Of a DNA stretch of 64,000 bases, positions 1-64,000 are shown piece by piece. This DNA is from Stenotrophomonas sp. 610A2 (GTDB taxonomy: Bacteria; Pseudomonadota; Gammaproteobacteria; Xanthomonadales; Xanthomonadaceae). The stretch covers positions 682,001 through 746,000 of the forward strand of contig NZ_CP130832.1 of the NCBI RefSeq assembly GCF_030549615.1. Reading direction: 5' to 3'. The notes beneath the pieces are model-generated. The model saw only the letters and a program-made list of their open reading frames with translations, ran no database searches and was not told the origin of the DNA. Made by a program: the position numbers and the translations under genes. Position 1 is the stretch's first letter; each line of letters begins with the position of its first letter.

Positions 1-1135
1 CGATGGGCTGGTAGGCCAGTTCGATCTGGCCATCGAGCAGGGCCAGGTGTTCGTTGTTGATGGCGACGTCGTCGCTCTCGTAGGCGGCAACGCCGGTGGT
101 GCTCAGGCGCGCCTGCAGGGCGGTGCGCTCCACCGCTTCCAGTGCGGTATCGGCATCGTTGAGGTCCTGCGACAGGGTGGCGTAGCCGACCACGCAGCGC
201 AGGAACACCGATTCGTCCTCGCGCGGCGCAAACGGCTGCGCGGACAGACCGTCACGCACCTGCTGCGCCAAGGCCGGCACGGCGGCTTCCTCGATGCCGC
301 GGCTGAGCAGCAGGAAACTGTTGTCGTTGAGGCGTGCCAGCTGGTGCGGGCGCAGGTTTTCGGCCAGGCGCTGGCCGGCCTGCACCATCAGGCGCTCGTA
401 GCTGGCGTAGCCGTAGCGTTCGCGCAGGCCCAGGGCGCTGGCGATCTCGATGAACATCAAACCAGCCGGCTGCCGCTCGACGATGGCGGTGCGCAGCTGC
501 TGCAGCACGTTGTGGCGGGTCGGCAGGCCGGTCTCGGGGTTGTTCATCAACGGGCCGGCCTCGGCCTTGCCCGGGCCCTGCATGCGATTGCGACGGATGC
601 GGTTGGCGACCGCCGCGACCAGGTGGCGCGGGCGGATCGGCTTGACCAGCACGTCATCGGCGCCGCAGTCGAGTACTTCGAACTGGCGGTCCGGGTCGGC
701 TTCGCCGGTCAGGAACACGATCGGCAGCAGCTGCTGGTGCGGCTGCTGGCGGATCATCGCGGTCAGCCGCATGCCGTCGAGCCCCGGCATGTGCAGATCC
801 ATCAGGATCAGGTCGGGGCGGTGTTCGCTTATGGCCTGCTGCACGCCTTCCACTTCCATCTGCACGAAGGCCTGCATGCCTGCGCCGTGCAGCACGCTCT
901 GGGCGAACAGGGCCTGCGAGCGGTTGTCCTCGACGATCAGCACCCGGTACGGCGTGTCATCGCCGACATCACTGGCCATGGCGGTCGCGCCGCTGTCGGC
1001 GTCGGCCTTGAGCTGTGCCTGCACCGCTTCGGTGGGCGGCGCATTGCGCACGCTCCAGCGCTGCCAGTAATCGGCCGGTGGGGTTTCCGCGCGTAGCGGG
1101 CGGGCAGGTGCGTTTGGAGTGTCGGTGCTGGCCAT
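1..1135 (-). CDS. REC-GGDEF-EAL signalling protein, C-terminus cut by window edge
   Basis: Reading the minus strand from an ATG at 1135 gives 378 residues that run off the window. Residues about 64-180 are a response-regulator receiver: acidic residues at VED (69-70), phospho-acceptor Asp113 in LMDLHMPG and Lys165 in VKP. Residues about 200-355 form a GGDEF-type cyclase fold, but the signature is NDNSF (270-274) instead of GGDEF, so diguanylate cyclase activity is not expected. The last residues, ending IELAYQPI, match the opening of an EAL phosphodiesterase domain, whose catalytic part lies outside the window. It is therefore a cyclic-di-GMP effector or phosphodiesterase under phosphorelay control. 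The layout recalls FimX-like proteins, but I cannot assign it as FimX without the EAL domain and without seeing a PAS domain. The DUF4126 gene stops 14 bp upstream on the same strand, so the two are probably co-transcribed. Confidence 0.85.
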   Translation of the reverse strand, partial: MASTDTPNAPARPLRAETPPADYWQRWSVRNAPPTEAVQAQLKADADSGATAMASDVGDDTPYRVLIVEDNRSQALFAQSVLHGAGMQAFVQMEVEGVQQAISEHRPDLILMDLHMPGLDGMRLTAMIRQQPHQQLLPIVFLTGEADPDRQFEVLDCGADDVLVKPIRPRHLVAAVANRIRRNRMQGPGKAEAGPLMNNPETGLPTRHNVLQQLRTAIVERQPAGLMFIEIASALGLRERYGYASYERLMVQAGQRLAENLRPHQLARLNDNSFLLLSRGIEEAAVPALAQQVRDGLSAQPFAPREDESVFLRCVVGYATLSQDLNDADTALEAVERTALQARLSTTGVAAYESDDVAINNEHLALLDGQIELAYQPI

Positions 1136-1149
1136 CAGTGAATTATGGT

Positions 1150-1803
1150 TCAGGGGGCGGGCGGCAGCGAGCGATCGCCGGGCGATGACGTTGCCGATGC
1201 TGGCGCGTTGATGTCGGTGCCGGTAGTGCCGAGCAGGCGTTTGAGCCCACGCCACAGCATGCGCCACACCAACCATACGGCGAGGGCGCCGATGATGCTG
1301 GCGCTGAGTACGAAGATAAGCGCCAGCCATGGATGCGCCAGTGCCAGCGCCAATGCGCCGATCACCACGCTGTCCTCGGCAAATGAGGCCACCCAGTTGC
1401 TGGCGGGTTCTGGTGAGGTGTTGAGCAGGGCGCGTGTGCCAGCCTTCAGGCCGTGACTGGTCAGCGCGATACCGGCGCCTGCAGCCAAGGCGCCAGTGCT
1501 CAATTCACCGCTCGGGGACAGCGCGGCGGCGGCGAGGAAGGCGCCAGCCGGGACCCGAGCCAGGGTCTGCAACAGATCCCAGATCGAATCCACGCCCGGG
1601 ATCTTGTCGGCGAAGAACTCGGCTATGGCCAGGGCGCCGGAGGTGCCCAGCACCCACCAGGACTCGGTGGCCTGCAGCGCGGGGGGCAGGTCCACCCAGC
1701 CCATCAGCCCGGCCATGCCGACGCCGAACACGGTCAGGTAGACACGGATGCCGGCCAGCCAGGCCAGCAAGATGCCGATGACGAATACATGGGCTTCGGT
1801 CAT
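1150..1803 (-). CDS. DUF4126 family membrane protein
   Basis: A 217-residue hydrophobic protein starting MTEAHVFVIGILLAWLAG. It has a glycine- and alanine-rich middle with FFADKIPGVDSIWDLLQT, a pattern I associate with DUF4126, and about five membrane-spanning stretches. The C-terminal 30 residues are a polar Ser/Pro tail. Family function is unknown to me; it is expected in the inner membrane. The frame is open to 1896, but the ATG at 1803 directly precedes the conserved part; the longer version adds 31 unconvincing residues. It ends 14 bp before the cyclic-di-GMP signalling gene on the same strand. Confidence 0.8.
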   Translation of the reverse strand: MTEAHVFVIGILLAWLAGIRVYLTVFGVGMAGLMGWVDLPPALQATESWWVLGTSGALAIAEFFADKIPGVDSIWDLLQTLARVPAGAFLAAAALSPSGELSTGALAAGAGIALTSHGLKAGTRALLNTSPEPASNWVASFAEDSVVIGALALALAHPWLALIFVLSASIIGALAVWLVWRMLWRGLKRLLGTTGTDINAPASATSSPGDRSLPPAP

Positions 1804-1970
1804 GGGGGAGTCCGGCCGGGGTACTGTGAGCAGGATCGCAACTATCGAGCATGCCTGCAGTGAATGCCAGCTGCCAGCGTGCAAGCGCGTGTGCATTGCT
1901 GTCGTTTACACTGGACCGTCGTTTCAGACGGAGCACAGGTGTCGCCCTCCCGCGAACACTGGAGCCTGCC

Positions 1971-2711
1971 ATGACCCACCGACCTTCTTCACGTTTCCAG
2001 ATCACCCCGCGCGGCGGCGCGAGCACGCGCCCAGGCTGGGTGCCGATTGCCGTGCTGGCCGGCGCCTGGCTGCTGTCGCTGCTGCTGGTCGGCTGGCTGG
2101 CCTCGCGCTACGCCTCGCCCGATGCCGGTGGCCTGCGCGAGAAGCTGCGGCAGAGCGAGGCAGTGGTCAGCCAGCAGCGCGGCCAGCTGGAAGAGCTGCG
2201 CCAGCGCCAGGCCACGCTGGAGGCCTCGGACAAGATCAGCCGCGCCGCCAACAACGAAGTGCAGACCTCGCTGGGCGAGCGCGACGAAGAGATCGCTGGC
2301 CTGCGCGCCGACGTCGCCTTCTATGAACGGTTGGTCGGTTCCACCAGCCAGCGCAAGGGCCTGAACGCCCATTCGGTCGAATTCGCCCCGGAAGCGGCCG
2401 GCAGCTGGCATTACAGCGTGGTGCTGACCCAGAACCTCAATCGCGGTGCGATCAGCCAGGGCCAGATGCGGTTCTCGGTCGAGGGTGTGAAGGACGGAAA
2501 GCTGACGACCGTCAGCTGGGATGACCTACATCAGCGCAAAGGGGCGCCGGGGCAGGATTATTCCTTCCGTTATTTCCAACAACTGGACGGTAGCGTGATG
2601 CTGCCCCGGGATTTCACACCGCAACGTGTGCGAGTCTCCCTGTCCGGATCCGGGGGGGGCTCCAACCAGACATTCGATTGGAAACTCGCCGGCAACGGCA
2701 GAGGGGAATAA
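1971..2711 (+). CDS. DUF6776 family membrane-anchored coiled-coil protein
   Basis: A 246-residue protein with a short basic N-terminus, one transmembrane helix at about residues 24-46 (VPIAVLAGAWLLSLLLVGWL) and a Leu/Gln/Glu-rich coiled coil at about 55-115. A C-terminal beta-rich domain (about 120-240) presumably lies in the periplasm. I place it in DUF6776 from this architecture and because such proteins commonly sit directly upstream of bactofilin and erpA in Xanthomonadaceae. The ATG at 1971 was chosen over 1851 because the extra 40 residues are not protein-like. The bactofilin start follows 2 bp after the stop, so translation is likely coupled; a role in organising the bactofilin scaffold at the membrane is inference only. 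Confidence 0.75.
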   Translation: MTHRPSSRFQITPRGGASTRPGWVPIAVLAGAWLLSLLLVGWLASRYASPDAGGLREKLRQSEAVVSQQRGQLEELRQRQATLEASDKISRAANNEVQTSLGERDEEIAGLRADVAFYERLVGSTSQRKGLNAHSVEFAPEAAGSWHYSVVLTQNLNRGAISQGQMRFSVEGVKDGKLTTVSWDDLHQRKGAPGQDYSFRYFQQLDGSVMLPRDFTPQRVRVSLSGSGGGSNQTFDWKLAGNGRGE

Positions 2712-2713
2712 GC

Positions 2714-3148
2714 ATGTTCAAAAGCAAGTCCAAGCACGATACCGACCTGTCGGTAGACGCCCTCATCGGTTCGCAGGTGGAAATCCGCGGCGACGTGGTA
2801 TTCAGCGGCAGCCTGTACGTGGAGGGCCGCATCATCGGCAAGGTGATCGCCGAGGAAGGCGCCAAGGCGATGCTGACCCTGGCCGAGCACGGCCGCATCG
2901 AAGGCGAAGTACGCGCCGCCGTGGTGGTCCTCAGCGGCACCATGGAAGGCGACGTCCACGCCAGCGAGCGGATCGAGCTGACCCCCAGCGCCCGTGTCAC
3001 CGGCAATGTGCATTACACCGTGGTGGAAATGAGCGCCGGTGCCCAGCTCAATGGTCGCCTGCTGCACACCGCCGCGATGGCTGCGTTGCCGGCGCCCGAT
3101 GCCAAGGGCAACGAGAAATCCAAGAAAGCTGAAGCCGCTGCGGCTTGA
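2714..3148 (+). CDS. Bactofilin (polymer-forming cytoskeletal protein)
   Basis: A 144-residue protein. Residues about 15-125 contain the repeating short beta-strand pattern with regular glycines (for example [19 protein letters not shown] and [22 protein letters not shown]) that forms the right-handed beta-helix of bactofilins. The ends are charged and disordered: a lysine-rich N-terminus that could contact membrane and a Lys/Ala-rich tail. Bactofilins polymerise without nucleotide and act as scaffolds for cell-wall or surface machinery. The start at 2714 has a GAGGGGAA ribosome site about 8 bp upstream, formed by the end of the DUF6776 gene. erpA follows 32 bp downstream. Confidence 0.92.
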
Positions 3149-3180
3149 AACAGGGGCTTCACGCCCCCATCCTGAGCGCC

Positions 3181-3567
3181 ATGAGCACCCTAGTTTCCCT
3201 GCCCGGCGTTCAGCCGGCGCCTGATTACCAGTCCCTGGACCGTCCACTGAATTTCACCCCGGCGGCGGCCTCCAAGGTGCGTGAGCTGATCCAGGACGAG
3301 GGCAACGCTGCACTCGCCCTGCGTGTCTACATCCAGGGCGGCGGCTGTTCCGGCTTCCAGTACGGCTTCGAGTTCGATGAGAACCGTGCCGAGGACGACT
3401 TGGCTGTCATCACCGAGGGCGTCACCCTGCTGGTCGACCCGCTGAGCCTGCAGTACCTGATGGGCGCCGAGGTGGATTACAGCGAAAGCCTGACCGGCGC
3501 GCAGTTCGTGATCCGCAACCCCAATGCCCGCACCACCTGCGGCTGCGGTAGCAGCTTCTCGGTTTAA
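3181..3567 (+). CDS. erpA: Iron-sulfur cluster insertion protein ErpA
   Basis: A 128-residue A-type Fe-S carrier. The three conserved cysteines are Cys56 (GGGCSGFQY) and Cys120/Cys122 ([10 protein letters not shown]); they bind a cluster and pass it to apo-proteins such as enzymes of isoprenoid synthesis and respiration. The N-terminus is about 14 residues longer than E. coli ErpA. The ATG at 3181 was preferred to 3145, which adds 12 residues without homology. It is the third gene of the DUF6776-bactofilin-erpA run; the link with bactofilin is positional, and no isc or suf gene is nearby. Confidence 0.96.
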
Positions 3568-3635
3568 GACAGATCCGGCCGCATTGCGGCTGGCTGCGCT
3601 TGCGATGGCGGCGCTTTGTCGTCAGGCTCTGGCGG

Positions 3636-4541
3636 ATGCTGAATCCTGAATCCCGTTTTGCCGGGCACGCTTTTGCTGGTGCGCCGCTGGACCGTTCCGA
3701 TGCCTTGCGCGGCGATGCCGATGCACTGGCGGCCTTGTGGCCGACCGCGCAGGTCTTGGTGTTGGATGCCGATGGCACCGCGTTCGCCGATGATCAAGGG
3801 CGGCCTGCGCTGTTCAATGGTCTTGAGCTGGGCGGTGGCCCGGGCGTGGCGATCTTCCTTGGACTGCGCGAGGGCCGCGCCTGGTTTGCCGCCGAGGCGG
3901 CAACGCTGACCGTACAGGCACCGCAGCGCATGGATCTGCGGCAGGCAGCGGTGCACTGGCCGGCCGAGGTGGCCGACGTGTTCTGCTACGCGCGCGGCAT
4001 GTCGTACTGGCATTCGCGCAACCGCTTCTGTGGCGTCTGCGGCTCGCCAGTGCGCTTTGGCCGTTTTGGTTTCATCGGCCATTGCGACCAATGCCGGACC
4101 GAGCACTATCCGCGTGTGGATCCGGCCGTCATCGTCGCCGTCGAGAACAATGGCCGGCTGCTGTTGGGCCGGCAGAGCAGCTGGATCGCGCGCCGCTATT
4201 CGGTGCTGGCCGGTTTCGTCGAGCCCGGCGAAACCTTTGAGCAGACCGTTGCCCGCGAGGTATTCGAGGAAGCGCGGGTGCGGGTGATCCAGGCCCAGTA
4301 CCAGGGCACCCAGCCATGGCCGTTCCCGGGCGCCTTGATGGTGGGCTTCCGTGCCAGTGCACACGATGACGTGCCGACCGTGGATGGCGAGCTTGAGGAC
4401 GCGCGCTGGTTCAGCGTCGATGAGGTCGGTGCGGCCCTGCAGCGCGATACCGACGATGACGGGCAGGGCATCCTGCTGCCGCAACGGCTGTCGATTGCAC
4501 GCACGCTGATCGAGCAGTGGTACCAGAGCCAGCCTCGGTGA
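3636..4541 (+). CDS. nudC: NADH pyrophosphatase NudC (NAD+ diphosphatase / RNA deNADding)
   Basis: A 301-residue Nudix hydrolase that cleaves NAD(H) to NMN(H) and AMP and, by family knowledge, removes NAD caps from RNA. The sequence shows the family's zinc ribbon (Cys132, Cys135, Cys150, Cys153), the Nudix box at about 193-215 with catalytic REVFEE, and the NADH signature TQPWPFPGA near 225. The usual glycine after the REVxEEx segment is Arg214 here (EEARV instead of EEAGV). The frame is open from a TTG at 3600, but the first ATG is at 3636, which gives a normal length; no strong ribosome site decides between them. ampE follows 73 bp downstream. Confidence 0.93.
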   Translation: MLNPESRFAGHAFAGAPLDRSDALRGDADALAALWPTAQVLVLDADGTAFADDQGRPALFNGLELGGGPGVAIFLGLREGRAWFAAEAATLTVQAPQRMDLRQAAVHWPAEVADVFCYARGMSYWHSRNRFCGVCGSPVRFGRFGFIGHCDQCRTEHYPRVDPAVIVAVENNGRLLLGRQSSWIARRYSVLAGFVEPGETFEQTVAREVFEEARVRVIQAQYQGTQPWPFPGALMVGFRASAHDDVPTVDGELEDARWFSVDEVGAALQRDTDDDGQGILLPQRLSIARTLIEQWYQSQPR

Positions 4542-4614
4542 GCGCGATCTGCGCGCTGGCGGGTGCGGCCCGGCAGCGCCGGCAAGGCCTACAATTGCAG
4601 GCCGGAGGAGCCGC

Positions 4615-5499
4615 ATGTTCACAACCTTGGTAGCGGTAATCGCAGCATTGGTGCTGGGCCATCTGGCGCCCGCGCTGATGGCTGCCCTGCGCGACTGGCG
4701 CTGGTTCGGAGGCTGCCTGGGCGGCTTGCGTGCGCAGCTGGGTGAATCGTCGGCACGCTACACGGTGCTGCTGGCGATCGTGCCCTGCGTGCTGTTGGTG
4801 GGCTTGCTGCAATGGGCGCTGGCTGGACGACTGTTCGGCCTGCCCTCGCTGTTGTTCGGGGTGGTGGTACTGGCATTGTGCTGGGGGCCGCGCGACCTGG
4901 ACCGTGATGTCGAAGCGGTGATCGATGCCGATGACGGCGCTGCCGCCGAGCTTGCGGTGTCGAAGCTGCAGGCGGCCGGCGGCAGCCTGCGCGAGGATGC
5001 GCCGGGGCTGGTCGAAGCGACCACGCTCAATGCCCTGCGGCGCTGGTTTGCGCCGCTGTTCTGGTTCCTGTTGCTGGGGCCGCTGGGTGTGGTGTTGTAC
5101 CGCCTGTTGGCGCAGACCGCGCAGGGACCGCAGGGCGTGCAGTTGTCCGACGAGGAGCGGCGATCCAGCGATTGGCTGCTGGCGGTGCTGGAGTGGCCGG
5201 TGGCGCAGCTGATGACGCTGTCGATGGCCTTGGTAGGCAATTTCGATACCGTGTTCACGGCCTGGCGCCGTGCGGCAGGCAATCGCTGGGCGCTGCAGCT
5301 CGGCTTCCTGACCGAGGCCGCACGTGCCAGCGTGGGTGCCGAGCTGGTTGAAGAGGCCGAAGAAGCGCGGCTGGCCGGACAGGTGCCGGTTGATGAGCGC
5401 TACCCGGAGCTGCGCGACGCGATGAGCCTGGTCTGGCGCACGCTATTGCTGTGGATGGCGCTGTTGGCGCTGCTGGTGATCGCCGGCTGGGTAGGCTGA
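4615..5499 (+). CDS. ampE: AmpE family signalling modulator
   Basis: A 294-residue inner-membrane protein with hydrophobic segments at about 1-20, 48-65, 75-93, 145-165 and 275-292, and a cytoplasmic middle region containing VEATTLNALRRWFAPLFWF and FDTVFTAWRR, patterns of the AmpE/CobD-like family. In enterobacteria ampE follows ampD and affects beta-lactamase induction. Here ampD is absent and nudC precedes it, so a role in beta-lactam sensing is family inference. A GGAGGA ribosome site lies 5 bp before the ATG. Confidence 0.88.
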   Translation: MFTTLVAVIAALVLGHLAPALMAALRDWRWFGGCLGGLRAQLGESSARYTVLLAIVPCVLLVGLLQWALAGRLFGLPSLLFGVVVLALCWGPRDLDRDVEAVIDADDGAAAELAVSKLQAAGGSLREDAPGLVEATTLNALRRWFAPLFWFLLLGPLGVVLYRLLAQTAQGPQGVQLSDEERRSSDWLLAVLEWPVAQLMTLSMALVGNFDTVFTAWRRAAGNRWALQLGFLTEAARASVGAELVEEAEEARLAGQVPVDERYPELRDAMSLVWRTLLLWMALLALLVIAGWVG

Positions 5500-5514
5500 G
5501 CCGGCCAGGCCTTT

Positions 5515-5616
5515 GTAGCCCGGGTAAGCGTGAGCGCACCCGGAGACCGGGAGTCCAGTGAGGTTTCAGGCTGTCTGCGGAGTGCCCCGGGTGCGTTGCG
5601 CTTAACCCGGGCTACC
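5515..5616. repeat. GTAG-headed palindromic repeat pair (GGGTAAGCG.AGCGCACCC type)
   Basis: Two inverted copies of a REP-like unit, each reading GTAGCCCGGGTAAGCG then AGCGCACCCGG, face each other across about 45 bp directly after ampE. Related units lie at 28994-29022 and 55907-56003. The left copy has GTGAGCG where others have GCGAAGCG or GCACAGCG. Convergent placement between ampE and the DUF2752 gene suggests a bidirectional terminator or a neutral REP insertion site. Confidence 0.75.
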
Positions 5617-5643
5617 TGATTGCGTGGCGCATGAGGCGGCTTT

Positions 5644-6060
5644 TCAGCCCGGCGCGAGCAGGTTGAACGGATACCAGGGCAGGTTGCGCAGCAGCCAATA
5701 GGAGACGATCACCACCAGCCATGGGATCGGTCGCGCGAACAGGCGTACCGCCCATTGCAGTCGTGCTGGCCATAGTCCTGCCCCATGCAGGGCCATCACC
5801 AGCACCGGCACGATCGAGACGATCAGCAGGGGGTTCATTGCCATGGCCTGGGGCAGGTCCAGGTGGACCAGTGCGTGCAGGCAACGGGTGCTGCCGCAGC
5901 CGGGACACCACAGGCCGGTCAGCGCATAGAAGGGGCAGGTTGGCAGCGGATTGCCCGGCGTATTGGGGTCGATCCGGCTCAATACCGCCGCAGCGCCCAC
6001 GCCGATACCGGCAATCGCGGCCAAGGGCATGTAACGCAGCAGGTGTTGCGGGAACTGCAT
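5644..6060 (-). CDS. DUF2752 family membrane protein
   Basis: A 138-residue protein with the DUF2752 hallmark CPFYALTGLWCPGCGSTR at about residues 42-60, a small cysteine-rich element between membrane segments, followed by two further hydrophobic helices. Function is unknown. It is the last gene of a minus-strand trio (TM2, CD225, DUF2752), all short membrane proteins separated by small gaps. This grouping recurs in related bacteria as far as I know, suggesting a shared membrane role. The ATG at 6060 is the first in frame. Confidence 0.88.
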   Translation of the reverse strand: MQFPQHLLRYMPLAAIAGIGVGAAAVLSRIDPNTPGNPLPTCPFYALTGLWCPGCGSTRCLHALVHLDLPQAMAMNPLLIVSIVPVLVMALHGAGLWPARLQWAVRLFARPIPWLVVIVSYWLLRNLPWYPFNLLAPG

Positions 6061-6072
6061 GTCAGGACAACA

Positions 6073-6100
6073 ACAGGCCGGCCGGATCCGGCCGGCCTGT
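6073..6100. terminator. Perfect 28-bp palindrome after the CD225 gene
   Basis: Two 14-bp arms (ACAGGCCGGCCGGA and its exact complement) meet without a spacer between the CD225 stop and the DUF2752 start. It would form a very stable RNA hairpin but has no T-run, so it may attenuate, stabilise or process the trio transcript instead of ending it. Confidence 0.5.
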
Positions 6101-6108
6101 CGGATTCA

Positions 6109-6390
6109 TCAGTAGCTCGAAGCGCCGCTCATCGCGCCGCCGAGGCCGAGCACCATGACCAGCACGATGTACAGGATGGTGACGACGATGCCCGCACCAG
6201 CCGCATAGATGGCCCACTTCTTGGCCTTGTCGGCGGCATCACGTGCACCGGCGACATCGCCAGCGGCCAGCAGGCCGTTGACCTTGGCTGCGTGGACGAT
6301 GGAGACGATGCCCAGCGGCAGGCAGCAGAACAGGGTGGACAGGATTGCCCAGACGAGGTTGTTGGATACGGCGGGACTGCTTGTATTCAC
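6109..6390 (-). CDS. CD225/dispanin family small membrane protein
   Basis: A 93-residue protein with two membrane segments: residues about 11-35 (NLVWAILSTLFCCLPLGIVS) containing the CD225 double cysteine and LPLG turn, and about 64-85. The loop between them is rich in Ala, Asp and Lys (AGDVAGARDAADKAKKW), as in bacterial dispanins. Eukaryotic relatives (IFITM) alter membrane fusion; the bacterial role is unknown. Translation appears to start at GTG (6390), which has a strong AAGGAG site 7 bp upstream. It lies between the TM2 and DUF2752 genes. Confidence 0.9.
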   Translation of the reverse strand: MNTSSPAVSNNLVWAILSTLFCCLPLGIVSIVHAAKVNGLLAAGDVAGARDAADKAKKWAIYAAGAGIVVTILYIVLVMVLGLGGAMSGASSY

Positions 6391-6411
6391 GTAAAACTCC
6401 TTGTTGAAAAA

Positions 6412-6744
6412 TCAGCGTGACTTGCAGGCATTCGCCGCAGTCAGCGGCGAGATGATCATTGTGGCGATCCAGCATAGGGGCCACGTGATGAAACCGATGA
6501 AGACAAAGCACAGCAGGAAGTTGACGAAGGCCACCGCCCAGTAGCCGAACATGATGATCAGCCCGGTGACGACGTTGCCCGCGTACAGATGACCAATGCC
6601 GAAAACCTGGAAAAACCCCGGCAGCACTTCCAGCAGCGCCGCTATCCCACCTGACTTCTGCGGGTGGTAGTAGTGGTGCACCTGCTGCGGCGCCGAGGGC
6701 GGCGCAGGCGGTGCGGCTGGCAATGATGGCGTGGCGTTGTCCAT
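6412..6744 (-). CDS. TM2 domain protein
   Basis: A 110-residue protein with a Pro/Ala-rich cytoplasmic N-terminus (residues 1-32, including HHYYHPQKSGG) followed by two close membrane helices joined by GIGHLYAGNVVTG, the signature of the TM2 fold (GxGxFYxG). TM2 proteins are small double-helix membrane proteins without a general assigned function. An AAGGGGA ribosome site precedes the ATG. The CD225 gene starts 21 bp after its stop, so they are likely one operon. Confidence 0.9.
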   Translation of the reverse strand: MDNATPSLPAAPPAPPSAPQQVHHYYHPQKSGGIAALLEVLPGFFQVFGIGHLYAGNVVTGLIIMFGYWAVAFVNFLLCFVFIGFITWPLCWIATMIISPLTAANACKSR

Positions 6745-6841
6745 ATATCCCCTTGCTCCTGAGCTGTGCTGCGGTCCCCAGCAGACACATAGGACGCTAG
6801 CCTAGCCACTTGTCCTATTTCTGGAAAGGGCTCTTTCCTAC

Positions 6842-8731
6842 TCAGGCCTCATCGCCACGCAACTTGCGGACCAGAGTTTCCAGCTGGGCGGCGTCGGTCT
6901 GGGCGCCATCCACCGGTATCCCGGCAACCACCTCGATGTGCGCGCGGAAGCGGCGCGGCACCCGCATCTGCCCCAGCCGGCTGTCACGGCGGCTCCACAT
7001 GCTGGACCACATGCCCTTCAGCGCCATCGGCACGACAGGCACGGGGCGCCGGGCCAGGATCTTCTCCACGCCGGACTTGAAGGCTGCAATCTCGCCGTCC
7101 TTGGTCAAGGCGCCTTCGGGGAAGATGCAGACCAGCTCGCCCTCGGCCAGCGCCGCATCCACCTCGTCGAAGGCGCGCTGCATCAGCGCAGCGTCCTCCT
7201 TGGGGCTGGCGATAGGGATGGCCTTGGCGGTCTTGAAGATCCAGCGCATCACCGGCACGTTGAAGATCCGGTAATACATGACGAAGCGCGCCGGACGCGG
7301 GATCACCGCCGACAGGATCAGCGCATCCATGTAGCTGACGTGGTTGCAGACGATCAGCGCTGCACCTTCGTCCGGAACATTGTCCTCCACGCCCTTGACC
7401 CGCAGCCGGTACAGGGTGCGCACCATCAGCCAGCTGAGGAAGCGCATCAGGAACTCGGGCACGATGCTGAAGATGTAGACCGCGACCACGATGTTGGCGA
7501 TGGCCAGCGCCAGGAACAGCTGCGGGATGCTCCACTTGAGCACGCTCTGGGTGATCAGGCCGAGCACCGCCGCCAGTACGATGAAGCCGGAATTCTGGAT
7601 GTTGAGCGCGGCGAACACCCGCGACATCTCCGATTTCGGAGTGCGGCTCTGGATCAACGCGAACAGCGGGACCACGAAGAAGCCGGTGAACAGGCCGATG
7701 CCGAGCAGGTCGATGATGATGCGCCAGCTGCCGGGCTGCTGGATGAAGCCGGCGACATCCAAGCCGGTGACGCTGACCACGCCGGTACGTGCGAAGTACA
7801 GGTCCAGCAGGAACGCGCTCATGCCGAACGCGCCCAGTGGCACCAGGCCGATCTCGACGATGCGCCCGGACAGCTTTTCGCATAGCAGCGAGCCGACGCC
7901 GGTGCCCAGCGAGAACAGCGCCAGCGCGAAGATGTACAGCACCTCGTCGCCGCCCAGGTTCACCACCGCATAGGTCGGCAGCTGCGAGGTGAGCACGGTG
8001 CCGAAGAACCAGAACCAGGACACGCCGAGGATGGCGTTGCGTACCGCCTTCTGCTTCTTGGCCAGGCGCAGCACCGCCAGCGATTCGCTGATCGGGTTCC
8101 AATTGATCTTCAGCTCAGGCGCACCGGCGTCCACGCGTGGAATCATGCGTGCGGTGATGTTGCCGATCAGCGCAAGCGCAATGATGGCAACCGCGGCGAC
8201 GATGGGGCCGTACGCACCGGCCAGCGCGAAGATCATGCCGCCGGCGATCATGCCGGTGAGGATGGAAATGGAGGTGCCCATCTCCACCAGGCCATTGCCG
8301 CCGGTCAATTCCTCAGGCTTGAGGATGGACGGCAGCACCGAGTATTTGACCGGACCGAACAAGGTTGATTGCAGGCCGGTGCAGAACAGCGCTACCAGCA
8401 GCACCGGCATGTTCTGGGTAAGGAAGCCGACCGCGGCCAGCGACATCACCACGATTTCCATGGTGGTGGTGATGACGATGAGTTTCTGTTTTTCCAGTTT
8501 CTCGGCGATCTGCCCGGCAAGTGCCGAGAACAGGAAGTAGGGCAGGATGAACAGCGCCGGTGCCAGGTTGGTGTACAGCGTGCGTTCTTCGCTGCTGACA
8601 CCGACATAGAACAGCAGGCCGATGATCGCCTGGCGATAGATGTTGTCGTTGAACGCGCCCAGCGCCTGGACGATGAAGAACGGGAGGAAGCGGCGCTGCT
8701 TGAGCAGGGCGAACTGGTTGTGGCCGGACAT
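6842..8731 (-). CDS. LplT-type MFS lysophospholipid flippase fused to PlsC-type acyltransferase
   Basis: A 629-residue fusion. Residues about 1-420 are a 12-helix MFS transporter of the LplT type, opening with FFIVQALGAFNDNIYRQA. Residues about 430-625 are an acylglycerolphosphate acyltransferase with the catalytic box NHVSYMD and the FPEGALTKDG box. In enterobacteria LplT imports lyso-phospholipids and Aas re-acylates them; here transport and acyl transfer are joined, but the AMP-dependent acyl-ACP synthetase part of Aas is absent, so acyl groups must come from acyl-CoA or acyl-ACP made elsewhere. Likely role: phospholipid repair or remodelling at the inner membrane. GAGGAG lies 7 bp before the ATG. 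Confidence 0.92.
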   Translation of the reverse strand: MSGHNQFALLKQRRFLPFFIVQALGAFNDNIYRQAIIGLLFYVGVSSEERTLYTNLAPALFILPYFLFSALAGQIAEKLEKQKLIVITTTMEIVVMSLAAVGFLTQNMPVLLVALFCTGLQSTLFGPVKYSVLPSILKPEELTGGNGLVEMGTSISILTGMIAGGMIFALAGAYGPIVAAVAIIALALIGNITARMIPRVDAGAPELKINWNPISESLAVLRLAKKQKAVRNAILGVSWFWFFGTVLTSQLPTYAVVNLGGDEVLYIFALALFSLGTGVGSLLCEKLSGRIVEIGLVPLGAFGMSAFLLDLYFARTGVVSVTGLDVAGFIQQPGSWRIIIDLLGIGLFTGFFVVPLFALIQSRTPKSEMSRVFAALNIQNSGFIVLAAVLGLITQSVLKWSIPQLFLALAIANIVVAVYIFSIVPEFLMRFLSWLMVRTLYRLRVKGVEDNVPDEGAALIVCNHVSYMDALILSAVIPRPARFVMYYRIFNVPVMRWIFKTAKAIPIASPKEDAALMQRAFDEVDAALAEGELVCIFPEGALTKDGEIAAFKSGVEKILARRPVPVVPMALKGMWSSMWSRRDSRLGQMRVPRRFRAHIEVVAGIPVDGAQTDAAQLETLVRKLRGDEA

Positions 8732-8813
8732 CGTGACTCCTCGGTGCTGCGCGGCACCTTAGCAGAACGGCATGATCGGTTTGGTCAAGCCGGGCGTGCA
8801 GTGCAGAGGTTTC

Positions 8814-9686
8814 TCAGCCCTCGCCTGCAGGCAAAAGGCTGAGCAATGCGCGCGCGGCCGGGGTTGGGTCGGCTCGCCACACCGCACAGGTACGGAAGCG
8901 GAACGGCTCGACCAGCGGACGCACCACGGTGCGCTGCATCCGTGCAGCCATGCTGTCCGGCACCACCGCTACCGCCAGCCCGGCGGCGACCAGCTGCTGT
9001 TGCAGTTCACTGTGGGTGACCTCGTATTGCAGCTGCGCCTGGATGCCGCGTTCGCGCAGGGCGTCATCCACCATCCGGCGCACACCGGCACCGGGTACGA
9101 GGGCAGCCAAGGGCAGACCTTGCAGTGCCTGCAACGGGATGGCGGTGTGACTGACCAGCGGATGATCGGTGGGCATGACCAGTGACAGGCCTTCCTCGTG
9201 CAGCAGGCGGTGCTGCGGCGGCAGGGTGATCTGCGGGCCCACGCCGACCAGCGCCACGTCCAGGCTGCCCTGCTCCAGTTCGGCCAGCAGCACATCGCTC
9301 ATGCCCGCTTTGAGGTGGACCTCGACGGCCGGGTGCGCTGCCCGGAACGCAGCCAGCAAGGCCGGCACGTCGACCACATTGAGCGAGGTGATCTGGCCGA
9401 TATTGATGCGGCCACGCACCGTGCCCAGCGTCAGTGCCATTTCCTCCTGCAGGCGCGCTGCCGCCTGCAGGGTCAGCCGGGCGTTGTGCAGGAACACCTC
9501 GCCGGCGGCGGTAGGCCGCACCCGGCGGTGGCTGCGCTCGAACAGGCGCGAGCCGAAGGCATCTTCCAGCCGGGCGATCTGGTGGCTCAACGCCGATTGA
9601 ACGGTATGGCAGCGGGTGGCCGCGGCGGTGAAGCCGCCTTCCTCGGCCACGGCGACGGCGAATTCGAGCTGGCGCAGGGTGAACAT
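8814..9686 (-). CDS. LysR family transcriptional regulator (divergent to MFS exporter)
   Basis: A 290-residue LysR regulator. Residues 1-60 form the winged helix-turn-helix (TLRQLEFAVAVAEEGGFTAAA, then QSALSHQIARLEDAFGSRLFER); residues about 90-285 form the effector-binding domain. It is divergent from the MFS exporter at 9783 with 96 bp between starts, the classical arrangement for a LysR protein controlling its neighbour and itself. Effector unknown. Confidence 0.92.
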   Translation of the reverse strand: MFTLRQLEFAVAVAEEGGFTAAATRCHTVQSALSHQIARLEDAFGSRLFERSHRRVRPTAAGEVFLHNARLTLQAAARLQEEMALTLGTVRGRINIGQITSLNVVDVPALLAAFRAAHPAVEVHLKAGMSDVLLAELEQGSLDVALVGVGPQITLPPQHRLLHEEGLSLVMPTDHPLVSHTAIPLQALQGLPLAALVPGAGVRRMVDDALRERGIQAQLQYEVTHSELQQQLVAAGLAVAVVPDSMAARMQRTVVRPLVEPFRFRTCAVWRADPTPAARALLSLLPAGEG

Positions 9687-9782
9687 GCCATCACTGAAAC
9701 AGATGGATGGGATGAAAACAATACATTGGCGTCATTGATGGGGCAGGCCCAGACTTGCCCCTGTTCCCCCGTGGCCTCTCCC

Positions 9783-10994
9783 ATGACAACCCCTGCATCC
9801 CCGTCCCACCACCGTCCCTTGAGTCAGCCGCAGGTCCTGCTGCTGGCCGCGGCTACTGGCCTGATCGTGGCCGGCAACTATTACGCGCAGCCCTTGTTGC
9901 AGATCCTGGCCGAGGCCTTCCGGATCGGTGCCGACGAGGCAGGCTGGGTGGTCACGGCGGCGCAGCTGGCCTATGCCGCCGGCTTGCTGCTGATCGTGCC
10001 GCTGGGTGACCGCGTGGAGCGCCGGCGCCTGATCGTCGCCCTGTTCGTGTTGGCGGCGGTGGGCCTGGCGATCAGTGCCACCGCGACGCACTTCGTGCAG
10101 TTGCTGGTGGGCACGGCGCTGTCCGGTCTCAGTGCGGTGGCGGCGCAGGTGATCGTGGCGCATGCGGCAGGCTTGGCCGAGCCGGAGCATCGCGGGCGGG
10201 TGGTCGGCACCATCATGGCCGGCCTGCTGCTGGGCATCCTGTTGGCGCGCACCGCCTCCGGCGTGCTGGCCGGCTTGGGTTCCTGGCATACGATCTATTG
10301 GGTCGCCTGCGTTGCCTTGCTTGTGCTTGCGGTGGTGCTGGCACGCCTGCTGCCGGCGCATCAACCCAGCGCGACGCTCTCCTATCCGCGTCTGATCGGT
10401 TCGGTGCTGGCTTTGCTGCGCGATGAGCCGCTGCTGCGCCAGCGCTCCGTGCTGGGCGGGCTGCTGTTTGCCGGCTTCAGTGTGTTCTGGACGCCACTGG
10501 CCTTCCTGTTGTCGGGCCCGGCTTATGGTTACTCGATTGCCACCATCGGTTTGTTTGGTTTGATTGGCGCGGCAGGTGCGTTGGCTGCCAGCAGCGCAGG
10601 CAGGCTGACCGATCGCGGCCATGGCCGCGCGGTGGCGCTGGGTGGCCTGCTGATGATGCTGCTGTCGTGGTTGTTGCTGGCGTTCGCGCCGGTGTCGCTG
10701 GCGGCACTGATCGTGGGCGTGCTGTTGCTGGATATCGCCGTGCAAGCAGTGCACATCAACAACCAGAGCGTGATCTACCAGTTGGATGAAAGCGCCCGCA
10801 GCCGCATCACCTCGGCCTACATGACCTGCTACTTCATCGGCGGTGCCAGCGGTTCGGTACTGAGCACGATGGCGTGGACGCGGCATGGCTGGAACGGCGT
10901 CTGCGCGCTGGGCGGCGTGTTCGCAGTGATCGGCCTGTTGGTGTATTTCATGCCAGCCCGCAAGCAAGCCGCAAAGAATGTGGGAGCGGCGTAA
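9783..10994 (+). CDS. MFS transporter (sugar/drug efflux type)
   Basis: A 403-residue, 12-helix major facilitator protein beginning MTTPASPSHHRPLSQPQ. Motif A between helices 2 and 3 reads GDRVERRRLI. QLDESARSRITSAYMTCYFIGG near helix 11 is typical of the YnfM/arabinose-efflux group of exporters. It is probably induced by the divergent LysR protein. Translation could also start 45 bp earlier at 9738; 9783 was chosen because the hydrophobic core follows normally. The last codons (Val-Gly-Ala-Ala-stop) lie inside a GGAGCGGCGTAAGCCGC repeat, so the repeat supplies the stop codon and the native C-terminus has been replaced or trimmed. Confidence 0.92.
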   Translation: MTTPASPSHHRPLSQPQVLLLAAATGLIVAGNYYAQPLLQILAEAFRIGADEAGWVVTAAQLAYAAGLLLIVPLGDRVERRRLIVALFVLAAVGLAISATATHFVQLLVGTALSGLSAVAAQVIVAHAAGLAEPEHRGRVVGTIMAGLLLGILLARTASGVLAGLGSWHTIYWVACVALLVLAVVLARLLPAHQPSATLSYPRLIGSVLALLRDEPLLRQRSVLGGLLFAGFSVFWTPLAFLLSGPAYGYSIATIGLFGLIGAAGALAASSAGRLTDRGHGRAVALGGLLMMLLSWLLLAFAPVSLAALIVGVLLLDIAVQAVHINNQSVIYQLDESARSRITSAYMTCYFIGGASGSVLSTMAWTRHGWNGVCALGGVFAVIGLLVYFMPARKQAAKNVGAA

Positions 10995-11299
10995 GCCGCC
11001 AAGCCGATGATGATTCCGCTGAAGGATTGCCGGCACCATCATGCACTTGTGGGAGCGGCGTAAGCCGCGAAACCGGCAATCGTTTCGCTGGCGGATCACC
11101 TGGGCACTGGGCTGTAGATGGGTGGTTGGGGCATGACGCCAAAGCCAAAGCCAAAGCCAAAGCCAAAGCGTCCCCCCATCCGCCCTTCGGGCACCTTCCC
11201 CCGCAGGCGGGAGAAGGGATAGCAACAGCCACAGCCACAGCCACAGCCACAGCTAGATCCGCAGCCAATCACTTGTAGGAGCGGCGTAAGCCGCGAAGC
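10979..11299. repeat. Three GGAGCGGCGTAAGCCGC REP-like units
   Basis: Units reading TGTGGGAGCGGCGTAAGCCG followed by C(G/C)AAG begin at 10979, 11048 and 11274 (TGTAGG in the last), all on the plus strand. GCGGC/GCCGC forms a small stem around GTAA. Inverted, more divergent units occur near 37763 and 37908. They resemble the Pseudomonas-type REP layout (TGTGGGAGC head, then a stem) and are likely REP sequences mobilised by a RAYT transposase elsewhere. The first unit ends the MFS gene. Confidence 0.75.
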
Positions 11300-11462
11300 T
11301 GGCGATGGTGACGTTTTTGGATCGCCTGCGATCTGAGCGGCTGGGTTCTATGCCTTGTGGCAAAGGCAAAGCGCAAAATCAACGGCCCCCCTCCCCAACC
11401 CTCCCCTGCGCTCCGCGCAAGGGAGGGGGTAGAAGCAACGCCAACTGCCACAGCCACAGCAA
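11000..11462. other. Gene-free 460-bp stretch of mixed repeats
   Basis: No convincing gene lies here between the convergent MFS and FUSC genes. Apart from REP units it holds five GCCAAA hexamers (11138-11167), four to five ACAGCC hexamers (11225-11254) with two more at about 11447-11458, an imperfect hairpin CCATCCGCCCTTCGGGCACC...GGCGGGAGAAGGG (11173-11219), and a CCCTCC...GCGC..GCGC...GGGAGGGGG hairpin (11386-11430) related to 37666-37887. Any of these could stop transcription from both sides. Confidence 0.7.
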
Positions 11463-13631
11463 CTACGCCGGCAGCATCGCCTCTTCCGCTGCTGCCCTCA
11501 GCTTCGGCAACAGCCGCAGCATCAAGGCCAACTGGGTACGCACCAGTCGCGACTTTTCATCGATCTCATCCTGCATCTGCTCCAGCGCATCGGCCAGTGC
11601 GATCTCGTCTTCCTGCGGCTCCGCCGGCTGGCGCTTGGCCAAGGCTTCAGACAATGCAGCCAGGGACTGCTGCAGCTGCCGATGCCCATCTGCAACCTGG
11701 GCATCCTCATTGACTGCATCCGCCCGCGCGCGATGTGCGCCCAGCGCCGACAGATAGCCGAGCAAGGTATTGGACAGCCCAAGGAAACGAAAACCTGCAT
11801 CCAGGTTGCCACGCGCGTAACCGGGCTCGCGCAGCATGTTGGCCAGCGCCACCGACAGCGCGACGTCGGCGTTGTGCATGTCGCGGCGGGCAATGCGGTA
11901 GGGCAGGTCGTCGCGCATGCCGCTGCGGTACTGGCCAAGCACCTCATCCAGATAGGCGGTGCTGGTCGCGATCACCTGCGCCATCACCTTATGCAGGCGC
12001 CGGCCTTCCCAGTCGGGCAGGATCAGCAGCGAGGCGATGGCGGCGATGATGCAGCCGATCAAGGTGTCGAGGAAACGCGGCCAGATCAGCACGAAGCCGT
12101 TGCCGATCAGGTTGAAGCACAGCAGTGCCATCACCGTGATTGCCGCTGTCGCCAGCAGGTAACGGTCGGTACGGGTAAAGAAGAACAGCAGCGCTGCCGC
12201 CAGCGCCAACAGCAGCTGCAGGCCGGTGCCGGGGAACAACTGCATCAAGGCCCAGGTCACGCCCAGGCCGAGCAGGGTGCCGGCGATGCGTTGCACCAAC
12301 CGCAAACGGGTTGCGCCGAAGTTTGGCCGGCAGACGAAGACGATGGTCAGCAGGATCCAGTAGCCGTTGTCGGGGTGCACCAGTTTCAGCAGCGCGTAAC
12401 CGGCGATCAGCGCCAAGGCGATGCGCACGCCATGGCGGAACAGCAGCGAGCCCGGTGTCAGCGCCTGGCGCAGGCGCGTGCCCATCTCGCGCAGGGTATG
12501 CGGTGAGGAATCACGCAGGCGGGTATCGATGCCTTCCAGCGGCGTATCCGCCAAGGCGGCTTCGGACAGCTGCCGCTCGATGCTGGTCAGGTTGGTGGCC
12601 AGCAGCTGCAGCGAGCCAAGCAGGCGTGTCCACTGCGGATTGCGTTGTTCGCGCAGGTATTGCAACGAAGACTGCAGGTCCTGGCCGGCGACGCGGGCGC
12701 GCTCGCCATAGTCGAAGGGCTGGCGCAGGCGGATGGCCTCTCCCAGCGACTGGCAGGCCTTGCCCTGCAACGACAGCAGGCGCCGGCAGCGGTACAGCAC
12801 GTCGCTGTGGAAGAAGGCGTCGGCCAGGGCTTCATATGGATAGTGCGAGGAGCTGGCGCGCTCGTGGAAGTCCTGCGCCATGTAGTAAAGGCGGAAGTAC
12901 AGGCCCGACTGCACGCCGGGGCGGCCTGAGCGACCGAAACGGCTGAGGATGGCGGTCTTGGCGATGTTCAGTGCCTGCACCACGCGCACGTTCTGTTCGG
13001 CCAGCGCCAGCCGCCGAGCTTCCAGATCGCCCTGACGCACCGGCTCGAACAGGTCGGCCTTGAGCTGCAGGTACTGGCCAAGTTCGAAGAACAGCCGTGC
13101 CAGGCGCTCGCGAACCGGGCGGTTGGCGAACATCGCCGTCCACAGTATCGACAGCAGCCCGTACCAGCTGGCGCCAACCAGCAGTGGAATCACCTCGCGC
13201 AGCGCCTGTTGCTGGCTGACGTTGTGGTGCTGGTCCATCGCGATCATCGCGTAGATCGCCAGCGTCACCGTGGCCTGGGCGATGGAGGCATAGCGCTCGC
13301 CGAGCGCGCCAAGCAGGGTCAAGCCGAAGGCGGTCAACGCCAGTGCGCTGATGAAGGGGATGGGGTGTGGAAACAGCACGATGACCGCCGCCGCGGCAGC
13401 GACGAAACACAGCAGCGACAGCAACACCGATTTGGTGCGGCCCCACCAGTTGTCATCGGTCTCGGCGATGGCGCTGGCAATGATGCCCAGGAACAGGCCG
13501 GGAATCGCTTCGATGTGGCCGTCGTACCAGCCATAGGCGATGGCCACGGTGAGTGCGATGAACACGCGCAGCCCGTAGCTGGCTTTTTCGTGGGCCCAGA
13601 GTTGGCCGAGGTGGCGGTCGAGACGGCGCAT
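11463..13631 (-). CDS. FUSC family membrane transporter (YccS/AaeB-like)
   Basis: A 722-residue protein with two membrane blocks (about residues 20-165 and 395-530), each followed by a long alpha-helical cytoplasmic part. The second block includes HPDNGYWILLTIVFVCRPNFGATRLRLVQRIAGT, shown here only to mark the FUSC pattern NGYWILLT...CRPNFGATR...QRIAGT. This two-module plan matches YccS-like proteins related to the aromatic-acid exporter AaeB. Substrate unknown. It is flanked by a repeat-rich gap and a convergent-side LysR gene and appears to be a single-gene unit. Confidence 0.9.
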   Translation of the reverse strand: MRRLDRHLGQLWAHEKASYGLRVFIALTVAIAYGWYDGHIEAIPGLFLGIIASAIAETDDNWWGRTKSVLLSLLCFVAAAAAVIVLFPHPIPFISALALTAFGLTLLGALGERYASIAQATVTLAIYAMIAMDQHHNVSQQQALREVIPLLVGASWYGLLSILWTAMFANRPVRERLARLFFELGQYLQLKADLFEPVRQGDLEARRLALAEQNVRVVQALNIAKTAILSRFGRSGRPGVQSGLYFRLYYMAQDFHERASSSHYPYEALADAFFHSDVLYRCRRLLSLQGKACQSLGEAIRLRQPFDYGERARVAGQDLQSSLQYLREQRNPQWTRLLGSLQLLATNLTSIERQLSEAALADTPLEGIDTRLRDSSPHTLREMGTRLRQALTPGSLLFRHGVRIALALIAGYALLKLVHPDNGYWILLTIVFVCRPNFGATRLRLVQRIAGTLLGLGVTWALMQLFPGTGLQLLLALAAALLFFFTRTDRYLLATAAITVMALLCFNLIGNGFVLIWPRFLDTLIGCIIAAIASLLILPDWEGRRLHKVMAQVIATSTAYLDEVLGQYRSGMRDDLPYRIARRDMHNADVALSVALANMLREPGYARGNLDAGFRFLGLSNTLLGYLSALGAHRARADAVNEDAQVADGHRQLQQSLAALSEALAKRQPAEPQEDEIALADALEQMQDEIDEKSRLVRTQLALMLRLLPKLRAAAEEAMLPA

Positions 13632-13722
13632 GCCGGAAGCGGGTACTCGCTGTGATCAGGCTGTCAGCTTGCGGTGCCGCTGCGATGCAGGCAAGCGCGA
13701 TCCGTCTGCAAGTACGCCGGAA

Positions 13723-14640
13723 TCAAGCTGCAGCGTTGGCCGCCCGCATGAAATCGAGGAACACGCGCAGCTTGGGTGCCAGCTGCTCGCGCGAGGGGTA
13801 ATAAAGATGGAAGCCTGCATAAGGCGCTTGCCAGTCATCCAGCAGTCCTTGTACGCGACCAGCGTCGATGTCGGTGCGGGCGATGGCTTCGAATATCTGC
13901 AGCAGGCCTAGGCCTTCGCGCGCTGCCTGCAAGGCCAAGGTGCTGTCGTTGAGCAGCAGCGGCCCGCCGACATCGAGGGTGAAGTCGCGGCCCTCACGGC
14001 TGAACTCCCAGGGCATCACCCGGCCATTGCTGTTGCGGTGGCGGATGCAGGCATGGCCGATCAGCGCTTCAGGCGTTTGTGGTGTGCCGTGCCGTTGCAG
14101 ATACTCCGGTGCGGCGACCACCGTCCAACGCATTGGCGGCCCCAGCGGCACCGCGATCATGCCGTCGGCCAGCGCTTCGCCCAGGCGGATGCCGGCATCG
14201 AAGCCCTCGCCGACCACATCGACCAGCGCTGCCTGCATCGACAATTCCACTTCCACCTGCGGGTAGGCGGCATGGAAGGCGGGCAGGTGTGGCAGCAACA
14301 GGTACTCGATGGCGAAACGCGGCGCGGTAATGCGCAGCTGGCCGGTGGCGACGTCGCGGTTGGCTTCCACTGCGTGCAGGGCCTCGCCGATGCGGGCCAA
14401 TGCCGGTGCGGTGTCCTGCAGCAGGCGCTGGCCGGCCTCGGTCAGGCCAACCCGGCGCGTGGTCCGTTGCAGCAGGCGGGTGCCCAGCCGGCGCTCCAGG
14501 TTGCGGATGGTCTGCGACAAGGCCGATGGCGAGACCCCGAGTTCGATAGCGGCATGGCGGAAGCTGGCATGCCTTGTAACGCAGGCGAAAGCCGCCAGCG
14601 CGGGCAATAGGGAGGGCTCTACTGTGAAGTCTGGCTTCAT
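13723..14640 (-). CDS. LysR family transcriptional regulator (divergent to aldo/keto reductase)
   Basis: A 305-residue LysR regulator of the CrgA/DmlR-like group: winged helix-turn-helix at about 9-68 (ASFRHAAIELGVSPSALSQT, then RRLGTRLLQRTTR) and a substrate-binding domain at about 95-300. The start at 14640 leaves an 82-bp divergent promoter region with the aldo/keto reductase gene; the open frame to 14790 would run into that promoter and was rejected. Likely controls the reductase. Confidence 0.92.
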   Translation of the reverse strand: MKPDFTVEPSLLPALAAFACVTRHASFRHAAIELGVSPSALSQTIRNLERRLGTRLLQRTTRRVGLTEAGQRLLQDTAPALARIGEALHAVEANRDVATGQLRITAPRFAIEYLLLPHLPAFHAAYPQVEVELSMQAALVDVVGEGFDAGIRLGEALADGMIAVPLGPPMRWTVVAAPEYLQRHGTPQTPEALIGHACIRHRNSNGRVMPWEFSREGRDFTLDVGGPLLLNDSTLALQAAREGLGLLQIFEAIARTDIDAGRVQGLLDDWQAPYAGFHLYYPSREQLAPKLRVFLDFMRAANAAA

Positions 14641-14722
14641 GGTCAGTTCGGAGTATCCATCTTTATCGGCATAGTGGCGAGCGCCTACAGTTACTCCCGT
14701 CCTTAGCGAGCTGGAGTTGCCA

Positions 14723-15712
<990 letters not shown>

Positions 15713-15718
<6 letters not shown>

Positions 15719-15926
15719 AGCCGAGCTCCGCTTCAAATGTAGAGCCGAGCCATGCTCGGCTGAGGCCTGCAAATGTAGAGCCGAGCCATGCTCGGCTGAG
15801 GCCTGCAAATGTAGAGCCGAGCCATGCTCGGCTGAGGCTTTCCCTATAAGGCCCCTGCCGAGCATGGCTCGGCACTACGCTGGGCATGACCGGTAGAGCC
15901 TCTGCCGAGCATGGCTCGGCACTACC
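15713..15926. repeat. SMAG (GTAG) repeat array between aldo/keto reductase and purD
   Basis: A partial unit at 15715 is followed by three identical 36-bp direct units starting at 15739, 15775 and 15811, each GTAGAGCCGAGCCATGCTCG plus a 16-bp spacer. Inverted or facing units ending in CTAC follow at about 15878 and 15925, with another GTAG at 15893. The stem GCCGAGC/GCTCGGC with GTAG head is the SMAG family known from Stenotrophomonas. It lies between convergent genes and could end transcripts from both. Confidence 0.93.
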
Positions 15927-15939
15927 TTTTGCGTTCCGC

Positions 15940-17226
15940 TTATTGCTGTTCGCGTGCGATCGCGCGCCAGCCGATGTCGTTGCGGTGGAACTCGTTGGCC
16001 CAGTGGATCTTGGCGACACCTGCGTAGGCATGCTTCTGTGCATCGCCAACGCTGTCACCCAGCGCTGCAACACACAACACACGGCCGCCGGCGCTGACCA
16101 CATTGCCGTCAGCATCAAGCGCCGTACCTGCATGGAATACCTTGGCACTGGCCGGCACATCACCCAAACCGCTGATCACATCACCGGTGATCGGCGTTTC
16201 CGGGTAAGGCTTGGCCGCCAACACCACACCCAGCGATGGACGCGGATCCCACTGCGCTTCCACACCTGCCAGGGCGCCATCAATGGCGGCCTCAACCAGA
16301 TCGAGCAGATCCGACTGCAGGCGCAGCATCACCGGCTGGGTTTCCGGGTCGCCGAAGCGCACGTTGAATTCGATCACCTTCGGCGCGCCGCTGACATCGA
16401 TCATCAAACCGGCATACAGAAAGCCGGTGAATGGAACGCCATCGGCGATCATGCCGGCCACGGTCGGTTCAACGACTTCACGCATCACCCGCGCATGCAC
16501 GTCCGGCGTCACCACCGGTGCCGGCGAGTAAGCGCCCATGCCACCGGTGTTCGGGCCGGTATCTCCATCACCAACACGCTTGTGGTCCTGGCTGGTGGCC
16601 ATCGGCAGCGCAATGCGGCCATCGACCATCGAGATGAAGCTGGCTTCCTCGCCTTCGAGGAATTCCTCGATCACCACGCGCGCACCGGCATCGCCGAAGG
16701 CATTGCCGCTGAGCATGTCGTGCACGGCAGCTTCGGCTTCTTCCATCGTCATCGCCACGATCACGCCCTTGCCGGCGGCAAGCCCGTCGGCCTTGATCAC
16801 GATGGGCGCGCCCTTCTCATGCAGGTAGGCCAGCGCCGCATCCACTTCCGTATGCACGGCGTAGTACGCGGTGGGAATGCCATGACGGGCCAGGAAGTCC
16901 TTGGCGAAGGCCTTGCTGCCTTCCAGCTGCGCGGCAGCGGCAGTCGGGCCGAAGATGCGCAGGCCTGCCTCGCGGAAGCGATCTACCACGCCCAGCACCA
17001 GCGGTACTTCCGGGCCGACCACGGTCACGCCCACGGCCTCGTCCTGCGCCAGCTTCAGCAGGCCTTCGATGTCGGTGACCTTGATCGCGACATTGCGGCA
17101 CTTGCCTTCAGTGGCAGTGCCTGCGTTACCCGGGGCAACGATCACTTCGCTCACGCGCGGCGATTGCGCCAGCTTCCATGCAAGTGCGTGTTCGCGGCCG
17201 CCAGAGCCGATGACGAGGATTTTCAT
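15940..17226 (-). CDS. purD: Phosphoribosylamine-glycine ligase PurD
   Basis: A 428-residue ATP-grasp enzyme joining phosphoribosylamine and glycine to give GAR in purine synthesis. The N-terminal dinucleotide-like motif VIGSGGREHALAWKL, the ATP-grasp segments KADGLAAGKGV and DHKRVGDGDTGPNTGGMGAY, and the metal/ATP motif EFNVRFGDPETQ are all intact and the length is normal. In this genome it is separated from purH by two lipoprotein genes; the gap to the nearer one is 21 bp, so all are probably one transcript. Confidence 0.97.
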   Translation of the reverse strand: MKILVIGSGGREHALAWKLAQSPRVSEVIVAPGNAGTATEGKCRNVAIKVTDIEGLLKLAQDEAVGVTVVGPEVPLVLGVVDRFREAGLRIFGPTAAAAQLEGSKAFAKDFLARHGIPTAYYAVHTEVDAALAYLHEKGAPIVIKADGLAAGKGVIVAMTMEEAEAAVHDMLSGNAFGDAGARVVIEEFLEGEEASFISMVDGRIALPMATSQDHKRVGDGDTGPNTGGMGAYSPAPVVTPDVHARVMREVVEPTVAGMIADGVPFTGFLYAGLMIDVSGAPKVIEFNVRFGDPETQPVMLRLQSDLLDLVEAAIDGALAGVEAQWDPRPSLGVVLAAKPYPETPITGDVISGLGDVPASAKVFHAGTALDADGNVVSAGGRVLCVAALGDSVGDAQKHAYAGVAKIHWANEFHRNDIGWRAIAREQQ

Positions 17227-17247
17227 GGGGTCAGTTCCTGTGGGGCA

Positions 17248-17658
17248 TCAATGGGGAATGCAATCGGAGGCTTTCAGCGTGGCTTCGAAGAACACCGCGT
17301 CATTGGCATCCACGAAGCGCCGCGTAACGCCGCCGCCGGCGTCGTGGAGCGGACGCAATACCGGGTCCTGGCATAGCTCGGTGATCGCTTGGTGCTCGTC
17401 GAGGCGCAATGCCTCGAACACCTCGGGTTTGGCTTTGGCCATGGCAACGGTGGCGTCGGCGAAACGCACGACCAACACGATGTCATTTGCCTGCTTGTGC
17501 GCCGACTCGGTGATCAGGCCATCGCGGTAGGGGGTTGGCAGCTGTTTGCTGAGCTTGGCAAGGGCATCGGCCTGCACGTCGCCGAGCTTGTTGTTTCCGC
17601 AACTGGCAAGAAGTGCTGCACAAATGCAGGCGACCACTGCCGGTGTGACGTTGCGCAT
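17248..17658 (-). CDS. Putative small lipoprotein of unknown function
   Basis: A 136-residue protein with a signal peptide and lipobox LLASC near residue 20, then a polar domain of about 110 residues containing GLITESAHKQANDIVLVVRF. I do not recognise the family. Its ATG (17658) overlaps the stop of the preceding lipoprotein gene in TGATG, so translation is coupled. It sits between purH and purD. The predicted location is a membrane-anchored periplasmic protein. Confidence 0.75.
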   Translation of the reverse strand: MRNVTPAVVACICAALLASCGNNKLGDVQADALAKLSKQLPTPYRDGLITESAHKQANDIVLVVRFADATVAMAKAKPEVFEALRLDEHQAITELCQDPVLRPLHDAGGGVTRRFVDANDAVFFEATLKASDCIPH

Positions 17659-18485
17659 CAGTTGCAAGCCTCAATCTGCATGGTGGGAGGAATCAGATAG
17701 CGCGACTGCGCATCGTCATAGGCGATGTCATGGCGCTTGTTCACCGCACCGGCGCAGCCCCGGCCTTTTTCCTGCACGTGCAGCGGCCAATAGGCCAGCT
17801 GCGGCTGGCTGTTGTCAGGAGCTGCGTCGAAGTTCAGGTCCAGGCGGCCGTGCGAGCAGTTGCCCGACGCGTTGCAGTCGATGGCGTTGCGATCATCCAG
17901 GTGGCTGCGCAGCCAGCCTGCACTGGTCAGCTTCTTGTCGCCATCGAACACATACCAGGCGCGGTTGCGCATCGCTGCGCCAACCACCACCAGTTCGTCT
18001 TCGACCTGGAAGCCCCAGGCGTTTGCGCCCATCTGCAGCGTGCTGACCGTGCCCGGCTTGCCACCGGTGCCGCTGCCCTGGCCGAGCAGTTCGGCGGCGA
18101 CGCTGACGCCGTCATCGGCGGCGCGCTGCAGGACGATGAAATCGGTGCTGCCCAGTTCGATCGGGCTGGCGTCGTCATAGCTGGTGCAGATTGCCAGCAT
18201 GCGGTAGTTGCCGTTCTGCACCTTGATGCTCTGGTCGGCGCAGATATCGCGATGCACCGGACGTGCCTGACCCAGATCGGCATCACTCAGTTGCTGCGTC
18301 CATTGCCCCTGCAACTGCACGGTGCTGCCATAGCGTTCCTGCAGTACGGCCATCACCCCGGCCTCGTAGCTGAGTTTCGGCTTTGCTGCTGGAGCGTCGC
18401 CCTGTGCGGGCGTGCCCTGCTGGCACGAAGCCAGCAGGGCGACGGCGAGCAGGGAAATCAAACGCGGGAAAACCCTGGTCGCCAT
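17658..18485 (-). CDS. Putative lipoprotein of unknown function
   Basis: A 275-residue protein with a basic signal peptide (MATRVFPRLISLLAVALLASC) ending in the lipobox LLASC, then QQGTPAQGDAPAAKPK linker and a globular part with several cysteines (YDDASPIELGSTDF, NAIDCNASGNCSHGRLDLNF, KGRGCAG). Family not recognised; it looks like a periplasmic lipoprotein possibly stabilised by disulfides. The start at 18485 gives a proper signal sequence; the open frame to 18554 was rejected. It begins 22 bp after purH and overlaps the next lipoprotein gene. Confidence 0.75.
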   Translation of the reverse strand: MATRVFPRLISLLAVALLASCQQGTPAQGDAPAAKPKLSYEAGVMAVLQERYGSTVQLQGQWTQQLSDADLGQARPVHRDICADQSIKVQNGNYRMLAICTSYDDASPIELGSTDFIVLQRAADDGVSVAAELLGQGSGTGGKPGTVSTLQMGANAWGFQVEDELVVVGAAMRNRAWYVFDGDKKLTSAGWLRSHLDDRNAIDCNASGNCSHGRLDLNFDAAPDNSQPQLAYWPLHVQEKGRGCAGAVNKRHDIAYDDAQSRYLIPPTMQIEACN

Positions 18486-18507
18486 GTGCCAGCTCTCGGT
18501 AACGGAA

Positions 18508-20091
18508 TCAGTGACGGAAGTGACGCACGCCGGTGAACACCATGGCGATGCCATGTTCGTCGGCAGCAGCGATCACTTCGTTGTCACGCATCGAGCCGCC
18601 CGGCTGGATCACTGCAGTGATGCCTGCTTCGGCAGCGGCGTCCAGGCCATCACGGAATGGGAAGAACGCATCCGATGCCATCACCGAGCCCGGCACGACC
18701 AGGCCTGCATCCGCCGCCTTGATGCCTGCGATGCGTGCCGAGTAGACACGGCTCATCTGGCCAGCGCCCACGCCAATCGTGCGCTCGTCCTTGGCGTAGA
18801 CAATCGCGTTGGACTTGACGTATTTGGCCACGCGCCAGGCGAACAGCAGATCGCGCGTTTCAGCGGCGGTCGGCGCGCGCTGGGTGACGGTCTTCAGCTC
18901 GTCAGCGCTCATGCCGCGGTTGTCGGCGCTCTGGATCAGCAGGCCCGAACCGATGCGCTTGGTGTCGTAGTTGTTGCGTGCATCACCGGCCGGGATGCGC
19001 AGCACGCGCACATTGGCTTTCTTGGTGGCGTAATCCAGTGCAGCCGGCTCGTAATCCGGTGCGATCAGCACTTCGACGAACTGGCGGTCGAGGATGGTCT
19101 TGGCGGTGGCTGCGTCCAGCGTGCGGTTGAAGGCGAGGATGCCGCCGAAGGCGCTGGTCGGGTCGGTGTTGTAGGCCATCTCGTAGGCGGCGCCGACATC
19201 GGCAGCGACCGCGACGCCGCACGGGTTGGCGTGCTTGACGATGACGCAGGCCGGCACCTCGAACTGACGCACGCATTCCCATGCGGCATCGGCATCGGCC
19301 AGGTTGTTGTAGCTCAGTTCCTTGCCCTGCAGCTGCACGAAGGTCGCCAAGGTGCCCGGCACCGGATACAGGTCGCGGTAGAACACGCCACTCTGGTGCG
19401 GGTTCTCGCCGTAGCGCAGGTCCATGACCTTGATGAAAGAAGAATTCATCTGCGCCGGGTATTCATTGCGCACCGGCACCGAAGCGCTGGAGTCGGTCAC
19501 GGCGGACAGGTAGTTGCTGATCGCGGCGTCGTACTGGGCAACGCGATTGAACGCGGCCACCGACAGTTCGAAGCGCTTGGCGGCGGACAGCTTGCCGTCG
19601 TTGCTGGCCAGTTCGGCCAGCAGTGCGTCGTACTGGTCCGGGCTGGTGGCGACGGCGACGCGGGCGAAGTTCTTGGCCGCGCTGCGAAGCATCGCCGGGC
19701 CGCCGATGTCGATGTTCTCCACTGCGTCGGCGAGCGTGCAGTCGGCCTTGGCGGTAACCGACTCGAACGGATACAGGTTCAGCACCAGCAGGTCGATCGC
19801 GGCGATGCCGTGTTCTGCCATTACCGCGTCATCGGTGCCGGCGCGGCCGAGCAGGCCGCCGTGCACCATCGGATGCAGGGTCTTGACCCGGCCGTCCATC
19901 ATCTCCGGGAAGCTGGTGACATCGGACACGTCCTTGACCGGCAGGCCGGCCTCACGGATCGCCTTGGCGGTGCCGCCGGTGGACAACAGCTCGACGTTGC
20001 GGGCAGCCAGGGCACGGGCCAGATCGATCAGGCCGGTCTTGTCGGAAACGGACAGCAGAGCCCGGCGTACGGGCAGCAGATCAGAAGACAT
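18508..20091 (-). CDS. purH: Bifunctional AICAR transformylase/IMP cyclohydrolase PurH
   Basis: A 527-residue enzyme for the last two steps of IMP synthesis. The N-terminal cyclohydrolase domain shows [26 protein letters not shown] and [14 protein letters not shown]; the C-terminal formyltransferase domain shows [25 protein letters not shown], and [13 protein letters not shown]. The real start is the ATG at 20091; the frame remains open upstream to 20385 only because the SMAG array has no stops in it. Downstream are two lipoprotein genes and purD. Confidence 0.97.
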
Positions 20092-20153
20092 GGGGAGGCA
20101 GGGGGAAGCGGAAGCGGGCCCATATTGTAGCCGCGCGGTCACACAGAAGCAGG

Positions 20154-20389
20154 GTGTAGTGCCGAGCCATGCTCGGCAAAGGCCCTCCCAGGCAATGCAA
20201 TGTAGTGCCGAGCCATGCTCGGTAGAGGCCTTCCAAGCAATGCAACCGTAGTGCCGAGCCATGCTCGGCAGGGGCCTTCCAAGCAATGCAATGTAATGCC
20301 GAGCCATGCTCGGCAAAGGGGCCTTCCCAGCAATGAACGACGGCGGGGATTGCCGGTAGCGCTTCTGCCGAGCATGGCTCGGCACTACA
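20154..20389. repeat. SMAG (GTAG) repeat array between fis and purH
   Basis: Four direct SMAG units start at 20156, 20202, 20248 and 20293 (period 46, 46, 45 bp), each with the GTAGTGCCGAGCCATGCTCG core; the fourth has GTAA instead of GTAG. An inverted unit ends with CTAC at 20385-20388. The array fills the only large gap in the prmA-to-purD operon and would place stable hairpins in the mRNA between fis and purH, either as terminator/attenuator or as an mRNA end protector. Confidence 0.92.
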
Positions 20390-20402
20390 GACAGCGCGGG
20401 GC

Positions 20403-20690
<288 letters not shown>

Positions 20691-20774
20691 TCAGCAAAGT
20701 CGGGCGTGTTGGCCCGGCGTGGGGATGGGAGTCTAGCGCGTGGGCCGTCGGCCTGCCACGCCATTGTCCAGCGG

Positions 20775-21704
20775 TTACTGAAATTCGAAGCTGAAGGCGA
20801 CGGTGGCGGCGGCTGGTTCGCGCAGTCGGAATGACACCTGCGCACTCTGCCCGGGCTCCAGTCGTGCCAACGGATCCGCGCCAGCGCCGAGGTATTCGGC
20901 CGGCTGCAGGGTACGGCGGCCGATCACCCGGCCATCGGCATCGGACAGCGACAGGCGCAGCGCGGGCCAGGCCTGGGCCCAGCGCGCATCGTTGCGGAAG
21001 CTGGTCTGCACCTGCAGCGCACCTGCCTGCCCGGGTACCGGACGGATGTCGCGGCTGAGCATGCTGTAGGCGCTGGGTTCGTGCCACGGCGGCAACGAGC
21101 AGCGCAGCACGCTGCACAGGCCGCTGACCAGCGGCCGGGTGCCGGCATCGGCGGCCAACTTGGCGCGGTCGGCCAGGATGATCTGCAGGCCAAGCAGCAG
21201 GGCCAGTGCCAGTACCAGTCCCCATTGCCAGCGAGGCGTGTCGGCCGGCGCTGCCGCATGCGCGCGGTTCGCGCGCGCGAAGCTGGGTGCGAGGACAGCG
21301 GACGATGCGCTGTCTTCCGTCGGTTCCGTGTCTTCGCTGCCGGCGTTGCCGCCGATGACGGCAGCTTGCGGCAGGACGAGCTCGGGTTGCGCCGCTTCCA
21401 GCTGCGGTACTTCCGCGTGCTCGGCTGCCACGTGCTCGGCTGCAGCCGGTTCAACTTCAGCCCGCTCTACCTCGACATGTTCGAGTTCGGCTTGTGTGAC
21501 CCCAGCACGCTCGACATCAGCCTGCACCGGTTCGGCCTGATCCGCCTGCGACGGCAGATCAAGCGCCAGCGTCGCCTGCGTGTCATCGCTCGCCGCCGCA
21601 GCAGGCGCACCTTCCGGCGTGCCTTGCTTGGGCGTACTCGGCTTGGCCGGACCTTGCAGGAAGGTGGCCAGGGAAGGCTGGGTCGGCGCTGTTTCGTCAG
21701 TCAT
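20775..21704 (-). CDS. DUF3426 family membrane protein without N-terminal zinc ribbon
   Basis: A 309-residue protein. Residues about 1-150 are low-complexity and acidic, with repeated EHVEVERAEVEPAAAEHVAA-like segments. One membrane helix follows at about 162-180 (WQWGLVLALALLLGLQIILA) and the C-terminal 120 residues form the periplasmic DUF3426 domain (CSVLRCSLPPWHEPSAYSML, then RPVPGQAGALQVQTSFRN). Many homologues begin with a CxxC zinc finger; none is seen here from this start. It lies between prmA and fis, 29 bp after prmA. Function unknown. Confidence 0.85.
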   Translation of the reverse strand: MTDETAPTQPSLATFLQGPAKPSTPKQGTPEGAPAAAASDDTQATLALDLPSQADQAEPVQADVERAGVTQAELEHVEVERAEVEPAAAEHVAAEHAEVPQLEAAQPELVLPQAAVIGGNAGSEDTEPTEDSASSAVLAPSFARANRAHAAAPADTPRWQWGLVLALALLLGLQIILADRAKLAADAGTRPLVSGLCSVLRCSLPPWHEPSAYSMLSRDIRPVPGQAGALQVQTSFRNDARWAQAWPALRLSLSDADGRVIGRRTLQPAEYLGAGADPLARLEPGQSAQVSFRLREPAAATVAFSFEFQ

Positions 21705-21733
21705 GGCTGGGCTGGCTGAGGCACTGGCCCCAT

Positions 21734-22648
21734 TCAAGCACGGCGCACGCCGGTGATGCGCATCCAATCGCCATCCTGGGTGGCTTCAAGCTGGTCGAAC
21801 CAGGCGGCGTAGCGTTCCAGCAGCTCGTCTTCCTGACCGTGCAGGATGCCGGACAGGGCAATCTGCCCGCCTGCGGCGACGCGCGCAGCCAGCAGTTCGG
21901 CCAGGGCGTCCAGCGCCGAGGCCAGGATGTTGGCGACCACCACCGGGTAGGTGGCAACCGGCTCGTCTTCCGGCAGGTAGGCGGCGATATGCACGCCGTT
22001 GCGTTCGCCATTGTCGTGGGTGGCGATCAGTGCCTGCGGGTCGTTGTCCACGCCCACGGCATTGGCGGCACCCAGCTTCAGCGCGGCCAGCGCGAGGATG
22101 CCCGAGCCGCAGCCGAAATCGAGCACGGTATTGCCGTCCAGCTTGCCCTCGGCCGAGAGCTGGTCCAGCCAGCGCAGGCACAGTGCGGTGGTCGGGTGGG
22201 TGCCCGAGCCGAAGGCCAGGCCCGGGTCCAGCCGCACGATGGCGGCATCGGCCGCCTGCGCGGCTTCCGGCAGCTCATGGTTCCACGGCACGATCCAGGT
22301 GCGCTGGCCGAACTGCATCGGCTGGAACTGGTCCAGCCAGGCGCGTTCCCAGTCTTCGTCCTGCACCGCGCGGAAGCTGGCGGTGGTCCATTCCAGACCC
22401 GGGTCGAAGGACTCCAGCGCGGCCAGCAAGGCCAGCGCATTGGTATCGGCGGGGAAGAGCGCGCTCAGGGTCAGCTCGTTCCACAGCGGGGTTTCACCCA
22501 CGCCCGGCTCCAGGATCGCGCGCTCGTTGCTGGTGTCAGCGTCGGCGTCGAGCATGGTCACCGCCAGCGCGCCGACGTCGTCGAGGGCGTTCTCGTAACG
22601 GGGCTGGGTGGCTTCGGTGCAGCGCAGGGTCAGTTCAAGGAAGGGCAT
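21734..22648 (-). CDS. prmA: Ribosomal protein L11 methyltransferase PrmA
   Basis: A 304-residue SAM-dependent methyltransferase that trimethylates ribosomal protein L11. Residues 1-100 form the L11-recognition domain ([10 protein letters not shown]); the catalytic domain shows [17 protein letters not shown] motif [21 protein letters not shown], acidic GVDNDPQA, and [10 protein letters not shown]. The ATG at 22648 was chosen over 22663 because MPFLEL aligns with the family start. It is the first gene of the minus-strand run leading to purD. Confidence 0.96.
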
Positions 22649-22795
22649 GGCGGCGTACGGCAACGGCGGGACAGGGCACGCATCCTAGACGAGGCGGGCG
22701 CCGATTGCGCGTTCAGCTGGCTGGTTCAGCCGAGCCGGCTCTGGGTCTTGATAGAATTCCCGACCTACAACCCTGTAACCGGCTGACGCCTTCCC

Positions 22796-23752
22796 ATGCT
22801 CTCCTTGCTGGCCAGAAAACCCTGGTATCTGTTGGTGCTGCCTGCGGCAGTGCTGATGGCTGCGCTGGGCGCTCGTAGTGGCAACCTGCTGCATGGCGAT
22901 ACGGCGGAGGTGGCTGCGGCAAGCAATACCGGCCCTGCCGAGCTAGGTGCGCAGCTGCTGGCTGCCCCTGTGGTGGCAACGGAGCCCGTGCAATCCACCG
23001 CGGTTGCGGCGGGTTTGCCGCTGGACCTGCGCGCCGCCTTCGAGAACGGCACAGACCTGTTTGCCTATGCCCACCAGCTGCAGGCCGCCGCCGACGCAGG
23101 CAATGCCGAGGCCGGCTGGATGGCCAGTCGCATCTACGACTATTGCGGCGTATTCGCGATGGATCCATCCGGCTACGCGCTGGACAGCGCCGCATTGCAG
23201 CGCATGGACCTGGGTGCGATCTCGGCGATGCTCACCGCGCGCGGCAAGGTGCGCCAGGGCTGCGCCGGTTTCACTGCCGCCGATGGATTGGGCCGCGCGC
23301 GCCTGTTGCAGCAGCGCCTGGCTTCGGCCAAAGGTGGCAATCTGGCGGCCGAGGCAGCGCTTCTCTCGATGGGCGAGCCCCTGAGTGACACGCCCGAATA
23401 CCGCCGCGGGCTGGTGGAGCGCGTGCAGTCCTCGCAGGACCCGGAAGCCTTCCTGGCGATCTCCGGCGCGATGGGTACCGCAGCGGCCGGTGACGACGCC
23501 TACCGGGGCATGGTTGCCGGCAGCCAGTTCAGCCAGTTGGCGTGGCAGGTTGCAGCGTGCCAGCTGGGCCTGGCATGCGGACCGGGCAGTGCATTGATGG
23601 TGGCGTATTGCGCCAATGGTGGGATCTGCTCGCGCGATCCCCAACAGGATTTTCAGTCTTTCGTTTACGACGCAGCGGTACCGCGCCAGGGTATGGAAAA
23701 AATGAACGAGATGGTCAACAGCTTGCGCGATGCGCGCCGAGGTGTGCGATGA
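22796..23752 (+). CDS. Unrecognised membrane-anchored protein
   Basis: A 318-residue protein with one N-terminal hydrophobic segment (about residues 10-27) acting as signal anchor or signal peptide, and a periplasmic helical domain containing AYAHQLQAAADAGNAEAGWM, which recalls Sel1/TPR-like helix pairs, and six or more cysteines (DYCGVF, RQGCAGF, ACQLGLACGPG, YCANGGICSRD). I cannot assign a family. It is divergent from prmA and overlaps the next gene by four bases (ATGA), so the two form a translationally coupled pair. Confidence 0.75.
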   Translation: MLSLLARKPWYLLVLPAAVLMAALGARSGNLLHGDTAEVAAASNTGPAELGAQLLAAPVVATEPVQSTAVAAGLPLDLRAAFENGTDLFAYAHQLQAAADAGNAEAGWMASRIYDYCGVFAMDPSGYALDSAALQRMDLGAISAMLTARGKVRQGCAGFTAADGLGRARLLQQRLASAKGGNLAAEAALLSMGEPLSDTPEYRRGLVERVQSSQDPEAFLAISGAMGTAAAGDDAYRGMVAGSQFSQLAWQVAACQLGLACGPGSALMVAYCANGGICSRDPQQDFQSFVYDAAVPRQGMEKMNEMVNSLRDARRGVR

Positions 23753-24108
23753 ATTACAAACGCTTCCTGCATGGGGCAAAGTTCTGGGTCTGGGTCGTGT
23801 TGTTTGTGGCCTATTCGGCGGGCGCGGTCGGCGTGGTGCTGATCGATACCTATGAAGATCGCTACCGGGCGCTGTCCAAGATCAAGCTGACCACTGTCAA
23901 ATCCGACGAAGACCTGCGCCGTGCGGGTGCCACCCAGGCGGCAGCGGTGTACCGCGCGCAGAGTGGCATGCCGTTCAACACCTTGCAGCCGGGCAGCAGC
24001 TTCCAGATCGTCTGGCCGGATGGTTCGGTGGAAACGGTGACGGTGGTTGATCCGAGTTCGCCGCTGGGCACCGAGCCGCTCAAGGGCAGTGCGGTGGGCG
24101 CCGAGTAA
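23749..24108 (+). CDS. Unrecognised small inner-membrane protein
   Basis: A 119-residue protein with one membrane helix at about residues 12-32 (FWVWVVLFVAYSAGAVGVVL) and a periplasmic C-terminal domain containing QPGSSFQIVWPDGSVETVTV. The start overlaps the stop of the upstream unknown gene in ATGA. A good rho-independent terminator follows 20 bp after the stop, so the pair is a two-gene operon. No family recognised. Confidence 0.75.
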   Translation: MNYKRFLHGAKFWVWVVLFVAYSAGAVGVVLIDTYEDRYRALSKIKLTTVKSDEDLRRAGATQAAAVYRAQSGMPFNTLQPGSSFQIVWPDGSVETVTVVDPSSPLGTEPLKGSAVGAE

Positions 24109-24128
24109 ATCGGCGTTTTCACCAGACA

Positions 24129-24160
24129 CAAAAAAGGCGGGGATTCCCGCCTTTTTTGTG
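24129..24160 (+). terminator. Rho-independent terminator
   Basis: AAAAAAGGCGGG, a GATT loop, and CCCGCCTTTTTT form a perfect stem with an A-run before and a T-run after, so it can work in both directions. It ends the two-gene unknown operon. Confidence 0.9.
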
Positions 24161-24171
24161 CGCGTTTGCTT

Positions 24172-24289
24172 CTGCAGTGCCGAGCCATGCTCGGTACTGC
24201 GAGCCCCTCTCCCGTGTACGGGAGAGGGGTTGGGGTGAGGGCTGGGGCTTTACCGGTAAAGCCTCTGCCGAGCATGGCTCGGCACTACC
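24172..24289. repeat. SMAG units flanking a CCCCTCTCCC palindrome
   Basis: A SMAG-like unit with head GCAG (24175-24200), a palindrome CCCCTCTCCCGTG / TACGGGAGAGGGG followed by TTGGGGTGAGGG (24204-24242), and an inverted SMAG unit ending CTAC at 24285-24288. The palindrome also occurs at 27352-27392 and, interrupted, at 44571-44687. The cluster lies between the unknown operon and accC, which converge on it. Confidence 0.85.
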
Positions 24290-24303
24290 GGTGCCACCCT
24301 CAA

Positions 24304-25671
24304 TCAGGTCAACGCGATCGAACGGGTCTTGCGCTCGGCCAGACGCTTTTCCAAGTAGTGGATGTTCTGCCCACCGGCCTGGAAGCCCTGGTCGCGCATG
24401 ATGCGCTGCTGCAACGCGACGTTGGTCTTGATGCCGTCCACCACCATCTCGCTCAGCGCCACCCGCATGCGGGCAATGGCGGTCTCGCGGTCCGGGCCGT
24501 GCACGATCAGCTTGCCGATCATCGAGTCATAGTTCGGCGGCACCTTGTAGCCAGCGTAGATGTGCGTATCAACGCGCACACCCGGGCCACCCGGCGGATA
24601 GAAGCCGGTGATCAGGCCGGGGCTGGGAATGAAGGTTTCCGCGTCCTCGGCGTTGATGCGGCATTCGATCGCGTGGCCGTGCAGCACCACGTCGCTCTGC
24701 TTGATGCTCAGCTTCTGGCCGGAGGCGATGCGCAGCTGCTCGGCAACCAGGTCGATGCCGGTCACCATCTCGGTCACCGGATGTTCCACCTGCACGCGGG
24801 TGTTCATTTCGATGAAGTAGAACTTGCCGTCTTCGAACAGGAATTCGAAGGTGCCGGCGCCGCGGTAGCCGATGCGGATACAGGCTTCCACGCAGACCTT
24901 GCCGATCTGCTCACGCAGTTCGGCAGTGATGCCCGGTGCCGGTGCTTCTTCCACCACCTTCTGGTGGCGACGCTGCATCGAGCAGTCGCGCTCACCCAGG
25001 TGGATGGCGTTGCCCTGGCCATCGGCCAGCACCTGGATTTCCACGTGACGCGGATTTTCCAGGTACTTCTCCATGTAGACCTCACCGTTACCGAATGCCG
25101 CCTTGGCTTCGGACTTGGTGGTCTCGATGGAGGCCTTCAACGCGCCTTCGGCATGCACGACGCGCATGCCGCGGCCGCCACCGCCACCGGAGGCCTTGAT
25201 GATGACCGGGTAGCCGATCTCACGGGCGATCTTGGTGTTGGTGACGATGTCTTCGCCCAGCGGGCCGCCCGAACCGGGCACGCACGGCACGCCGGCGGCC
25301 TTCATCGCGCGGATGGCTTCAACCTTGTCGCCCATCAGGCGAATGGTTTCCGCACGCGGACCGATGAAGATGAAACCGGACTGCTCAACGCGCTCGGCGA
25401 AGTCGGCGTTCTCGGAGAGGAAGCCGTAACCCGGGTGGATGGCTTGGGCGTCGGTGACCTCGGCCGCGGCGATCAGTGCCGGGATGTTGAGGTAGCTTTC
25501 CGACGAAGGTGCCGGGCCAATACAGACCGACTCGTCGGCCATGGCCACGTGCTTGAGATTGCGGTCAACGGTGGAATGCACCGCGACCGTGCGGATGCCG
25601 AGGGAGTGGCACGCGCGCAGGATGCGCAGCGCGATTTCACCTCGGTTGGCGATGACGACTTTATCCAGCAT
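24304..25671 (-). CDS. accC: Acetyl-CoA carboxylase, biotin carboxylase subunit
   Basis: A 455-residue biotin carboxylase that carboxylates the biotin on AccB using ATP and bicarbonate, the first step of fatty acid synthesis. Visible motifs: [18 protein letters not shown] at the start, the glycine-rich ATP loop [33 protein letters not shown] and the active-site [14 protein letters not shown]. The ATG at 25671 matches the family start. It follows accB by 10 bp. Confidence 0.98.
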
Positions 25672-25681
25672 GGCCGGCGCC

Positions 25682-26161
25682 TCAGGCAATCACGAACAGC
25701 GGCTGATCGAATTCAACCGGGCTGCCGTTTTCGCCGAGGATGGCGACCACGGTGCCGGAGACTTCGGCTTCGATCGGGTTGAACATCTTCATCGCTTCGA
25801 TGATGGCCAGGGTCTCGCCGGCCTTGACGGTCTGGCCAACGCTGACGAAGGCCGGCTTGTCCGGCGAGGACGAGGCGTAGAAGGTGCCGACCATCGGCGC
25901 GCGCTGCACGTGGCCTTCCGGCAGGGCATTGCCCGGCTTGGCGGTGCCGCCGGTGGAGGCTTCGGTCGGGCCGCTCATCGGCATGGCCGGGGCAGCGGCA
26001 GCAGCCGGAGCTGCGGCATACACCGGCGCCGGCGCAGCGACGAAACCGCCGACCGGGTTGCGCGACAGGCGCACGGACTCTTCGCCTTCCTTGATCTCGA
26101 TTTCAGCCAGGTTCGACTCTTCCAGCAGGTCGATGAGCTTCTTGATTTTGCGCAGATCCAT
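25682..26161 (-). CDS. accB: Acetyl-CoA carboxylase biotin carboxyl carrier protein
   Basis: A 159-residue carrier. Residues 1-35 form the conserved N-terminal helix ([18 protein letters not shown]), residues about 40-85 a flexible Ala/Pro linker, and residues about 86-159 the biotinyl domain with Lys125 in EAMKM as the biotin site and the [11 protein letters not shown] thumb loop. It lies between the LprI-like gene and accC; accB and accC are nearly contiguous. Confidence 0.98.
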
Positions 26162-26215
26162 GAGGGCCTCTTTGGTTGCAGTAAGTCAGTAAGGAGAAGG
26201 CGCGGTGCGCCCGGG

Positions 26216-26644
26216 TCAAAGTTCGTAGAAATCGCGCAGCTGCCGGGTACGGTCCTGCGCGTGGGTGGTAAGACAGTGCATCTGCGCACCATTGCGCGAT
26301 GTACCGTCGGCATTGAAGGCGTAGACCGCGTCGCAGTCCTTGTCGCGCAACTGGATCCAGGCGCGTTGCGCCTCAATCAATTGCTGCTCGGCAGCGCCGC
26401 AATGCGTGCAGCTGCCATCGGCGGCCTGCTGCTGTAGTTGGCGGCGGGCGAGCTTGTACGTGGTGTTCAAGACCGTATCAGCGTCGGTGGCGCGATCGGA
26501 GGCGCACAGGTCGCTCTCCATCGTGCTGGTGACGTTCGCACAGTCGATGCCTTCGGCAGCACGATCCAAGTTCTGCGCATGGGCAGCGGCCAGCGGCAGG
26601 CACGCCATGGCCATAGCCGACAGCAAGCGCGGTAGCGTGTTCAC
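26216..26644 (-). CDS. LprI-like (DUF1311) secreted protein
   Basis: A 142-residue protein with a signal peptide (through AAAHAQ) and a mature domain with conserved cysteines ([42 protein letters not shown]) and the helix pattern [20 protein letters not shown] that marks the LprI/DUF1311 lysozyme-inhibitor family. Translation begins at GTG 26644, overlapping the aroQ stop in GTGA; no ATG occurs before the signal core. Its position inside the usual aroQ-accB-accC operon is unusual. Periplasmic location expected. Confidence 0.82.
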
Positions 26645-27087
26645 GCAGCCGCTCCCACGCGCGCCAGGGCAGCGTCCATCGCATAGCGGTAGCTGTCGGC
26701 GCCGAAGCCGCAGATCACGCCGATAGCTTTGTCGCTCAGGTAGCTGTGCTGGCGGAAGGGCTCGCGCGCATGCGGGTTGGACAGGTGGATCTCGATGAAC
26801 GGAATTGCCACCCCGGCCAGCGCATCGCGCAGGGCCACCGAGGTATGAGTGAAGGCCGCGGGGTTGATCAGGATGAAAGCGGTTCCATCGGCACGCGCAG
26901 CCTGCACCCGGTCCACCAGCACATGCTCGGCGTTGGACTGCAGGTGTTCGCTCTGGTGCCCCTGCGCCTGTGCCTGTGCAGCGAGCGCAGCGTCGATCTG
27001 GGCCAAGGTGGTGTGGCCGTAGACGTCGGGCTCGCGTGTGCCCAGCAGGTTGAGGTTGGGGCCGTGAAGGACCAGCAGTTTTGCCAT
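26641..27087 (-). CDS. aroQ: Type II 3-dehydroquinate dehydratase
   Basis: A 148-residue enzyme of the shikimate pathway. The catalytic Arg18 and Tyr23 lie in [14 protein letters not shown], the substrate Asn in [20 protein letters not shown], and the His/Arg loop in [20 protein letters not shown]. The start at 27087 gives the usual 145-150 residues; the frame open to 27270 was rejected. aroQ before accB-accC is common in gammaproteobacteria; here an LprI-like gene lies between them. Confidence 0.97.
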
Positions 27088-27625
27088 GTGCCAAGGGTCG
27101 GCGGGGAAGGGCGGCAGTGTGAGGGAAGCGGGGAATGCTGTCCAGTTCGGCGAAATTAGCAGTGTTTTAATCGTTTGTTTGAAATTTGGGGCTTTGCTGG
27201 GGCAGCCCGTGGTGCGGTGCTTCACGGCTGTCTTGGTAAATCTTGGAGACACCCGCAGCAGCCTGGCCAAGAGTAGTCCGCCTGCGCGATGCGCGGAACT
27301 TGCGGGGAAATGAGCGAAGTTGGGCCTTCCCCAAGACCCAAGACGACCAGAGCCCCTCTCCCGCCCGCGGGAGAGGGGTTGGGGTGAGGGCAGAGCGAAG
27401 CAGCAATCTTGGATTCCCAGGAAACCATCCGCAACTGGCTTTGAGCGATGAAGCCAAAGCTCCCCTCATCCGCCCCTTCGGGGCACCTCGCTCCGCGCCC
27501 CGGCCCCGCGTAGCACGCGGGGCGTACGAACAGTCACGTGCCTACGGCCCGTAAACGCCTGTTCTTAACCCCGTCAGCGGGAGAAGGGACGGCTGGCGTT
27601 CCCCGCCTCCCAGTAATCACCCATT
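27088..27625. other. Gene-free stretch with two palindromic repeats
   Basis: About 540 bp between aroQ and the TetR gene without a convincing gene. It contains the CCCCTCTCCCGC/GCGGGAGAGGGG palindrome with TTGGGGTGAGGG tail (27352-27392) and a second element opening CCCCTCATCCGCCCCTTCGG and closing CAGCGGGAGAAGGG (27461-27589), interrupted by about 85 bp that begins CGCTCCGCGCCCCGGCCC. The same 18-bp opening interrupts the element at 44571-44687. Confidence 0.7.
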
Positions 27626-27644
27626 AATAGACGACCGGTCTATT
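27626..27644. promoter_or_regulatory. Operator of the TetR regulator
   Basis: AATAGAC-GACCG-GTCTATT is a perfect 7-bp inverted repeat with 5-bp spacer ending 18 bp before the TetR start. The TAGAC/GTCTA half-sites match the operators of NemR/AcuR-type TetR regulators of electrophile response. It most likely mediates autorepression of the tetR and DJ-1 genes. Confidence 0.8.
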
Positions 27645-27662
27645 CGAAGTAAGCTCCACCCC

Positions 27663-28292
27663 ATGAACCTCTCCCCAAAAGCCCAAGCCACCCGCCAGCA
27701 CATCCTGGACACCGGCTACCGGCTCGTCCTGCAGAAGGGCTTTGCCGCCCTCGGCCTGCAGGAAATCCTCAAGGCCTGCGCCGTGCCCAAGGGCTCGTTC
27801 TATCACTACTTCGCGTCAAAGGAAGTGTTCGGCTGCGAGCTGCTGCAACAGTACGTAGACGGCTACGGGTGCAAGCTCGAGCAGCTGCTGGCCGAACCCG
27901 GCAACGGTCGCGAGCGGTTGATGCGCTACTGGGACGCCTGGGCGCGTGACCCGGCCGATCCGGCGCAGGGTTGGGCCGAAGAGTGCCTGGTGGTGAAGCT
28001 GGCCGCCGAGGTGTCCGACCTTTCCGAGGACATGCGTCGCGTGCTCGACAAGGGCGTGCAGCGTCTGCTGCAACGCATCGCCGCACTGGTCGAAGAAGGC
28101 CGCGCCGACGGCTCGCTGCCGAACGGCAAGCCCGCACTGGATGTCGCCCGCGTGCTGTACCAGATGTGGCTGGGTGCGGCCCTGCTGTCCAAGCTCAGCC
28201 AGGACCGTCTGCCGCTGCTGCAGGCCCGCGAAGCCACCGAACACCTGCTGTTGTGCGGCAACACCGTCGCACTTTCCACCCCCACCAATTGA
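27663..28292 (+). CDS. TetR/AcrR family repressor (electrophile-responsive type)
   Basis: A 209-residue TetR regulator. The helix-turn-helix lies at about 27-50 (FAALGLQEILKACAVPKGSF, then YHYFASKEVFG); the C-terminal ligand domain includes WAEECLVVKLAAEVSDLSE with a cysteine in a position used as a sensor in NemR/AcuR-like proteins (inference). It heads a plus-strand group: a DJ-1 family hydrolase 10 bp downstream, then Ohr and a quinone-oxidoreductase-like gene. The operator at 27626-27644 overlaps its promoter region. Confidence 0.92.
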   Translation: MNLSPKAQATRQHILDTGYRLVLQKGFAALGLQEILKACAVPKGSFYHYFASKEVFGCELLQQYVDGYGCKLEQLLAEPGNGRERLMRYWDAWARDPADPAQGWAEECLVVKLAAEVSDLSEDMRRVLDKGVQRLLQRIAALVEEGRADGSLPNGKPALDVARVLYQMWLGAALLSKLSQDRLPLLQAREATEHLLLCGNTVALSTPTN

Positions 28293-28302
28293 AGGCAAAG
28301 CC

Positions 28303-28980
28303 ATGAATGTTCTGTTCGTACTGACCTCGCACGACCAGCTCGGCGACACCGGGCACAAGACCGGCTTCTGGCTGGAGGAATTCGCCGCCCCGTACTACGT
28401 GTTCAAGGATGCCGGCGCCAACATCACCCTCGCATCGCCGGCTGGCGGACAACCGCCGCTGGACCCGCGCAGCGATGAGCCCGATGCACAGACTCCGGCC
28501 ACCGACCGTTTCCGCAGCGACCGCGATGCACAGAAGCAGCTGGCCACCACGCTGCCGCTGAAGCAGATCGACGCCGCCCAGTTCGACGCGGTGTTCTACC
28601 CTGGCGGCCACGGTCCGCTGTGGGATCTGGCCCGCGATGCCGACTCCATTGCCCTGATCGAAACCTTTGATCGCGCCAACAAGCCGCTGGGGCTGGTCTG
28701 CCATGCCCCTGGCGCGCTGATCGCCGCACGCGCTGCCGACGGCAAGCCGCTGGTTGCCGGCCGCAAGGTCACCGGTTTTTCCAACAGCGAAGAAGACGCC
28801 ATCGGCCTGAGCGCGGTGGTGCCCTTCCTGATCGAGGACGAGTTCACCCGCCTCGGCGGCAACTACAGCAAGGGCCCGGATTGGGCGCCTTACGTGCTCA
28901 ACGACGGCCACCTCGTCACCGGCCAGAACCCGGCTAGCTCCGAAGCCGTGGCCAAAGCCTTGCTCGCACAACTGGCCTGA
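28303..28980 (+). CDS. DJ-1/PfpI family hydrolase (Hsp31/YhbO-like glyoxalase III candidate)
   Basis: A 225-residue class I glutamine-amidotransferase-fold protein. The nucleophile elbow is Cys133-His134 in GLVCHAPGAL, with Glu near residue 25-26 (TGFWLEEFAAPYYVF) and YPGGHGPLWDL earlier. Members of this group detoxify methylglyoxal or repair glycated proteins. It directly follows the TetR gene and is probably co-regulated by the operator at 27626, consistent with a reactive-carbonyl response. A GTAG-type palindromic unit follows at 28994. Confidence 0.92.
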   Translation: MNVLFVLTSHDQLGDTGHKTGFWLEEFAAPYYVFKDAGANITLASPAGGQPPLDPRSDEPDAQTPATDRFRSDRDAQKQLATTLPLKQIDAAQFDAVFYPGGHGPLWDLARDADSIALIETFDRANKPLGLVCHAPGALIAARAADGKPLVAGRKVTGFSNSEEDAIGLSAVVPFLIEDEFTRLGGNYSKGPDWAPYVLNDGHLVTGQNPASSEAVAKALLAQLA

Positions 28981-28993
28981 GCGCCATAACCCC

Positions 28994-29022
28994 GTAGCCC
29001 GGGTAAGCGAAGCGCACCCGGG
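28994..29022. repeat. GTAG-headed palindromic unit
   Basis: One unit GTAGCCCGGGTAAGCG then AAGCGCACCCGGG after the DJ-1 gene. It is of the same family as 5515-5616 and 55907-56003. Confidence 0.75.
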
Positions 29023-29097
29023 AAACAAGCAGTCAACAAACGGTTCCACATCTGCTTTCAACCGACGTACCCAAAACACTCCCACAAGGAATCGGCA

Positions 29098-29508
29098 ATG
29101 AAGATCTTCTACAAAACCCGCGCCACCGCCACCGGTGGTCGCGCCGGCCGTACCGCACTGGACGACGGCAGCCTCGCCCTCGATCTGGCCCTGCCGGGTT
29201 CCAACAAGGCAGGCGCAAACCCCGAGCAGCTGTTCGCCCTCGGCTACGCCGCCTGTTTCGACAACGCCCTGCCGGTCGCTGCCAAGCAGCTGCAGTTGCA
29301 GCCCGCCGGCACCGCCACCTCGGTGGAAGTGGGCATCGGCCAGACCGCCGAAGGCGGCTACGCACTGGATATCGACCTGCACGTTGAAGTGAAGGGCCTG
29401 GAACAAGCCGACGCCCAGCGTCTGGTCGAAGCCGCGCACAAGATCTGCCCGTACTCCAACGCCACGCGCGGCAATGTGGATGTGCGGCTGCATGTGACTG
29501 CGGCCTGA
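29098..29508 (+). CDS. ohr: Organic hydroperoxide reductase Ohr
   Basis: A 136-residue OsmC/Ohr protein. The catalytic cysteines are Cys53 (LGYAACFDNAL) and Cys117 (ICPYSNATRGNVDV); Arg18 and Glu43 (NPEQLFALGY), which polarise the peroxidatic cysteine, are also in place. It reduces organic and lipid peroxides with lipoylated proteins as electron donors. No ohrR gene is adjacent; the upstream TetR regulator may include it in its regulon. A long palindrome of the 29.5-55.4 kb family follows 18 bp after the stop. Confidence 0.95.
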   Translation: MKIFYKTRATATGGRAGRTALDDGSLALDLALPGSNKAGANPEQLFALGYAACFDNALPVAAKQLQLQPAGTATSVEVGIGQTAEGGYALDIDLHVEVKGLEQADAQRLVEAAHKICPYSNATRGNVDVRLHVTAA

Positions 29509-29526
29509 TTCGAGATCAAAAGCCAA

Positions 29527-29587
29527 GTCAAAACCGGGGTCAGAGTGGAGTTTCGTTCCGAAACCCCACTCTGACCCCGGTTTTGAC
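29527..29587. repeat. Long palindrome, copy 1
   Basis: Arms 29530-29555 and 29559-29584 (AAAACCGGGGTCAGAGTGG...TTTCG and complement) around loop TTC, extended by 3 bp on each side. One mismatch in the stem (GGAGTTTC against GAAACCCC). It lies between ohr and the oxidoreductase gene. Confidence 0.93.
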
Positions 29588-29605
29588 CCGCAACAGGAGA
29601 CAACT

Positions 29606-30583
29606 ATGCGCAGCGCCATCCACACCACCTTCGGTGAGCCAGCCGAAGTACTGGCCTTGGGCGACAGCCCCATCCCGCAGCCCGGCCCCGGCGAAGTCAG
29701 GATCAAAACCCTGCTCGCATCCATCCATAACCACGACCTGTGGACCGTGCGCGGCAAGTACGGCTACAAGCCCACCTTGCCAGCCATCGGCGGCAGCGAA
29801 GCAGTAGGCATCGTTGAGGCACTGGGCGAGGGTGTCGAAGGCATCACCATCGGCCAGCGCGTCATGGCCGCCTCGGTGCACGGCACCTGGGCCGAATACT
29901 TCATCGCACCCGCACGCATGGTCATCCCGGTACCGGACGGCATCGTCGATGAAGCCGCAGCACAGCTGATCGCCATGCCGCTGAGCGCGCTGATGCTGCT
30001 GGAATTCCTGCAGGCTGAGCCTGGCCAATGGATCGTGCAGAACACCGCCAACGGCGCCGTCGGCAAGACCCTGGCCATGCTGGCCGCCGCACGCGGCGTG
30101 CACGTGCTCGGGCTCGTACGTCGCGATGCGGGTGTCGACGAACTCAAGGCACTGGGCATCGACAACGTGCTGTCCACCACCCAGCCGGATTGGAAGGCGC
30201 GCGCACAGGCGTTGCTTGGCGACACACTGGCACACGCGGCAGTCGATTCCATCGGCGGTCAGGCCAGCGCGGATCTGGTGTCACTGCTAGGCGAAAACGG
30301 CACGCTGGTTTCGTTCGGCACCATGGCCGGCGAAGCCATGCAGATTCCCTCAGGCGACCTGATCTTCAAGCAGGCCACGGTGAAGGGTTTCTGGGGCAGC
30401 AAGGTCAGCCAGCAGATGTCGGTTGAGAACAAGCGTCGACTGGTAGGCGAGCTGCTGCAGCGCGTGCTGAGTGGCGAACTGGAACTGCCGGTGCAGGCGA
30501 TCTACGGGTTGGGTGATGTTGCCGAAGCGGTGACGGCGAGCTTGTTGCCCGGACGCAAGGGCAAGGTGTTGTTGCGGCCCTGA
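29606..30583 (+). CDS. Zinc-independent medium-chain alcohol dehydrogenase / quinone oxidoreductase-like
   Basis: A 325-residue MDR-superfamily enzyme. The N-terminal GroES-like domain has PGPGEVRIKTLLASIHNHDL and lacks the catalytic-zinc cysteine and structural-zinc Cys cluster. The cofactor domain contains NTANGAVGKTLAMLAAARGV, the AxxGxxG NADPH motif typical of quinone oxidoreductases and trans-2-enoyl reductases. Likely reduces quinones or enones, fitting the electrophile-response neighbours. A CAGGAGA ribosome site is 5 bp before the ATG. Confidence 0.9.
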   Translation: MRSAIHTTFGEPAEVLALGDSPIPQPGPGEVRIKTLLASIHNHDLWTVRGKYGYKPTLPAIGGSEAVGIVEALGEGVEGITIGQRVMAASVHGTWAEYFIAPARMVIPVPDGIVDEAAAQLIAMPLSALMLLEFLQAEPGQWIVQNTANGAVGKTLAMLAAARGVHVLGLVRRDAGVDELKALGIDNVLSTTQPDWKARAQALLGDTLAHAAVDSIGGQASADLVSLLGENGTLVSFGTMAGEAMQIPSGDLIFKQATVKGFWGSKVSQQMSVENKRRLVGELLQRVLSGELELPVQAIYGLGDVAEAVTASLLPGRKGKVLLRP

Positions 30584-30598
30584 TGGTTGGTCAAAACC

Positions 30599-30659
30599 GG
30601 CAAAACCGGGGTCAGAGTGGGGTTTCGTTCCGAAACCCCACTCTGACCCCGGTTTTGCC
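30599..30659. repeat. Long palindrome, copy 2
   Basis: Arms 30602-30627 and 30631-30656, loop TTC, perfectly paired and extended by GGC/GCC. An extra CAAAACCGG half-unit precedes it (30592-30600). It sits between the convergent oxidoreductase and arylsulfatase genes. Confidence 0.95.
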
Positions 30660-30676
30660 CCGGTTCCCTGAAGGCC

Positions 30677-32191
30677 TCAGCGCTTCGAAGCAGCCGGAGT
30701 ATACGGATCAGGCGTGCCCATTTTGATTGGGGGATATCTCTTGAGGCTGGCTTCCCAGTCGTACACCACCTTCATCATCGGCGTGGCGAGCCAGGACACC
30801 TTGACCCCGACATCGCGCTCTTCTTTAAGGTCGGTAAGCAGATTGATGATCTTGGGCTCCGCCAAGGTGACCGGTGGGTCATACATGTTTTCCTGCCAGA
30901 TGAAATGCATCTTCCAGTCATGCCACTTCACTGCCGACAACCGGTCGGCGACATAGGCAGGAAAGCCCTCGCGGTTGGAATGCGGCTGCTTGCCCTCGAA
31001 GAACGCAAGCTGGTTGACGCCGTCAATGGCGCGATCGCTGGGTACTTTTGCGCCAGCTACTTCGGCCAGCGTGGGAAACACATCAACGATGTGCACGATA
31101 TCGTTGCTGACCGTGCCGGCCGGAATCCTGCCCGGCCAGCGGATGATGAAAGGTGCACGCAGTGATGCTTCGGTTGCGGTGAAATAGGTGCCGCGCCACG
31201 GACCACTGTCGCCTTGCCATGGGTCGGTGGCCTCTGGGCCATTGTCGCTGGCGAAAACAACGATGGTGTTGTCCTCGATGCCTGCATCACGGATGGCATC
31301 GAGAATCTGGCCGGTGCGAGCATCCATCTCGGCCAGACAATCGGCCCAATCGCCATTACCGGTTTTGCCGACGAATTCCGGGTGGGGCAGTACCGGCATA
31401 TGTACCATCGACGAGGAGACATAGGCGAAGAATGGCGTGCCTTCGCGCGCGTTCTTCTGGATGAAGGTCACGGCATGGTCGGTAATCTCGGCCTCCATTG
31501 TGCGCCGCGCCTGTAGATTCAAAATGCCAACCTGACGCGGCTTCTGACCCTTGCGGGCTTCGTAGATGGGTTCCGGGGCGACCACCTCGGAATTCCAGCC
31601 ATGTCTGTTGCCAAACGAGGGCCACAAGCCGTCAGCTTCATTCTGCGCGGACCACATGGCTTCATCGTAGGTGCGCGGAATCCCATACCACTCATCGAAA
31701 CCTTGCCCAGTCGGCAAGCGTGCTTCGGCGCTGCCGAGATGCCACTTGCCCCACATGCCGGTTTTATAGCCTTGCCCGGACAACAGCTCGGCAATGGTTA
31801 TTTCCCACAGCGTCAAACCATCGGCTTGGCCGCCTACCGGCACCGCATAGGTGCCGGAGCGCATCGAGAAACGCCCGGTCATCAGCGCAGATCGGCTCGG
31901 TGAGCACTGTGCTTCAACGTTGAAGTTCAGCAGGCGCATGCCCTGGCCTGCCAGCGCATCGATCCTCGGCGTCGGCGCACCACGCAGAATGCCGCCGCCG
32001 TATACGCCAAGCTCGCCGTAGCCGAGGTTGTCGGCAAGAATGAAAACGATGTTGGGCTTGGCACTGTTGGCTGCCGGTGCCGTGCCCGCACACAGCGGCA
32101 GGGCGAGTGCGAGGCTGGAAACCAGCGCTCGGCGCATCACCGAGACCCTGTTCCAGTTTGATGGGTTCAAGCGCTGCGGCTCGGTCGCCAT
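30677..32191 (-). CDS. Arylsulfatase, exported
   Basis: A 504-residue sulfatase. Cys96 in CSPSRSALMTGR is the formylglycine precursor; nearby GKWHLG, FFAYVSSSMVHMPVLPHPEF and VFASDNGPEA supply other active-site residues. The metal-ligand pair is Asp-Asn (ILADNLGYGE) where many sulfatases have Asp-Asp, a known variation in some subgroups as I recall. A signal peptide is at residues 19-42 (MRRALVSSLALALPLCAG). The ATG at 32191 has a GAGGTGA ribosome site; starting at Met19 (32137) would give a more normal signal peptide but a weaker site. Substrate unknown; acts in the periplasm or outside. Confidence 0.9.
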   Translation of the reverse strand: MATEPQRLNPSNWNRVSVMRRALVSSLALALPLCAGTAPAANSAKPNIVFILADNLGYGELGVYGGGILRGAPTPRIDALAGQGMRLLNFNVEAQCSPSRSALMTGRFSMRSGTYAVPVGGQADGLTLWEITIAELLSGQGYKTGMWGKWHLGSAEARLPTGQGFDEWYGIPRTYDEAMWSAQNEADGLWPSFGNRHGWNSEVVAPEPIYEARKGQKPRQVGILNLQARRTMEAEITDHAVTFIQKNAREGTPFFAYVSSSMVHMPVLPHPEFVGKTGNGDWADCLAEMDARTGQILDAIRDAGIEDNTIVVFASDNGPEATDPWQGDSGPWRGTYFTATEASLRAPFIIRWPGRIPAGTVSNDIVHIVDVFPTLAEVAGAKVPSDRAIDGVNQLAFFEGKQPHSNREGFPAYVADRLSAVKWHDWKMHFIWQENMYDPPVTLAEPKIINLLTDLKEERDVGVKVSWLATPMMKVVYDWEASLKRYPPIKMGTPDPYTPAASKR

Positions 32192-32343
32192 GGCTCACCT
32201 CGAAGTGAAATATGCGGCATGAGTCGCTGCGGGAGCTTTCAGCACGTCGCGACATTCAGTCTAGGAATTTCCAGTGCCGCGTATCTAAGTAATGAGACTT
32301 GCGTGCGAACAGTATTTCTACTGACGGAACTCGGAGCGAGGTT

Positions 32344-32440
32344 CAAAACCGGATCAAAACCGGCAAAACCGGGGTCAGAGTGGGGTTTCGTTCCGAAACC
32401 CCACTCTGACCCCGGTTTTGCCGGTTTTGATCCGGTTTTG
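32344..32440. repeat. Long palindrome, copy 3, with 47-bp arms
   Basis: Arms 32344-32390 and 32394-32440 are perfectly complementary around loop TTC. The inner 26 bp is the common core; the outer 21 bp (CAAAACCGGATCAAAACCGG plus C) repeats the CAAAACCGG motif. It lies after the STM4011-like gene and upstream of the arylsulfatase start. Confidence 0.95.
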
Positions 32441-32443
32441 CCG

Positions 32444-33289
32444 TTATCCCCGAAACCGCTCAAGAACCCCACCCGGATAATCCCGCTGAAACGGCAAATC
32501 CTTGCGGTGCGCATAACCGATATAGCAATCACAACGCTGGTTCGGGCAGCCGCGCGGACGCAGCTGGGCCGCAAAGCTGCCGTCATAAAGATTGCCCAGT
32601 GGCTCGGCGACGAAGTGGCAGCGTTTGACGTTGCCGTCGCCATCCACTGACACCACGTTCTCGCCGGTGAAGCAGGGCGCGCCGAGGCTTGCCGAGGGTT
32701 CGAGGTTGAACAGGAAGTGCGGGTCCACGCGTTGCAGCTGTTGAATCTCGGCATCGCTGTAGTAACCGGCAGGGCGCTCATCGTAGGCGTTGATCCACAT
32801 CGGCACGTTGTCTGGCAGCTCCTCGCGCAGCAATTGGATCTCTTCCAGATGTTCACGCATCGCCACCATGCCAACCGTGTAACGCACGCCGCGCCGCGCC
32901 AGTTCATTGCAGCGGGCCAAGAAGGCGGCGCGGGTTACCTGTCCCGGGTGGTAGGTGCACCACAGCGCGAAGCTGTCGAGATTGACCTCATCCAGCCAGC
33001 GCGTGCCGATGCACAGGTTGGTCTGTATCACCACGCGACGGACATGCGGCATATGGCTCAGCTGCACCATCGCCTCGCGGTAGTGGCGGCGCACCAATCC
33101 CTCGCCCCACGGCGTGAACAGCACCGACAACTCCATCGTCTGCCGCTCCGCCCAGTCGACGAAGCGCGCAAGGTCCTCGGCGTCGCGGCGCAGGGCGGCG
33201 CGGGTGTCGTAGGTCTTGGCGAAGGGGCAGTACGGGCAGTCGTAGTTGCAACTGCTCAGCCGCCCGCGATAGAGGATGGAAAGATGCAT
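32444..33289 (-). CDS. STM4011 family radical SAM protein
   Basis: A 281-residue radical SAM enzyme. Residues 14-21 carry the cluster motif CNYDCPYC (CxxxCxxC). The C-terminal third has additional cysteines (GAPCFTGENVV, VKRCHFVAE, RGCPNQRCDCYIGY) resembling a SPASM/twitch auxiliary Fe-S domain, which usually indicates a peptide or protein substrate. It is the last gene of the STM4015-4014-4013-4012-4011 run and begins 7 bp after the STM4012-like stop. Family function is not known to me. Its stop lies 3 bp from a 47-bp-arm palindrome. Confidence 0.88.
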   Translation of the reverse strand: MHLSILYRGRLSSCNYDCPYCPFAKTYDTRAALRRDAEDLARFVDWAERQTMELSVLFTPWGEGLVRRHYREAMVQLSHMPHVRRVVIQTNLCIGTRWLDEVNLDSFALWCTYHPGQVTRAAFLARCNELARRGVRYTVGMVAMREHLEEIQLLREELPDNVPMWINAYDERPAGYYSDAEIQQLQRVDPHFLFNLEPSASLGAPCFTGENVVSVDGDGNVKRCHFVAEPLGNLYDGSFAAQLRPRGCPNQRCDCYIGYAHRKDLPFQRDYPGGVLERFRG

Positions 33290-33296
33290 GCGCGGC

Positions 33297-34658
33297 TCAA
33301 TCCAATTGATAGTCGCGCATGCGCTCGGCCACGCCCGCGGAGATCAGCCAAGGGCCGATGGTGTCGGCGCGGGCAAGACCAGTGTCGTTCAAGGCAACCA
33401 GTGCATCCTCGCGCGTGGCCAGGCCCTGCTCGAACAGCTCATCCAGCTGCGGCAGGTCGTCGAAACACTCCGTGCCGAAGCGCTCACGGTATTGCGCAAG
33501 ATCCAGGCCCGGCTGCGCCAGCAGTGACTGGATGACGAAGCGGCGACGGCGCTCGTCCTCATCCAACCGCACGCCGTAGTCGATGCGGGCGAAAGAGGCC
33601 TCATCGCGTTCCAGGTAATGCGCAAGAATATCCGCCACCGAGCGGCGGCTGACACCGTATTCGCTGGAGTAGTGCAGGCCGCTGGTATACGAGCGGGCGC
33701 CGCAGCCGATGCCAACCATGCCGTCGCTCTGGCAGCAGTACGCCGGCCCACCGGAATCCGGCGCGTTGGCCGCGCGGAACATGCGCATCGATACCTGCTC
33801 ATAGCCCGCGGCCAGCAGACGCTCGCGGCCGGCGTCATATAGCGCCAGGCGGTTGTCCACCGATTCGGGATGAATGACGAACGAGCGCTTGCCGCCTTCC
33901 TTCGCACCGATGCGATCCAGCCCGGTATGCGGGCGCACGTATAGCGGATAGAGGTAAAGCTCTTCCGGCTGGAAGGCGAGGGCGCTGTCGATCGAGGTCA
34001 GGAAGCTGGCCACGGTCTGCCCGGCGATGCCGTAGATCAGGTCCAGGTTGAGCGTTGGAATGCCGGCTGCACGAATCTGCGCGATGGCTTCCTCGACCAC
34101 CGCGCGTTGCTGCGGCCGCACCAGCGAGCGCACTTCCGCATCGCTGAAGCTCTGGATGCCCATGCTGACGCGGTCGATGCCGGCGTCGCGGCAGATTTTC
34201 ATCTTCGCCGCGTCCACGGTTTCCGGCGATACCTCGATGCCTGCGGGAATCGAATGCAGGTCGATATTGGCGTGGCGCTGCACGAAGTCGAACAGCCGCT
34301 GCAGTTGCGGCGCATCCAGATAGGTAGGCGTGCCGCCGCCCAGCGCGAAGCGCACGAAGCGGTGTTCACCCAGAGCTTCGGCTGTCACCCGCAACTGCTT
34401 CTCCATCTGCGCCAGATAGGCTTCCACCTGTGCCGGCGCTGGCCGCGCCATTGCGAACAGATTGCAGAAGCCGCAGCGGTAGCTGCAGAACGGCACGTGC
34501 AGGTACAGGAACAACGCATCACGCGGTTCACTCGCCCAGGCATCGGCAAGCAGCGGCGGCTGGGTGATAGGCCGGTACGCGGACTTGTGCGGGTAGGAGT
34601 AGGAATAGGCCTGGTAGGGCTCGAGCCGCAGCAGCTCTGACAAACGATGGACGGTCAT
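33297..34658 (-). CDS. STM4012 family radical SAM protein (HemW/HemN-like)
   Basis: A 453-residue radical SAM protein of the coproporphyrinogen-dehydrogenase-like type. The motif CSYRCGFCNLF (CxxxCxxC) is at about residues 57-67, then ALGGGTPTYL, SMGIQSFSD and NLDLIYGIAGQT, as in HemW. Since HemW binds heme and HemN decarboxylates porphyrinogen, the chemistry here cannot be read from homology. It overlaps the hydrolase gene by 4 bp (ATGA) and precedes the STM4011 gene. Confidence 0.9.
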   Translation of the reverse strand: MTVHRLSELLRLEPYQAYSYSYPHKSAYRPITQPPLLADAWASEPRDALFLYLHVPFCSYRCGFCNLFAMARPAPAQVEAYLAQMEKQLRVTAEALGEHRFVRFALGGGTPTYLDAPQLQRLFDFVQRHANIDLHSIPAGIEVSPETVDAAKMKICRDAGIDRVSMGIQSFSDAEVRSLVRPQQRAVVEEAIAQIRAAGIPTLNLDLIYGIAGQTVASFLTSIDSALAFQPEELYLYPLYVRPHTGLDRIGAKEGGKRSFVIHPESVDNRLALYDAGRERLLAAGYEQVSMRMFRAANAPDSGGPAYCCQSDGMVGIGCGARSYTSGLHYSSEYGVSRRSVADILAHYLERDEASFARIDYGVRLDEDERRRRFVIQSLLAQPGLDLAQYRERFGTECFDDLPQLDELFEQGLATREDALVALNDTGLARADTIGPWLISAGVAERMRDYQLD

Positions 34659-35470
34659 GGGCTCAACACAAAATGCGCATAGGGGACGTTCATCACCGTC
34701 TCGTGGGCGAGGCGGTGGCCGTGGAAGCCATCCTCACCGTAAGCGGTGCCATGGTCGGAACAGATGATCACGAAGGCCGGCCCACGCGCGCGCAAGGCCG
34801 CGAACAGCGCCGCCAACTCGCCATCAACGTAGCGCAGTGCGGCGCAGTGGCTGTCCAGTCCATCCGCGTCGCAGCCAGGCTGGTAATGCCGGTTCGGCTG
34901 GTGGATGGCCGAGACATTGATGAAGAGGAAGCAGCGCTGCTCGCCCGCTGCCTGCAGGCGCTCGCAGGCCAGTGCCACCTGGCGCTCGGTGGAGTCGATC
35001 GCGGTCACGCCGAGCTCGGGCTGCCAGTGGCTTTCCTCGAACAGGCCTGGCAGTTGCGAGCCCAGCGCATTGCGGCGGTTGAAGAAGCCAACGCCGCCAA
35101 TGCAGATGGTGCGGTAACCCTGATCACGGAAGCCGCCGACGATATCGGCACGGCCGGAGAACACGAACGTCTCCGGCACGATGGTCTCGCTGCCTTCAAA
35201 CTCCAGCGCGAACAGGCGCGGATGCGGCCCTGGCAGCGCAGGCGTGGGCAGGAAGCCGGCAAAGAACGCCGAGTGCGCCGCATAGGTGAAGCTGCCCGGC
35301 GTATGCCGCAGCTCCCAGCCATCGGCCGGCAGGTGCGGCGCAAGCACCGGCAGCTCGCCGCGCTCGAAGCAGCGCTGGGCCGCATCGAAGCGCAGCGCGT
35401 CCAGGGTGATCATCACCACGTCATGGCTGCCGACGATGCGGTGCATGTCGGGCAAGCGGGTCTCAAGCAT
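34655..35470 (-). CDS. STM4013/SEN3800 family hydrolase (alkaline phosphatase/sulfatase fold)
   Basis: A 271-residue member of the alkaline phosphatase superfamily: VVMITLDALRFDAAQ supplies the first metal Asp and probable nucleophile area, FFAGFLPTPALP the next loop, FLFINVSAIHQPN and VIICSDHGTAYGEDGFHGH the C-terminal metal ligands (Asp-His and His). Expected to hydrolyse a phosphate or sulfate ester. The start at 35470 overlaps the ATP-grasp stop by 8 bp and the stop overlaps the next start by 4 bp, so the cluster is tightly coupled. The open frame up to 35575 was rejected. Confidence 0.85.
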   Translation of the reverse strand: MLETRLPDMHRIVGSHDVVMITLDALRFDAAQRCFERGELPVLAPHLPADGWELRHTPGSFTYAAHSAFFAGFLPTPALPGPHPRLFALEFEGSETIVPETFVFSGRADIVGGFRDQGYRTICIGGVGFFNRRNALGSQLPGLFEESHWQPELGVTAIDSTERQVALACERLQAAGEQRCFLFINVSAIHQPNRHYQPGCDADGLDSHCAALRYVDGELAALFAALRARGPAFVIICSDHGTAYGEDGFHGHRLAHETVMNVPYAHFVLSP

Positions 35471-36587
35471 GGGCGTACTCGTTGATGGCAGAACGCGCAG
35501 GCGCCAACAACGCCTGGTCTTCATAAGTGGTGCGCCCGGCATGGCGCAGGTCCAGCAGCAGGTCGCCGAAGCCATTGGCTTCCAGCACCCAGCTACGCGT
35601 GCCGCGCACGATCAGGTCGAAGCCGATCATGCGGCTGGCGGGGAATGCAGCCGCGGCCTTCACCGTGGCAGCTTGCAGATGGCGGATGGCGTCGGCATCC
35701 AGCAGTGCTTCCAGTTGCGTGCGCGCATTGCCCAGGTGCAGGTTGGTCAGCGCGCCCGCGCTCATCCGCGCCACCCGCTGCCGTGGCTGGCCATCGAGTG
35801 CGACCACGCGCACGTCATAGCGGCGGCCATCGCTACCCGGCACGGTGGGCTTGGGAATCCAGCGCTCGATGTAGGCGCCTTGCTCGGCAAGCAGGTCCAC
35901 CAACCGTGCGATATCGCCGTGCCGGTCGTACCGACGCTGCCGCAGCGAATTGAAAACCCGCCAGCGGCCGTCCTGTTCCACGAGCTCCGCCGAACCATAG
36001 GCCACCTCGCGTCCATCGCGGTTGCGCGCGTAAGCCAGCACGCCAGCACCGGACGAACCGTAACGGGCCTTGATGAAGACACGCTCGCAGGCCGCATCGC
36101 GCAGCCGTGTGCACAGATCCTCGTAGCCGCTGATCGCCCCAAACAAAGGCGGTACTGCCACGCCTGCATCGGCCAGCAGGTGCTGGCAGCGGAGCTTGTC
36201 CGACATGCAGGCAAGATCGGCCGGTGCATTGAGGTAACGCGGCCCCGCCGGAAGCGACGCCAGCACATCGGCAAAGCCGGCATACCAGAACTGCTGATGC
36301 ACCAGCTCACCATGCGCGGCAGGCAAGGGCGCATCGCCAGCAGCGCCGGACAGCTCCCAGCCACGCAGCACCAAGGCCTGATGCAGCGCAGGCGCTTCGC
36401 CGGGTGACTCCAGTTTGACGATGGCATCGGGCGCCTGCGCGAGTGCCTCAAGCAGGCGCGCAGGCTCGGCGAGCAGGGTTTCGTAATCGAACACATGCGC
36501 GGCAGGCGCACCCTGATCGTGCAGGGCACGCTGCAGCCACCCGATACGGCGGCTGCCGCGCGGGCCGATCAACAGCCAATTGGCCAT
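35463..36587 (-). CDS. STM4014 family ATP-grasp protein
   Basis: A 374-residue protein. The segment SDKLRCQHLLADAGVAVPPL, the ATP-binding VFIKARYGSSGAGVLAY and the metal/ATP motifs YDVRVVALDG and FDLIVRGTRSWVLEANGFG mark an ATP-grasp fold, which forms amide, ester or thioester bonds through acyl-phosphates. Its occurrence beside two radical SAM enzymes recalls peptide-modification gene clusters. It starts 7 bp after the STM4015-like stop. Confidence 0.85.
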   Translation of the reverse strand: MANWLLIGPRGSRRIGWLQRALHDQGAPAAHVFDYETLLAEPARLLEALAQAPDAIVKLESPGEAPALHQALVLRGWELSGAAGDAPLPAAHGELVHQQFWYAGFADVLASLPAGPRYLNAPADLACMSDKLRCQHLLADAGVAVPPLFGAISGYEDLCTRLRDAACERVFIKARYGSSGAGVLAYARNRDGREVAYGSAELVEQDGRWRVFNSLRQRRYDRHGDIARLVDLLAEQGAYIERWIPKPTVPGSDGRRYDVRVVALDGQPRQRVARMSAGALTNLHLGNARTQLEALLDADAIRHLQAATVKAAAAFPASRMIGFDLIVRGTRSWVLEANGFGDLLLDLRHAGRTTYEDQALLAPARSAINEYAHA

Positions 36588-36594
36588 CTTCGCC

Positions 36595-37506
36595 TTACTC
36601 GGACACCGCCACGTAGCGGTCGCCGTCGTCTTCTTCTTCCGGATCGTCCAGCACCACCGTGCACGGCAGCGCTTGCAGCTTCTGCTGCCAGGCCTCGGAA
36701 ATGTAGTGGTGGCTCAGGTCGATGCGCTGCAGGCTGCCCAGGTTCGGGCTCTCGCACAGCGCCTGCGCGCCGACGTCGCCGATGGTGCCCAGCGACAGGT
36801 CCAGCGTCTGCAGCGTGCCCAGCCACGGCTCACCGGCCAGCCACACCGCCAGCTCGTCGCTGATCATGGCGTTGCGCAGGCCCAGGTAATGCAGGCGCTC
36901 CGGCCCGATCGCCAACAACAATCGCTGGTAGACCGCCACATCGCCATCGAAGCCATAACCATCATCGCCAAGCCACAGCTCAAGATGGCGCAGGGCCGGC
37001 AGCGTGGAGTTGGCGATGGCGATTACGATCTCGTTCGGCAGGCCACCGCTCTCGATCGCCAGTTCCTGCAGCGACGCATGCGTGAAGGGCTGCAGCTCAA
37101 GCTCGGAGGTGCCACGGATACGCAGCGACTCCAGGCCCGGGAAGGCTTCCAGCAGCGGGTTGTAGGAGATCTGGTTGATCCACGACATCTCGCAGTCTTC
37201 GTAGGTCATGTCGCCCACGAACAGCGCCTTCAGGTTGCCCAGCTCGGCACGGCGCGCAATCAGCCCATCGATCAGGCCCTGCGGGCCGTCACTGGAAGCC
37301 TCATCCCATGCGCCGATGACCAGCACTTCAATCGACTTCGGATCAACCTGCTCGAAGAAATTGGCCAGCAGTTCCTCCTGGCTCTCGTCGCTGTCGTATT
37401 CCTGCATCAAGCGGTAAGCGACATCGCCGGCTACGGCCGAGCCACCCATCTTGAAGTCAACGACTTTCTTGCCACGATAAACCTGCGTGTATTCGCCAAT
37501 GGTCAC
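36595..37506 (-). CDS. STM4015 family leucine-rich protein
   Basis: A 303-residue protein. The N-terminal 70 residues include YRGKKVVDFKMGG and an acidic stretch; residues about 90-280 show regular LRR-like spacing (LGNLKALFVGDM, FPGLESLRIRG, LPALRHLELWLG, LGTLQTLDLSLG, LGSLQRIDLSHHYIS). It ends with an acidic DDPEEEDDGDR tail. The start is GTG at 37506 with AAGGACG upstream; no ATG fits. It is the first gene of the five-gene run and could be the substrate-binding or target-recognition partner of the enzymes downstream (inference). Confidence 0.82.
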   Translation of the reverse strand: MTIGEYTQVYRGKKVVDFKMGGSAVAGDVAYRLMQEYDSDESQEELLANFFEQVDPKSIEVLVIGAWDEASSDGPQGLIDGLIARRAELGNLKALFVGDMTYEDCEMSWINQISYNPLLEAFPGLESLRIRGTSELELQPFTHASLQELAIESGGLPNEIVIAIANSTLPALRHLELWLGDDGYGFDGDVAVYQRLLLAIGPERLHYLGLRNAMISDELAVWLAGEPWLGTLQTLDLSLGTIGDVGAQALCESPNLGSLQRIDLSHHYISEAWQQKLQALPCTVVLDDPEEEDDGDRYVAVSE

Positions 37507-37957
37507 GGTACGTCCTTGCCGGAATGGTGCCGTAGCATAACCGAGAGGATGCGAATGCTGGCAGCAATGCATCACGTTCGATGGAAGGCATACAGCCTTC
37601 GCCATTCCGTAACGATGCTGTGCTAACGCAGCAAGCAAGCGCAAACAAGTAAGCGGAAGAACCAAGCGAAGCCAGCTCAACCCCCTCCCTTGCGCGCAGC
37701 GCAGGGGAGGGCTGGGGAGGGATGCTCTTCGCAGCAAGCCAGCAGCGCAAACATTCCCAGCTTCGCGGCTCACGCCGCTCCTACAAAAGCGCGCCAGCCA
37801 CGCAGCGGCGACAAGCGAAGCCAGCTTCAACCCCCTCCCTTGCGCAAAGCGCAGGGGAGGGCCGGGGAGGGGTGCTCTTCGCAACAAACCAACACCTCAA
37901 GCACCCCAGCTTCGCAGCTAACGCAGCTCCCACAAAACCAAACAACCAGCTTCAGAC
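37507..37957. repeat. Repeat-rich gene-free stretch upstream of the STM4015-4011 cluster
   Basis: A roughly 73-bp direct repeat occurs at 37666-37740 and 37815-37887: GAAGCCAGCT(T)CAACCCCC, then CTCCCTTGCGC..GCGCAGGGGAGGG, then TGCTCTTCGCA(G/A)CAA. Between and after the copies are REP-like units CTTCGCGGCTCACGCCGCTC (37763) and a diverged CTTCGCAGCTAACGCAGCTC (about 37908), minus-strand relatives of 10979-11299. No small precursor-like gene for the radical SAM cluster was seen here. Confidence 0.75.
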
Positions 37958-38350
37958 CTACATCGAACTACAAACAGCCACATAATTCCCCTGGCTGATA
38001 TTCAAATACTTGACCCCGTTGTAGTACTTGTACCCAACCCCCATAACCCGATGCCCACTCTCGGTAGGGAACACCACAAACTCATACTCATCCCCAAACA
38101 GCGGATCAGCAGGCGTAAAGCTCAGATTGACCTTGTCGCCAAGATCATCGTGCTTCCGCTTCCAGGTCATCTTCCCCTGCAAGTCCTCGCCTAGCAGCTT
38201 CACCTGTGCCCGCTGCGTCTTGGTGTCCCAGGAGATCAATTCCGGGCCAATTGAATCACCCTCGATCTTGCAGATGGTCGTCTCGGCAAAAGCCGGCGCA
38301 GCAACGCCCAACAGAAGAAGGGCAGCCAGGCGAGATGGTTTGAATCGCAT
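37958..38350 (-). CDS. Small secreted protein of unknown function
   Basis: A 130-residue protein with a clear signal peptide (MRFKPSRLAALLLLGVAAPA, cleaved after FA) and a mature domain with two cysteines, one near each end (TTICKIEGD and YVAVCSSM), likely disulfide-linked. The middle (KLLGEDLQGKMTWKRKHDDL) is basic. No family recognised. The ATG at 38350 was chosen for the signal peptide; the frame is open to 38455. Confidence 0.7.
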   Translation of the reverse strand: MRFKPSRLAALLLLGVAAPAFAETTICKIEGDSIGPELISWDTKTQRAQVKLLGEDLQGKMTWKRKHDDLGDKVNLSFTPADPLFGDEYEFVVFPTESGHRVMGVGYKYYNGVKYLNISQGNYVAVCSSM

Positions 38351-38451
38351 TGTGTAAGTCCAGTAGTTCGGGCCAGCGTTGCTCCGCAACGCCGTGCCGC
38401 GTTGTACCAGACCCACCCAGTTGAAAGCCATCGCCAAACCACCCCGGGCGA

Positions 38452-39000
38452 TCACCCCGCCAGATACGCATCCGTAGCAAGCACCCGCCCATACCCGAAC
38501 TCAAACGACGCCATCATCGCCGCATGCACCTGCGCAGCCGGCGCCACAACGCCGTTGAATTCCAGGTCACGCGTGGCGCAGGCGTCGTGCAGCACGGTGA
38601 CCGCATAGCCCATGTCGGCGGACGCACGCACCACCGCGTCCACGCACATATGGCTCATCGCACCAACCACAACCACGTCCTCGATCCCACGCGCCTCAAG
38701 CTGCTGCTTCAGATCGGTATCGCGGAACGAATTGACGTGGTTCTTGACGATCACCGGCTCATCGCCAACGGGCGCGACAGCGGCCATGATCCGTACCCCG
38801 TCCGAGCCCCGCACGAAGATCGGTGCATCACTGCTGGCGGATTCATGGCGGACATGCAGCACCGGCACGCCCTTGGCCCGTGCATCGGCGATCACGCGCA
38901 CCGCATTGGCGGTGGCGGCATCAATGCCTACCAAAGGCAGCTTGCCGGTGGCGAGGTATTCATTCTGAAGATCGACGACGATAATGGCGCGCTTGGTCAT
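38452..39000 (-). CDS. Isochorismatase-family cysteine hydrolase
   Basis: A 182-residue hydrolase with the catalytic triad Asp10 (IIVVDLQNEY), Lys86 (VIVKNHVNSF) and Cys119 (GAMSHMCVDAVVR), followed by VTVLHDACATRDLEFNG. Such enzymes act on amides such as nicotinamide, biuret or related compounds; the substrate here is unknown. It is divergent from the GlxA-type regulator at 39105 with 104 bp between starts, and is probably its target. Confidence 0.93.
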   Translation of the reverse strand: MTKRAIIVVDLQNEYLATGKLPLVGIDAATANAVRVIADARAKGVPVLHVRHESASSDAPIFVRGSDGVRIMAAVAPVGDEPVIVKNHVNSFRDTDLKQQLEARGIEDVVVVGAMSHMCVDAVVRASADMGYAVTVLHDACATRDLEFNGVVAPAAQVHAAMMASFEFGYGRVLATDAYLAG

Positions 39001-39104
39001 GTATGGCTCCGTGATGGGTGGTTGAATGGTGTGGGAGAAGTCTCCGCGACCGGCCTGCCACCACGAAGAGGCGCTACCGACATTCTTGAGGGCTATACCG
39101 ACAG

Positions 39105-40079
39105 ATGCGCACCGACGGTCACATCCAAGTGGGAATCCTGCTGTATCCCGGCGCCCAGCTGGCGGCGGTGCTCGGCCTGACCGACCTGTTCGCCCTGGCC
39201 TGCAGGCTCGCCAGCGAACGCGCAGCACCCGCCGCGCCCGAACTGCAGGTCACGCATTGGCGCATCGAAGCGCCCGGCCAAGCGCCGCAGGCCGTCTACA
39301 GCTCAAGCCAGCCGCCAAGCGGAACACCGCAGGTAATGATCCTGCCGCCCAGCATGCAGCCGCCGATTTCCACCGAAGCCGCCGCGCCCTACTTGGGCTG
39401 GCTGCGTGCACTGCACGACGACGGCACCACGCTCGCATCGGTCTGCGCCGGCGCATTCCTGCTAGCCGAAACCGGGCGCTTGGCCGGCCGCACCATCACC
39501 ACCAACTGGCAGTACGCCGAACTGCTGGCCGCACGCTTTCCGGACGTAACGCTGGACGTGGACCAGATGCTCATCGACGGTGGCGACATCTTCAGCGCTG
39601 GCGGCGCCATGGCCTGGACCGACCTCGGCCTGCGGCTGGTGGACCGCTACCTCGGCGCCGCAGTGATGCTGGATGTCGCACGCACGCTGTTGATCGATCC
39701 ACCCGGCCGCCAACAGCGCTACTACAGCAGCTTCTCGCCACGACTGACACACGGCGACGCCGCAGTGCTGGCCGTGCAGCAATGGCTGCACGACACCCAT
39801 GCCAAACAGGTCGCATCCGCCGAACTCGCACAACGTGCAGGGCTTGAAGAACGCACCTTCCTGCGCCGCTTCCAGAAAGCCACCGGCATGACCGCCACCG
39901 AATACTGCCAACGCGTACGCGTGGCCCGTGCACGCGAGATGCTGCAGACCAGTAACGTGCCGCTGGAGCGGATTGCCTGGGACGTGGGTTACAGCGACCC
40001 GGGTTCGTTCCGGAAGGTCTTCAGTCGGGTTGTGGGGTTGTCGCCGGGGGAGTATCGGAGGCGGTTTGGTGGACGGTGA
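39105..40079 (+). CDS. GlxA-type AraC family regulator (DJ-1 domain plus HTH)
   Basis: A 324-residue regulator. Residues about 8-190 form a class I amidotransferase-like domain (VGILLYPGAQLAAVLGLTDL, LASVCAGAFLLAETG); residues about 225-320 hold the AraC-type double helix-turn-helix (ELAQRAGLEERTFLRRFQKA and ERIAWDVGYSDPGSFRKVFS). It is divergent from the isochorismatase-type gene and likely activates it in response to a metabolite bound by the N-terminal domain. Confidence 0.93.
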   Translation: MRTDGHIQVGILLYPGAQLAAVLGLTDLFALACRLASERAAPAAPELQVTHWRIEAPGQAPQAVYSSSQPPSGTPQVMILPPSMQPPISTEAAAPYLGWLRALHDDGTTLASVCAGAFLLAETGRLAGRTITTNWQYAELLAARFPDVTLDVDQMLIDGGDIFSAGGAMAWTDLGLRLVDRYLGAAVMLDVARTLLIDPPGRQQRYYSSFSPRLTHGDAAVLAVQQWLHDTHAKQVASAELAQRAGLEERTFLRRFQKATGMTATEYCQRVRVARAREMLQTSNVPLERIAWDVGYSDPGSFRKVFSRVVGLSPGEYRRRFGGR

Positions 40080-40135
40080 AATCATGATCGGCTAATAGCT
40101 CTCCTAGTCGATTCGTTTGGCGAGCTACTCGCTGA

Positions 40136-40777
40136 TCAATGATTCCCCTGGTCTAAAAAGCGATGAAAACTTCGCGATAGAGATGCATACTCTCTTGAAT
40201 CCTGAAGTTCGTTCTCAAAGTCTTTCTCGAGGATTATTCTCAAGTCCGAGGGAGCACCGGAAATTATTTTCCTCAGGGCTTGCAAGTTCTCGATTTTCTC
40301 TGTTCGTCGGCCGAGTAGTTCCGGTCGATTTAAATCGAGCCTTCTCAGTGTTAATTCGGCTTCATTGTCGCCAGCTTTTGGGATTGCGGCGGGTCCAAAA
40401 AAAAGTATTCGTTCCTCTGGTTCTGACATGTATGGATCGATAACGCTGTTCTCCGCCTTCTTCGTGTTGCAAACATCGCATGCGACAGTCAAGTTGTCCC
40501 ATTCAAAGGTTGCCTCAGGGCTGGAAGCCTTGGCCGTCATGTGCTCTATATCGCCATAAGTGACATGTCTGAGTAGGCTTTCGCAGTACGCGCATTTTCC
40601 ATTGGTTTCTTTTAATAGTGCGGTTTTTATGTCTGGATGACGGTATCTCGATTTTATAGAATTTGCTGTCTTTTTATGTGCGTCGCCGAGTCCAATTGCA
40701 TGAATGAGATCTGCCGTCCATGCGGCGGCATTTGCACTAAGTATCTCGGGCTTTGGGCCCTTGGTGAGCTTAATCAT
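40136..40777 (-). CDS. ptuB: PtuB-like HNH endonuclease of a Septu-type defence pair
   Basis: A 213-residue HNH nuclease (TIGR02646-like). The zinc pairs are CAYC (Cys62, Cys65) and CDVC (Cys100, Cys103); the catalytic DIEH (His79), Asn95 (WDNLTVAC) and Lys107-108 are present. Septu systems pair this nuclease with the PtuA ATPase; PtuB is expected to cut DNA during phage infection. The ATG at 40777 overlaps the end of ptuA by 8 bp; a longer frame to 40828 is less likely. The gene is visibly more AT-rich than all neighbours, with long T-runs, as expected for transferred DNA. Confidence 0.85.
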   Translation of the reverse strand: MIKLTKGPKPEILSANAAAWTADLIHAIGLGDAHKKTANSIKSRYRHPDIKTALLKETNGKCAYCESLLRHVTYGDIEHMTAKASSPEATFEWDNLTVACDVCNTKKAENSVIDPYMSEPEERILFFGPAAIPKAGDNEAELTLRRLDLNRPELLGRRTEKIENLQALRKIISGAPSDLRIILEKDFENELQDSREYASLSRSFHRFLDQGNH

Positions 40778-42077
40778 GCTTCTTAACCAGTTGTGCCAAC
40801 GCGCTGGGATACATGTCTTCATATCCAAGCTCGGCGAGGTCCTTGCGTAGGTAGGTCAGCGCTTCGTTGGTTAGCGGGGTATCCGCGTATCGTGCGGCGA
40901 TTTTTTGGACATCAGTGACAACCCATTCCGGAATCGTAGCTTCGACACCTAGTACTTCCCTAAGTATCTGATTCGCGCTCGCGGCTCTGTTTACTGTGTC
41001 AAGTCTTTCGCTGATGACTCTGCTTTCTGTTGTCTCTGGTACGGCCTCACCATCATGTCTTTCGCCGGTGCTAGTGCGATATCGAAGGACATAGACGTTT
41101 GAATCCTTCACGGACGAAACGATAAATGGACTGTGGGTTGCAACTATGAATTGCGCAAGCGGAAATGCTTCAAGTAATCGATTGAGTAGAGATCGCTGCA
41201 TGGACGGATGAAGATGGTTCTCTGGCTCGTCCATGGTCACAACAAAGGCCGGGTTTGTTAGACTGAACATGTACAGTCTCCACGCTATATCGAAAAGCGT
41301 AGATACTCCGCCCGATGCGGCGTCAAGCATAAAGGATCCGCTTCGAGTTTTGACAACGATTTCGTTGTGTCTAATCTCTAGGTCGATGAATCCGATGGAA
41401 GGGGGGAGGACTTTTCGTAGGATATCAATAAATCCGTTTAGCGCATCAACGAGTACAGGGTTCCCAGCTGCTCGCGATGTTTTCTCTCCAAACATTATCA
41501 TCGATATAATCGACTCCTTCATTCTATAGATGGGGGAGCCGCCGCTATGGTAGCCGGAGTAAATGTTTCGAACTTCGTTGTTGTAGTGGTTGAGTATTTG
41601 TTCGGGCGTGGTCAAATGCGCAGGAACGGAGGATACAGGCTGGTATGTCAGAACCGCGTGGTGCGAATCAACGTGAAGTCCTGGGATTCCTGACATCTGG
41701 CTGAAATTGAGGTGATACTGTGCGCCGTTTGCACTGGGGACTGAAAGATCGGCATGTAAGCCGTCAGTATACTCAAGTCTTCCAATTCCAGGGTCGGTGT
41801 CTGCTCGTGAGAATAGGTTGCCTAGTTTTCCTAGCCAGCGAGCTAGCACTCCCTCTGAATAACTGAGGCGTCCTTCGACGAGTCTTGGGGTGGATAGATA
41901 GGGCTTGTCGAACCCGAAATGTCTAGAGAAAACTCTTAGTATAGAGCTCTTCCCGGAGCCGTTCGCGCCGGTAATTATAGTAAGCCGAGGGTGGAGTTCG
42001 ATCTCGATATTATCGAATTGGCGCCAGCCTTCGAGTTTTAGGGACTTAAAATAATTACTGTACATAGTTTTATCCAT
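40770..42077 (-). CDS. ptuA: PtuA-like SMC/ABC-type ATPase of a Septu-type defence pair
   Basis: A 435-residue ABC/SMC-like ATPase. Walker A GANGSGKSS at about residues 37-45, signature SGGVSTLFDIAWRLY, Walker B VVTMDEPENHLHP and the switch His in FIVATHSPFIVSS are intact, so ATPase activity is expected. With the overlapping HNH gene it forms a PtuA-PtuB (Septu) antiphage module; no retron reverse transcriptase or other partner is nearby. Start uncertain: ATG 42077 and ATG 42065 lack a clear ribosome site; the upstream open part to 42284 is not protein-like. AT-rich relative to flanks. Confidence 0.85.
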   Translation of the reverse strand: MDKTMYSNYFKSLKLEGWRQFDNIEIELHPRLTIITGANGSGKSSILRVFSRHFGFDKPYLSTPRLVEGRLSYSEGVLARWLGKLGNLFSRADTDPGIGRLEYTDGLHADLSVPSANGAQYHLNFSQMSGIPGLHVDSHHAVLTYQPVSSVPAHLTTPEQILNHYNNEVRNIYSGYHSGGSPIYRMKESIISMIMFGEKTSRAAGNPVLVDALNGFIDILRKVLPPSIGFIDLEIRHNEIVVKTRSGSFMLDAASGGVSTLFDIAWRLYMFSLTNPAFVVTMDEPENHLHPSMQRSLLNRLLEAFPLAQFIVATHSPFIVSSVKDSNVYVLRYRTSTGERHDGEAVPETTESRVISERLDTVNRAASANQILREVLGVEATIPEWVVTDVQKIAARYADTPLTNEALTYLRKDLAELGYEDMYPSALAQLVKKHD

Positions 42078-42546
42078 TATTGGGGGGGGCTGGGCTGACT
42101 TCCCTGGGGGGCGCCGTCTATTTCGCTGTCGGAAATCGATCTTCCTTTGCGGGATCGTTGCCCTGCCTCCAAAAGCCTGTCTCTCCGCGTCCGATGCAAT
42201 TGTCGGCTCTCCGTTCGTATTGTCCCAATAGCGCCTCCATGATCGCTCTTCCCGTCCGCATCCTTTGCTGGTGCCTTGTGTCAATAGTAGACCACGAATA
42301 GGGTTGGTGGTTATTAGCGAGCTATCTGAATCCCGTGGGATGAAGCGGCTTCGCGCATTGATGTTGGTTCTAGGAAAATTGTTCGCATAAAGATCTCTGT
42401 TCCCTTCGCGAAACGTGGATGCAGTGCGGACATCTTTGGCCAGTCGCCACTTTCAATAATTTCAGCACGCTGACAACCAAATAGAATAGTAGTCCGGAAA
42501 GCACTAAACTCTGCATTGGTGCTTATGTTATGTAATTGCCGGCGAG
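42078..42546. other. Gene-free stretch upstream of the Septu pair
   Basis: About 470 bp without a supported gene. It contains a run of eight G (around 42083-42090) and the 12-bp direct repeat GCGAGCTATCTG at 42317-42328, whose second copy (42542-42553) spans the stop codon of the DUF2834 gene. A related GGCGAGCTA is at 40119-40127 on the far side of the Septu pair. Confidence 0.6.
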
Positions 42547-42867
42547 CTATCTGCCCTTGGTTCTCGCCAGATGCCGCTCCCTGAGCAACAAGAACAGTGG
42601 CAATGCTATTGATGGACCGACCACGATGCTGGACAGTGGCAACCACAAACGACGCATTCGGAGCCTGCGTCCCTCAGCACAAATGAGCGCAATAGTCGCA
42701 AGCGCGGAGATCAGTACATCCGCCCAAGCGAATGCTGCGATGTTGCTGGATGTCGCCTGCTGTAGCAGGAGCGGCACATTGAGGCCGTTGGCGGACAGCC
42801 ATGGCACAAACTGGGCGAGGGGCAGGGCGGTGCCTGCGATGCAGAGAAGTAGGTAGACAAACCGCAT
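42547..42867 (-). CDS. DUF2834 family membrane protein
   Basis: A 106-residue protein with three hydrophobic segments: residues about 1-20 (MRFVYLLLCIAGTALPLAQF), 43-62 and 75-92, joined by the EGRRLRMRRLWLPL loop typical of DUF2834. Function unknown; inner membrane. The ATG at 42867 was chosen over the frame open to 43035. Its stop codon is part of the 12-bp direct repeat described next to the Septu pair. Confidence 0.85.
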   Translation of the reverse strand: MRFVYLLLCIAGTALPLAQFVPWLSANGLNVPLLLQQATSSNIAAFAWADVLISALATIALICAEGRRLRMRRLWLPLSSIVVGPSIALPLFLLLRERHLARTKGR

Positions 42868-43134
42868 GTTGCTCTCCGGCTGATTCGATTGGCTATCTCT
42901 GGCGTGGATTATCGCTTGAACCAAGGAATTCTGGGCCTTGTTGAGTGGCGAGCTCAGGAGTTTCAGTGCGATCGAGGAAGTCCAATCCACAATTATTTCC
43001 GAAGCCCGTAAGAGCTCAGCGGCACCAAGCAACACCGAGGCGCGCTCAGCCCGCTATCCCCCATTACCGATGGACATTCCCGCCACCCCAAGTCACTGGC
43101 ATGCTGTCGCCTGCTCATCAGGGGATGAAAGTCG

Positions 43135-44502
43135 ATGTTTCGATCTGTTGTTCTGGCGGCCGCACTATTTGCAGCACTTCCCGCGTGCGCGGAGCTGGCT
43201 TTCGAGGCGCCGGTGGCCTGCGCCGATGCGGATTCGTCTCGTGCGCTGAAAGGCAGCCTTTGTGTCAGCACCCATGTTCCGCTGCGGCATGAATCGCCGG
43301 CCGATGGTTCGCTGAAGCTGTTCGTGCGGTGGTTTCCCGCTGAGGCTGCAGAGCGGCGCGGGGAGGTTTGGCTGTTGGCCGGTGGGCCTGGTGAGTCCGG
43401 GGCGTCCTTGTATCCGGTGGTTGCGACGTTCCGGCGTGCGTTTCCCGGTTATGACCTTGTGATTCCGGACCATCGCGGCGTGGGCCGGTCGGAGCGCATC
43501 TGCCCGGTGCAGGAGGCGGCGGACAGTGCCGATGGTGTTGCACTGGCTGGGGACGAGTGGGGCGGCTGCATTGGTGCGATGTATGCGGATGCGGCGCGCA
43601 CGCAGGCGTTCTCGGTGACCGAGGCGGCGCAGGATGTTGCGCTGCTGATGTCGCGCTATCGCGGCAGTGGGCCGACCTATCTGTATGGGGTGTCGTATGG
43701 CACGCAGTTGGCCCTTCGTGCGCTGCAGGTGGCGCCGATGCCGCTGGACGGTTTGATCCTGGATGGACTGGTGCCGCTGGAGACCACCGAGCAGTGGGAC
43801 CTGAGCCGGCGCACGGCGCTGGTGGATGCGGTGGGGCGTGCGGTGCTGGGCGAGCAGAAGGTGGCGGTCTATCAGGGGGTGCTGACCGCTGCGCCGACGG
43901 CGCCGTGGAAGGACGAGGTGCCGGGTGGTGATCTGCGCCGGTTGCTGGGCTCGCTGCTGAACTTCCCGGCGCTGCGTGCGCGTATTCCCGACATTCTTGA
44001 TGGGCTGGCGGTGGACGATACGTCCGCGCTGCTGGCGACGGTGGCGGAGTTGAAGACAGCGATGGCCGGGATGGGGCAGGGCGGTAACAACCAGCCTTCG
44101 TTGCCGCTGGTGATGTTGATCTCGGCGTCGGAGAACAATGCGCGGCCGGGGCTTACGCGCGAGTTGGTGGAGCAGGAGGCTGCTGGGGCCTTGTTTGTCA
44201 GTGCAATCCCGGGGTTTCTGGTGGGGGCGCCTGTGCCTGCTTATGCCAAGGATGCTTGGTTTGGGAAGTCGCCTGGGGTGCTACCGAGGACTTTGGTTGT
44301 GCATGGGACCTTGGATCCGAATACGGCGTATGCGGGGGCGGTGGAGCATGCGGCTGTGCTGGGGAAGGCTGGGAAGGTGAGTTTCAGTACGGTGGAGGGT
44401 GGGGCGCATTTGCTGTCTTACTTTGCGCCTGGGTGTTTTGTTGAGGCGGTTGGGGTGTTTGTTGGGGGTGGGGAGGTTGGTGGTAGGTGTGTTGAGCGGT
44501 GA
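43135..44502 (+). CDS. Secreted alpha/beta hydrolase (proline iminopeptidase-like)
   Basis: A 455-residue hydrolase with a signal peptide (MFRSVVLAAALFAALPACA), oxyanion region LLAGGPGESG, DHRGVGRSE, nucleophile elbow GVSYGTQ (Ser about 185), the acid in VVHGTLDPNTAYAGA and the histidine in EGGAHLL. This order matches the TAP-like/tripeptidyl or prolyl aminopeptidase group. Probably a periplasmic or secreted peptidase or esterase. The last 120 bp is extremely G-rich (Gly/Val-rich FVGGGEVGG tail), unlike the rest of the gene. Confidence 0.88.
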   Translation: MFRSVVLAAALFAALPACAELAFEAPVACADADSSRALKGSLCVSTHVPLRHESPADGSLKLFVRWFPAEAAERRGEVWLLAGGPGESGASLYPVVATFRRAFPGYDLVIPDHRGVGRSERICPVQEAADSADGVALAGDEWGGCIGAMYADAARTQAFSVTEAAQDVALLMSRYRGSGPTYLYGVSYGTQLALRALQVAPMPLDGLILDGLVPLETTEQWDLSRRTALVDAVGRAVLGEQKVAVYQGVLTAAPTAPWKDEVPGGDLRRLLGSLLNFPALRARIPDILDGLAVDDTSALLATVAELKTAMAGMGQGGNNQPSLPLVMLISASENNARPGLTRELVEQEAAGALFVSAIPGFLVGAPVPAYAKDAWFGKSPGVLPRTLVVHGTLDPNTAYAGAVEHAAVLGKAGKVSFSTVEGGAHLLSYFAPGCFVEAVGVFVGGGEVGGRCVER

Positions 44503-44570
44503 GGTTGGTTGGGTTTTACGGCTGAGGTTGGTTGGGGTTTTGGAGGTTTGGGGTTTAGGGTTTTGTTCTG

Positions 44571-44687
44571 CCCTCACCCCAACCCCCGCTCCGCGCCCCG
44601 GCCCTTGCGCTGGCGCAAGGGCGTTCGAAGGGCTGCGAACCTTTGGTTCGCAAGCAGCCCTTCTCACCCCGCGGGCGGGAGAGGGGC
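44571..44687. repeat. Interrupted CCCTCACCCCAA...GGGAGAGGGGC palindrome
   Basis: The outer ends (CCCTCACCCCAACCCC and GGGCGGGAGAGGGG) match the palindromes at 24204-24242 and 27352-27392. The middle holds about 85 bp starting CGCTCCGCGCCCCGGCCC, followed by two small hairpins (CCTTGCGC/GCGCAAGG and CTGCGAACC/GGTTCGCAAG) and AAGGGCTGCG/AGCAGCCCTT arms. It lies between the hydrolase and the convergent SCO gene. Confidence 0.75.
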
Positions 44688-44707
44688 TTTGGTCATGCGG
44701 GGCGGGG

Positions 44708-45382
44708 CTATCCGGTTGTGTCACAGATTGCTGGGTTGGGGCGTGTTGGCTCCAGCGTTAGTCGCTGCACATCTGAAAACAGCTGCTCTACTGGCATGCC
44801 GTAGGGCGCAAACAAACGCAGCCGTCCTTGGCGATCGAATACGTAGCCGCCTGCGGTGTGGCTCATTGAGTAGGCGCCGGGGTGCTTGCCTTCTTCGCGG
44901 TCGTAGAAGGCTTTGAACGATGCTGCCATTGCGGCCAGTTGCTGGTCGTTGCCAACCAGCGCTGTAGCGGTCGGGTCAAACGCTTTTACATAAGTCTCGG
45001 CAACAGCAGGTGTGTCGCGCGCCGGGTCGACGGTGACGAAGATCACCTGCAGTTTGTCGGCGTCCGAGCCCATCAGGTGCTTTACGCGGTTCAACTCCAC
45101 CATGGTGGTGGGGCAGACGTCCGGGCAGCTGGTGAAGCCGAAGAAGAGATACGTCACTTTGCCGTTGAGGTCGGCCGGGCTGCGGCTTACGCCTGTGCTG
45201 TCTGGCATCGTCCATTGCTGGCCGAGTGCTTCGCAGGCGATGTCCTTGCCGTAGAAATCCACCTTGGGCTTTGCCGCGCAGGCTACCAGCAGCAGGGTGG
45301 CTGCGCTTATCGCGATGGTGGACAGGTGCAGTTTGCGGGCCAGTGCGGCGAGGCCGGTGGCGGGAGTGTTGGTGCGGGACAT
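44708..45382 (-). CDS. SCO1/SenC family copper chaperone lipoprotein
   Basis: A 224-residue lipoprotein: lipobox LLVAC with Cys35, then a thioredoxin-fold SCO domain with the copper motif CPDVC (Cys86, Cys90) and the histidine ligand in YSMSHTAGGYVFD. SCO proteins deliver copper to heme-copper oxidases. It lies 75 bp downstream of cyoD in place of the usual cyoE, although CyoABCD oxidase has no CuA; it may help CuB assembly or act as a redox sensor (inference). Confidence 0.93.
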   Translation of the reverse strand: MSRTNTPATGLAALARKLHLSTIAISAATLLLVACAAKPKVDFYGKDIACEALGQQWTMPDSTGVSRSPADLNGKVTYLFFGFTSCPDVCPTTMVELNRVKHLMGSDADKLQVIFVTVDPARDTPAVAETYVKAFDPTATALVGNDQQLAAMAASFKAFYDREEGKHPGAYSMSHTAGGYVFDRQGRLRLFAPYGMPVEQLFSDVQRLTLEPTRPNPAICDTTG

Positions 45383-45423
45383 GGCTATGGTCGATGAAGG
45401 ACGGACAGCCGAACTACATGCAG

Positions 45424-45448
45424 CGGGCCGGCAGTGTGTGCCGGCCCG
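45424..45448 (-). terminator. Hairpin between cyoD and the SCO gene
   Basis: CGGGCCGGCA and TGCCGGCCCG form a perfect 10-bp stem with a 5-nt loop, 9 bp after cyoD. No T-run follows, so it may be an attenuator or an mRNA processing signal between the oxidase genes and the SCO gene. Confidence 0.5.
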
Positions 45449-45457
45449 TTGCGTGCG

Positions 45458-45790
45458 TCAGTTGACCATCATGTGGAAGTGCATGCTCCAGATGATCCAG
45501 ATGGAGAGCGCTACCACGATGAAAAGAATGACCAGAGTGAAAACAAAACTGGCCAGGTTCCAGCCGCCCTCCGAGGAGCGGTTCATGTGCAGGAAGTACA
45601 CCAGCTGCACGATGATCTGCACGACGGCAAAGCCGACCAGCAGGGCCATCGTCAGTGGCCGCGACAGCGTCGGGTTCATCACCAGCATGAAGGGGATGAC
45701 GGTGAGCACGGCGCAGATCACGAAGCCGATCAGGTAGGACTTGGTGGAGCCATGTCCGCTGCCGGCGCGGGAGGTGTCGTTGTCGGACAT
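45458..45790 (-). CDS. cyoD: Cytochrome o ubiquinol oxidase subunit IV
   Basis: A 110-residue subunit with three membrane helices (about 18-38, 46-66, 80-104). YLIGFVICAVLTVIPFMLV and VYFLHMNRSSEGGWN match CyoD, which assists CuB incorporation and assembly of the cytochrome bo3 quinol oxidase. It is the fourth gene of cyoABCD, starting 2 bp after cyoC. Confidence 0.96.
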   Translation of the reverse strand: MSDNDTSRAGSGHGSTKSYLIGFVICAVLTVIPFMLVMNPTLSRPLTMALLVGFAVVQIIVQLVYFLHMNRSSEGGWNLASFVFTLVILFIVVALSIWIIWSMHFHMMVN

Positions 45791-45792
45791 GG

Positions 45793-46422
45793 TCAGAACA
45801 CTCCAATCAGATAGACAAAGGTGAAGACGCAGATCCAGACCAGGTCCAGGAAGTGCCAGAACAGGCTCAGGCAGGAGATGCGGGTGACATTGGTCGGGGT
45901 GAGCCCGCGACGCTTCACCTGGTGCATCACCACCGCCATCCAGATCAGGCCGCTGGCCACGTGCAGGCCGTGCGTGCCAACCAGCGCGAAGAACGCGGAC
46001 AGGTAGGCGCTGGTGGTGGGGCCGGCGCCAATGTGGATGAGGTGGTTGAACTCATACACTTCCATGCCGATGAAGCCGGCACCGAGTGCGAAGGTCACGC
46101 CCAGCCAGGTCAGTACCGCGCGCTTGTCCTGGCGGTGCATCGCCAGCACGGCCTGGCCGTAGGTGATGCTGGAGACCAGCAGCAGGAAGGTCTCCACCAG
46201 CACGAACGGCAGCGAGAACAGCTCGGCACCGGTCGGGCCGCCTGCGTACGCGTTGCTGAGCACCGCGTAGGAGGCGAACAGCGAGCCGAACAGCACCAGG
46301 TCGGACATGAGGTAAACCCACATGCCGAAGACCTTCATGCCGCCCTGGTCGTGGCCATGGTCGTCATGGCTGTGCTCGGCCGCCTGTGCGTTGTCTACGG
46401 CGACGTTGGACATGATGTTCAT
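45793..46422 (-). CDS. cyoC: Cytochrome o ubiquinol oxidase subunit III
   Basis: A 209-residue subunit with five membrane helices. A His/Asp-rich N-terminus ([13 protein letters not shown]) precedes [34 protein letters not shown] and [15 protein letters not shown] are the classic subunit III motifs. The ATG at 46422 overlaps the cyoB stop by 4 bp. Confidence 0.97.
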
Positions 46423-48407
46423 GCAATCACCCTGTGCTGCTTGAGCTTGTTCTGGTGTTGGTTCTCGATGGCGGCGACTTCTTCGGCGCTGACGTAGTAA
46501 TCCACGTCCTCGTCGTAGGAGCGCACGATCAAGGTGACGATCATCGCCACGAAGCTCGCACCGGCCAGCCACCAGATGTGCCAGATCAAGGCGAAGCACA
46601 GCGCCAGGATCCAGATGTTGAGGATCAGCGGCACGCCGGTGTTACGCGGCATGTGGATCGGTGCGTAGTGCTTGGGCGGCTTGGGCAGGCCTTGTTTCTT
46701 GGCTTCGTGGAAGGCGTCCAGGGTGTCGGCCTTGGGCACCACGGCGAAGTTGTAGAACGGCGGCGGCGAAGGCGTCTGCCATTCCAGCGTGCGCGCATTC
46801 CACGGGTCGCCGGTGATGTCCTGGTTCTGCTTGCGGTCGCGGATGCTGACGTAGATCTGCACCAGCATCAGCACGATGCCTGCGAACACGAACAGTGCGC
46901 CGACGAAGGCGGCAATAAGGTAGGGCGTCCACGCCGGGTTGTCGTACTGGTTCATGCGCCGGGTCATGCCCATGAAGCCGAGCATGTAAAGCGGCATGAA
47001 GGCCAGGTAGAAACCGATGATCCAGCAGGCGAACGACCACTTGCCCAGGCGCTCGTTGAGGGTGAAGCCGAACACCTTCGGGAACCAGTAGACGAAGCCG
47101 GCCAGGTAGCCGAACAGCGCGCCACCGATGATGGTGTTGTGGAAGTGGGCCACCAGGAACAGGCTGTTGTGCAGCAGGAAGTCCGCACCCGGGATGGCCA
47201 GCAGCACGCCGGTCATGCCGCCGATGGTGAAGGTGACCAGGAAGGCGATGGTCCACAGCATCGGCACGCTGAACTCGACGCGGCCGCCGTACATGGTGAA
47301 CAACCAGGTGAAGATTTTCACGCCGGTCGGGATCGCGATGATCATCGTCATGATGCCGAAGAAGGCATTGACGCTGGCACCGGAGCCCATGGTGAAGAAG
47401 TGGTGCAGCCACACCACGAACGACAGGATGCCGATCGCCAGCGTTGCACCCACCATCGACTTGTAGCCGAACAGCTTCTTGCGCGAGAACGTGGCGGTGA
47501 TCTCGGAGAAGATGCCGAACGCCGGCAATACCAGGATGTACACCTCCGGGTGGCCCCAGGCCCACACCAGGTTGACGTACATCATCGGGTTGCCACCCAG
47601 GTCATTGGTGTAGAAGTTGAAGTCCAGGTAGCGGTCCAGGGTGAGCGCGCCGAGGGCGACGGTCAGGATCGGGAACGCGGCAATGATGATCACGCTGGTG
47701 ACCAGCACGGTCCAGGTGAACACCGGCATCTTCATCAAGGTCATGCCCGGCGCACGCATGCGCAGGATGGTGATGAACAGGTTGACGCCGGTCAGCAATG
47801 TGCCGACACCGGAGGCCTGCAATGCCCATATGTAGTAATCAACACCCACCCCTGGACTGAACTCGATGCCGGACAACGGCGGATACGCCACCCAACCGGT
47901 CATCGCGAATTCGCCAAGGCCCAGCGAGATCATCATCAGCGCCGCGCCGACCACGAAGATCCAGAAGCTGAAGGCATTGAGGAAGGGGAAGGCCATGTCG
48001 CGCGCACCGATCTGCAGCGGCACCACGATGTTCATCAGGCCAACCACGAACGGTGTGGCCACGAAGAAGATCATGATCACGCCATGCGCGGTGAAGATCT
48101 GGTCGTAGTGCTCCGGTGGCAGGAAACCATCGCTGCCGGGGCCAGCCGCGGCCAGCTGCGCGCGCATCATCAGTGCGTCGGCAAAGCCACGAACCAGCAT
48201 CACCAGCGCCACCACGATGTACATGATGCCGATCTTCTTGTGGTCCACGGTGGTGAACCAGTCGCGCCACAGCACGCCCCACAACTTGAAATAGGTGACG
48301 GCGGCGAGCAATGCGATGCCGCCAAGCACCATGCCCGCCAATGTCACCACGACGATCGGGTCGTGCAACGGCACGGCGTCCCACGTCAACTTACCGAACA
48401 TGCTCAT
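46419..48407 (-). CDS. cyoB: Cytochrome o ubiquinol oxidase subunit I
   Basis: A 662-residue catalytic subunit of the bo3 quinol oxidase. [14 protein letters not shown] starts the core; heme b ligand His in [11 protein letters not shown], the CuB/Tyr centre in [14 protein letters not shown] with the two later CuB histidines in [11 protein letters not shown], and the high-spin heme ligand in [12 protein letters not shown] are all present. It pumps protons while reducing oxygen with ubiquinol. Overlaps cyoC by 4 bp and cyoA by 1 bp. Confidence 0.98.
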
Positions 48408-49306
48408 TACTCCTGGGAGGCCTTGGGTTCTGCGTTGTGGCCGGACGTGGCCGCGGTGTTCTCACCCACGCCGATGAACTGGTCGATGACCTTCTTGAAC
48501 AGCAGCGGCTCGACGCTGGCGAAGTGGCGCACCGGTTCTTTACGCGTCGGCGCGGCCAGGCGCTTGAATTCGTCGAAGCTCAGTTGATCCGGCGACTGAC
48601 GGACTTCTGCAACCCAGTCATCGAACTGCGGCTGGCTCATCGCGGTGGCGACGAACTTCATGTTGGAGAAGCCGTGGCCGCTGTAATTGCCCGACATGCC
48701 GTCGAACTTGCCTTGCTCGTTCGCCACCAGGTGCAGCTGCGTGCGCATGCCGGCCATCGCATAGATCTGCCCACCCAGCTGCGGGATGAAGAAGGTATTC
48801 ATCGTCGAGTTGGAGGTGATGTCGAAGGCCAGCTGCTGCCCGGCCGGGAAGTTGAGCTGGTTGACCGTGGCGATGCCCAGGTCCGGGTAGACGAACACCC
48901 ACTTCCAGTCGGTGGCGATCACTTCCACATGCAGCGGCTCGCCGGGGATATCCAGCGGCTTGTAAGGGTCAAGCTCGTGGGTGGATTTCCACACGATAAC
49001 GGCGAGCACGGCGACGATGATCAGGGGCACGCCCCAGACCACGATTTCCACCTTGGTGGAGTGCGCCCAATCGGGCATGTACCTGGCCTTGGTATTGCCG
49101 GAGCGGTAGCGCCAGGCAAAGACGAAGGTCAGCACGATGGCCGGTAGCACCACGATCAGCATCAAGGCGATGCAGATGATGATCAGGTCGCGCTGGGCAA
49201 TGCCCACGTCGCCCTTGGAGTCCAGTAGTACCCAGTTGCAGCCAGACAGGCCCACGCATGCCAAAGCGGCCAGCGCTGGGCGGATGCGTTTCCAGCAGAT
49301 ATTCAT
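48407..49306 (-). CDS. cyoA: Cytochrome o ubiquinol oxidase subunit II, lipoprotein
   Basis: A 299-residue subunit II. The lipobox LSGC near residue 23 is followed by two membrane helices (about 40-62 and 82-105) and a periplasmic cupredoxin domain that lacks the CuA ligands, as expected for a quinol oxidase ([43 protein letters not shown] loop). Met20 of the longer frame (49306) was chosen because it begins the lipoprotein signal. It is the first gene of cyoABCD, divergent from a MocR regulator; the shared 182-bp region holds an inverted repeat at 49429-49453. Confidence 0.96.
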
Positions 49307-49428
49307 TGAAGGTCGACCCTGTTGAAGGAGCTCTTGAGCGGGGACCGCCGATGCCCGGCGCATAGGCCGGGAGCGGCTACACTGTCCGTACGGCGGTGCC
49401 TACAAAAGGATTGCCGATCCAGTCAAGT

Positions 49429-49453
49429 CCATACAAGATACATCATTGTATGG
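49429..49453. promoter_or_regulatory. Candidate MocR operator in the cyoA-mocR divergent region
   Basis: CCATACAA, 9-bp spacer GATACATCA, TTGTATGG: a perfect 8-bp inverted repeat 36 bp before the MocR start and about 123 bp before cyoA. The same half-site recurs, with longer arms, at 50914-50958, and both spacers contain GATACAT. It is the obvious binding site for the adjacent MocR protein. Confidence 0.7.
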
Positions 49454-49488
49454 GTTGGTGCACGTACAAAGCAGGGAAGGTTCACCCG

Positions 49489-50901
49489 ATGCAGCAGCCA
49501 GCCGCAGGCCGACGCCTGAAAAAGCCCAACCGGACCTGGGTCCGTCCCTTTGCCGAGGGCACCGGTCCGCTCTACCTGCAGATTGCCCAGCAGGTACGCG
49601 ATGCCGTGGACGATGGCGTGCTGCAACCCGGCGACCGCCTGCCGCCGCAGCGCGACCTGGCCCAGCTGATGGGCGTGGACCTGACCACGGTTACCCGTGC
49701 CTACGCCGAGCTGCGCCAGTCCGATCTGCTCGACGCGCAGGGCGCCGGCGGCACCTTCATCGCCATGTCGGCCGGCAACAGCGCCACCTCGGTCGACCTG
49801 AGCATGAACATCCCGCCGCTGCTGGGCAGCAGCCCGTTCGCGCAGAGCATGGAGCGCGGCTTCCAGCAGCTCAGCCAGCAGCTGGGGCAGGGCGAGTTGA
49901 TGAGTTACCACGTCGGCGCCGGCTCCCGCGATGACCGTGCCGCCGCCGTGCAGTGGCTGGCGCCTATCCTCGGCAACGTCTCCGCCGAGCGGGTGGTGAT
50001 CTGCCCCGGCGCGCAGGCCGCGCTCTGCGCCATCGTGCTGGCCAAGACCCAGCCGGGTGACCTGATCGCCGCCGAACAGCTGACCTATCCGGGCCTGCTG
50101 GCCGCCGCGCGCGTGCTGCAGCGGGGCATCGTCCCTATCGCCATGGACGCTGAAGGCATGCTGCCGGACGCGCTGGAAGCGGCCTGCCAGCAGCGCAAGC
50201 TCAGCCTGATCTATCTGATCCCAACCATCCAGAACCCGACCACCGCGACCATGTCGCAGGCCCGCCGTGCCGCCATCCTGGCCATTGCCCGCCGCCATGG
50301 CATAGCCGTGGTGGAGGATGATCCCTACTGGCTGCTGGCCGCCGATGCGGCGCCGCCGCTGGCGGTGGATAGCCACCCGGATGCCCCGGTCTACTACGTT
50401 TCCACCCTGTCCAAGTGCCTGGCGCCGGGCCTGCGCACCGCCTATCTGGTGGTGCCGCCGGGCGAGCCGATGGAGCCGCTGCTGGACGCCCTGCGCTCGA
50501 TCGCGCTGATGCCGACCCAGTCGATGGTTGCGGTGGCCTCGCACTGGATCCGCAGCGGCCAGGCCGATGAGATGGTGCGCCGCTTCCAGCAGGAGCTGCG
50601 CCAGCGCCAGCAGATCGCCGCGCGCATCCTGCCCAATCCCTATCAGGCGCAGCCGTCCGGCCTGCATGTGTGGTTGCCGCTGCCGCCGCGGCTGGACCAG
50701 TACCGGCTGATCCAGGCCGCGCAGGCACAAGGCCTGGGCATCGCCAGCTCGGAGGCCTTCAGCATCGAGGAGCAGGCCGGCAATGCCATCCGTCTGTCCC
50801 TGGGCGGGGCAGTCGACCAGCACAGCCTGGCGGCGGCATTGACCAAGCTGACCGAGGTTATCTCGGCAGCACCTGAGACGCGGACGCAAGCGATCGTTTG
50901 A
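49489..50901 (+). CDS. MocR-type (GntR-aminotransferase fusion) transcriptional regulator
   Basis: A 470-residue MocR regulator. Residues about 25-92 are a GntR winged helix (PLYLQIAQQVRDAVDDGVLQ, PPQRDLAQLMGVDLTTVTRA); residues about 100-455 form an aminotransferase class I fold with the PLP lysine Lys309 in YVSTLSKCLAPGLRTAY, aspartate VVEDDPYWLL and NPTTATMSQARR. PLP or an amino-metabolite is the likely effector. It is divergent from cyoA and probably regulates the oxidase operon through the CCATACAA/TTGTATGG site. It is a paralogue of the gene at 52035. Confidence 0.93.
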   Translation: MQQPAAGRRLKKPNRTWVRPFAEGTGPLYLQIAQQVRDAVDDGVLQPGDRLPPQRDLAQLMGVDLTTVTRAYAELRQSDLLDAQGAGGTFIAMSAGNSATSVDLSMNIPPLLGSSPFAQSMERGFQQLSQQLGQGELMSYHVGAGSRDDRAAAVQWLAPILGNVSAERVVICPGAQAALCAIVLAKTQPGDLIAAEQLTYPGLLAAARVLQRGIVPIAMDAEGMLPDALEAACQQRKLSLIYLIPTIQNPTTATMSQARRAAILAIARRHGIAVVEDDPYWLLAADAAPPLAVDSHPDAPVYYVSTLSKCLAPGLRTAYLVVPPGEPMEPLLDALRSIALMPTQSMVAVASHWIRSGQADEMVRRFQQELRQRQQIAARILPNPYQAQPSGLHVWLPLPPRLDQYRLIQAAQAQGLGIASSEAFSIEEQAGNAIRLSLGGAVDQHSLAAALTKLTEVISAAPETRTQAIV

Positions 50902-50913
50902 CCGCGCTCCGGC

Positions 50914-50958
50914 CATATCCATACAAAATTGATACATTGCATATCTTGTATGGATATG
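50914..50958. promoter_or_regulatory. Candidate MocR operator upstream of the small membrane gene
   Basis: CATATCCATACAA, 19-bp spacer, TTGTATGGATATG: a perfect 13-bp inverted repeat beginning 12 bp after the MocR stop. The inner half-sites equal those at 49429-49453. The right arm overlaps possible start codons of the next gene, as would suit a repressor. Confidence 0.7.
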
Positions 50959-51234
50959 CGGGTAGCTGCTGTGCGTCGGGACAAGCTGAAGTTTCATCTG
51001 GTGATGCTGGGCTGCGCCGGTTTCGTGGTGCTGGCGCTGGCGTCGCTGGTCTATGTCTGCTCGCGGCCGCAGACCGCCGATGTGCAGGCCAGTGAGCGCG
51101 CGGCCATCGAGCAGTGCCTGCAGCGCAGCCGCGCGCCGGAGCGCACCGAAATCTACCGCCGCGCCCAGGCCGATTCCTGCGCCGAGATGCTGGAACAGTA
51201 CGAGCACAAGTTCGGCGCGGACGCCGCCTCGTGA
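50956..51234 (+). CDS. Small single-span membrane protein of unknown function
   Basis: A 92-residue protein with one membrane helix (FHLVMLGCAGFVVLALASLVY, about residues 13-34) and a periplasmic tail with paired cysteines (IEQCLQRSRAPE, DSCAEMLEQYEHKFG). No family recognised. The start is uncertain: ATGs at 50950 and 50956 lie inside the operator repeat; a GTG at 50971 is preceded by GGGTAG. The stop overlaps the next gene's GTG start, so the two are coupled and probably controlled by the MocR proteins. Confidence 0.65.
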   Translation: MRVAAVRRDKLKFHLVMLGCAGFVVLALASLVYVCSRPQTADVQASERAAIEQCLQRSRAPERTEIYRRAQADSCAEMLEQYEHKFGADAAS

Positions 51235-51836
51235 GCCCGCCCAACGGCGCATCACCGCGCCGGCGCGGGATGCGGTTGTGGATCGCAGCGGGCTGCGTGT
51301 TGATGGCCGGTATCGCGATAGCGCTATGGCAGTACTTCGGCCTCAGTGAGCAGGCCACGTTCGCCGAGCAGGCCATCGTCTTCGACGACACCCAACTCAA
51401 GCTGCCGCCGGAACTGGCCGGTGCGAATGGGCGCATACGCGTCGTGCATTTCTGGGACCCGGCCTGCAAGGTTTGCAACCGCGAAACCGGCGCGCATCTG
51501 AGCTACCTGATCAGCATGTACCGCCGCGCCAACATCGATTTCTATGCGGTGCGCCGCCCCGGCACGACAGGTGAGCTGCCCCAGTATCTGCGTGGTCGTT
51601 TGACGGAACTGCCGACGATTGAAGGCGCCGAACATATCCCGGCCAGCCCTGCGGTTGCGATCTGGGACAGGGCAGGGCATCTGGCCTACGCCGGCCCGTA
51701 CAGCATCGGTATGGTGTGCAATTCGGCCAATAGTTTTGTCGAACCGATTCTCGACAAGCTGGTCGATGGCCAGACGGTGCGCCCACGCGGGTTGCTGGCG
51801 GTGGGCTGTTACTGCCCTTGGCAAAACAAATCTTGA
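51231..51836 (+). CDS. Membrane-anchored thioredoxin-like protein (DUF6436-type)
   Basis: A 201-residue protein starting at GTG (overlapping the previous stop in GTGA), with a basic N-terminus, one membrane helix at about 14-34 and a periplasmic thioredoxin-like domain. VVHFWDPACKVCNRETGAHL carries a CxxxC-like pair (Cys-Lys-Val-Cys), and the C-terminus has GCYCPWQ. I place it tentatively in DUF6436. Beside cyoABCD and a SCO gene, a role in redox or copper handling for the oxidase is possible (inference). Confidence 0.7.
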   Translation: MSPPNGASPRRRGMRLWIAAGCVLMAGIAIALWQYFGLSEQATFAEQAIVFDDTQLKLPPELAGANGRIRVVHFWDPACKVCNRETGAHLSYLISMYRRANIDFYAVRRPGTTGELPQYLRGRLTELPTIEGAEHIPASPAVAIWDRAGHLAYAGPYSIGMVCNSANSFVEPILDKLVDGQTVRPRGLLAVGCYCPWQNKS

Positions 51837-51988
51837 TCCGCTGCTGATGAATCTGCATGCGCGCCAGCGTGCGTGGACGTTCTGTCCGCGCACAAAAAAC
51901 AGCGGGCACCCGCTCCAACCGACCGATGGTTGTGAGCAGGCACCCGCCGCTGATGTAAACAATACGTGGCTACATCGTCCATACATGG

Positions 51989-52005
51989 TGCGACAGGATG
52001 TCGCA
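51989..52005. promoter_or_regulatory. Inverted repeat before the second MocR gene
   Basis: TGCGACA-GGA-TGTCGCA, a perfect 7-bp inverted repeat 30 bp before the ATG; immediately before it is CCATACATGG (51979-51988). Either could be an operator; this repeat differs from the CCATACAA/TTGTATGG sites. Confidence 0.5.
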
Positions 52006-52034
52006 GTTTTTGCGGGTAAACATGGGGTTTGGCG

Positions 52035-53438
52035 ATGAACTGGATGGACAGCGCGCTGCGCAGCAACGGCCCGATCTACCTGCGCATCGTCAACAGCATC
52101 GAGCGCAGCATGAACACCGGCGAGCTGGTGCCCGGTCATCGCCTGCCATCGCAGCGAGCATTGGCCAAGCAGCTCGGCATCGACCTGACCACGGTGACGC
52201 GCGCGTTTGATGAAGCACGCCGACGCGGCCTGATCGAAGCGCGCGGACCGCAAGGCAGTTTCATCGCACCGCCGAAAGCCGCCTTCGGGCAACCGGTCGA
52301 CCTGAGCATGAACGTGCCACCGGTACCGGATGCGTTGGCTTTGAACGATGCTTTGCGACGCGGTGCAGCCGCCGTGCTTGCACGCAGCAATGCGCCGAAC
52401 CTGATGACGTATCACCTCGCTGGCGGCAGCCCGACCGACAGGCATGCGGCGACGAGCTGGCTGCAGCCGATGCTGGGCGATATTGCCGATGCAGGTCTGG
52501 TGGTTGCCGAAGGTGCACAGTCAGCGCTGGCCTCGATCCTGATCAGCCAGACCCAGGAAGGCGAGGTGATTCTTTGTGATCACCTGGTGTATCCGGGGCT
52601 TCTGCAGGTAGCCAAGTCGTTGGGGCGACGCTTGCTGCCGGTTGATGGCGATGCGGAGGGAATGCACCCGGATGCGCTGGAGCGTGCTTCTAGGCAGAGC
52701 GGTGCACGTGTGGTTTACCTCAATCCGACCTGCAACAACCCGACTGCACTGACGATTCCACCGCAACGTCGAATCGAGTTGGCGCGTGCGCTGCAGGGGC
52801 TGGATCTACTAGCCATCGAGGATGATCCGTATTGGCATCACGCTGCGAAAAAGCCAACGCCAATTGCGGCGCTGGCGCCGACGCATGTGTATTACGTATC
52901 AACCTTGTCGAAGGCGATCAGCCCAGGCCTGCGCACTGCATTCGTGCGCTGTCCATCGGAGCAGCATGCAGAAGCACTGGCGATTGCATTGCGCTCGATC
53001 TGCCTGATGGGGCATCCACTGGTGATGGCGCTGGTAAGCCAGCTGCTGTTGGATGGATCGGCGAACGCATTGTTGAATCAGGTGTTGGATGAAGCCCGCG
53101 AACGCACCGCACTGGCCGCTCATCTGCTGGTGCCTGCGTTGAAAGTGCAGGCAGCCGGATTGCATGCCTGGTGCACCCTGCCGGAGCAAAACCGGCAAAA
53201 CCGGGGTCAGAGTGGGGTTTCGGAACGAAACCCCACTCTGACCCCGGTTTTGCCCTGGACCGACACCAGCTTCGCCCGCGCCGCTCAACTGCAAGGCCTG
53301 GCAATCACGCCCTCATCGGCATTCAAACCAGATGGCGCGCAACGCAGCCAGGGCTTCCGCCTCTCGCTGGGGCAAGCAGGCAATCGCCGTCAGCTGCAGA
53401 GCGCGTTGGGGCGAATCAACCAGCTGGTGGATGCGTGA
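52035..53438 (+). CDS. MocR-type regulator carrying an in-frame palindromic insertion
   Basis: A 467-residue MocR regulator, paralogous to the gene at 49489. Winged helix at about 13-80 (PIYLRIVNSIERSMNTGELV, SQRALAKQLGIDLTTVTRAF); aminotransferase-like domain with Lys293 in YVSTLSKAISPGLRTAF and AIEDDPYWHHA. Compared with the paralogue, residues 386-407 (NRQNRGQSGVSERNPTLTPV plus LP) are extra: the flanking 6 and 17 residues exactly match a 23-residue stretch in the other protein. The extra 66 bp is a copy of the long palindrome. The frame is kept, so a full-length protein is made, but the insert lies in the C-terminal subdomain and may affect function. Confidence 0.9.
   Translation: MNWMDSALRSNGPIYLRIVNSIERSMNTGELVPGHRLPSQRALAKQLGIDLTTVTRAFDEARRRGLIEARGPQGSFIAPPKAAFGQPVDLSMNVPPVPDALALNDALRRGAAAVLARSNAPNLMTYHLAGGSPTDRHAATSWLQPMLGDIADAGLVVAEGAQSALASILISQTQEGEVILCDHLVYPGLLQVAKSLGRRLLPVDGDAEGMHPDALERASRQSGARVVYLNPTCNNPTALTIPPQRRIELARALQGLDLLAIEDDPYWHHAAKKPTPIAALAPTHVYYVSTLSKAISPGLRTAFVRCPSEQHAEALAIALRSICLMGHPLVMALVSQLLLDGSANALLNQVLDEARERTALAAHLLVPALKVQAAGLHAWCTLPEQNRQNRGQSGVSERNPTLTPVLPWTDTSFARAAQLQGLAITPSSAFKPDGAQRSQGFRLSLGQAGNRRQLQSALGRINQLVDA
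53190..53255. repeat. Long palindrome, copy 4, inside a coding sequence
   Basis: Arms 53197-53222 and 53226-53251 with loop GAA (complement of the TTC loop, so opposite orientation to copies 1-3), extended by GGC/GCC to 53194-53254. Together with a CAAAACCGG-type half unit on the left it adds exactly 66 bp (22 codons) to the MocR gene without a stop codon in the used frame. Confidence 0.95.
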
Positions 53439-53450
53439 GTCAAAACCGGT

Positions 53451-53509
53451 TCAAAACCGGGGTCAGAGTGCGGTTTCGAAACGAAACCGCACTCTGACCC
53501 CGGTTTTGA
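53451..53509. repeat. Long palindrome, copy 5, with compensatory change
   Basis: Arms 53453-53478 and 53482-53507, loop AAA. Relative to the other copies, C replaces G at 53471 and G replaces C at its partner 53489, so pairing is kept. Outer CAAAACCGG (53441-53449) and CCGGTTTTG (53512-53520) units flank it. It starts 2 bp after the MocR stop. Confidence 0.95.
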
Positions 53510-53541
53510 CTCCGGTTTTGCTGGTCTTGACCTGCTGTGCT

Positions 53542-55203
53542 TCATCTTTTCAAAGCATACGCACCAAACGTGGCGCCGATGAATCCACCCGCGGTGTCGG
53601 TACTGAGCAGGCTCGCATCAAGCGCATCACCGATGCGTTGCCATTGCCCGGGTTGTGCTGAGAACCATGCCTGCGCACGTGCACCATCCAAGGTGAATCG
53701 CAGCCCCGTGCTATCGCCAGCGCCGGCTAAGTCCTTCTGCGCCAACAGTCTCCCCGTCTCCGGTGAATCCTTCCCGGCACGCAGATACAGAACTACCCGA
53801 CGCGCACCGTTGCTGGCTTCAATGCCCAGGACATAGTGATAGCGCTCGTTCTGCAGCAAGGCCAATCCAGCCAGCTCACCATCTTCAACAGACGCTGCCG
53901 ACAACTGCATGTCCAGAGTAGCGCGGTGATGCTGCAGACGATGGCCAAGATAATGGGCCTGTTCCTCCGCACCCTCGGCGCCCAGCGGTGTCGTGCCGGC
54001 TTGCAGCTTCAAACCACCAGCGCCCGTGCTGAACCAAGCGCTCTTTGGCGGATGCAAGGTTAGCCACTGCGGCGACAGCTTGTCGGCACTGAAGCTCTCC
54101 GTCCAGCTTGATACGGCGCTGTCGGTGACTGGCGCAGATGCATCCGCCAGCTGCGGGCGCGGCAGCTGCAGCGGCAACGTGGCGCCACGCGGCAGCACCT
54201 GCGGCCAACCTTGGTGCCATTGCACCGGCAGCAGGAAAGTTTCGCGGCCGAGGTTGTACTGGTTGCCACGGTACGGGCGGGTGGCGAGGAATACCGTCCA
54301 CCAGCTGCCGTCAGCCAGTTGCACGAACTGCGCATGCCCAGCCGAGGTAACCGGGCTGGCACGCTTGGGGTCCAGGTCGCGCTGGGTAAGCACCGGATTG
54401 TTGGGGCCTGCGTGATACGGACCCGTCAGGCTGCGGCTGCGCCAGATCATCTGCGCATGCTGCTCGCCGGTGCCGCCTTCTGCGGCGGTCAGGTAATACC
54501 AGCCGTCGCGCTTGAAGATATGCGGACCTTCGATGTGTTCGGGCTTGCTGGCCGGGTCGGCGCCGCCATCCACCAGGAGACGGCGCTCGCCAATGGCCTT
54601 GCCGCTGGCCAGGTCAATCTGCTGCAGCCAGATCGCGCGGTGGCCGTCATAGCGCAGCTCGCCATCGGGTACATCGTTATGGACTACCCAGCTGCTGCCA
54701 TCGGCGTCGAAGAACAGCGAAGGATCGATGCCGCGTACCTGCAGCCAGATCGGGTCGGACCATGGTCCGGCAGGGTTGTCTGCGTGGATCAGGAAGTTGC
54801 CGCCGTCGCAGTAGAAGCAGGTGTTGACGATGTAGAACCGGCCGTCCTTATGACTGATGGAGGCAGCGAACAGGCCGCGGGTCAGCTCATCCTTGCCGTA
54901 GTTGATCTGGCTAGGGCGGTCGATGGCATTTCCGATCTGCGTCCAGTTGACCAGATCGCGGCTGTGGTGGATCGGCAGGCCGGGGAAATAGCCGAAGGTG
55001 GAGTTGACCAGATAGAAGTCATCGCCGGCGCGCACGATCGATGGGTCCGGGTAGAAGCCGGGCAGGATCGGGTTGCGGTAGTTGCCGGGTGCCAGCGCTG
55101 TTTGCCGGTCGTTGCCTTGGTAACTGATCGAGTGCACCAGTACTTCCGCATTGCTGGCAGGGGCGGCCAGGCAGAGCAACATCCACAGCAGGCGATTACG
55201 CAT
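53542..55203 (-). CDS. Glycoside hydrolase family 43 (beta-xylosidase/arabinanase-like), secreted
   Basis: A 553-residue enzyme with signal peptide (residues 1-19, ending SNA). The five-bladed propeller carries the GH43 residues: base Asp53 (GFYPDPSIVRAGDDFYLV), pKa-modulating Asp near 159 (VRGIDPSLFFD) and acid Glu near 222 (HIEGPHIFKRDGWYYL). The C-terminal 190 residues form the beta-sandwich found in XynD-type beta-xylosidases (FSADKLSPQWLTLHPPKSAW, ASNGARRVVLYLRAGKD). It probably trims xylo- or arabino-oligosaccharides in the periplasm. No transporter or other glycanase is nearby. Confidence 0.92.
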   Translation of the reverse strand: MRNRLLWMLLCLAAPASNAEVLVHSISYQGNDRQTALAPGNYRNPILPGFYPDPSIVRAGDDFYLVNSTFGYFPGLPIHHSRDLVNWTQIGNAIDRPSQINYGKDELTRGLFAASISHKDGRFYIVNTCFYCDGGNFLIHADNPAGPWSDPIWLQVRGIDPSLFFDADGSSWVVHNDVPDGELRYDGHRAIWLQQIDLASGKAIGERRLLVDGGADPASKPEHIEGPHIFKRDGWYYLTAAEGGTGEQHAQMIWRSRSLTGPYHAGPNNPVLTQRDLDPKRASPVTSAGHAQFVQLADGSWWTVFLATRPYRGNQYNLGRETFLLPVQWHQGWPQVLPRGATLPLQLPRPQLADASAPVTDSAVSSWTESFSADKLSPQWLTLHPPKSAWFSTGAGGLKLQAGTTPLGAEGAEEQAHYLGHRLQHHRATLDMQLSAASVEDGELAGLALLQNERYHYVLGIEASNGARRVVLYLRAGKDSPETGRLLAQKDLAGAGDSTGLRFTLDGARAQAWFSAQPGQWQRIGDALDASLLSTDTAGGFIGATFGAYALKR

Positions 55204-55255
55204 CGGCGGGCATGTCCAAGCTCGGAGTGAGCTATGGAATCTAACAGCTAACGTG

Positions 55256-55350
55256 GCAAAACCGGGGTCAGGGGCAAAACCGGGGTCAGAGTGGGGTTTC
55301 GATACGAAACCCCACTCTGACCCCGGTTTTGCCCCTGACCCCGGCTTTGC
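55256..55350. repeat. Long palindrome, copy 6, with 46-bp arms
   Basis: Arms 55256-55301 and 55305-55350 around loop ATA, with a single mismatch in the outer part. The inner 26 bp is the common core; the outer 20 bp (GCAAAACCGGGGTCAGGGGC) is itself a partial copy of the core's beginning. It lies between the H-NS-like gene (10 bp after its stop) and the GH43 promoter. Confidence 0.95.
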
Positions 55351-55359
55351 TTGCCGCTT

Positions 55360-55776
55360 TCAGCTCTGCTTGAACAGCTTGCGCTTGCCGGTGAGTACCT
55401 TTTCCTTCGGGGTGAGCTTTGCCACGCCGGGGATCAGGAAGTCGGTGGCGGTCAGGCCGAAGCGGATCTTGGAGGCCAGCCAGAGTGGCATCTTGCCGCG
55501 GCCGGTCCAGGTGTTCCAACGGTTCTCGGGATCGCGGTACTTGGGTTTGACCTTGGGCCCCTTGCGCCGGGCAGGCTTGCTCTTGGCTGCGACGAGGTCC
55601 GCGCCAGCGCCGAAAAGCTCCTCGATCGTATAGCCGGTCTGCTTGGCCAATGCGGTGAGTTTGCGCCTGACCTTTTCCGCAGGTTGACGTTGGGTGAGCG
55701 CTTTGTGCCTGTCCTGTGCGGCGCGGATGAGAGTGTTGAGCTCTCGAAGATCAAGAGGGGTAAGGTCGATACTCAT
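55360..55776 (-). CDS. H-NS family nucleoid protein
   Basis: A 138-residue H-NS-like protein: helical N-terminal dimerisation part (residues 1-60), a basic linker with KSKPARRKGPKVKPKY, and the DNA-binding motif YRDPENRWNTWTGRGKMPLW at about 80-99. The C-terminal 40 residues include an extra basic tail (TPKEKVLTGKRKLFKQS). Such proteins silence AT-rich foreign DNA; an AT-rich Septu island lies 13 kb away, but no direct link can be shown. Start at the ATG 55776. Confidence 0.9.
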   Translation of the reverse strand: MSIDLTPLDLRELNTLIRAAQDRHKALTQRQPAEKVRRKLTALAKQTGYTIEELFGAGADLVAAKSKPARRKGPKVKPKYRDPENRWNTWTGRGKMPLWLASKIRFGLTATDFLIPGVAKLTPKEKVLTGKRKLFKQS

Positions 55777-56023
55777 TGCGTAAGCGTCTGTTCTTGGCTC
55801 AGGGGTGTCAAGCCGCCGCTGTGGGTTATTGACGTTGGCAGGGCGCTAGTTGGTGCTTGGGGCACTGCCAGAAGGAGGGAGGGCGGGTTGGCCCGGCTGC
55901 CCCTTCGCCCGGGTAAGCACAGCGCCCCCGGGGCTGCTGGCGGCGAGGTTCCTGCATCACCAGTTGCCTGTTCACCGGGTGCGCTGCGCTTACCCGGGCC
56001 ACCTCATCGGTGGCGACGCACAC
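55777..56023. repeat. Gene-free stretch with GTAG-type repeat pair
   Basis: Holds an inverted pair of the GCCCGGGTAAGC type (left 55907-55933, right 55973-56003) between the H-NS promoter and the end of the GntR gene. Left copy is CCCGGGTAAGCACAGCGCCC, right copy GGGTGCGCTGCGCTTACCCG. No gene seen. Confidence 0.7.
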
Positions 56024-56058
56024 AAAAAACCCGATGGCCGAGGTCCGGCATCGGGTTT
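56024..56058 (-). terminator. Rho-independent terminator of the GntR gene
   Basis: On the minus strand AAACCCGATG...CATCGGGTTTTTT forms a stem of about 10 bp with a GC-rich apical part and ends in six T, starting about 30 bp after the GntR stop. Confidence 0.85.
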
Positions 56059-56088
56059 GAAGTTGCTCGAGCGCGGGCTTTACCGCGA

Positions 56089-56829
56089 TCAGCGGTGATT
56101 GCGTGAAAGCACCATCGAGTACGCAAACCGGCCAGGCGGATGCAGGCTGGTCGCGACCAGCAGCAGGCGGCCGTTGGCATCGCGGTAGCGGCGCTGCACG
56201 CGCATTGCCGGCTCGCTCTTCTTGATATCCAGCAGCTTGGCGTCGGCTGCTTCGAACGAGGCGGCATCGAATACCTGCTCAACCCGCGACAGCTTGGCCG
56301 GGTCCAAGAACTTGGCCAGGGCGCGGGCGGCACCGGCTACTTCCAGCAGTTTGTCGGTAGGTACGCCGGTGCGCACCGGGATCAACATCTCGGTGACGGC
56401 GATCGGCTCGCGGCTCTGTTCTTCCAGTCGCAGGCAGTGCAGGCGCAGGTATTCCTTGCCTTCGTGGATGTCCAGGCGCTGCGCCATCGCATGGTCGGCC
56501 AGCTTGCGCTCGGCTTCCAGCACCTGCAGGCGGGTGCTGTTGCCGTATTGCATCAGCAGGTCGACGGTGTCGATCTCGTGTTCGTAGCGCATCGCCGAGT
56601 TCTGCGCGATCACCCGCGTGCCAGCGCCGGGCCGGCGCTGCACCAGGCCGGCGCTGATCAGCTGCGCCAGCGCCGCGCGTGCGGTATGGCGGCTGACGCT
56701 GAAGCGCTCGCACAGCTCCAGCTCGGTAGGTAGCAAGGTACCAACGGCGTACTCGCCCTTTTCGATTGCCGCCTGCAGTAGATCGCCCAGTTCGGCATAG
56801 CGGGGCTTGCTGCGTCGCGTACCAGTCAT
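56089..56829 (-). CDS. GntR/HutC-type (UTRA) transcriptional regulator
   Basis: A 246-residue regulator. Residues about 10-75 form the winged helix (YAELGDLLQAAIEKGEYAVG, LELCERFSVSRHTARAALAQ); residues about 95-240 form a UTRA effector domain (YLRLHCLRLEEQSREPIAVTE, RVQRRYRDANGRLLLVATSL). It is the last gene downstream of the CoA transferase on the minus strand (16 bp gap) and probably senses a carboxylate handled by the surrounding catabolic genes. ATG 56829 has AAGGA 9 bp upstream. Confidence 0.92.
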   Translation of the reverse strand: MTGTRRSKPRYAELGDLLQAAIEKGEYAVGTLLPTELELCERFSVSRHTARAALAQLISAGLVQRRPGAGTRVIAQNSAMRYEHEIDTVDLLMQYGNSTRLQVLEAERKLADHAMAQRLDIHEGKEYLRLHCLRLEEQSREPIAVTEMLIPVRTGVPTDKLLEVAGAARALAKFLDPAKLSRVEQVFDAASFEAADAKLLDIKKSEPAMRVQRRYRDANGRLLLVATSLHPPGRFAYSMVLSRNHR

Positions 56830-56845
56830 ATGTACAGATCCTTGT

Positions 56846-58090
56846 TCAAAGTCTGAGCGAGAGTTCCTGCCAGCTGCGCTGCAGGGGTTCACGGTGTTCG
56901 GGTGCGGCGATGGAAATCAGGGCCTGGGCCCGTGCATGGACGTCGAGATGGCGTAGATCGGCTACGCCATGTTCGCTGACGATGCAGTCGGCATCTACGC
57001 GGGCAAGGCTTACGGGACCGGCGGGTAGCATCGGCATGATCCTGCTTTCGCCCTTCGGGGTACTGGCAGGGAGTGCAATGATGCCGCGACCAGCGGTCGA
57101 TTGGCGAGCGCCTTGCAGGAAATCAGGCAGGCCACCCACCCCACTCAGTTGGCGTCCAGACAGGAACTCACCGTTCACCTGGCCCAGCAGATCCACCGAT
57201 AACGCGCTGTTGATGGCGGTCAGGCGCGGAATTGCACCCAATACGTTGTGGTCATGGGTATGGCCGACTTCGCGGAAGCTGATGTTGCGCGGTGCAGCGT
57301 CATACAGCGCCTGTGTACCCAGCGCCACACCAGCCACCACCGCATCCGGTGCCGCTGATAGTGCGCCGGATTCGAGCAGGCCCAGCAGCCCGTCGGAGAC
57401 CATGCCGCTGTGGATGCGCAGGTTGCGCCGCTCGCGCACCGCGCGCAGTACGGCTGATTGCAGGCGACCCAGCCCGAGTTGCAGGGTCGCGCCGTCTTCC
57501 ACCAGAGTGGCCACCTGCGCCGCCACCGCGTCCATTGCGGCATCGGCAGGTGGATCGGGAATATCCAGCAGCGGTGCGTCCTGCTCGATGGCTGCGGTAA
57601 TCCGCGACAGCGGGATCGACGGCCCGCGCGTGCGCGGCATGCGCGGGTTGATGTGCGCCAGCACCCGCGTTGCCCGTGGCCATGCCGCCGGGGTGAAGTC
57701 GCAGGCAATGCCCAGCGAGCAGTTGCCGTCCTCGTCCGGCGGCGCCACCTGCACCAGCACGGTGTCAAAGGCCACGCTTTCGCGCAGCCAGCGCCAGGTA
57801 GCGGTATAGCTCATCGGCAGGTAGTCGACGCGGCCATCCAGCCACGAACTGCGCAGATCGCCGCTCAGGAAAATCGTGCGCTGGCGGGCCTGCGGGTGCA
57901 GCCCGGCAAAGTCGAAGGTGTTGACGGTGGGGATGTGCACGCCAGTGAAGCGCAGCCCGGCGCAGCGCTCGGCACTGCTGCGTAGCCAGTGTTCGAACAG
58001 CAGTGAATGGCCGGCACAGCCGGGCGCGAAGATGTCGGGTCCCTGCGCGAGGTAGTCGAAGAAAGTGTCGGCATCCAGAATTCGGGGCAT
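56846..58090 (-). CDS. Acetyl-CoA hydrolase/transferase family protein
   Basis: A 414-residue class I CoA-transferase-like protein (4-hydroxybutyrate or butyryl-CoA:acetate CoA-transferase group). It contains VSEHGVADLRHLDVHARAQA, the usual C-terminal motif, LQLGLGRLQSAVLRAVRERRNLRIHSGM pattern GLGRLQSAVLRA, and NISFREVGHTHDHNVLGAIP where family members have the Glu region. It would activate a carboxylate by moving CoA from an acyl-CoA. Start 58090 is preferred over in-frame codons further upstream that would enter the promoter. Divergent from the MmgE/PrpD operon. Confidence 0.85.
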   Translation of the reverse strand: MPRILDADTFFDYLAQGPDIFAPGCAGHSLLFEHWLRSSAERCAGLRFTGVHIPTVNTFDFAGLHPQARQRTIFLSGDLRSSWLDGRVDYLPMSYTATWRWLRESVAFDTVLVQVAPPDEDGNCSLGIACDFTPAAWPRATRVLAHINPRMPRTRGPSIPLSRITAAIEQDAPLLDIPDPPADAAMDAVAAQVATLVEDGATLQLGLGRLQSAVLRAVRERRNLRIHSGMVSDGLLGLLESGALSAAPDAVVAGVALGTQALYDAAPRNISFREVGHTHDHNVLGAIPRLTAINSALSVDLLGQVNGEFLSGRQLSGVGGLPDFLQGARQSTAGRGIIALPASTPKGESRIMPMLPAGPVSLARVDADCIVSEHGVADLRHLDVHARAQALISIAAPEHREPLQRSWQELSLRL

Positions 58091-58118
58091 GGGGCTGATT
58101 GCGGCGTTCGGGAGTCGG

Positions 58119-58131
58119 ATCATATGATATG
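58119..58131. promoter_or_regulatory. Candidate operator in the divergent catabolic promoter
   Basis: ATCATATGATATG: the palindromes ATCATATGAT (58119-58128) and CATAT-G-ATATG (58121-58131) overlap 29 bp before the CoA-transferase start and 95 bp before the MmgE/PrpD start. CATATG also occurs at the GntR start itself (56826-56831). It is a plausible GntR site, without other support. Confidence 0.4.
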
Positions 58132-58225
58132 TCCGGACAAAGTCGGTTATGCTCCTTTCACGCGGTTGCCGTTCCCACCACCCCAAACCCGCTGTTGCGG
58201 GCCTGCACCGAGACCTCATCGCGCG

Positions 58226-59584
58226 ATGACCACGCCTGCTGCCAGCCTTACCGAACAGCTCGCCCAGCGCCTGCAACGGCCGGCGGATGCCGCCGCCCGT
58301 GAGCGTGCCGCATTGCTGCTGGTCGACTGGCTGGGCTGCGCCCTGGCTGCCTTGCGCTACCCGATTGCCAACCAGCTGCGCGCGGTGGTGCAGGCACAGG
58401 CCAGTGGCAATGTGGTCGCCCTGGGCGCTGGCCGGCGCAGCGCTGCCGACGCCTTGCTGCTCAATGCCGCGCTCGGCAATGTGCTGGAAATGGACGATGT
58501 GCACCGCGGTGCCATTCTGCATCCCGGCCCGGTGGTGATCCCGGTGGCGCTGGCTGCAGCACAGGCCGAGGGCGTGGATGCGACGGCGCTGCTCGATGCC
58601 ATCGTGCGCGGCTACGAAGCCACCATCCGCATCGGTCGGGCGCTGGGCAAGGCGCATTACCGCTACTGGCATCCCACCTCGACCGCTGGCGCCTTTGGTG
58701 CGGCTGCTGCGGCGGCATCAGTACTGAACCTGCCTGCCGAATCGCTGGCCGATGCGCTGGGCAATGCCGGCAGCCGTACTGGCGGGCTGTGGCAGATGCG
58801 CCATGAACCGGTGCCGACCAAGTCATTGCATAACGCTGAAGCCGCACGCAGTGGCTGGCTGGCTGCACAATTGGCGCTGGCGGGCATGCGTGGGCCGCGC
58901 AGGATACTGGAAGGCGAGCAGGGCCTGTTTGCCGCCACCGCACCGGACGCCGTGCCGGAACTGGTGGTTGCCGATGAAGACGACTGGCTGATCCACAGCA
59001 CCAGCCTGAAGCCGTGGCCGGCTTGCCGGCATGCGCATCCGGCGATCGATGCGATGCTGGAAGCGATGGCGCAGCTTGATGCCGCTGACGTCGCGCAGAT
59101 TGAACGCATCGAAGTACGCACCTATGCGGAGGCCTTGCGCTTCTGCGATCGTGCGCAGCCTCAGACCGAGCTGGAGGCCAAGTTCAGCCTGCAGCACGCG
59201 CTGGCCTCGATCCTGGTCAACGGCCGGCCGCAACTTGAGCACTACACCACCGAAGCCTGCAGCGATGCCGAGCTGGCGCCGTGGCGGCAGCGTATCGCGC
59301 TGATCAAGGATGCGTCCTGCAGCCAGCGTTTCCCTACGCACTACGGCGCCAGCGTGCAGCTGTGGCTGGCCGATGGCCGCAGCGTGCAGGCCGAGCGCAT
59401 CGATGCCTGGGGCGATCCCGAATGTCCGATGTCGGCCGACGATGTACTGGCCAAGGCGCTGGCCTTGGCGAAATGGGGTGGCGTATCGGCGGGCCTGGCG
59501 CAACCCCTCTTTGGGCAGGTGCAGGCGCTGGCCAATGGCGGCAGTCTGGACGCCTTGAACGCCATGTTGGCGCGGGTGGCCTGA
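58226..59584 (+). CDS. MmgE/PrpD family protein, first copy
   Basis: A 452-residue MmgE/PrpD-fold protein, the fold of 2-methylcitrate dehydratase, cis-aconitate decarboxylase and related enzymes. Family features: LLVDWLGCALAAL near residue 30, NAALGNVLEMDDVHRGAILHPGPVVIPVALA (short form EMDDVHRGAILHPG), GYEATIRIGRALG, and HPTSTAGAFGAAAAA, with SLKPWPACRHAHPAIDAML in the C-terminal lid. Substrate unknown, probably a branched or tricarboxylic acid. First gene of a tightly packed operon; its stop overlaps the next start (TGATG). Confidence 0.92.
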   Translation: MTTPAASLTEQLAQRLQRPADAAARERAALLLVDWLGCALAALRYPIANQLRAVVQAQASGNVVALGAGRRSAADALLLNAALGNVLEMDDVHRGAILHPGPVVIPVALAAAQAEGVDATALLDAIVRGYEATIRIGRALGKAHYRYWHPTSTAGAFGAAAAAASVLNLPAESLADALGNAGSRTGGLWQMRHEPVPTKSLHNAEAARSGWLAAQLALAGMRGPRRILEGEQGLFAATAPDAVPELVVADEDDWLIHSTSLKPWPACRHAHPAIDAMLEAMAQLDAADVAQIERIEVRTYAEALRFCDRAQPQTELEAKFSLQHALASILVNGRPQLEHYTTEACSDAELAPWRQRIALIKDASCSQRFPTHYGASVQLWLADGRSVQAERIDAWGDPECPMSADDVLAKALALAKWGGVSAGLAQPLFGQVQALANGGSLDALNAMLARVA

Positions 59585-60975
59585 TGCGATTGACTGAAGC
59601 GCTGTTGCAGCATGCGCGCACGCTGCGCTTTGAAGACCTTTCCGCCGAGGCGGTCGCGGCTACCAAGGTGTTCGTGATGGATTCGGCGGCAGTGGGGCTT
59701 TCTGGCTCCGGCCCGCAGGTACCGCTGACCCAGACAGTGCGTGGCAGCGCCGCCAGCTATGGCAGCGGCAATGCCGCGCGTGTGTGGGTGACCGGTGAAG
59801 CCATGCCGGCGGCCAGCGCCGCGATGGTCAACGGCTACCAGATCCACAGCCAGGAATTTGATTGTGTACATATGCCGGCGGTGGTGCATCCACTGGCGGT
59901 GATTCAATCGGCCATGATTGCCGCTGCCGAGCAACGGGCAAACGTCGATGGTGTTCCGGTAGGTGGCAAAGCCCTGATCACCGCGCTCAATGTCGCCGTT
60001 GATGTAGCCACGCTGATCGGCATCAGTGGCCGCGCGCCGATGCGCTTCTTCCGGCCATCGATGTGCGGCGCGCTAGGTGCTGCAGCAGGCATCGCCCATC
60101 TGCATGGTGCTGACGAAGAACTGCTGCGTCGCGCGCTCGGCCTGACCTATAGCCACTTGTCCGGCACCATGCAGGCGCATGTGGAAGGCTCGCCGACGCT
60201 GGCCTTGCAGGTTGCTCTGAACTCGCGCGCTGCCTTGAGCTGCTGGGAACTGGCTCGCAATGGCTTCCCGGCGCCACGCGAGATGCTGGAAGGGCCCTTC
60301 GGCTACCTGCCGCTGATCGAGGGCGAATTCGACGTCGGACCATCGCTGCAGAAACTGGCGGCGCGCGAAGCGCAGATACCTTCCGTAAGTCACAAAGTGT
60401 TCCCGACCGGCGGCGCAGCGCATGCCGCACAGGACATGCTGATGGAGCTGCGCCAGCAGCACGGACTGAAGCTGGACAACGTCGCCAGCATCGAACTGCA
60501 GGCGCCGCCGCTGGTGCGCCGCTTGGTCGGCCGCAGCTATCAACCGGCGATGGAGACCAGTTACGCGCGGCTGTGCCTGCCGTTCCTGCTGGGCACCGTG
60601 CTGCTGGATGGCAAGGTCGGTTTGTCGGCCTATGCGCCGGACAAGCTCGCCGATGCGCGCCTTGCAGGCTTCGCCAACCAGGTCAGCCTGGTGCCGAACG
60701 ACTGCGACGATCCCAATGCGCTGGTGCCGCAATCGATGACGGTCACCCTGCGTGACGGCCGCGTATTGCACAACCACCGCGATGCCGCGATCGGTTCACC
60801 GCAACGGCCGCTGTCGCGTGCCCAGCAACTGGAAAAGTTCCACCACTGCCTTGACCACGCCGCGCGTCCCTTCGATGCCGGCCACCGTGCTGCCCTGATC
60901 TCCCACTTCGACCATCTGCAAGACATCGACGATGTCAGGCTGCTGGTCGACCTGCTGATTGTCGAGACCCCATGA
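59584..60975 (+). CDS. MmgE/PrpD family protein, second copy
   Basis: A 463-residue MmgE/PrpD protein, clearly different from the preceding copy: VMDSAAVGLSGSG, NGYQIHSQEFDCVHMPAVVHPLAVI-type motif (HSQEFDCVHMPAVVHP) and SVSHKVFPTGGAAHAAQDM replace the corresponding first-copy motifs. Two unlike copies suggest either a heteromer or two successive dehydration/hydration or decarboxylation steps. It overlaps the first copy by 1 bp and the ligase by 4 bp. Confidence 0.92.
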   Translation: MRLTEALLQHARTLRFEDLSAEAVAATKVFVMDSAAVGLSGSGPQVPLTQTVRGSAASYGSGNAARVWVTGEAMPAASAAMVNGYQIHSQEFDCVHMPAVVHPLAVIQSAMIAAAEQRANVDGVPVGGKALITALNVAVDVATLIGISGRAPMRFFRPSMCGALGAAAGIAHLHGADEELLRRALGLTYSHLSGTMQAHVEGSPTLALQVALNSRAALSCWELARNGFPAPREMLEGPFGYLPLIEGEFDVGPSLQKLAAREAQIPSVSHKVFPTGGAAHAAQDMLMELRQQHGLKLDNVASIELQAPPLVRRLVGRSYQPAMETSYARLCLPFLLGTVLLDGKVGLSAYAPDKLADARLAGFANQVSLVPNDCDDPNALVPQSMTVTLRDGRVLHNHRDAAIGSPQRPLSRAQQLEKFHHCLDHAARPFDAGHRAALISHFDHLQDIDDVRLLVDLLIVETP

Positions 60976-62369
60976 CCTACGCCACTTATTTCGAATCCTT
61001 CGATGTCAAGGAGCTGCTCAAGCAGTTCCCGCTGGACCAGGCCTTCACCGACAAGTTCAAGACCATCAGCCGCGAGGAACTGCGCGCCGAGCAGAACGCG
61101 ATGTTCCTGCGTTGCGTGGCCCGCGCCTGGCAGATTCCGTTCTATCAGCGCCTGTGGGGCAATGCAGGCATCAAGCCTGGAGATATCCAGAGCCTCGACG
61201 ACATCACCAAGCTGCCAGTATTCGGCAAGCACGAAATCATGGCCTCGGTGGAAGCCAATCCGCCGCTGGGTGATTTCCACGGCTGGCAGGACGGCACCGA
61301 TGCCGGCAACAAACCGCTGGTTTTCCACACCACCTCGGGTACCACCGGTCGCCCGCAGCCGCTGGTGTTCTCGCCGCATTCGCGCGAAGTGCAGAGCCTG
61401 CTGCTGGCCCGCCTGTACCGCTGGCAGGGCATGCAGCCCGGCGACGTGGTGCACTCGGTGTACGGTCACGGCATGATCAACGGCGGCCATTACGTGCGCG
61501 AAGCGGTGACGCATTACACGCAGGCGCTGTTCTGCTCGGCCGGTACCGGCATCGAGATGCGCTCTGCGCAGCAGGTGCAGTTGATGAAGAACATGGGCGC
61601 CAACGTGATTGTTGGTTTCGCCGACTACATCAAGAAGCTGGCCGACGTGGCCCGCGAGAACGGCCTAGTGCCGGGCAAGGACATCCCGGTGCGGATGATC
61701 TGCGGCCACCTCGGCCGTGAATCGCGCGAGTCGTTGTCGGCGGCCTGGGGCGGTGTCGAACTGTACGACTGGTATGGCGTGGGCGACACCGGCGCGATTG
61801 CCGGGCAGGGCCCGGATCAGGATGGTCTCTATCTGATGGAAGATGCGCAATACGTCGAAATCCTCGACGTGGACAGCGGTGAACTGGTGGCCGATGGAGA
61901 CACCGGCGACATGGTGGTCACCTGTCTGTACAAGGACGACATCTACCCGATCATCCGCTTCAACACCCACGACGTGACCCGCGTGCTGACCACGCCCTCG
62001 CCGCTGGGCATGAACCTGCGCCGCATCGAGGGCTTCCTTGGCCGCAGCGACAACATGGTCAAGATCCGCGGCATCAATGTGTTCCCACAGGCGATGGCAC
62101 CGGTGTTGGAAGAACATGCATCGTTCGCCGGTGAGTTCATCTGCGTCGCCAGCCGCGACGAAGGTGGTCGCGATGATCTGGCTGTGCACGTGGAAACCCG
62201 TGGCGCGCTGGATGACGCGCAGCTGGCCGCGGAGTTCGCTGCGTTGCTGCGCCAGCGCCTCGGTGTTGAAATGAGCATCGTGCTGGCCGCGCCCGGCGAA
62301 CTGGCCGCATTGACCGGTATCGAAGTACGGCAGAAGCCGGTGCGTCTGATCGACAAACGTTTCGCTTGA
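60972..62369 (+). CDS. PaaK-like AMP-forming acyl-CoA ligase
   Basis: A 465-residue adenylate-forming ligase of the phenylacetate-CoA ligase type. The P-loop-like motif VFHTTSGTTGRPQPLVF is at about residues 117-133, with YDWYGVGDTGAIAG and GRSDNMVKIRGINVFPQ as the later A8 and hinge motifs. It should activate an aromatic or short organic acid as CoA thioester. Its start overlaps the second PrpD gene (ATGA), so it belongs to the same pathway. Confidence 0.93.
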   Translation: MTYATYFESFDVKELLKQFPLDQAFTDKFKTISREELRAEQNAMFLRCVARAWQIPFYQRLWGNAGIKPGDIQSLDDITKLPVFGKHEIMASVEANPPLGDFHGWQDGTDAGNKPLVFHTTSGTTGRPQPLVFSPHSREVQSLLLARLYRWQGMQPGDVVHSVYGHGMINGGHYVREAVTHYTQALFCSAGTGIEMRSAQQVQLMKNMGANVIVGFADYIKKLADVARENGLVPGKDIPVRMICGHLGRESRESLSAAWGGVELYDWYGVGDTGAIAGQGPDQDGLYLMEDAQYVEILDVDSGELVADGDTGDMVVTCLYKDDIYPIIRFNTHDVTRVLTTPSPLGMNLRRIEGFLGRSDNMVKIRGINVFPQAMAPVLEEHASFAGEFICVASRDEGGRDDLAVHVETRGALDDAQLAAEFAALLRQRLGVEMSIVLAAPGELAALTGIEVRQKPVRLIDKRFA

Positions 62370-62379
62370 GGAAAGCCGT

Positions 62380-63777
62380 GTGAGCAAGGCCGATGCGCAG
62401 TTGTTGAGCTTGGATCTGACTGCGCAGGCGGCCTTGCTGGCCGCCGGTGAAATCAGCTGTACCGAACTGATCGAGCAGCAGTTGGCAGCCATCGTCGCCA
62501 GCCAGGCGCAGGTCAACAGCTATATCCACATCGATGCGGAGGGCGCGCTGGCTGCGGCCGCGCAGTCCCAACAACGTCGCCAGCGCGGCTTCGCGCGGCC
62601 TTTGGAAGGCTTGCCAGTCGCGGTCAAGGACAATATCGACGTCGCCGGCATGGTCACCACCGCCGGTATGGAAACCCGCCGCCACAGCGCGCCGGCCAGT
62701 GCCGACAATCCGGCCGTGGCCGCATTGCGCGCAGCCGGTGCGGTGATTGTCGGCAAGCTCAACATGCACGAAGCGGCGATGGGCGCCGACAACGACAACC
62801 CGTTCTACGGCGCCTGCCACAACCCGCACCGGCACGGTTACACACCAGGCGGTTCCAGCGGTGGCAGTGGCGCAGCGGTAGCGGCGGGTTTGTGCGCAGC
62901 GGCGCTGGGCACCGACACCATGGGTTCGGTGCGCATCCCGGCCAGCTATTGCGGCGTGGTCGGGCTCAAGCCGAGCTGGGGTGCGATCAGCACGCGCGGC
63001 ACGGTGGCCTTGTGCCGGCGGCTGGATCACATTGGCCCGCTGACGCGTTCGGCACGCGATCTGCGCCTGATGCTGCAGATCATGTCCGGCTTCGACCCGG
63101 ATTGTGCGCAGTCGCGCCTCATCCATTTTGCTGCACCTGACATCGAAGGCCTGCGTATCGGCGTTGTCGATTTTGGTGATGCTGCCGACATTGCGCCCGA
63201 TGTACAGGCGGCGTTCGAGGATGGCCTGCGCGTGCTGGTTGGCTTGGGTCACCGCATGCAACCGCTGCCCGCACCAGCCTTCGCTTCGGCGCGTGCGCGC
63301 CGCGCCGGATTGCTGATGAGCGAAGCCGAACTGCTGGTCGAACATGCCGATGCCTGGGCTGGCGACCGCAGCAAATTCTCGCCGTTGTTGACCAAAATGA
63401 TGGCCTGGGCGGAAGGGCGCAGCGCCGCCGAGTTTGCCGCTGCCTCGCAGCTCGCCGATCGTGGCCAGGTGCAGCTGCAGCAGTGGCTGGCGCGTTGCGA
63501 TGTGCTGGTGATGCCGACTGCGCCCCAGCGTGCATTCGCCTTCGGTACCCCGGCGCCGGCCAGCCAGGCCGATCTCACTGCCTACGCCAACCTGGCCGGC
63601 AACCCAGCCTTGGCGGTACCGCTGCCGGTAGCGGCGGGGGAGTTGCCAGCAGGCATGCAGCTGGTCGGCAATATCGGCGACGAGCTGAGCTTGATTGCGC
63701 TCGCTGAGGCCTTCCAGCACGCCATCGGCTGGCAGCCCGCGCTACCGCAGGCCTGCAGGACATGGTGGCCGAAATGA
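62380..63777 (+). CDS. Amidase signature family enzyme
   Basis: A 465-residue amidase with catalytic Lys83 ([13 protein letters not shown]), cis-Ser in [15 protein letters not shown] (about 159) and nucleophile Ser183 in [16 protein letters not shown]; Met replaces the usual Gly of TGGS just before the nucleophile. It would hydrolyse an amide to the acid used by the other enzymes. Translation starts at GTG 62380 after GAGGAAAG. The stop overlaps the next start (ATGA). Confidence 0.92.
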
Positions 63778-64000
63778 AGCTGCTCGAAGGCGTTCGTGTT
63801 CTCGACCTGTCGCGCATCCTTGCCGGACCGTGGGCGACGCAGGTGCTGGCCGACTTCGGTGCGGATGTCATCAAGGTCGAGCGCCCCGGCGCGGGTGACG
63901 ACACCCGCAGTTGGGGCCCGCCCTACCTGCAGGACGCCGACGGCAATGACAGCAGCGAGTCGGCGTATTACCTGTGCGCCAACCGCGGCAAGCGCTCGGT
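63774..64000 (+). CDS. Family III (CaiB/BaiF) CoA transferase, cut by window end
   Basis: The first 75 residues begin [20 protein letters not shown] and continue with [20 protein letters not shown] and [13 protein letters not shown], the standard N-terminus of CaiB/BaiF-type CoA transferases, which move CoA between carboxylates. The ATG at 63774 overlaps the amidase stop; an in-frame ATG at 63762 is also possible. It adds a second CoA-transfer enzyme to the cluster. Confidence 0.92.

Follow-up and report, generated by a model that had tools for sequence, protein, structure and literature searches.

A MocR-like regulator gene of Stenotrophomonas sp. 610A2 carries a palindromic repeat of the TIR type that was, in our reading (probability about 0.8), inserted in frame into a tolerant loop of the encoded protein, selection having kept only such insertions. 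The gene lies in the 64,000-nucleotide stretch of DNA analyzed here (the window). The insertion would have taken place once, in a common ancestor of the window strain and its relative PS02298, with mobilization by a REP-type HuH tyrosine transposase of the TIRYT kind. The palindrome may have survived in the gene because its 57-bp unit is a multiple of three, can be read in one of two stop-free frames, and falls in a strand-helix loop of the aminotransferase domain. Intragenic survival would then reflect the filter of selection, with other insertions removed, and tolerant linkers, such as those of IcmF and HrpA, would therefore gather copies repeatedly. The insert is presumably translated and probably brings no benefit to the cell. 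This reading draws on sequence comparisons, which show the insert, sites with and without it, carriers under purifying selection, half-elements near a transposase in relatives, and recurrence in IcmF and HrpA.

The regulator combines a GntR helix-turn-helix with a class I aminotransferase domain (Pfam PF00392 and PF00155). The gene, its paralogue, and the parts of the insert are as follows.

49480..50901, plus strand: first MocR-like paralogue, insert-free (open reading frame, Pfam, alignment)
52035..53438, plus strand: insert-carrying MocR-like regulator gene (open reading frame with ATG at 52035; both Pfam domains)
53187..53252, plus strand: in-frame insert of 66 bp, 22 codons, QNRQNRGQSGVSERNPTLTPVL (alignment gap, empty sites, exact borders)
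53187..53195, plus strand: 9-bp tandem unit CAAAACCGG (pairwise alignment of PS02298 with the window)
53196..53252, no strand: 57-bp palindrome unit, its paired arms reaching 2 bases beyond each side
53194..53222, plus strand: left arm of the palindrome, 29 nt (inverted-repeat search)
53226..53254, minus strand: right arm of the palindrome, 29 nt (inverted-repeat search)

A preliminary description had placed the insert at 53190..53255. The insert is real, and its position shifts by 3 bp: the borders 53187-53252 were set by comparison with empty orthologues and can slide by one base either way. The insert had also been described as a 55-bp core palindrome plus a half-unit; instead, it consists of the 57-bp unit and a 9-bp tandem copy of CAAAACCGG, which is present in the window gene and missing from PS02298. 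The remaining claims held, namely that the protein has 22 residues more than its paralogue, whose row in protein alignment A1 lacks the insert, and that the insert preserves the frame, which indeed stays open and stop-free across it. The arms are 100% complementary over 29 nt around a 3-nt loop, and the RNA of positions 53160-53285 is predicted to fold at -76.4 kcal/mol (z of -9.07) with a 29-bp stem.

Alignment A1 comprises 40 proteins, i.e., 38 of 120 listed MocR homologues, the window protein, and the paralogue. The gap that an alignment with orthologues was expected to reveal appears at the insert in all but one of the 39 other rows, among them that of the paralogue. The sole exception, P0001 (94% identical; 30 member sequences), has an insert of 26 residues at the same place and is the only one of the 120 listed homologues with the paired insert signature. 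At the DNA level, five named Stenotrophomonas genomes, one of them S. terrae, have an empty site (L046, L048-L051). Empty orthologues read GAG or GAA (CCG in one genome) followed by CC[A/G]TGG, and a glutamate codon (proline in ATCM1_4) there joins PWTD directly. In PS02298 (L047), the insert starts at the same place without the 9-bp repeat; the contig ends inside the palindrome, leaving at least 13 residues visible and the frame readable through the first arm only. The two palindromes differ at one loop base and at two of the last four bases at the contig end. Both complete versions of the insert (22 and 26 residues) are in frame. Beyond the one-base slide, filled and empty MocR sites revealed no target-site duplication, which sets the insert apart from MITEs.

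Between the window genome and PS02298, both carriers, the dN/dS of the MocR gene is 0.080 (dS of 0.41, 381 codons); the values for the 14 other MocR pairs lie between 0.077 and 0.182. Judged from these codon comparisons, the regulator gene stays under purifying selection, with no relaxation seen if the two carriers share one insertion. A structure model of the regulator (mean pLDDT of 86.9), proposed at the outset as a check, returns the insert as a low-confidence loop: the block means are 63, 50, and 69 over residues 381-410, compared with 86 before and 89 after, and the region follows a strand (376-380) and leads into a helix (409-418). According to this model, the MocR insert probably forms a loop in the aminotransferase domain.

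The palindrome belongs to a dispersed family. The window contains its core pattern six times (12 strand matches) versus 0 expected from 100 shuffles. Besides the insert, these are the following.

29536..29578, no strand: palindrome copy (core match), judged intergenic (pattern; positional orthologue in PS02298, L137)
30608..30650, no strand: palindrome copy (core match), judged intergenic (pattern)
32371..32413, no strand: palindrome copy, judged intergenic, whose nested outer extension is symmetric and pairs over 25 bases (pattern, arm measurement)
53459..53501, no strand: palindrome copy directly 3' of the regulator stop codon (pattern)
55282..55324, no strand: palindrome copy, judged intergenic, with a nested second GGGGTCAG pair (pattern, arm measurement)

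No palindrome copy was found in the 240 bp downstream of the regulator in five relatives. Across the window genome, one pattern finds 20 full palindromes, and the HrpA pair, which has a longer loop, brings the number to 21 paired copies; they are clustered, with six in a 26-kb part of the window and five in a 19-kb part near 3.74 Mb. The CCGGGGTCAGAGT form is present in 4 of 91 Stenotrophomonas genomes, the window genome counted. Across the order, 47 of 299 genomes, belonging to 27 of 85 genera, have a looser GGGGTCAGAGT palindrome. Many PS02298 contigs (L047, L116-L143) end inside the palindrome; because contigs end at copies, draft genomes probably undercount them. Among 27 measured palindromes, pairing extends outward by 2 to 25 locus-specific bases, which fits fold-back copying. 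The nested outer arms at 32371-32413 and 55282-55324, which pair over 25 and 18 bases, are also locus-specific. Rfam at gathering thresholds gave 0 matches in the window, and blastn of window positions 53180-53270 against phage and plasmid records gave no match.

The insert likely belongs to the TIRtron/TIRYT group of dispersed palindromic repeats, with inverted GGGGTCAG units and an associated REP-type HuH tyrosine transposase. The sections devoted to these repeats in PMC3733652 (section 16) and PMC6006769 (section 20, subclass 2.1) give them the motif GGGGWSAS and count S. maltophilia among their hosts. We had considered subclass 2.1 transposases to be repeat-less, a view rejected on the same two sections, which identify them as the TIRYTs and assign GGGG[AT][CG]A[CG] inverted repeats to them. 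The motif is present as GGGGTCAG in the listed copies; this sequence was required by the pattern searches and is an independent finding only at the MocR, HrpA, and IcmF loci of PS02298 and SY1, located by protein homology. Like TIRtron/TIRYT repeats, the family is dispersed over the genome (the 21 paired copies), and in relatives its inverted copies flank a REP-type tyrosine transposase. The Y1 transposase genes of SY1 and PS02298 have an inward half-element 136-139 bp upstream of the domain match; half-elements stand on both sides in SY1, and none was found downstream in the 466 bp available in PS02298.

We extended this comparison to 29 Y1_Tnp loci, 27 of them from genomes mostly chosen for the palindrome and 2 being window-genome matches (13 genomes searched, 12 with loci). 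With transposase types assigned by eye from the QRG, NHVH, and YIE motifs, 11 of the 12 genes of this type have an inward unit upstream, at most 190 bp away, versus 0 of 17 other Y1_Tnp genes; in L200 the upstream unit has the variant form GGGGCCAGA, and L179 is the exception without one. A downstream unit accompanies 9 of the 12. The transposase motifs (NHVH, WE, YIELNP, and SS) agree with those given for subclass 2.1/TIRYT in Table 1 of PMC6006769, and the match to the NCBIfam REP_Tyr_transpos model (78.5 bits) is just below the cutoff of 80. By its motifs, and as far as the relevant sections describe the groups, the palindrome-associated transposase appears to fit among the TIRYTs (PMC3733652) and subclass 2.1 (PMC6006769). 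This ties the TIRYT group to a clear repeat family in Xanthomonadaceae. The window palindrome resembles TIRtron/TIRYT repeats in its inverted copies next to an NHVH/YIELNP REP-type tyrosine transposase and in its dispersed single and dimeric copies, but it departs from their description in that most copies in the window genome are full palindromes. Nor did that genome yield a cognate transposase, both of its Y1_Tnp matches being of another type.

Five of the 21 paired copies in the window genome lie in frame within genes. Besides the regulator, these encode IcmF (1645 bits in NCBIfam), HrpA (1435 bits), a transporter of the MFS type (Pfam MFS_1), and a CopL-like protein (a weak match of 30.8 bits, below the cutoff of 40). 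The search for further intragenic copies that the preliminary description had proposed thus yielded four more. The other 16 were judged intergenic from open reading frames and third-position GC, by which a gene broken by a copy could escape. Both stop-free frames of the palindrome are in use (RGQS; GSE/GSES) and give unrelated peptides. Among IcmF orthologues in six genomes, four are empty, PS02298 has the palindrome, and Stenotrophomonas sp. Iso1 has a different insert. The latter (L217), about 18 residues at the same linker, is not obviously palindromic. In another Stenotrophomonas (G016), a pattern match places the palindrome at the same IcmF linker. The MFS transporter has a close match in two of six genomes (PS02298 and humi), both empty; a further MFS match at G119:C1:426495 (42%) was rejected, the similarity being confined to the element. 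In HrpA, the palindrome is present in PS02298 and SY1, and none was found in humi, Iso1, or ATCM1_4; locus L203 has no exact GGGGTCAGA. S. terrae HrpA (L201) has a colinear linker 2 without clear arms and reads KPNADPS where relatives read KPDSDPG, perhaps a decayed right arm to judge from the residues. SY1 HrpA has an additional half-element by itself at another linker. Elsewhere in SY1, L243 is a candidate half-element C-terminal extension.

The same two genes recur across the order. In an order-wide palindrome survey of 30 loci, one per genome, three have a spanning coding-like open reading frame and two of these are in frame within genes, again IcmF (L150, of which a 666-residue piece scores 719 bits) and HrpA (L153; 972 bits), from another family of the order. 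The third, L168, was rejected as an in-frame copy: its FAD-oxidoreductase match begins after the element. Among 120 listed of 7469 IcmF homologues, the strict GQS...SDP signature is found at the linker in 34, or in 29 of 62 distinct linkers; the search region held the insert, so the list favors carriers and 34 of 120 is not a prevalence, and the other 86 lack the strict signature. A second IcmF site, before the GTPase, has the signature in 7 of 118 parsed proteins (in P0162 at a slightly different point) and in P0150. Seven of the listed IcmF proteins have two palindrome signatures. Source names of carriers include Stenotrophomonas, Marilutibacter, and Thermomonas, with Luteimonas at the second site. 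The HrpA list (120 of 8000) is likewise biased towards carriers; at linker 2, 8 proteins, SY1 included, have the paired signature (4 unparsed), and linker 1 (20 unparsed) shows nothing beyond half-element peptides, which in three proteins read KPGSES. P0249 (SY1) was rejected as a paired linker-1 case, since it combines a half-element with a native SDP. Outside those linkers, 10 of 360 listed proteins match: P0001 and nine IcmF proteins (second site or linkers missed at first). It is likely, then, that tolerant inter-domain linkers in IcmF and HrpA collect palindrome copies again and again.

Several observations count against our main reading. No cognate transposase was found in the window genome, where the orthologous transposase site is truncated, and no target-site duplication is visible; the incomplete PS02298 insert and the lack of a downstream unit beside the PS02298 transposase weaken it slightly as well. 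The identity of the arms between species, moreover, exceeds what plain tolerance predicts. Between the HrpA genes of the window genome and SY1, which are 83.2% identical, all 53 compared arm bases are the same while the loop has diverged (p of about 6e-5 at the gene-wide rate), and the visible PS02298 HrpA arms match too. The IcmF copy differs from that of PS02298 at one loop base in 44. This identity is not there by construction, because the loci of the relatives were found by protein homology. In IcmF homologues, the residues that follow GQS and precede SDP are compatible with palindrome pairing in 33 of 36 distinct segments, against a mean of 20.7 after shuffling (0 of 100,000 shuffles as high), a test inflated by relatedness and scored leniently for arginine, with its two possible first bases.

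The arm identity and the IcmF pairing could mean that the hairpin is kept in genes for a nucleic acid function, for example as an RNase III or pausing site in mRNA or a protein-binding hairpin in DNA, with the peptide a by-product. The conserved HrpA arms next to a diverged loop, the IcmF and MocR copies that differ from PS02298 at one loop base each (the MocR copy also at two of the last four bases before the PS02298 contig breaks off), the IcmF covariation, and the stable 29-bp RNA stem (z of -9.07) all speak for it. On the other hand, the arms are dispensable, as S. terrae HrpA has no recognizable arms and the strict signature is missing from 86 of the 120 IcmF homologues listed; relatedness and lenient arginine scoring weaken the covariation; and homogenization of the family or reinsertion could also keep arms alike. 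We therefore rate this explanation as unlikely. A related idea, slightly less doubtful but still tentative, is that certain inter-domain linkers, chiefly that of IcmF (GTPase-mutase) and one in HrpA, have housed TIR palindromes over long times in different genera, where the lineage-specific palindrome writes the linker and the DNA or RNA hairpin is kept rather than the peptide. If so, a selfish or regulatory hairpin would persist in working genes through harmless translation.

It is improbable that the inserted peptide is itself adaptive, altering the ligand response of the regulator or the behavior of the IcmF and HrpA linkers. The reuse of identical sites, their sharing by related species, and purifying selection on the host genes would agree with a useful peptide, but the insert is missing from nearly all MocR homologues, varies in length (22, 26, and at least 13 residues), is modeled at low confidence, and draws on both stop-free frames (RGQS and GSES), whose peptides are unrelated. 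Slightly less probable again is an origin on the spot, by template switching or duplication at a short inverted repeat, instead of insertion of a mobile unit. Symmetric, locus-specific outer arms with up to 25 paired bases are what fold-back copying would leave, and the lone half-element in SY1 HrpA also agrees with it; however, an on-site origin does not give a core shared at 20 places in the window genome, and inward copies adjoin a transposase in relatives. On-site copying may well shape palindrome copies after insertion. An assembly artifact or a dead gene is highly improbable: palindromes do break short-read assemblies, as the many PS02298 contigs ending in them attest, but the window genome is a single contig, dN/dS between carriers is 0.08, and an artifact in particular is unlikely because two other sources, PS02298 and P0001, have the insert at the same place.

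Palindromes lying in frame within genes have precedents in other repeat families, of the CGTC (RPE) and GTAG types. The preliminary description likened the case to Rickettsia palindromic elements (RPEs), and the situation is indeed alike, with a dispersed palindrome in frame in a gene under selection and, in RPEs, palindromes in frame inside probably functional proteins; the element itself is not an RPE. According to the parts of PMC3733652 that treat them, the RPEs of R. conorii have CGTC at their ends, and repeats with this tag lack an association with transposase genes, whereas the window palindrome has GGGGTCAG ends, no CGTC in its 57-bp unit, and an unrelated sequence. The preliminary description also knew of no such report in Xanthomonadaceae. 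That does not hold for intragenic REPs in general, which section 15 of PMC3733652 lists for X. oryzae, for recB of X. campestris, and for S. maltophilia genes encoding tRNA pseudouridine synthases; for the TIR type, we found no such report in the open-license papers searched. The intragenic survey in that paper, as presented there, covers GTAG and CGTC repeats, and over half of the intragenic GTAG REPs are dimers or groups encoding 20-30 residues (section 15). GTAG REPs are like the window palindrome in lying in frame inside open reading frames, Xanthomonas and S. maltophilia included, and unlike it in their GT[AG]G foot tag and transposase subclass; membership was rejected, as the foot of the 57-bp unit has no GT[AG]G and GTGG occurs only inside the stem. 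The genes named for GTAG REPs in the same sections mention RNA helicases of O. terrae and include no IcmF, HrpA, or MocR.

Within the open-license literature, as far as the sources extend, we found no description of recurrent in-frame TIR-type palindromes. The kind of event is already known from RPEs and intragenic REPs; in those sources we did not find this type of element described, nor these genes as hosts, nor linkers that are used repeatedly. A third, unrelated palindrome type in frame, at the same linkers across genera, suggests a more general route to protein linker sequence. Natural occupied and empty pairs are available for asking whether the peptide or the hairpin matters.

Several further observations concern the transposase. 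At the orthologous transposase site in the window genome (L088, G000:C1:793087-794818), the upstream unit breaks off and gives way to other sequence, with an inverted half-element about 1.7 kb away; we read it as the scar of a lost transposase unit. L187 (G071) encodes a transposase of this type with NHVL instead of NHVH, still flanked by repeats, and is probably inactive to judge from that motif. Among 9 of 27 matching plasmid records, the region upstream of the transposase holds GGGTCAGA-type units in 5, inverted repeats bearing GGGTCAGG are present in 2, and the remaining 2 have neither. In four of these nine records (L251-L254, from Rhodospirillum, Skermanella, and Iodobacter), the transposase gene has annotated toxin-antitoxin genes immediately upstream.
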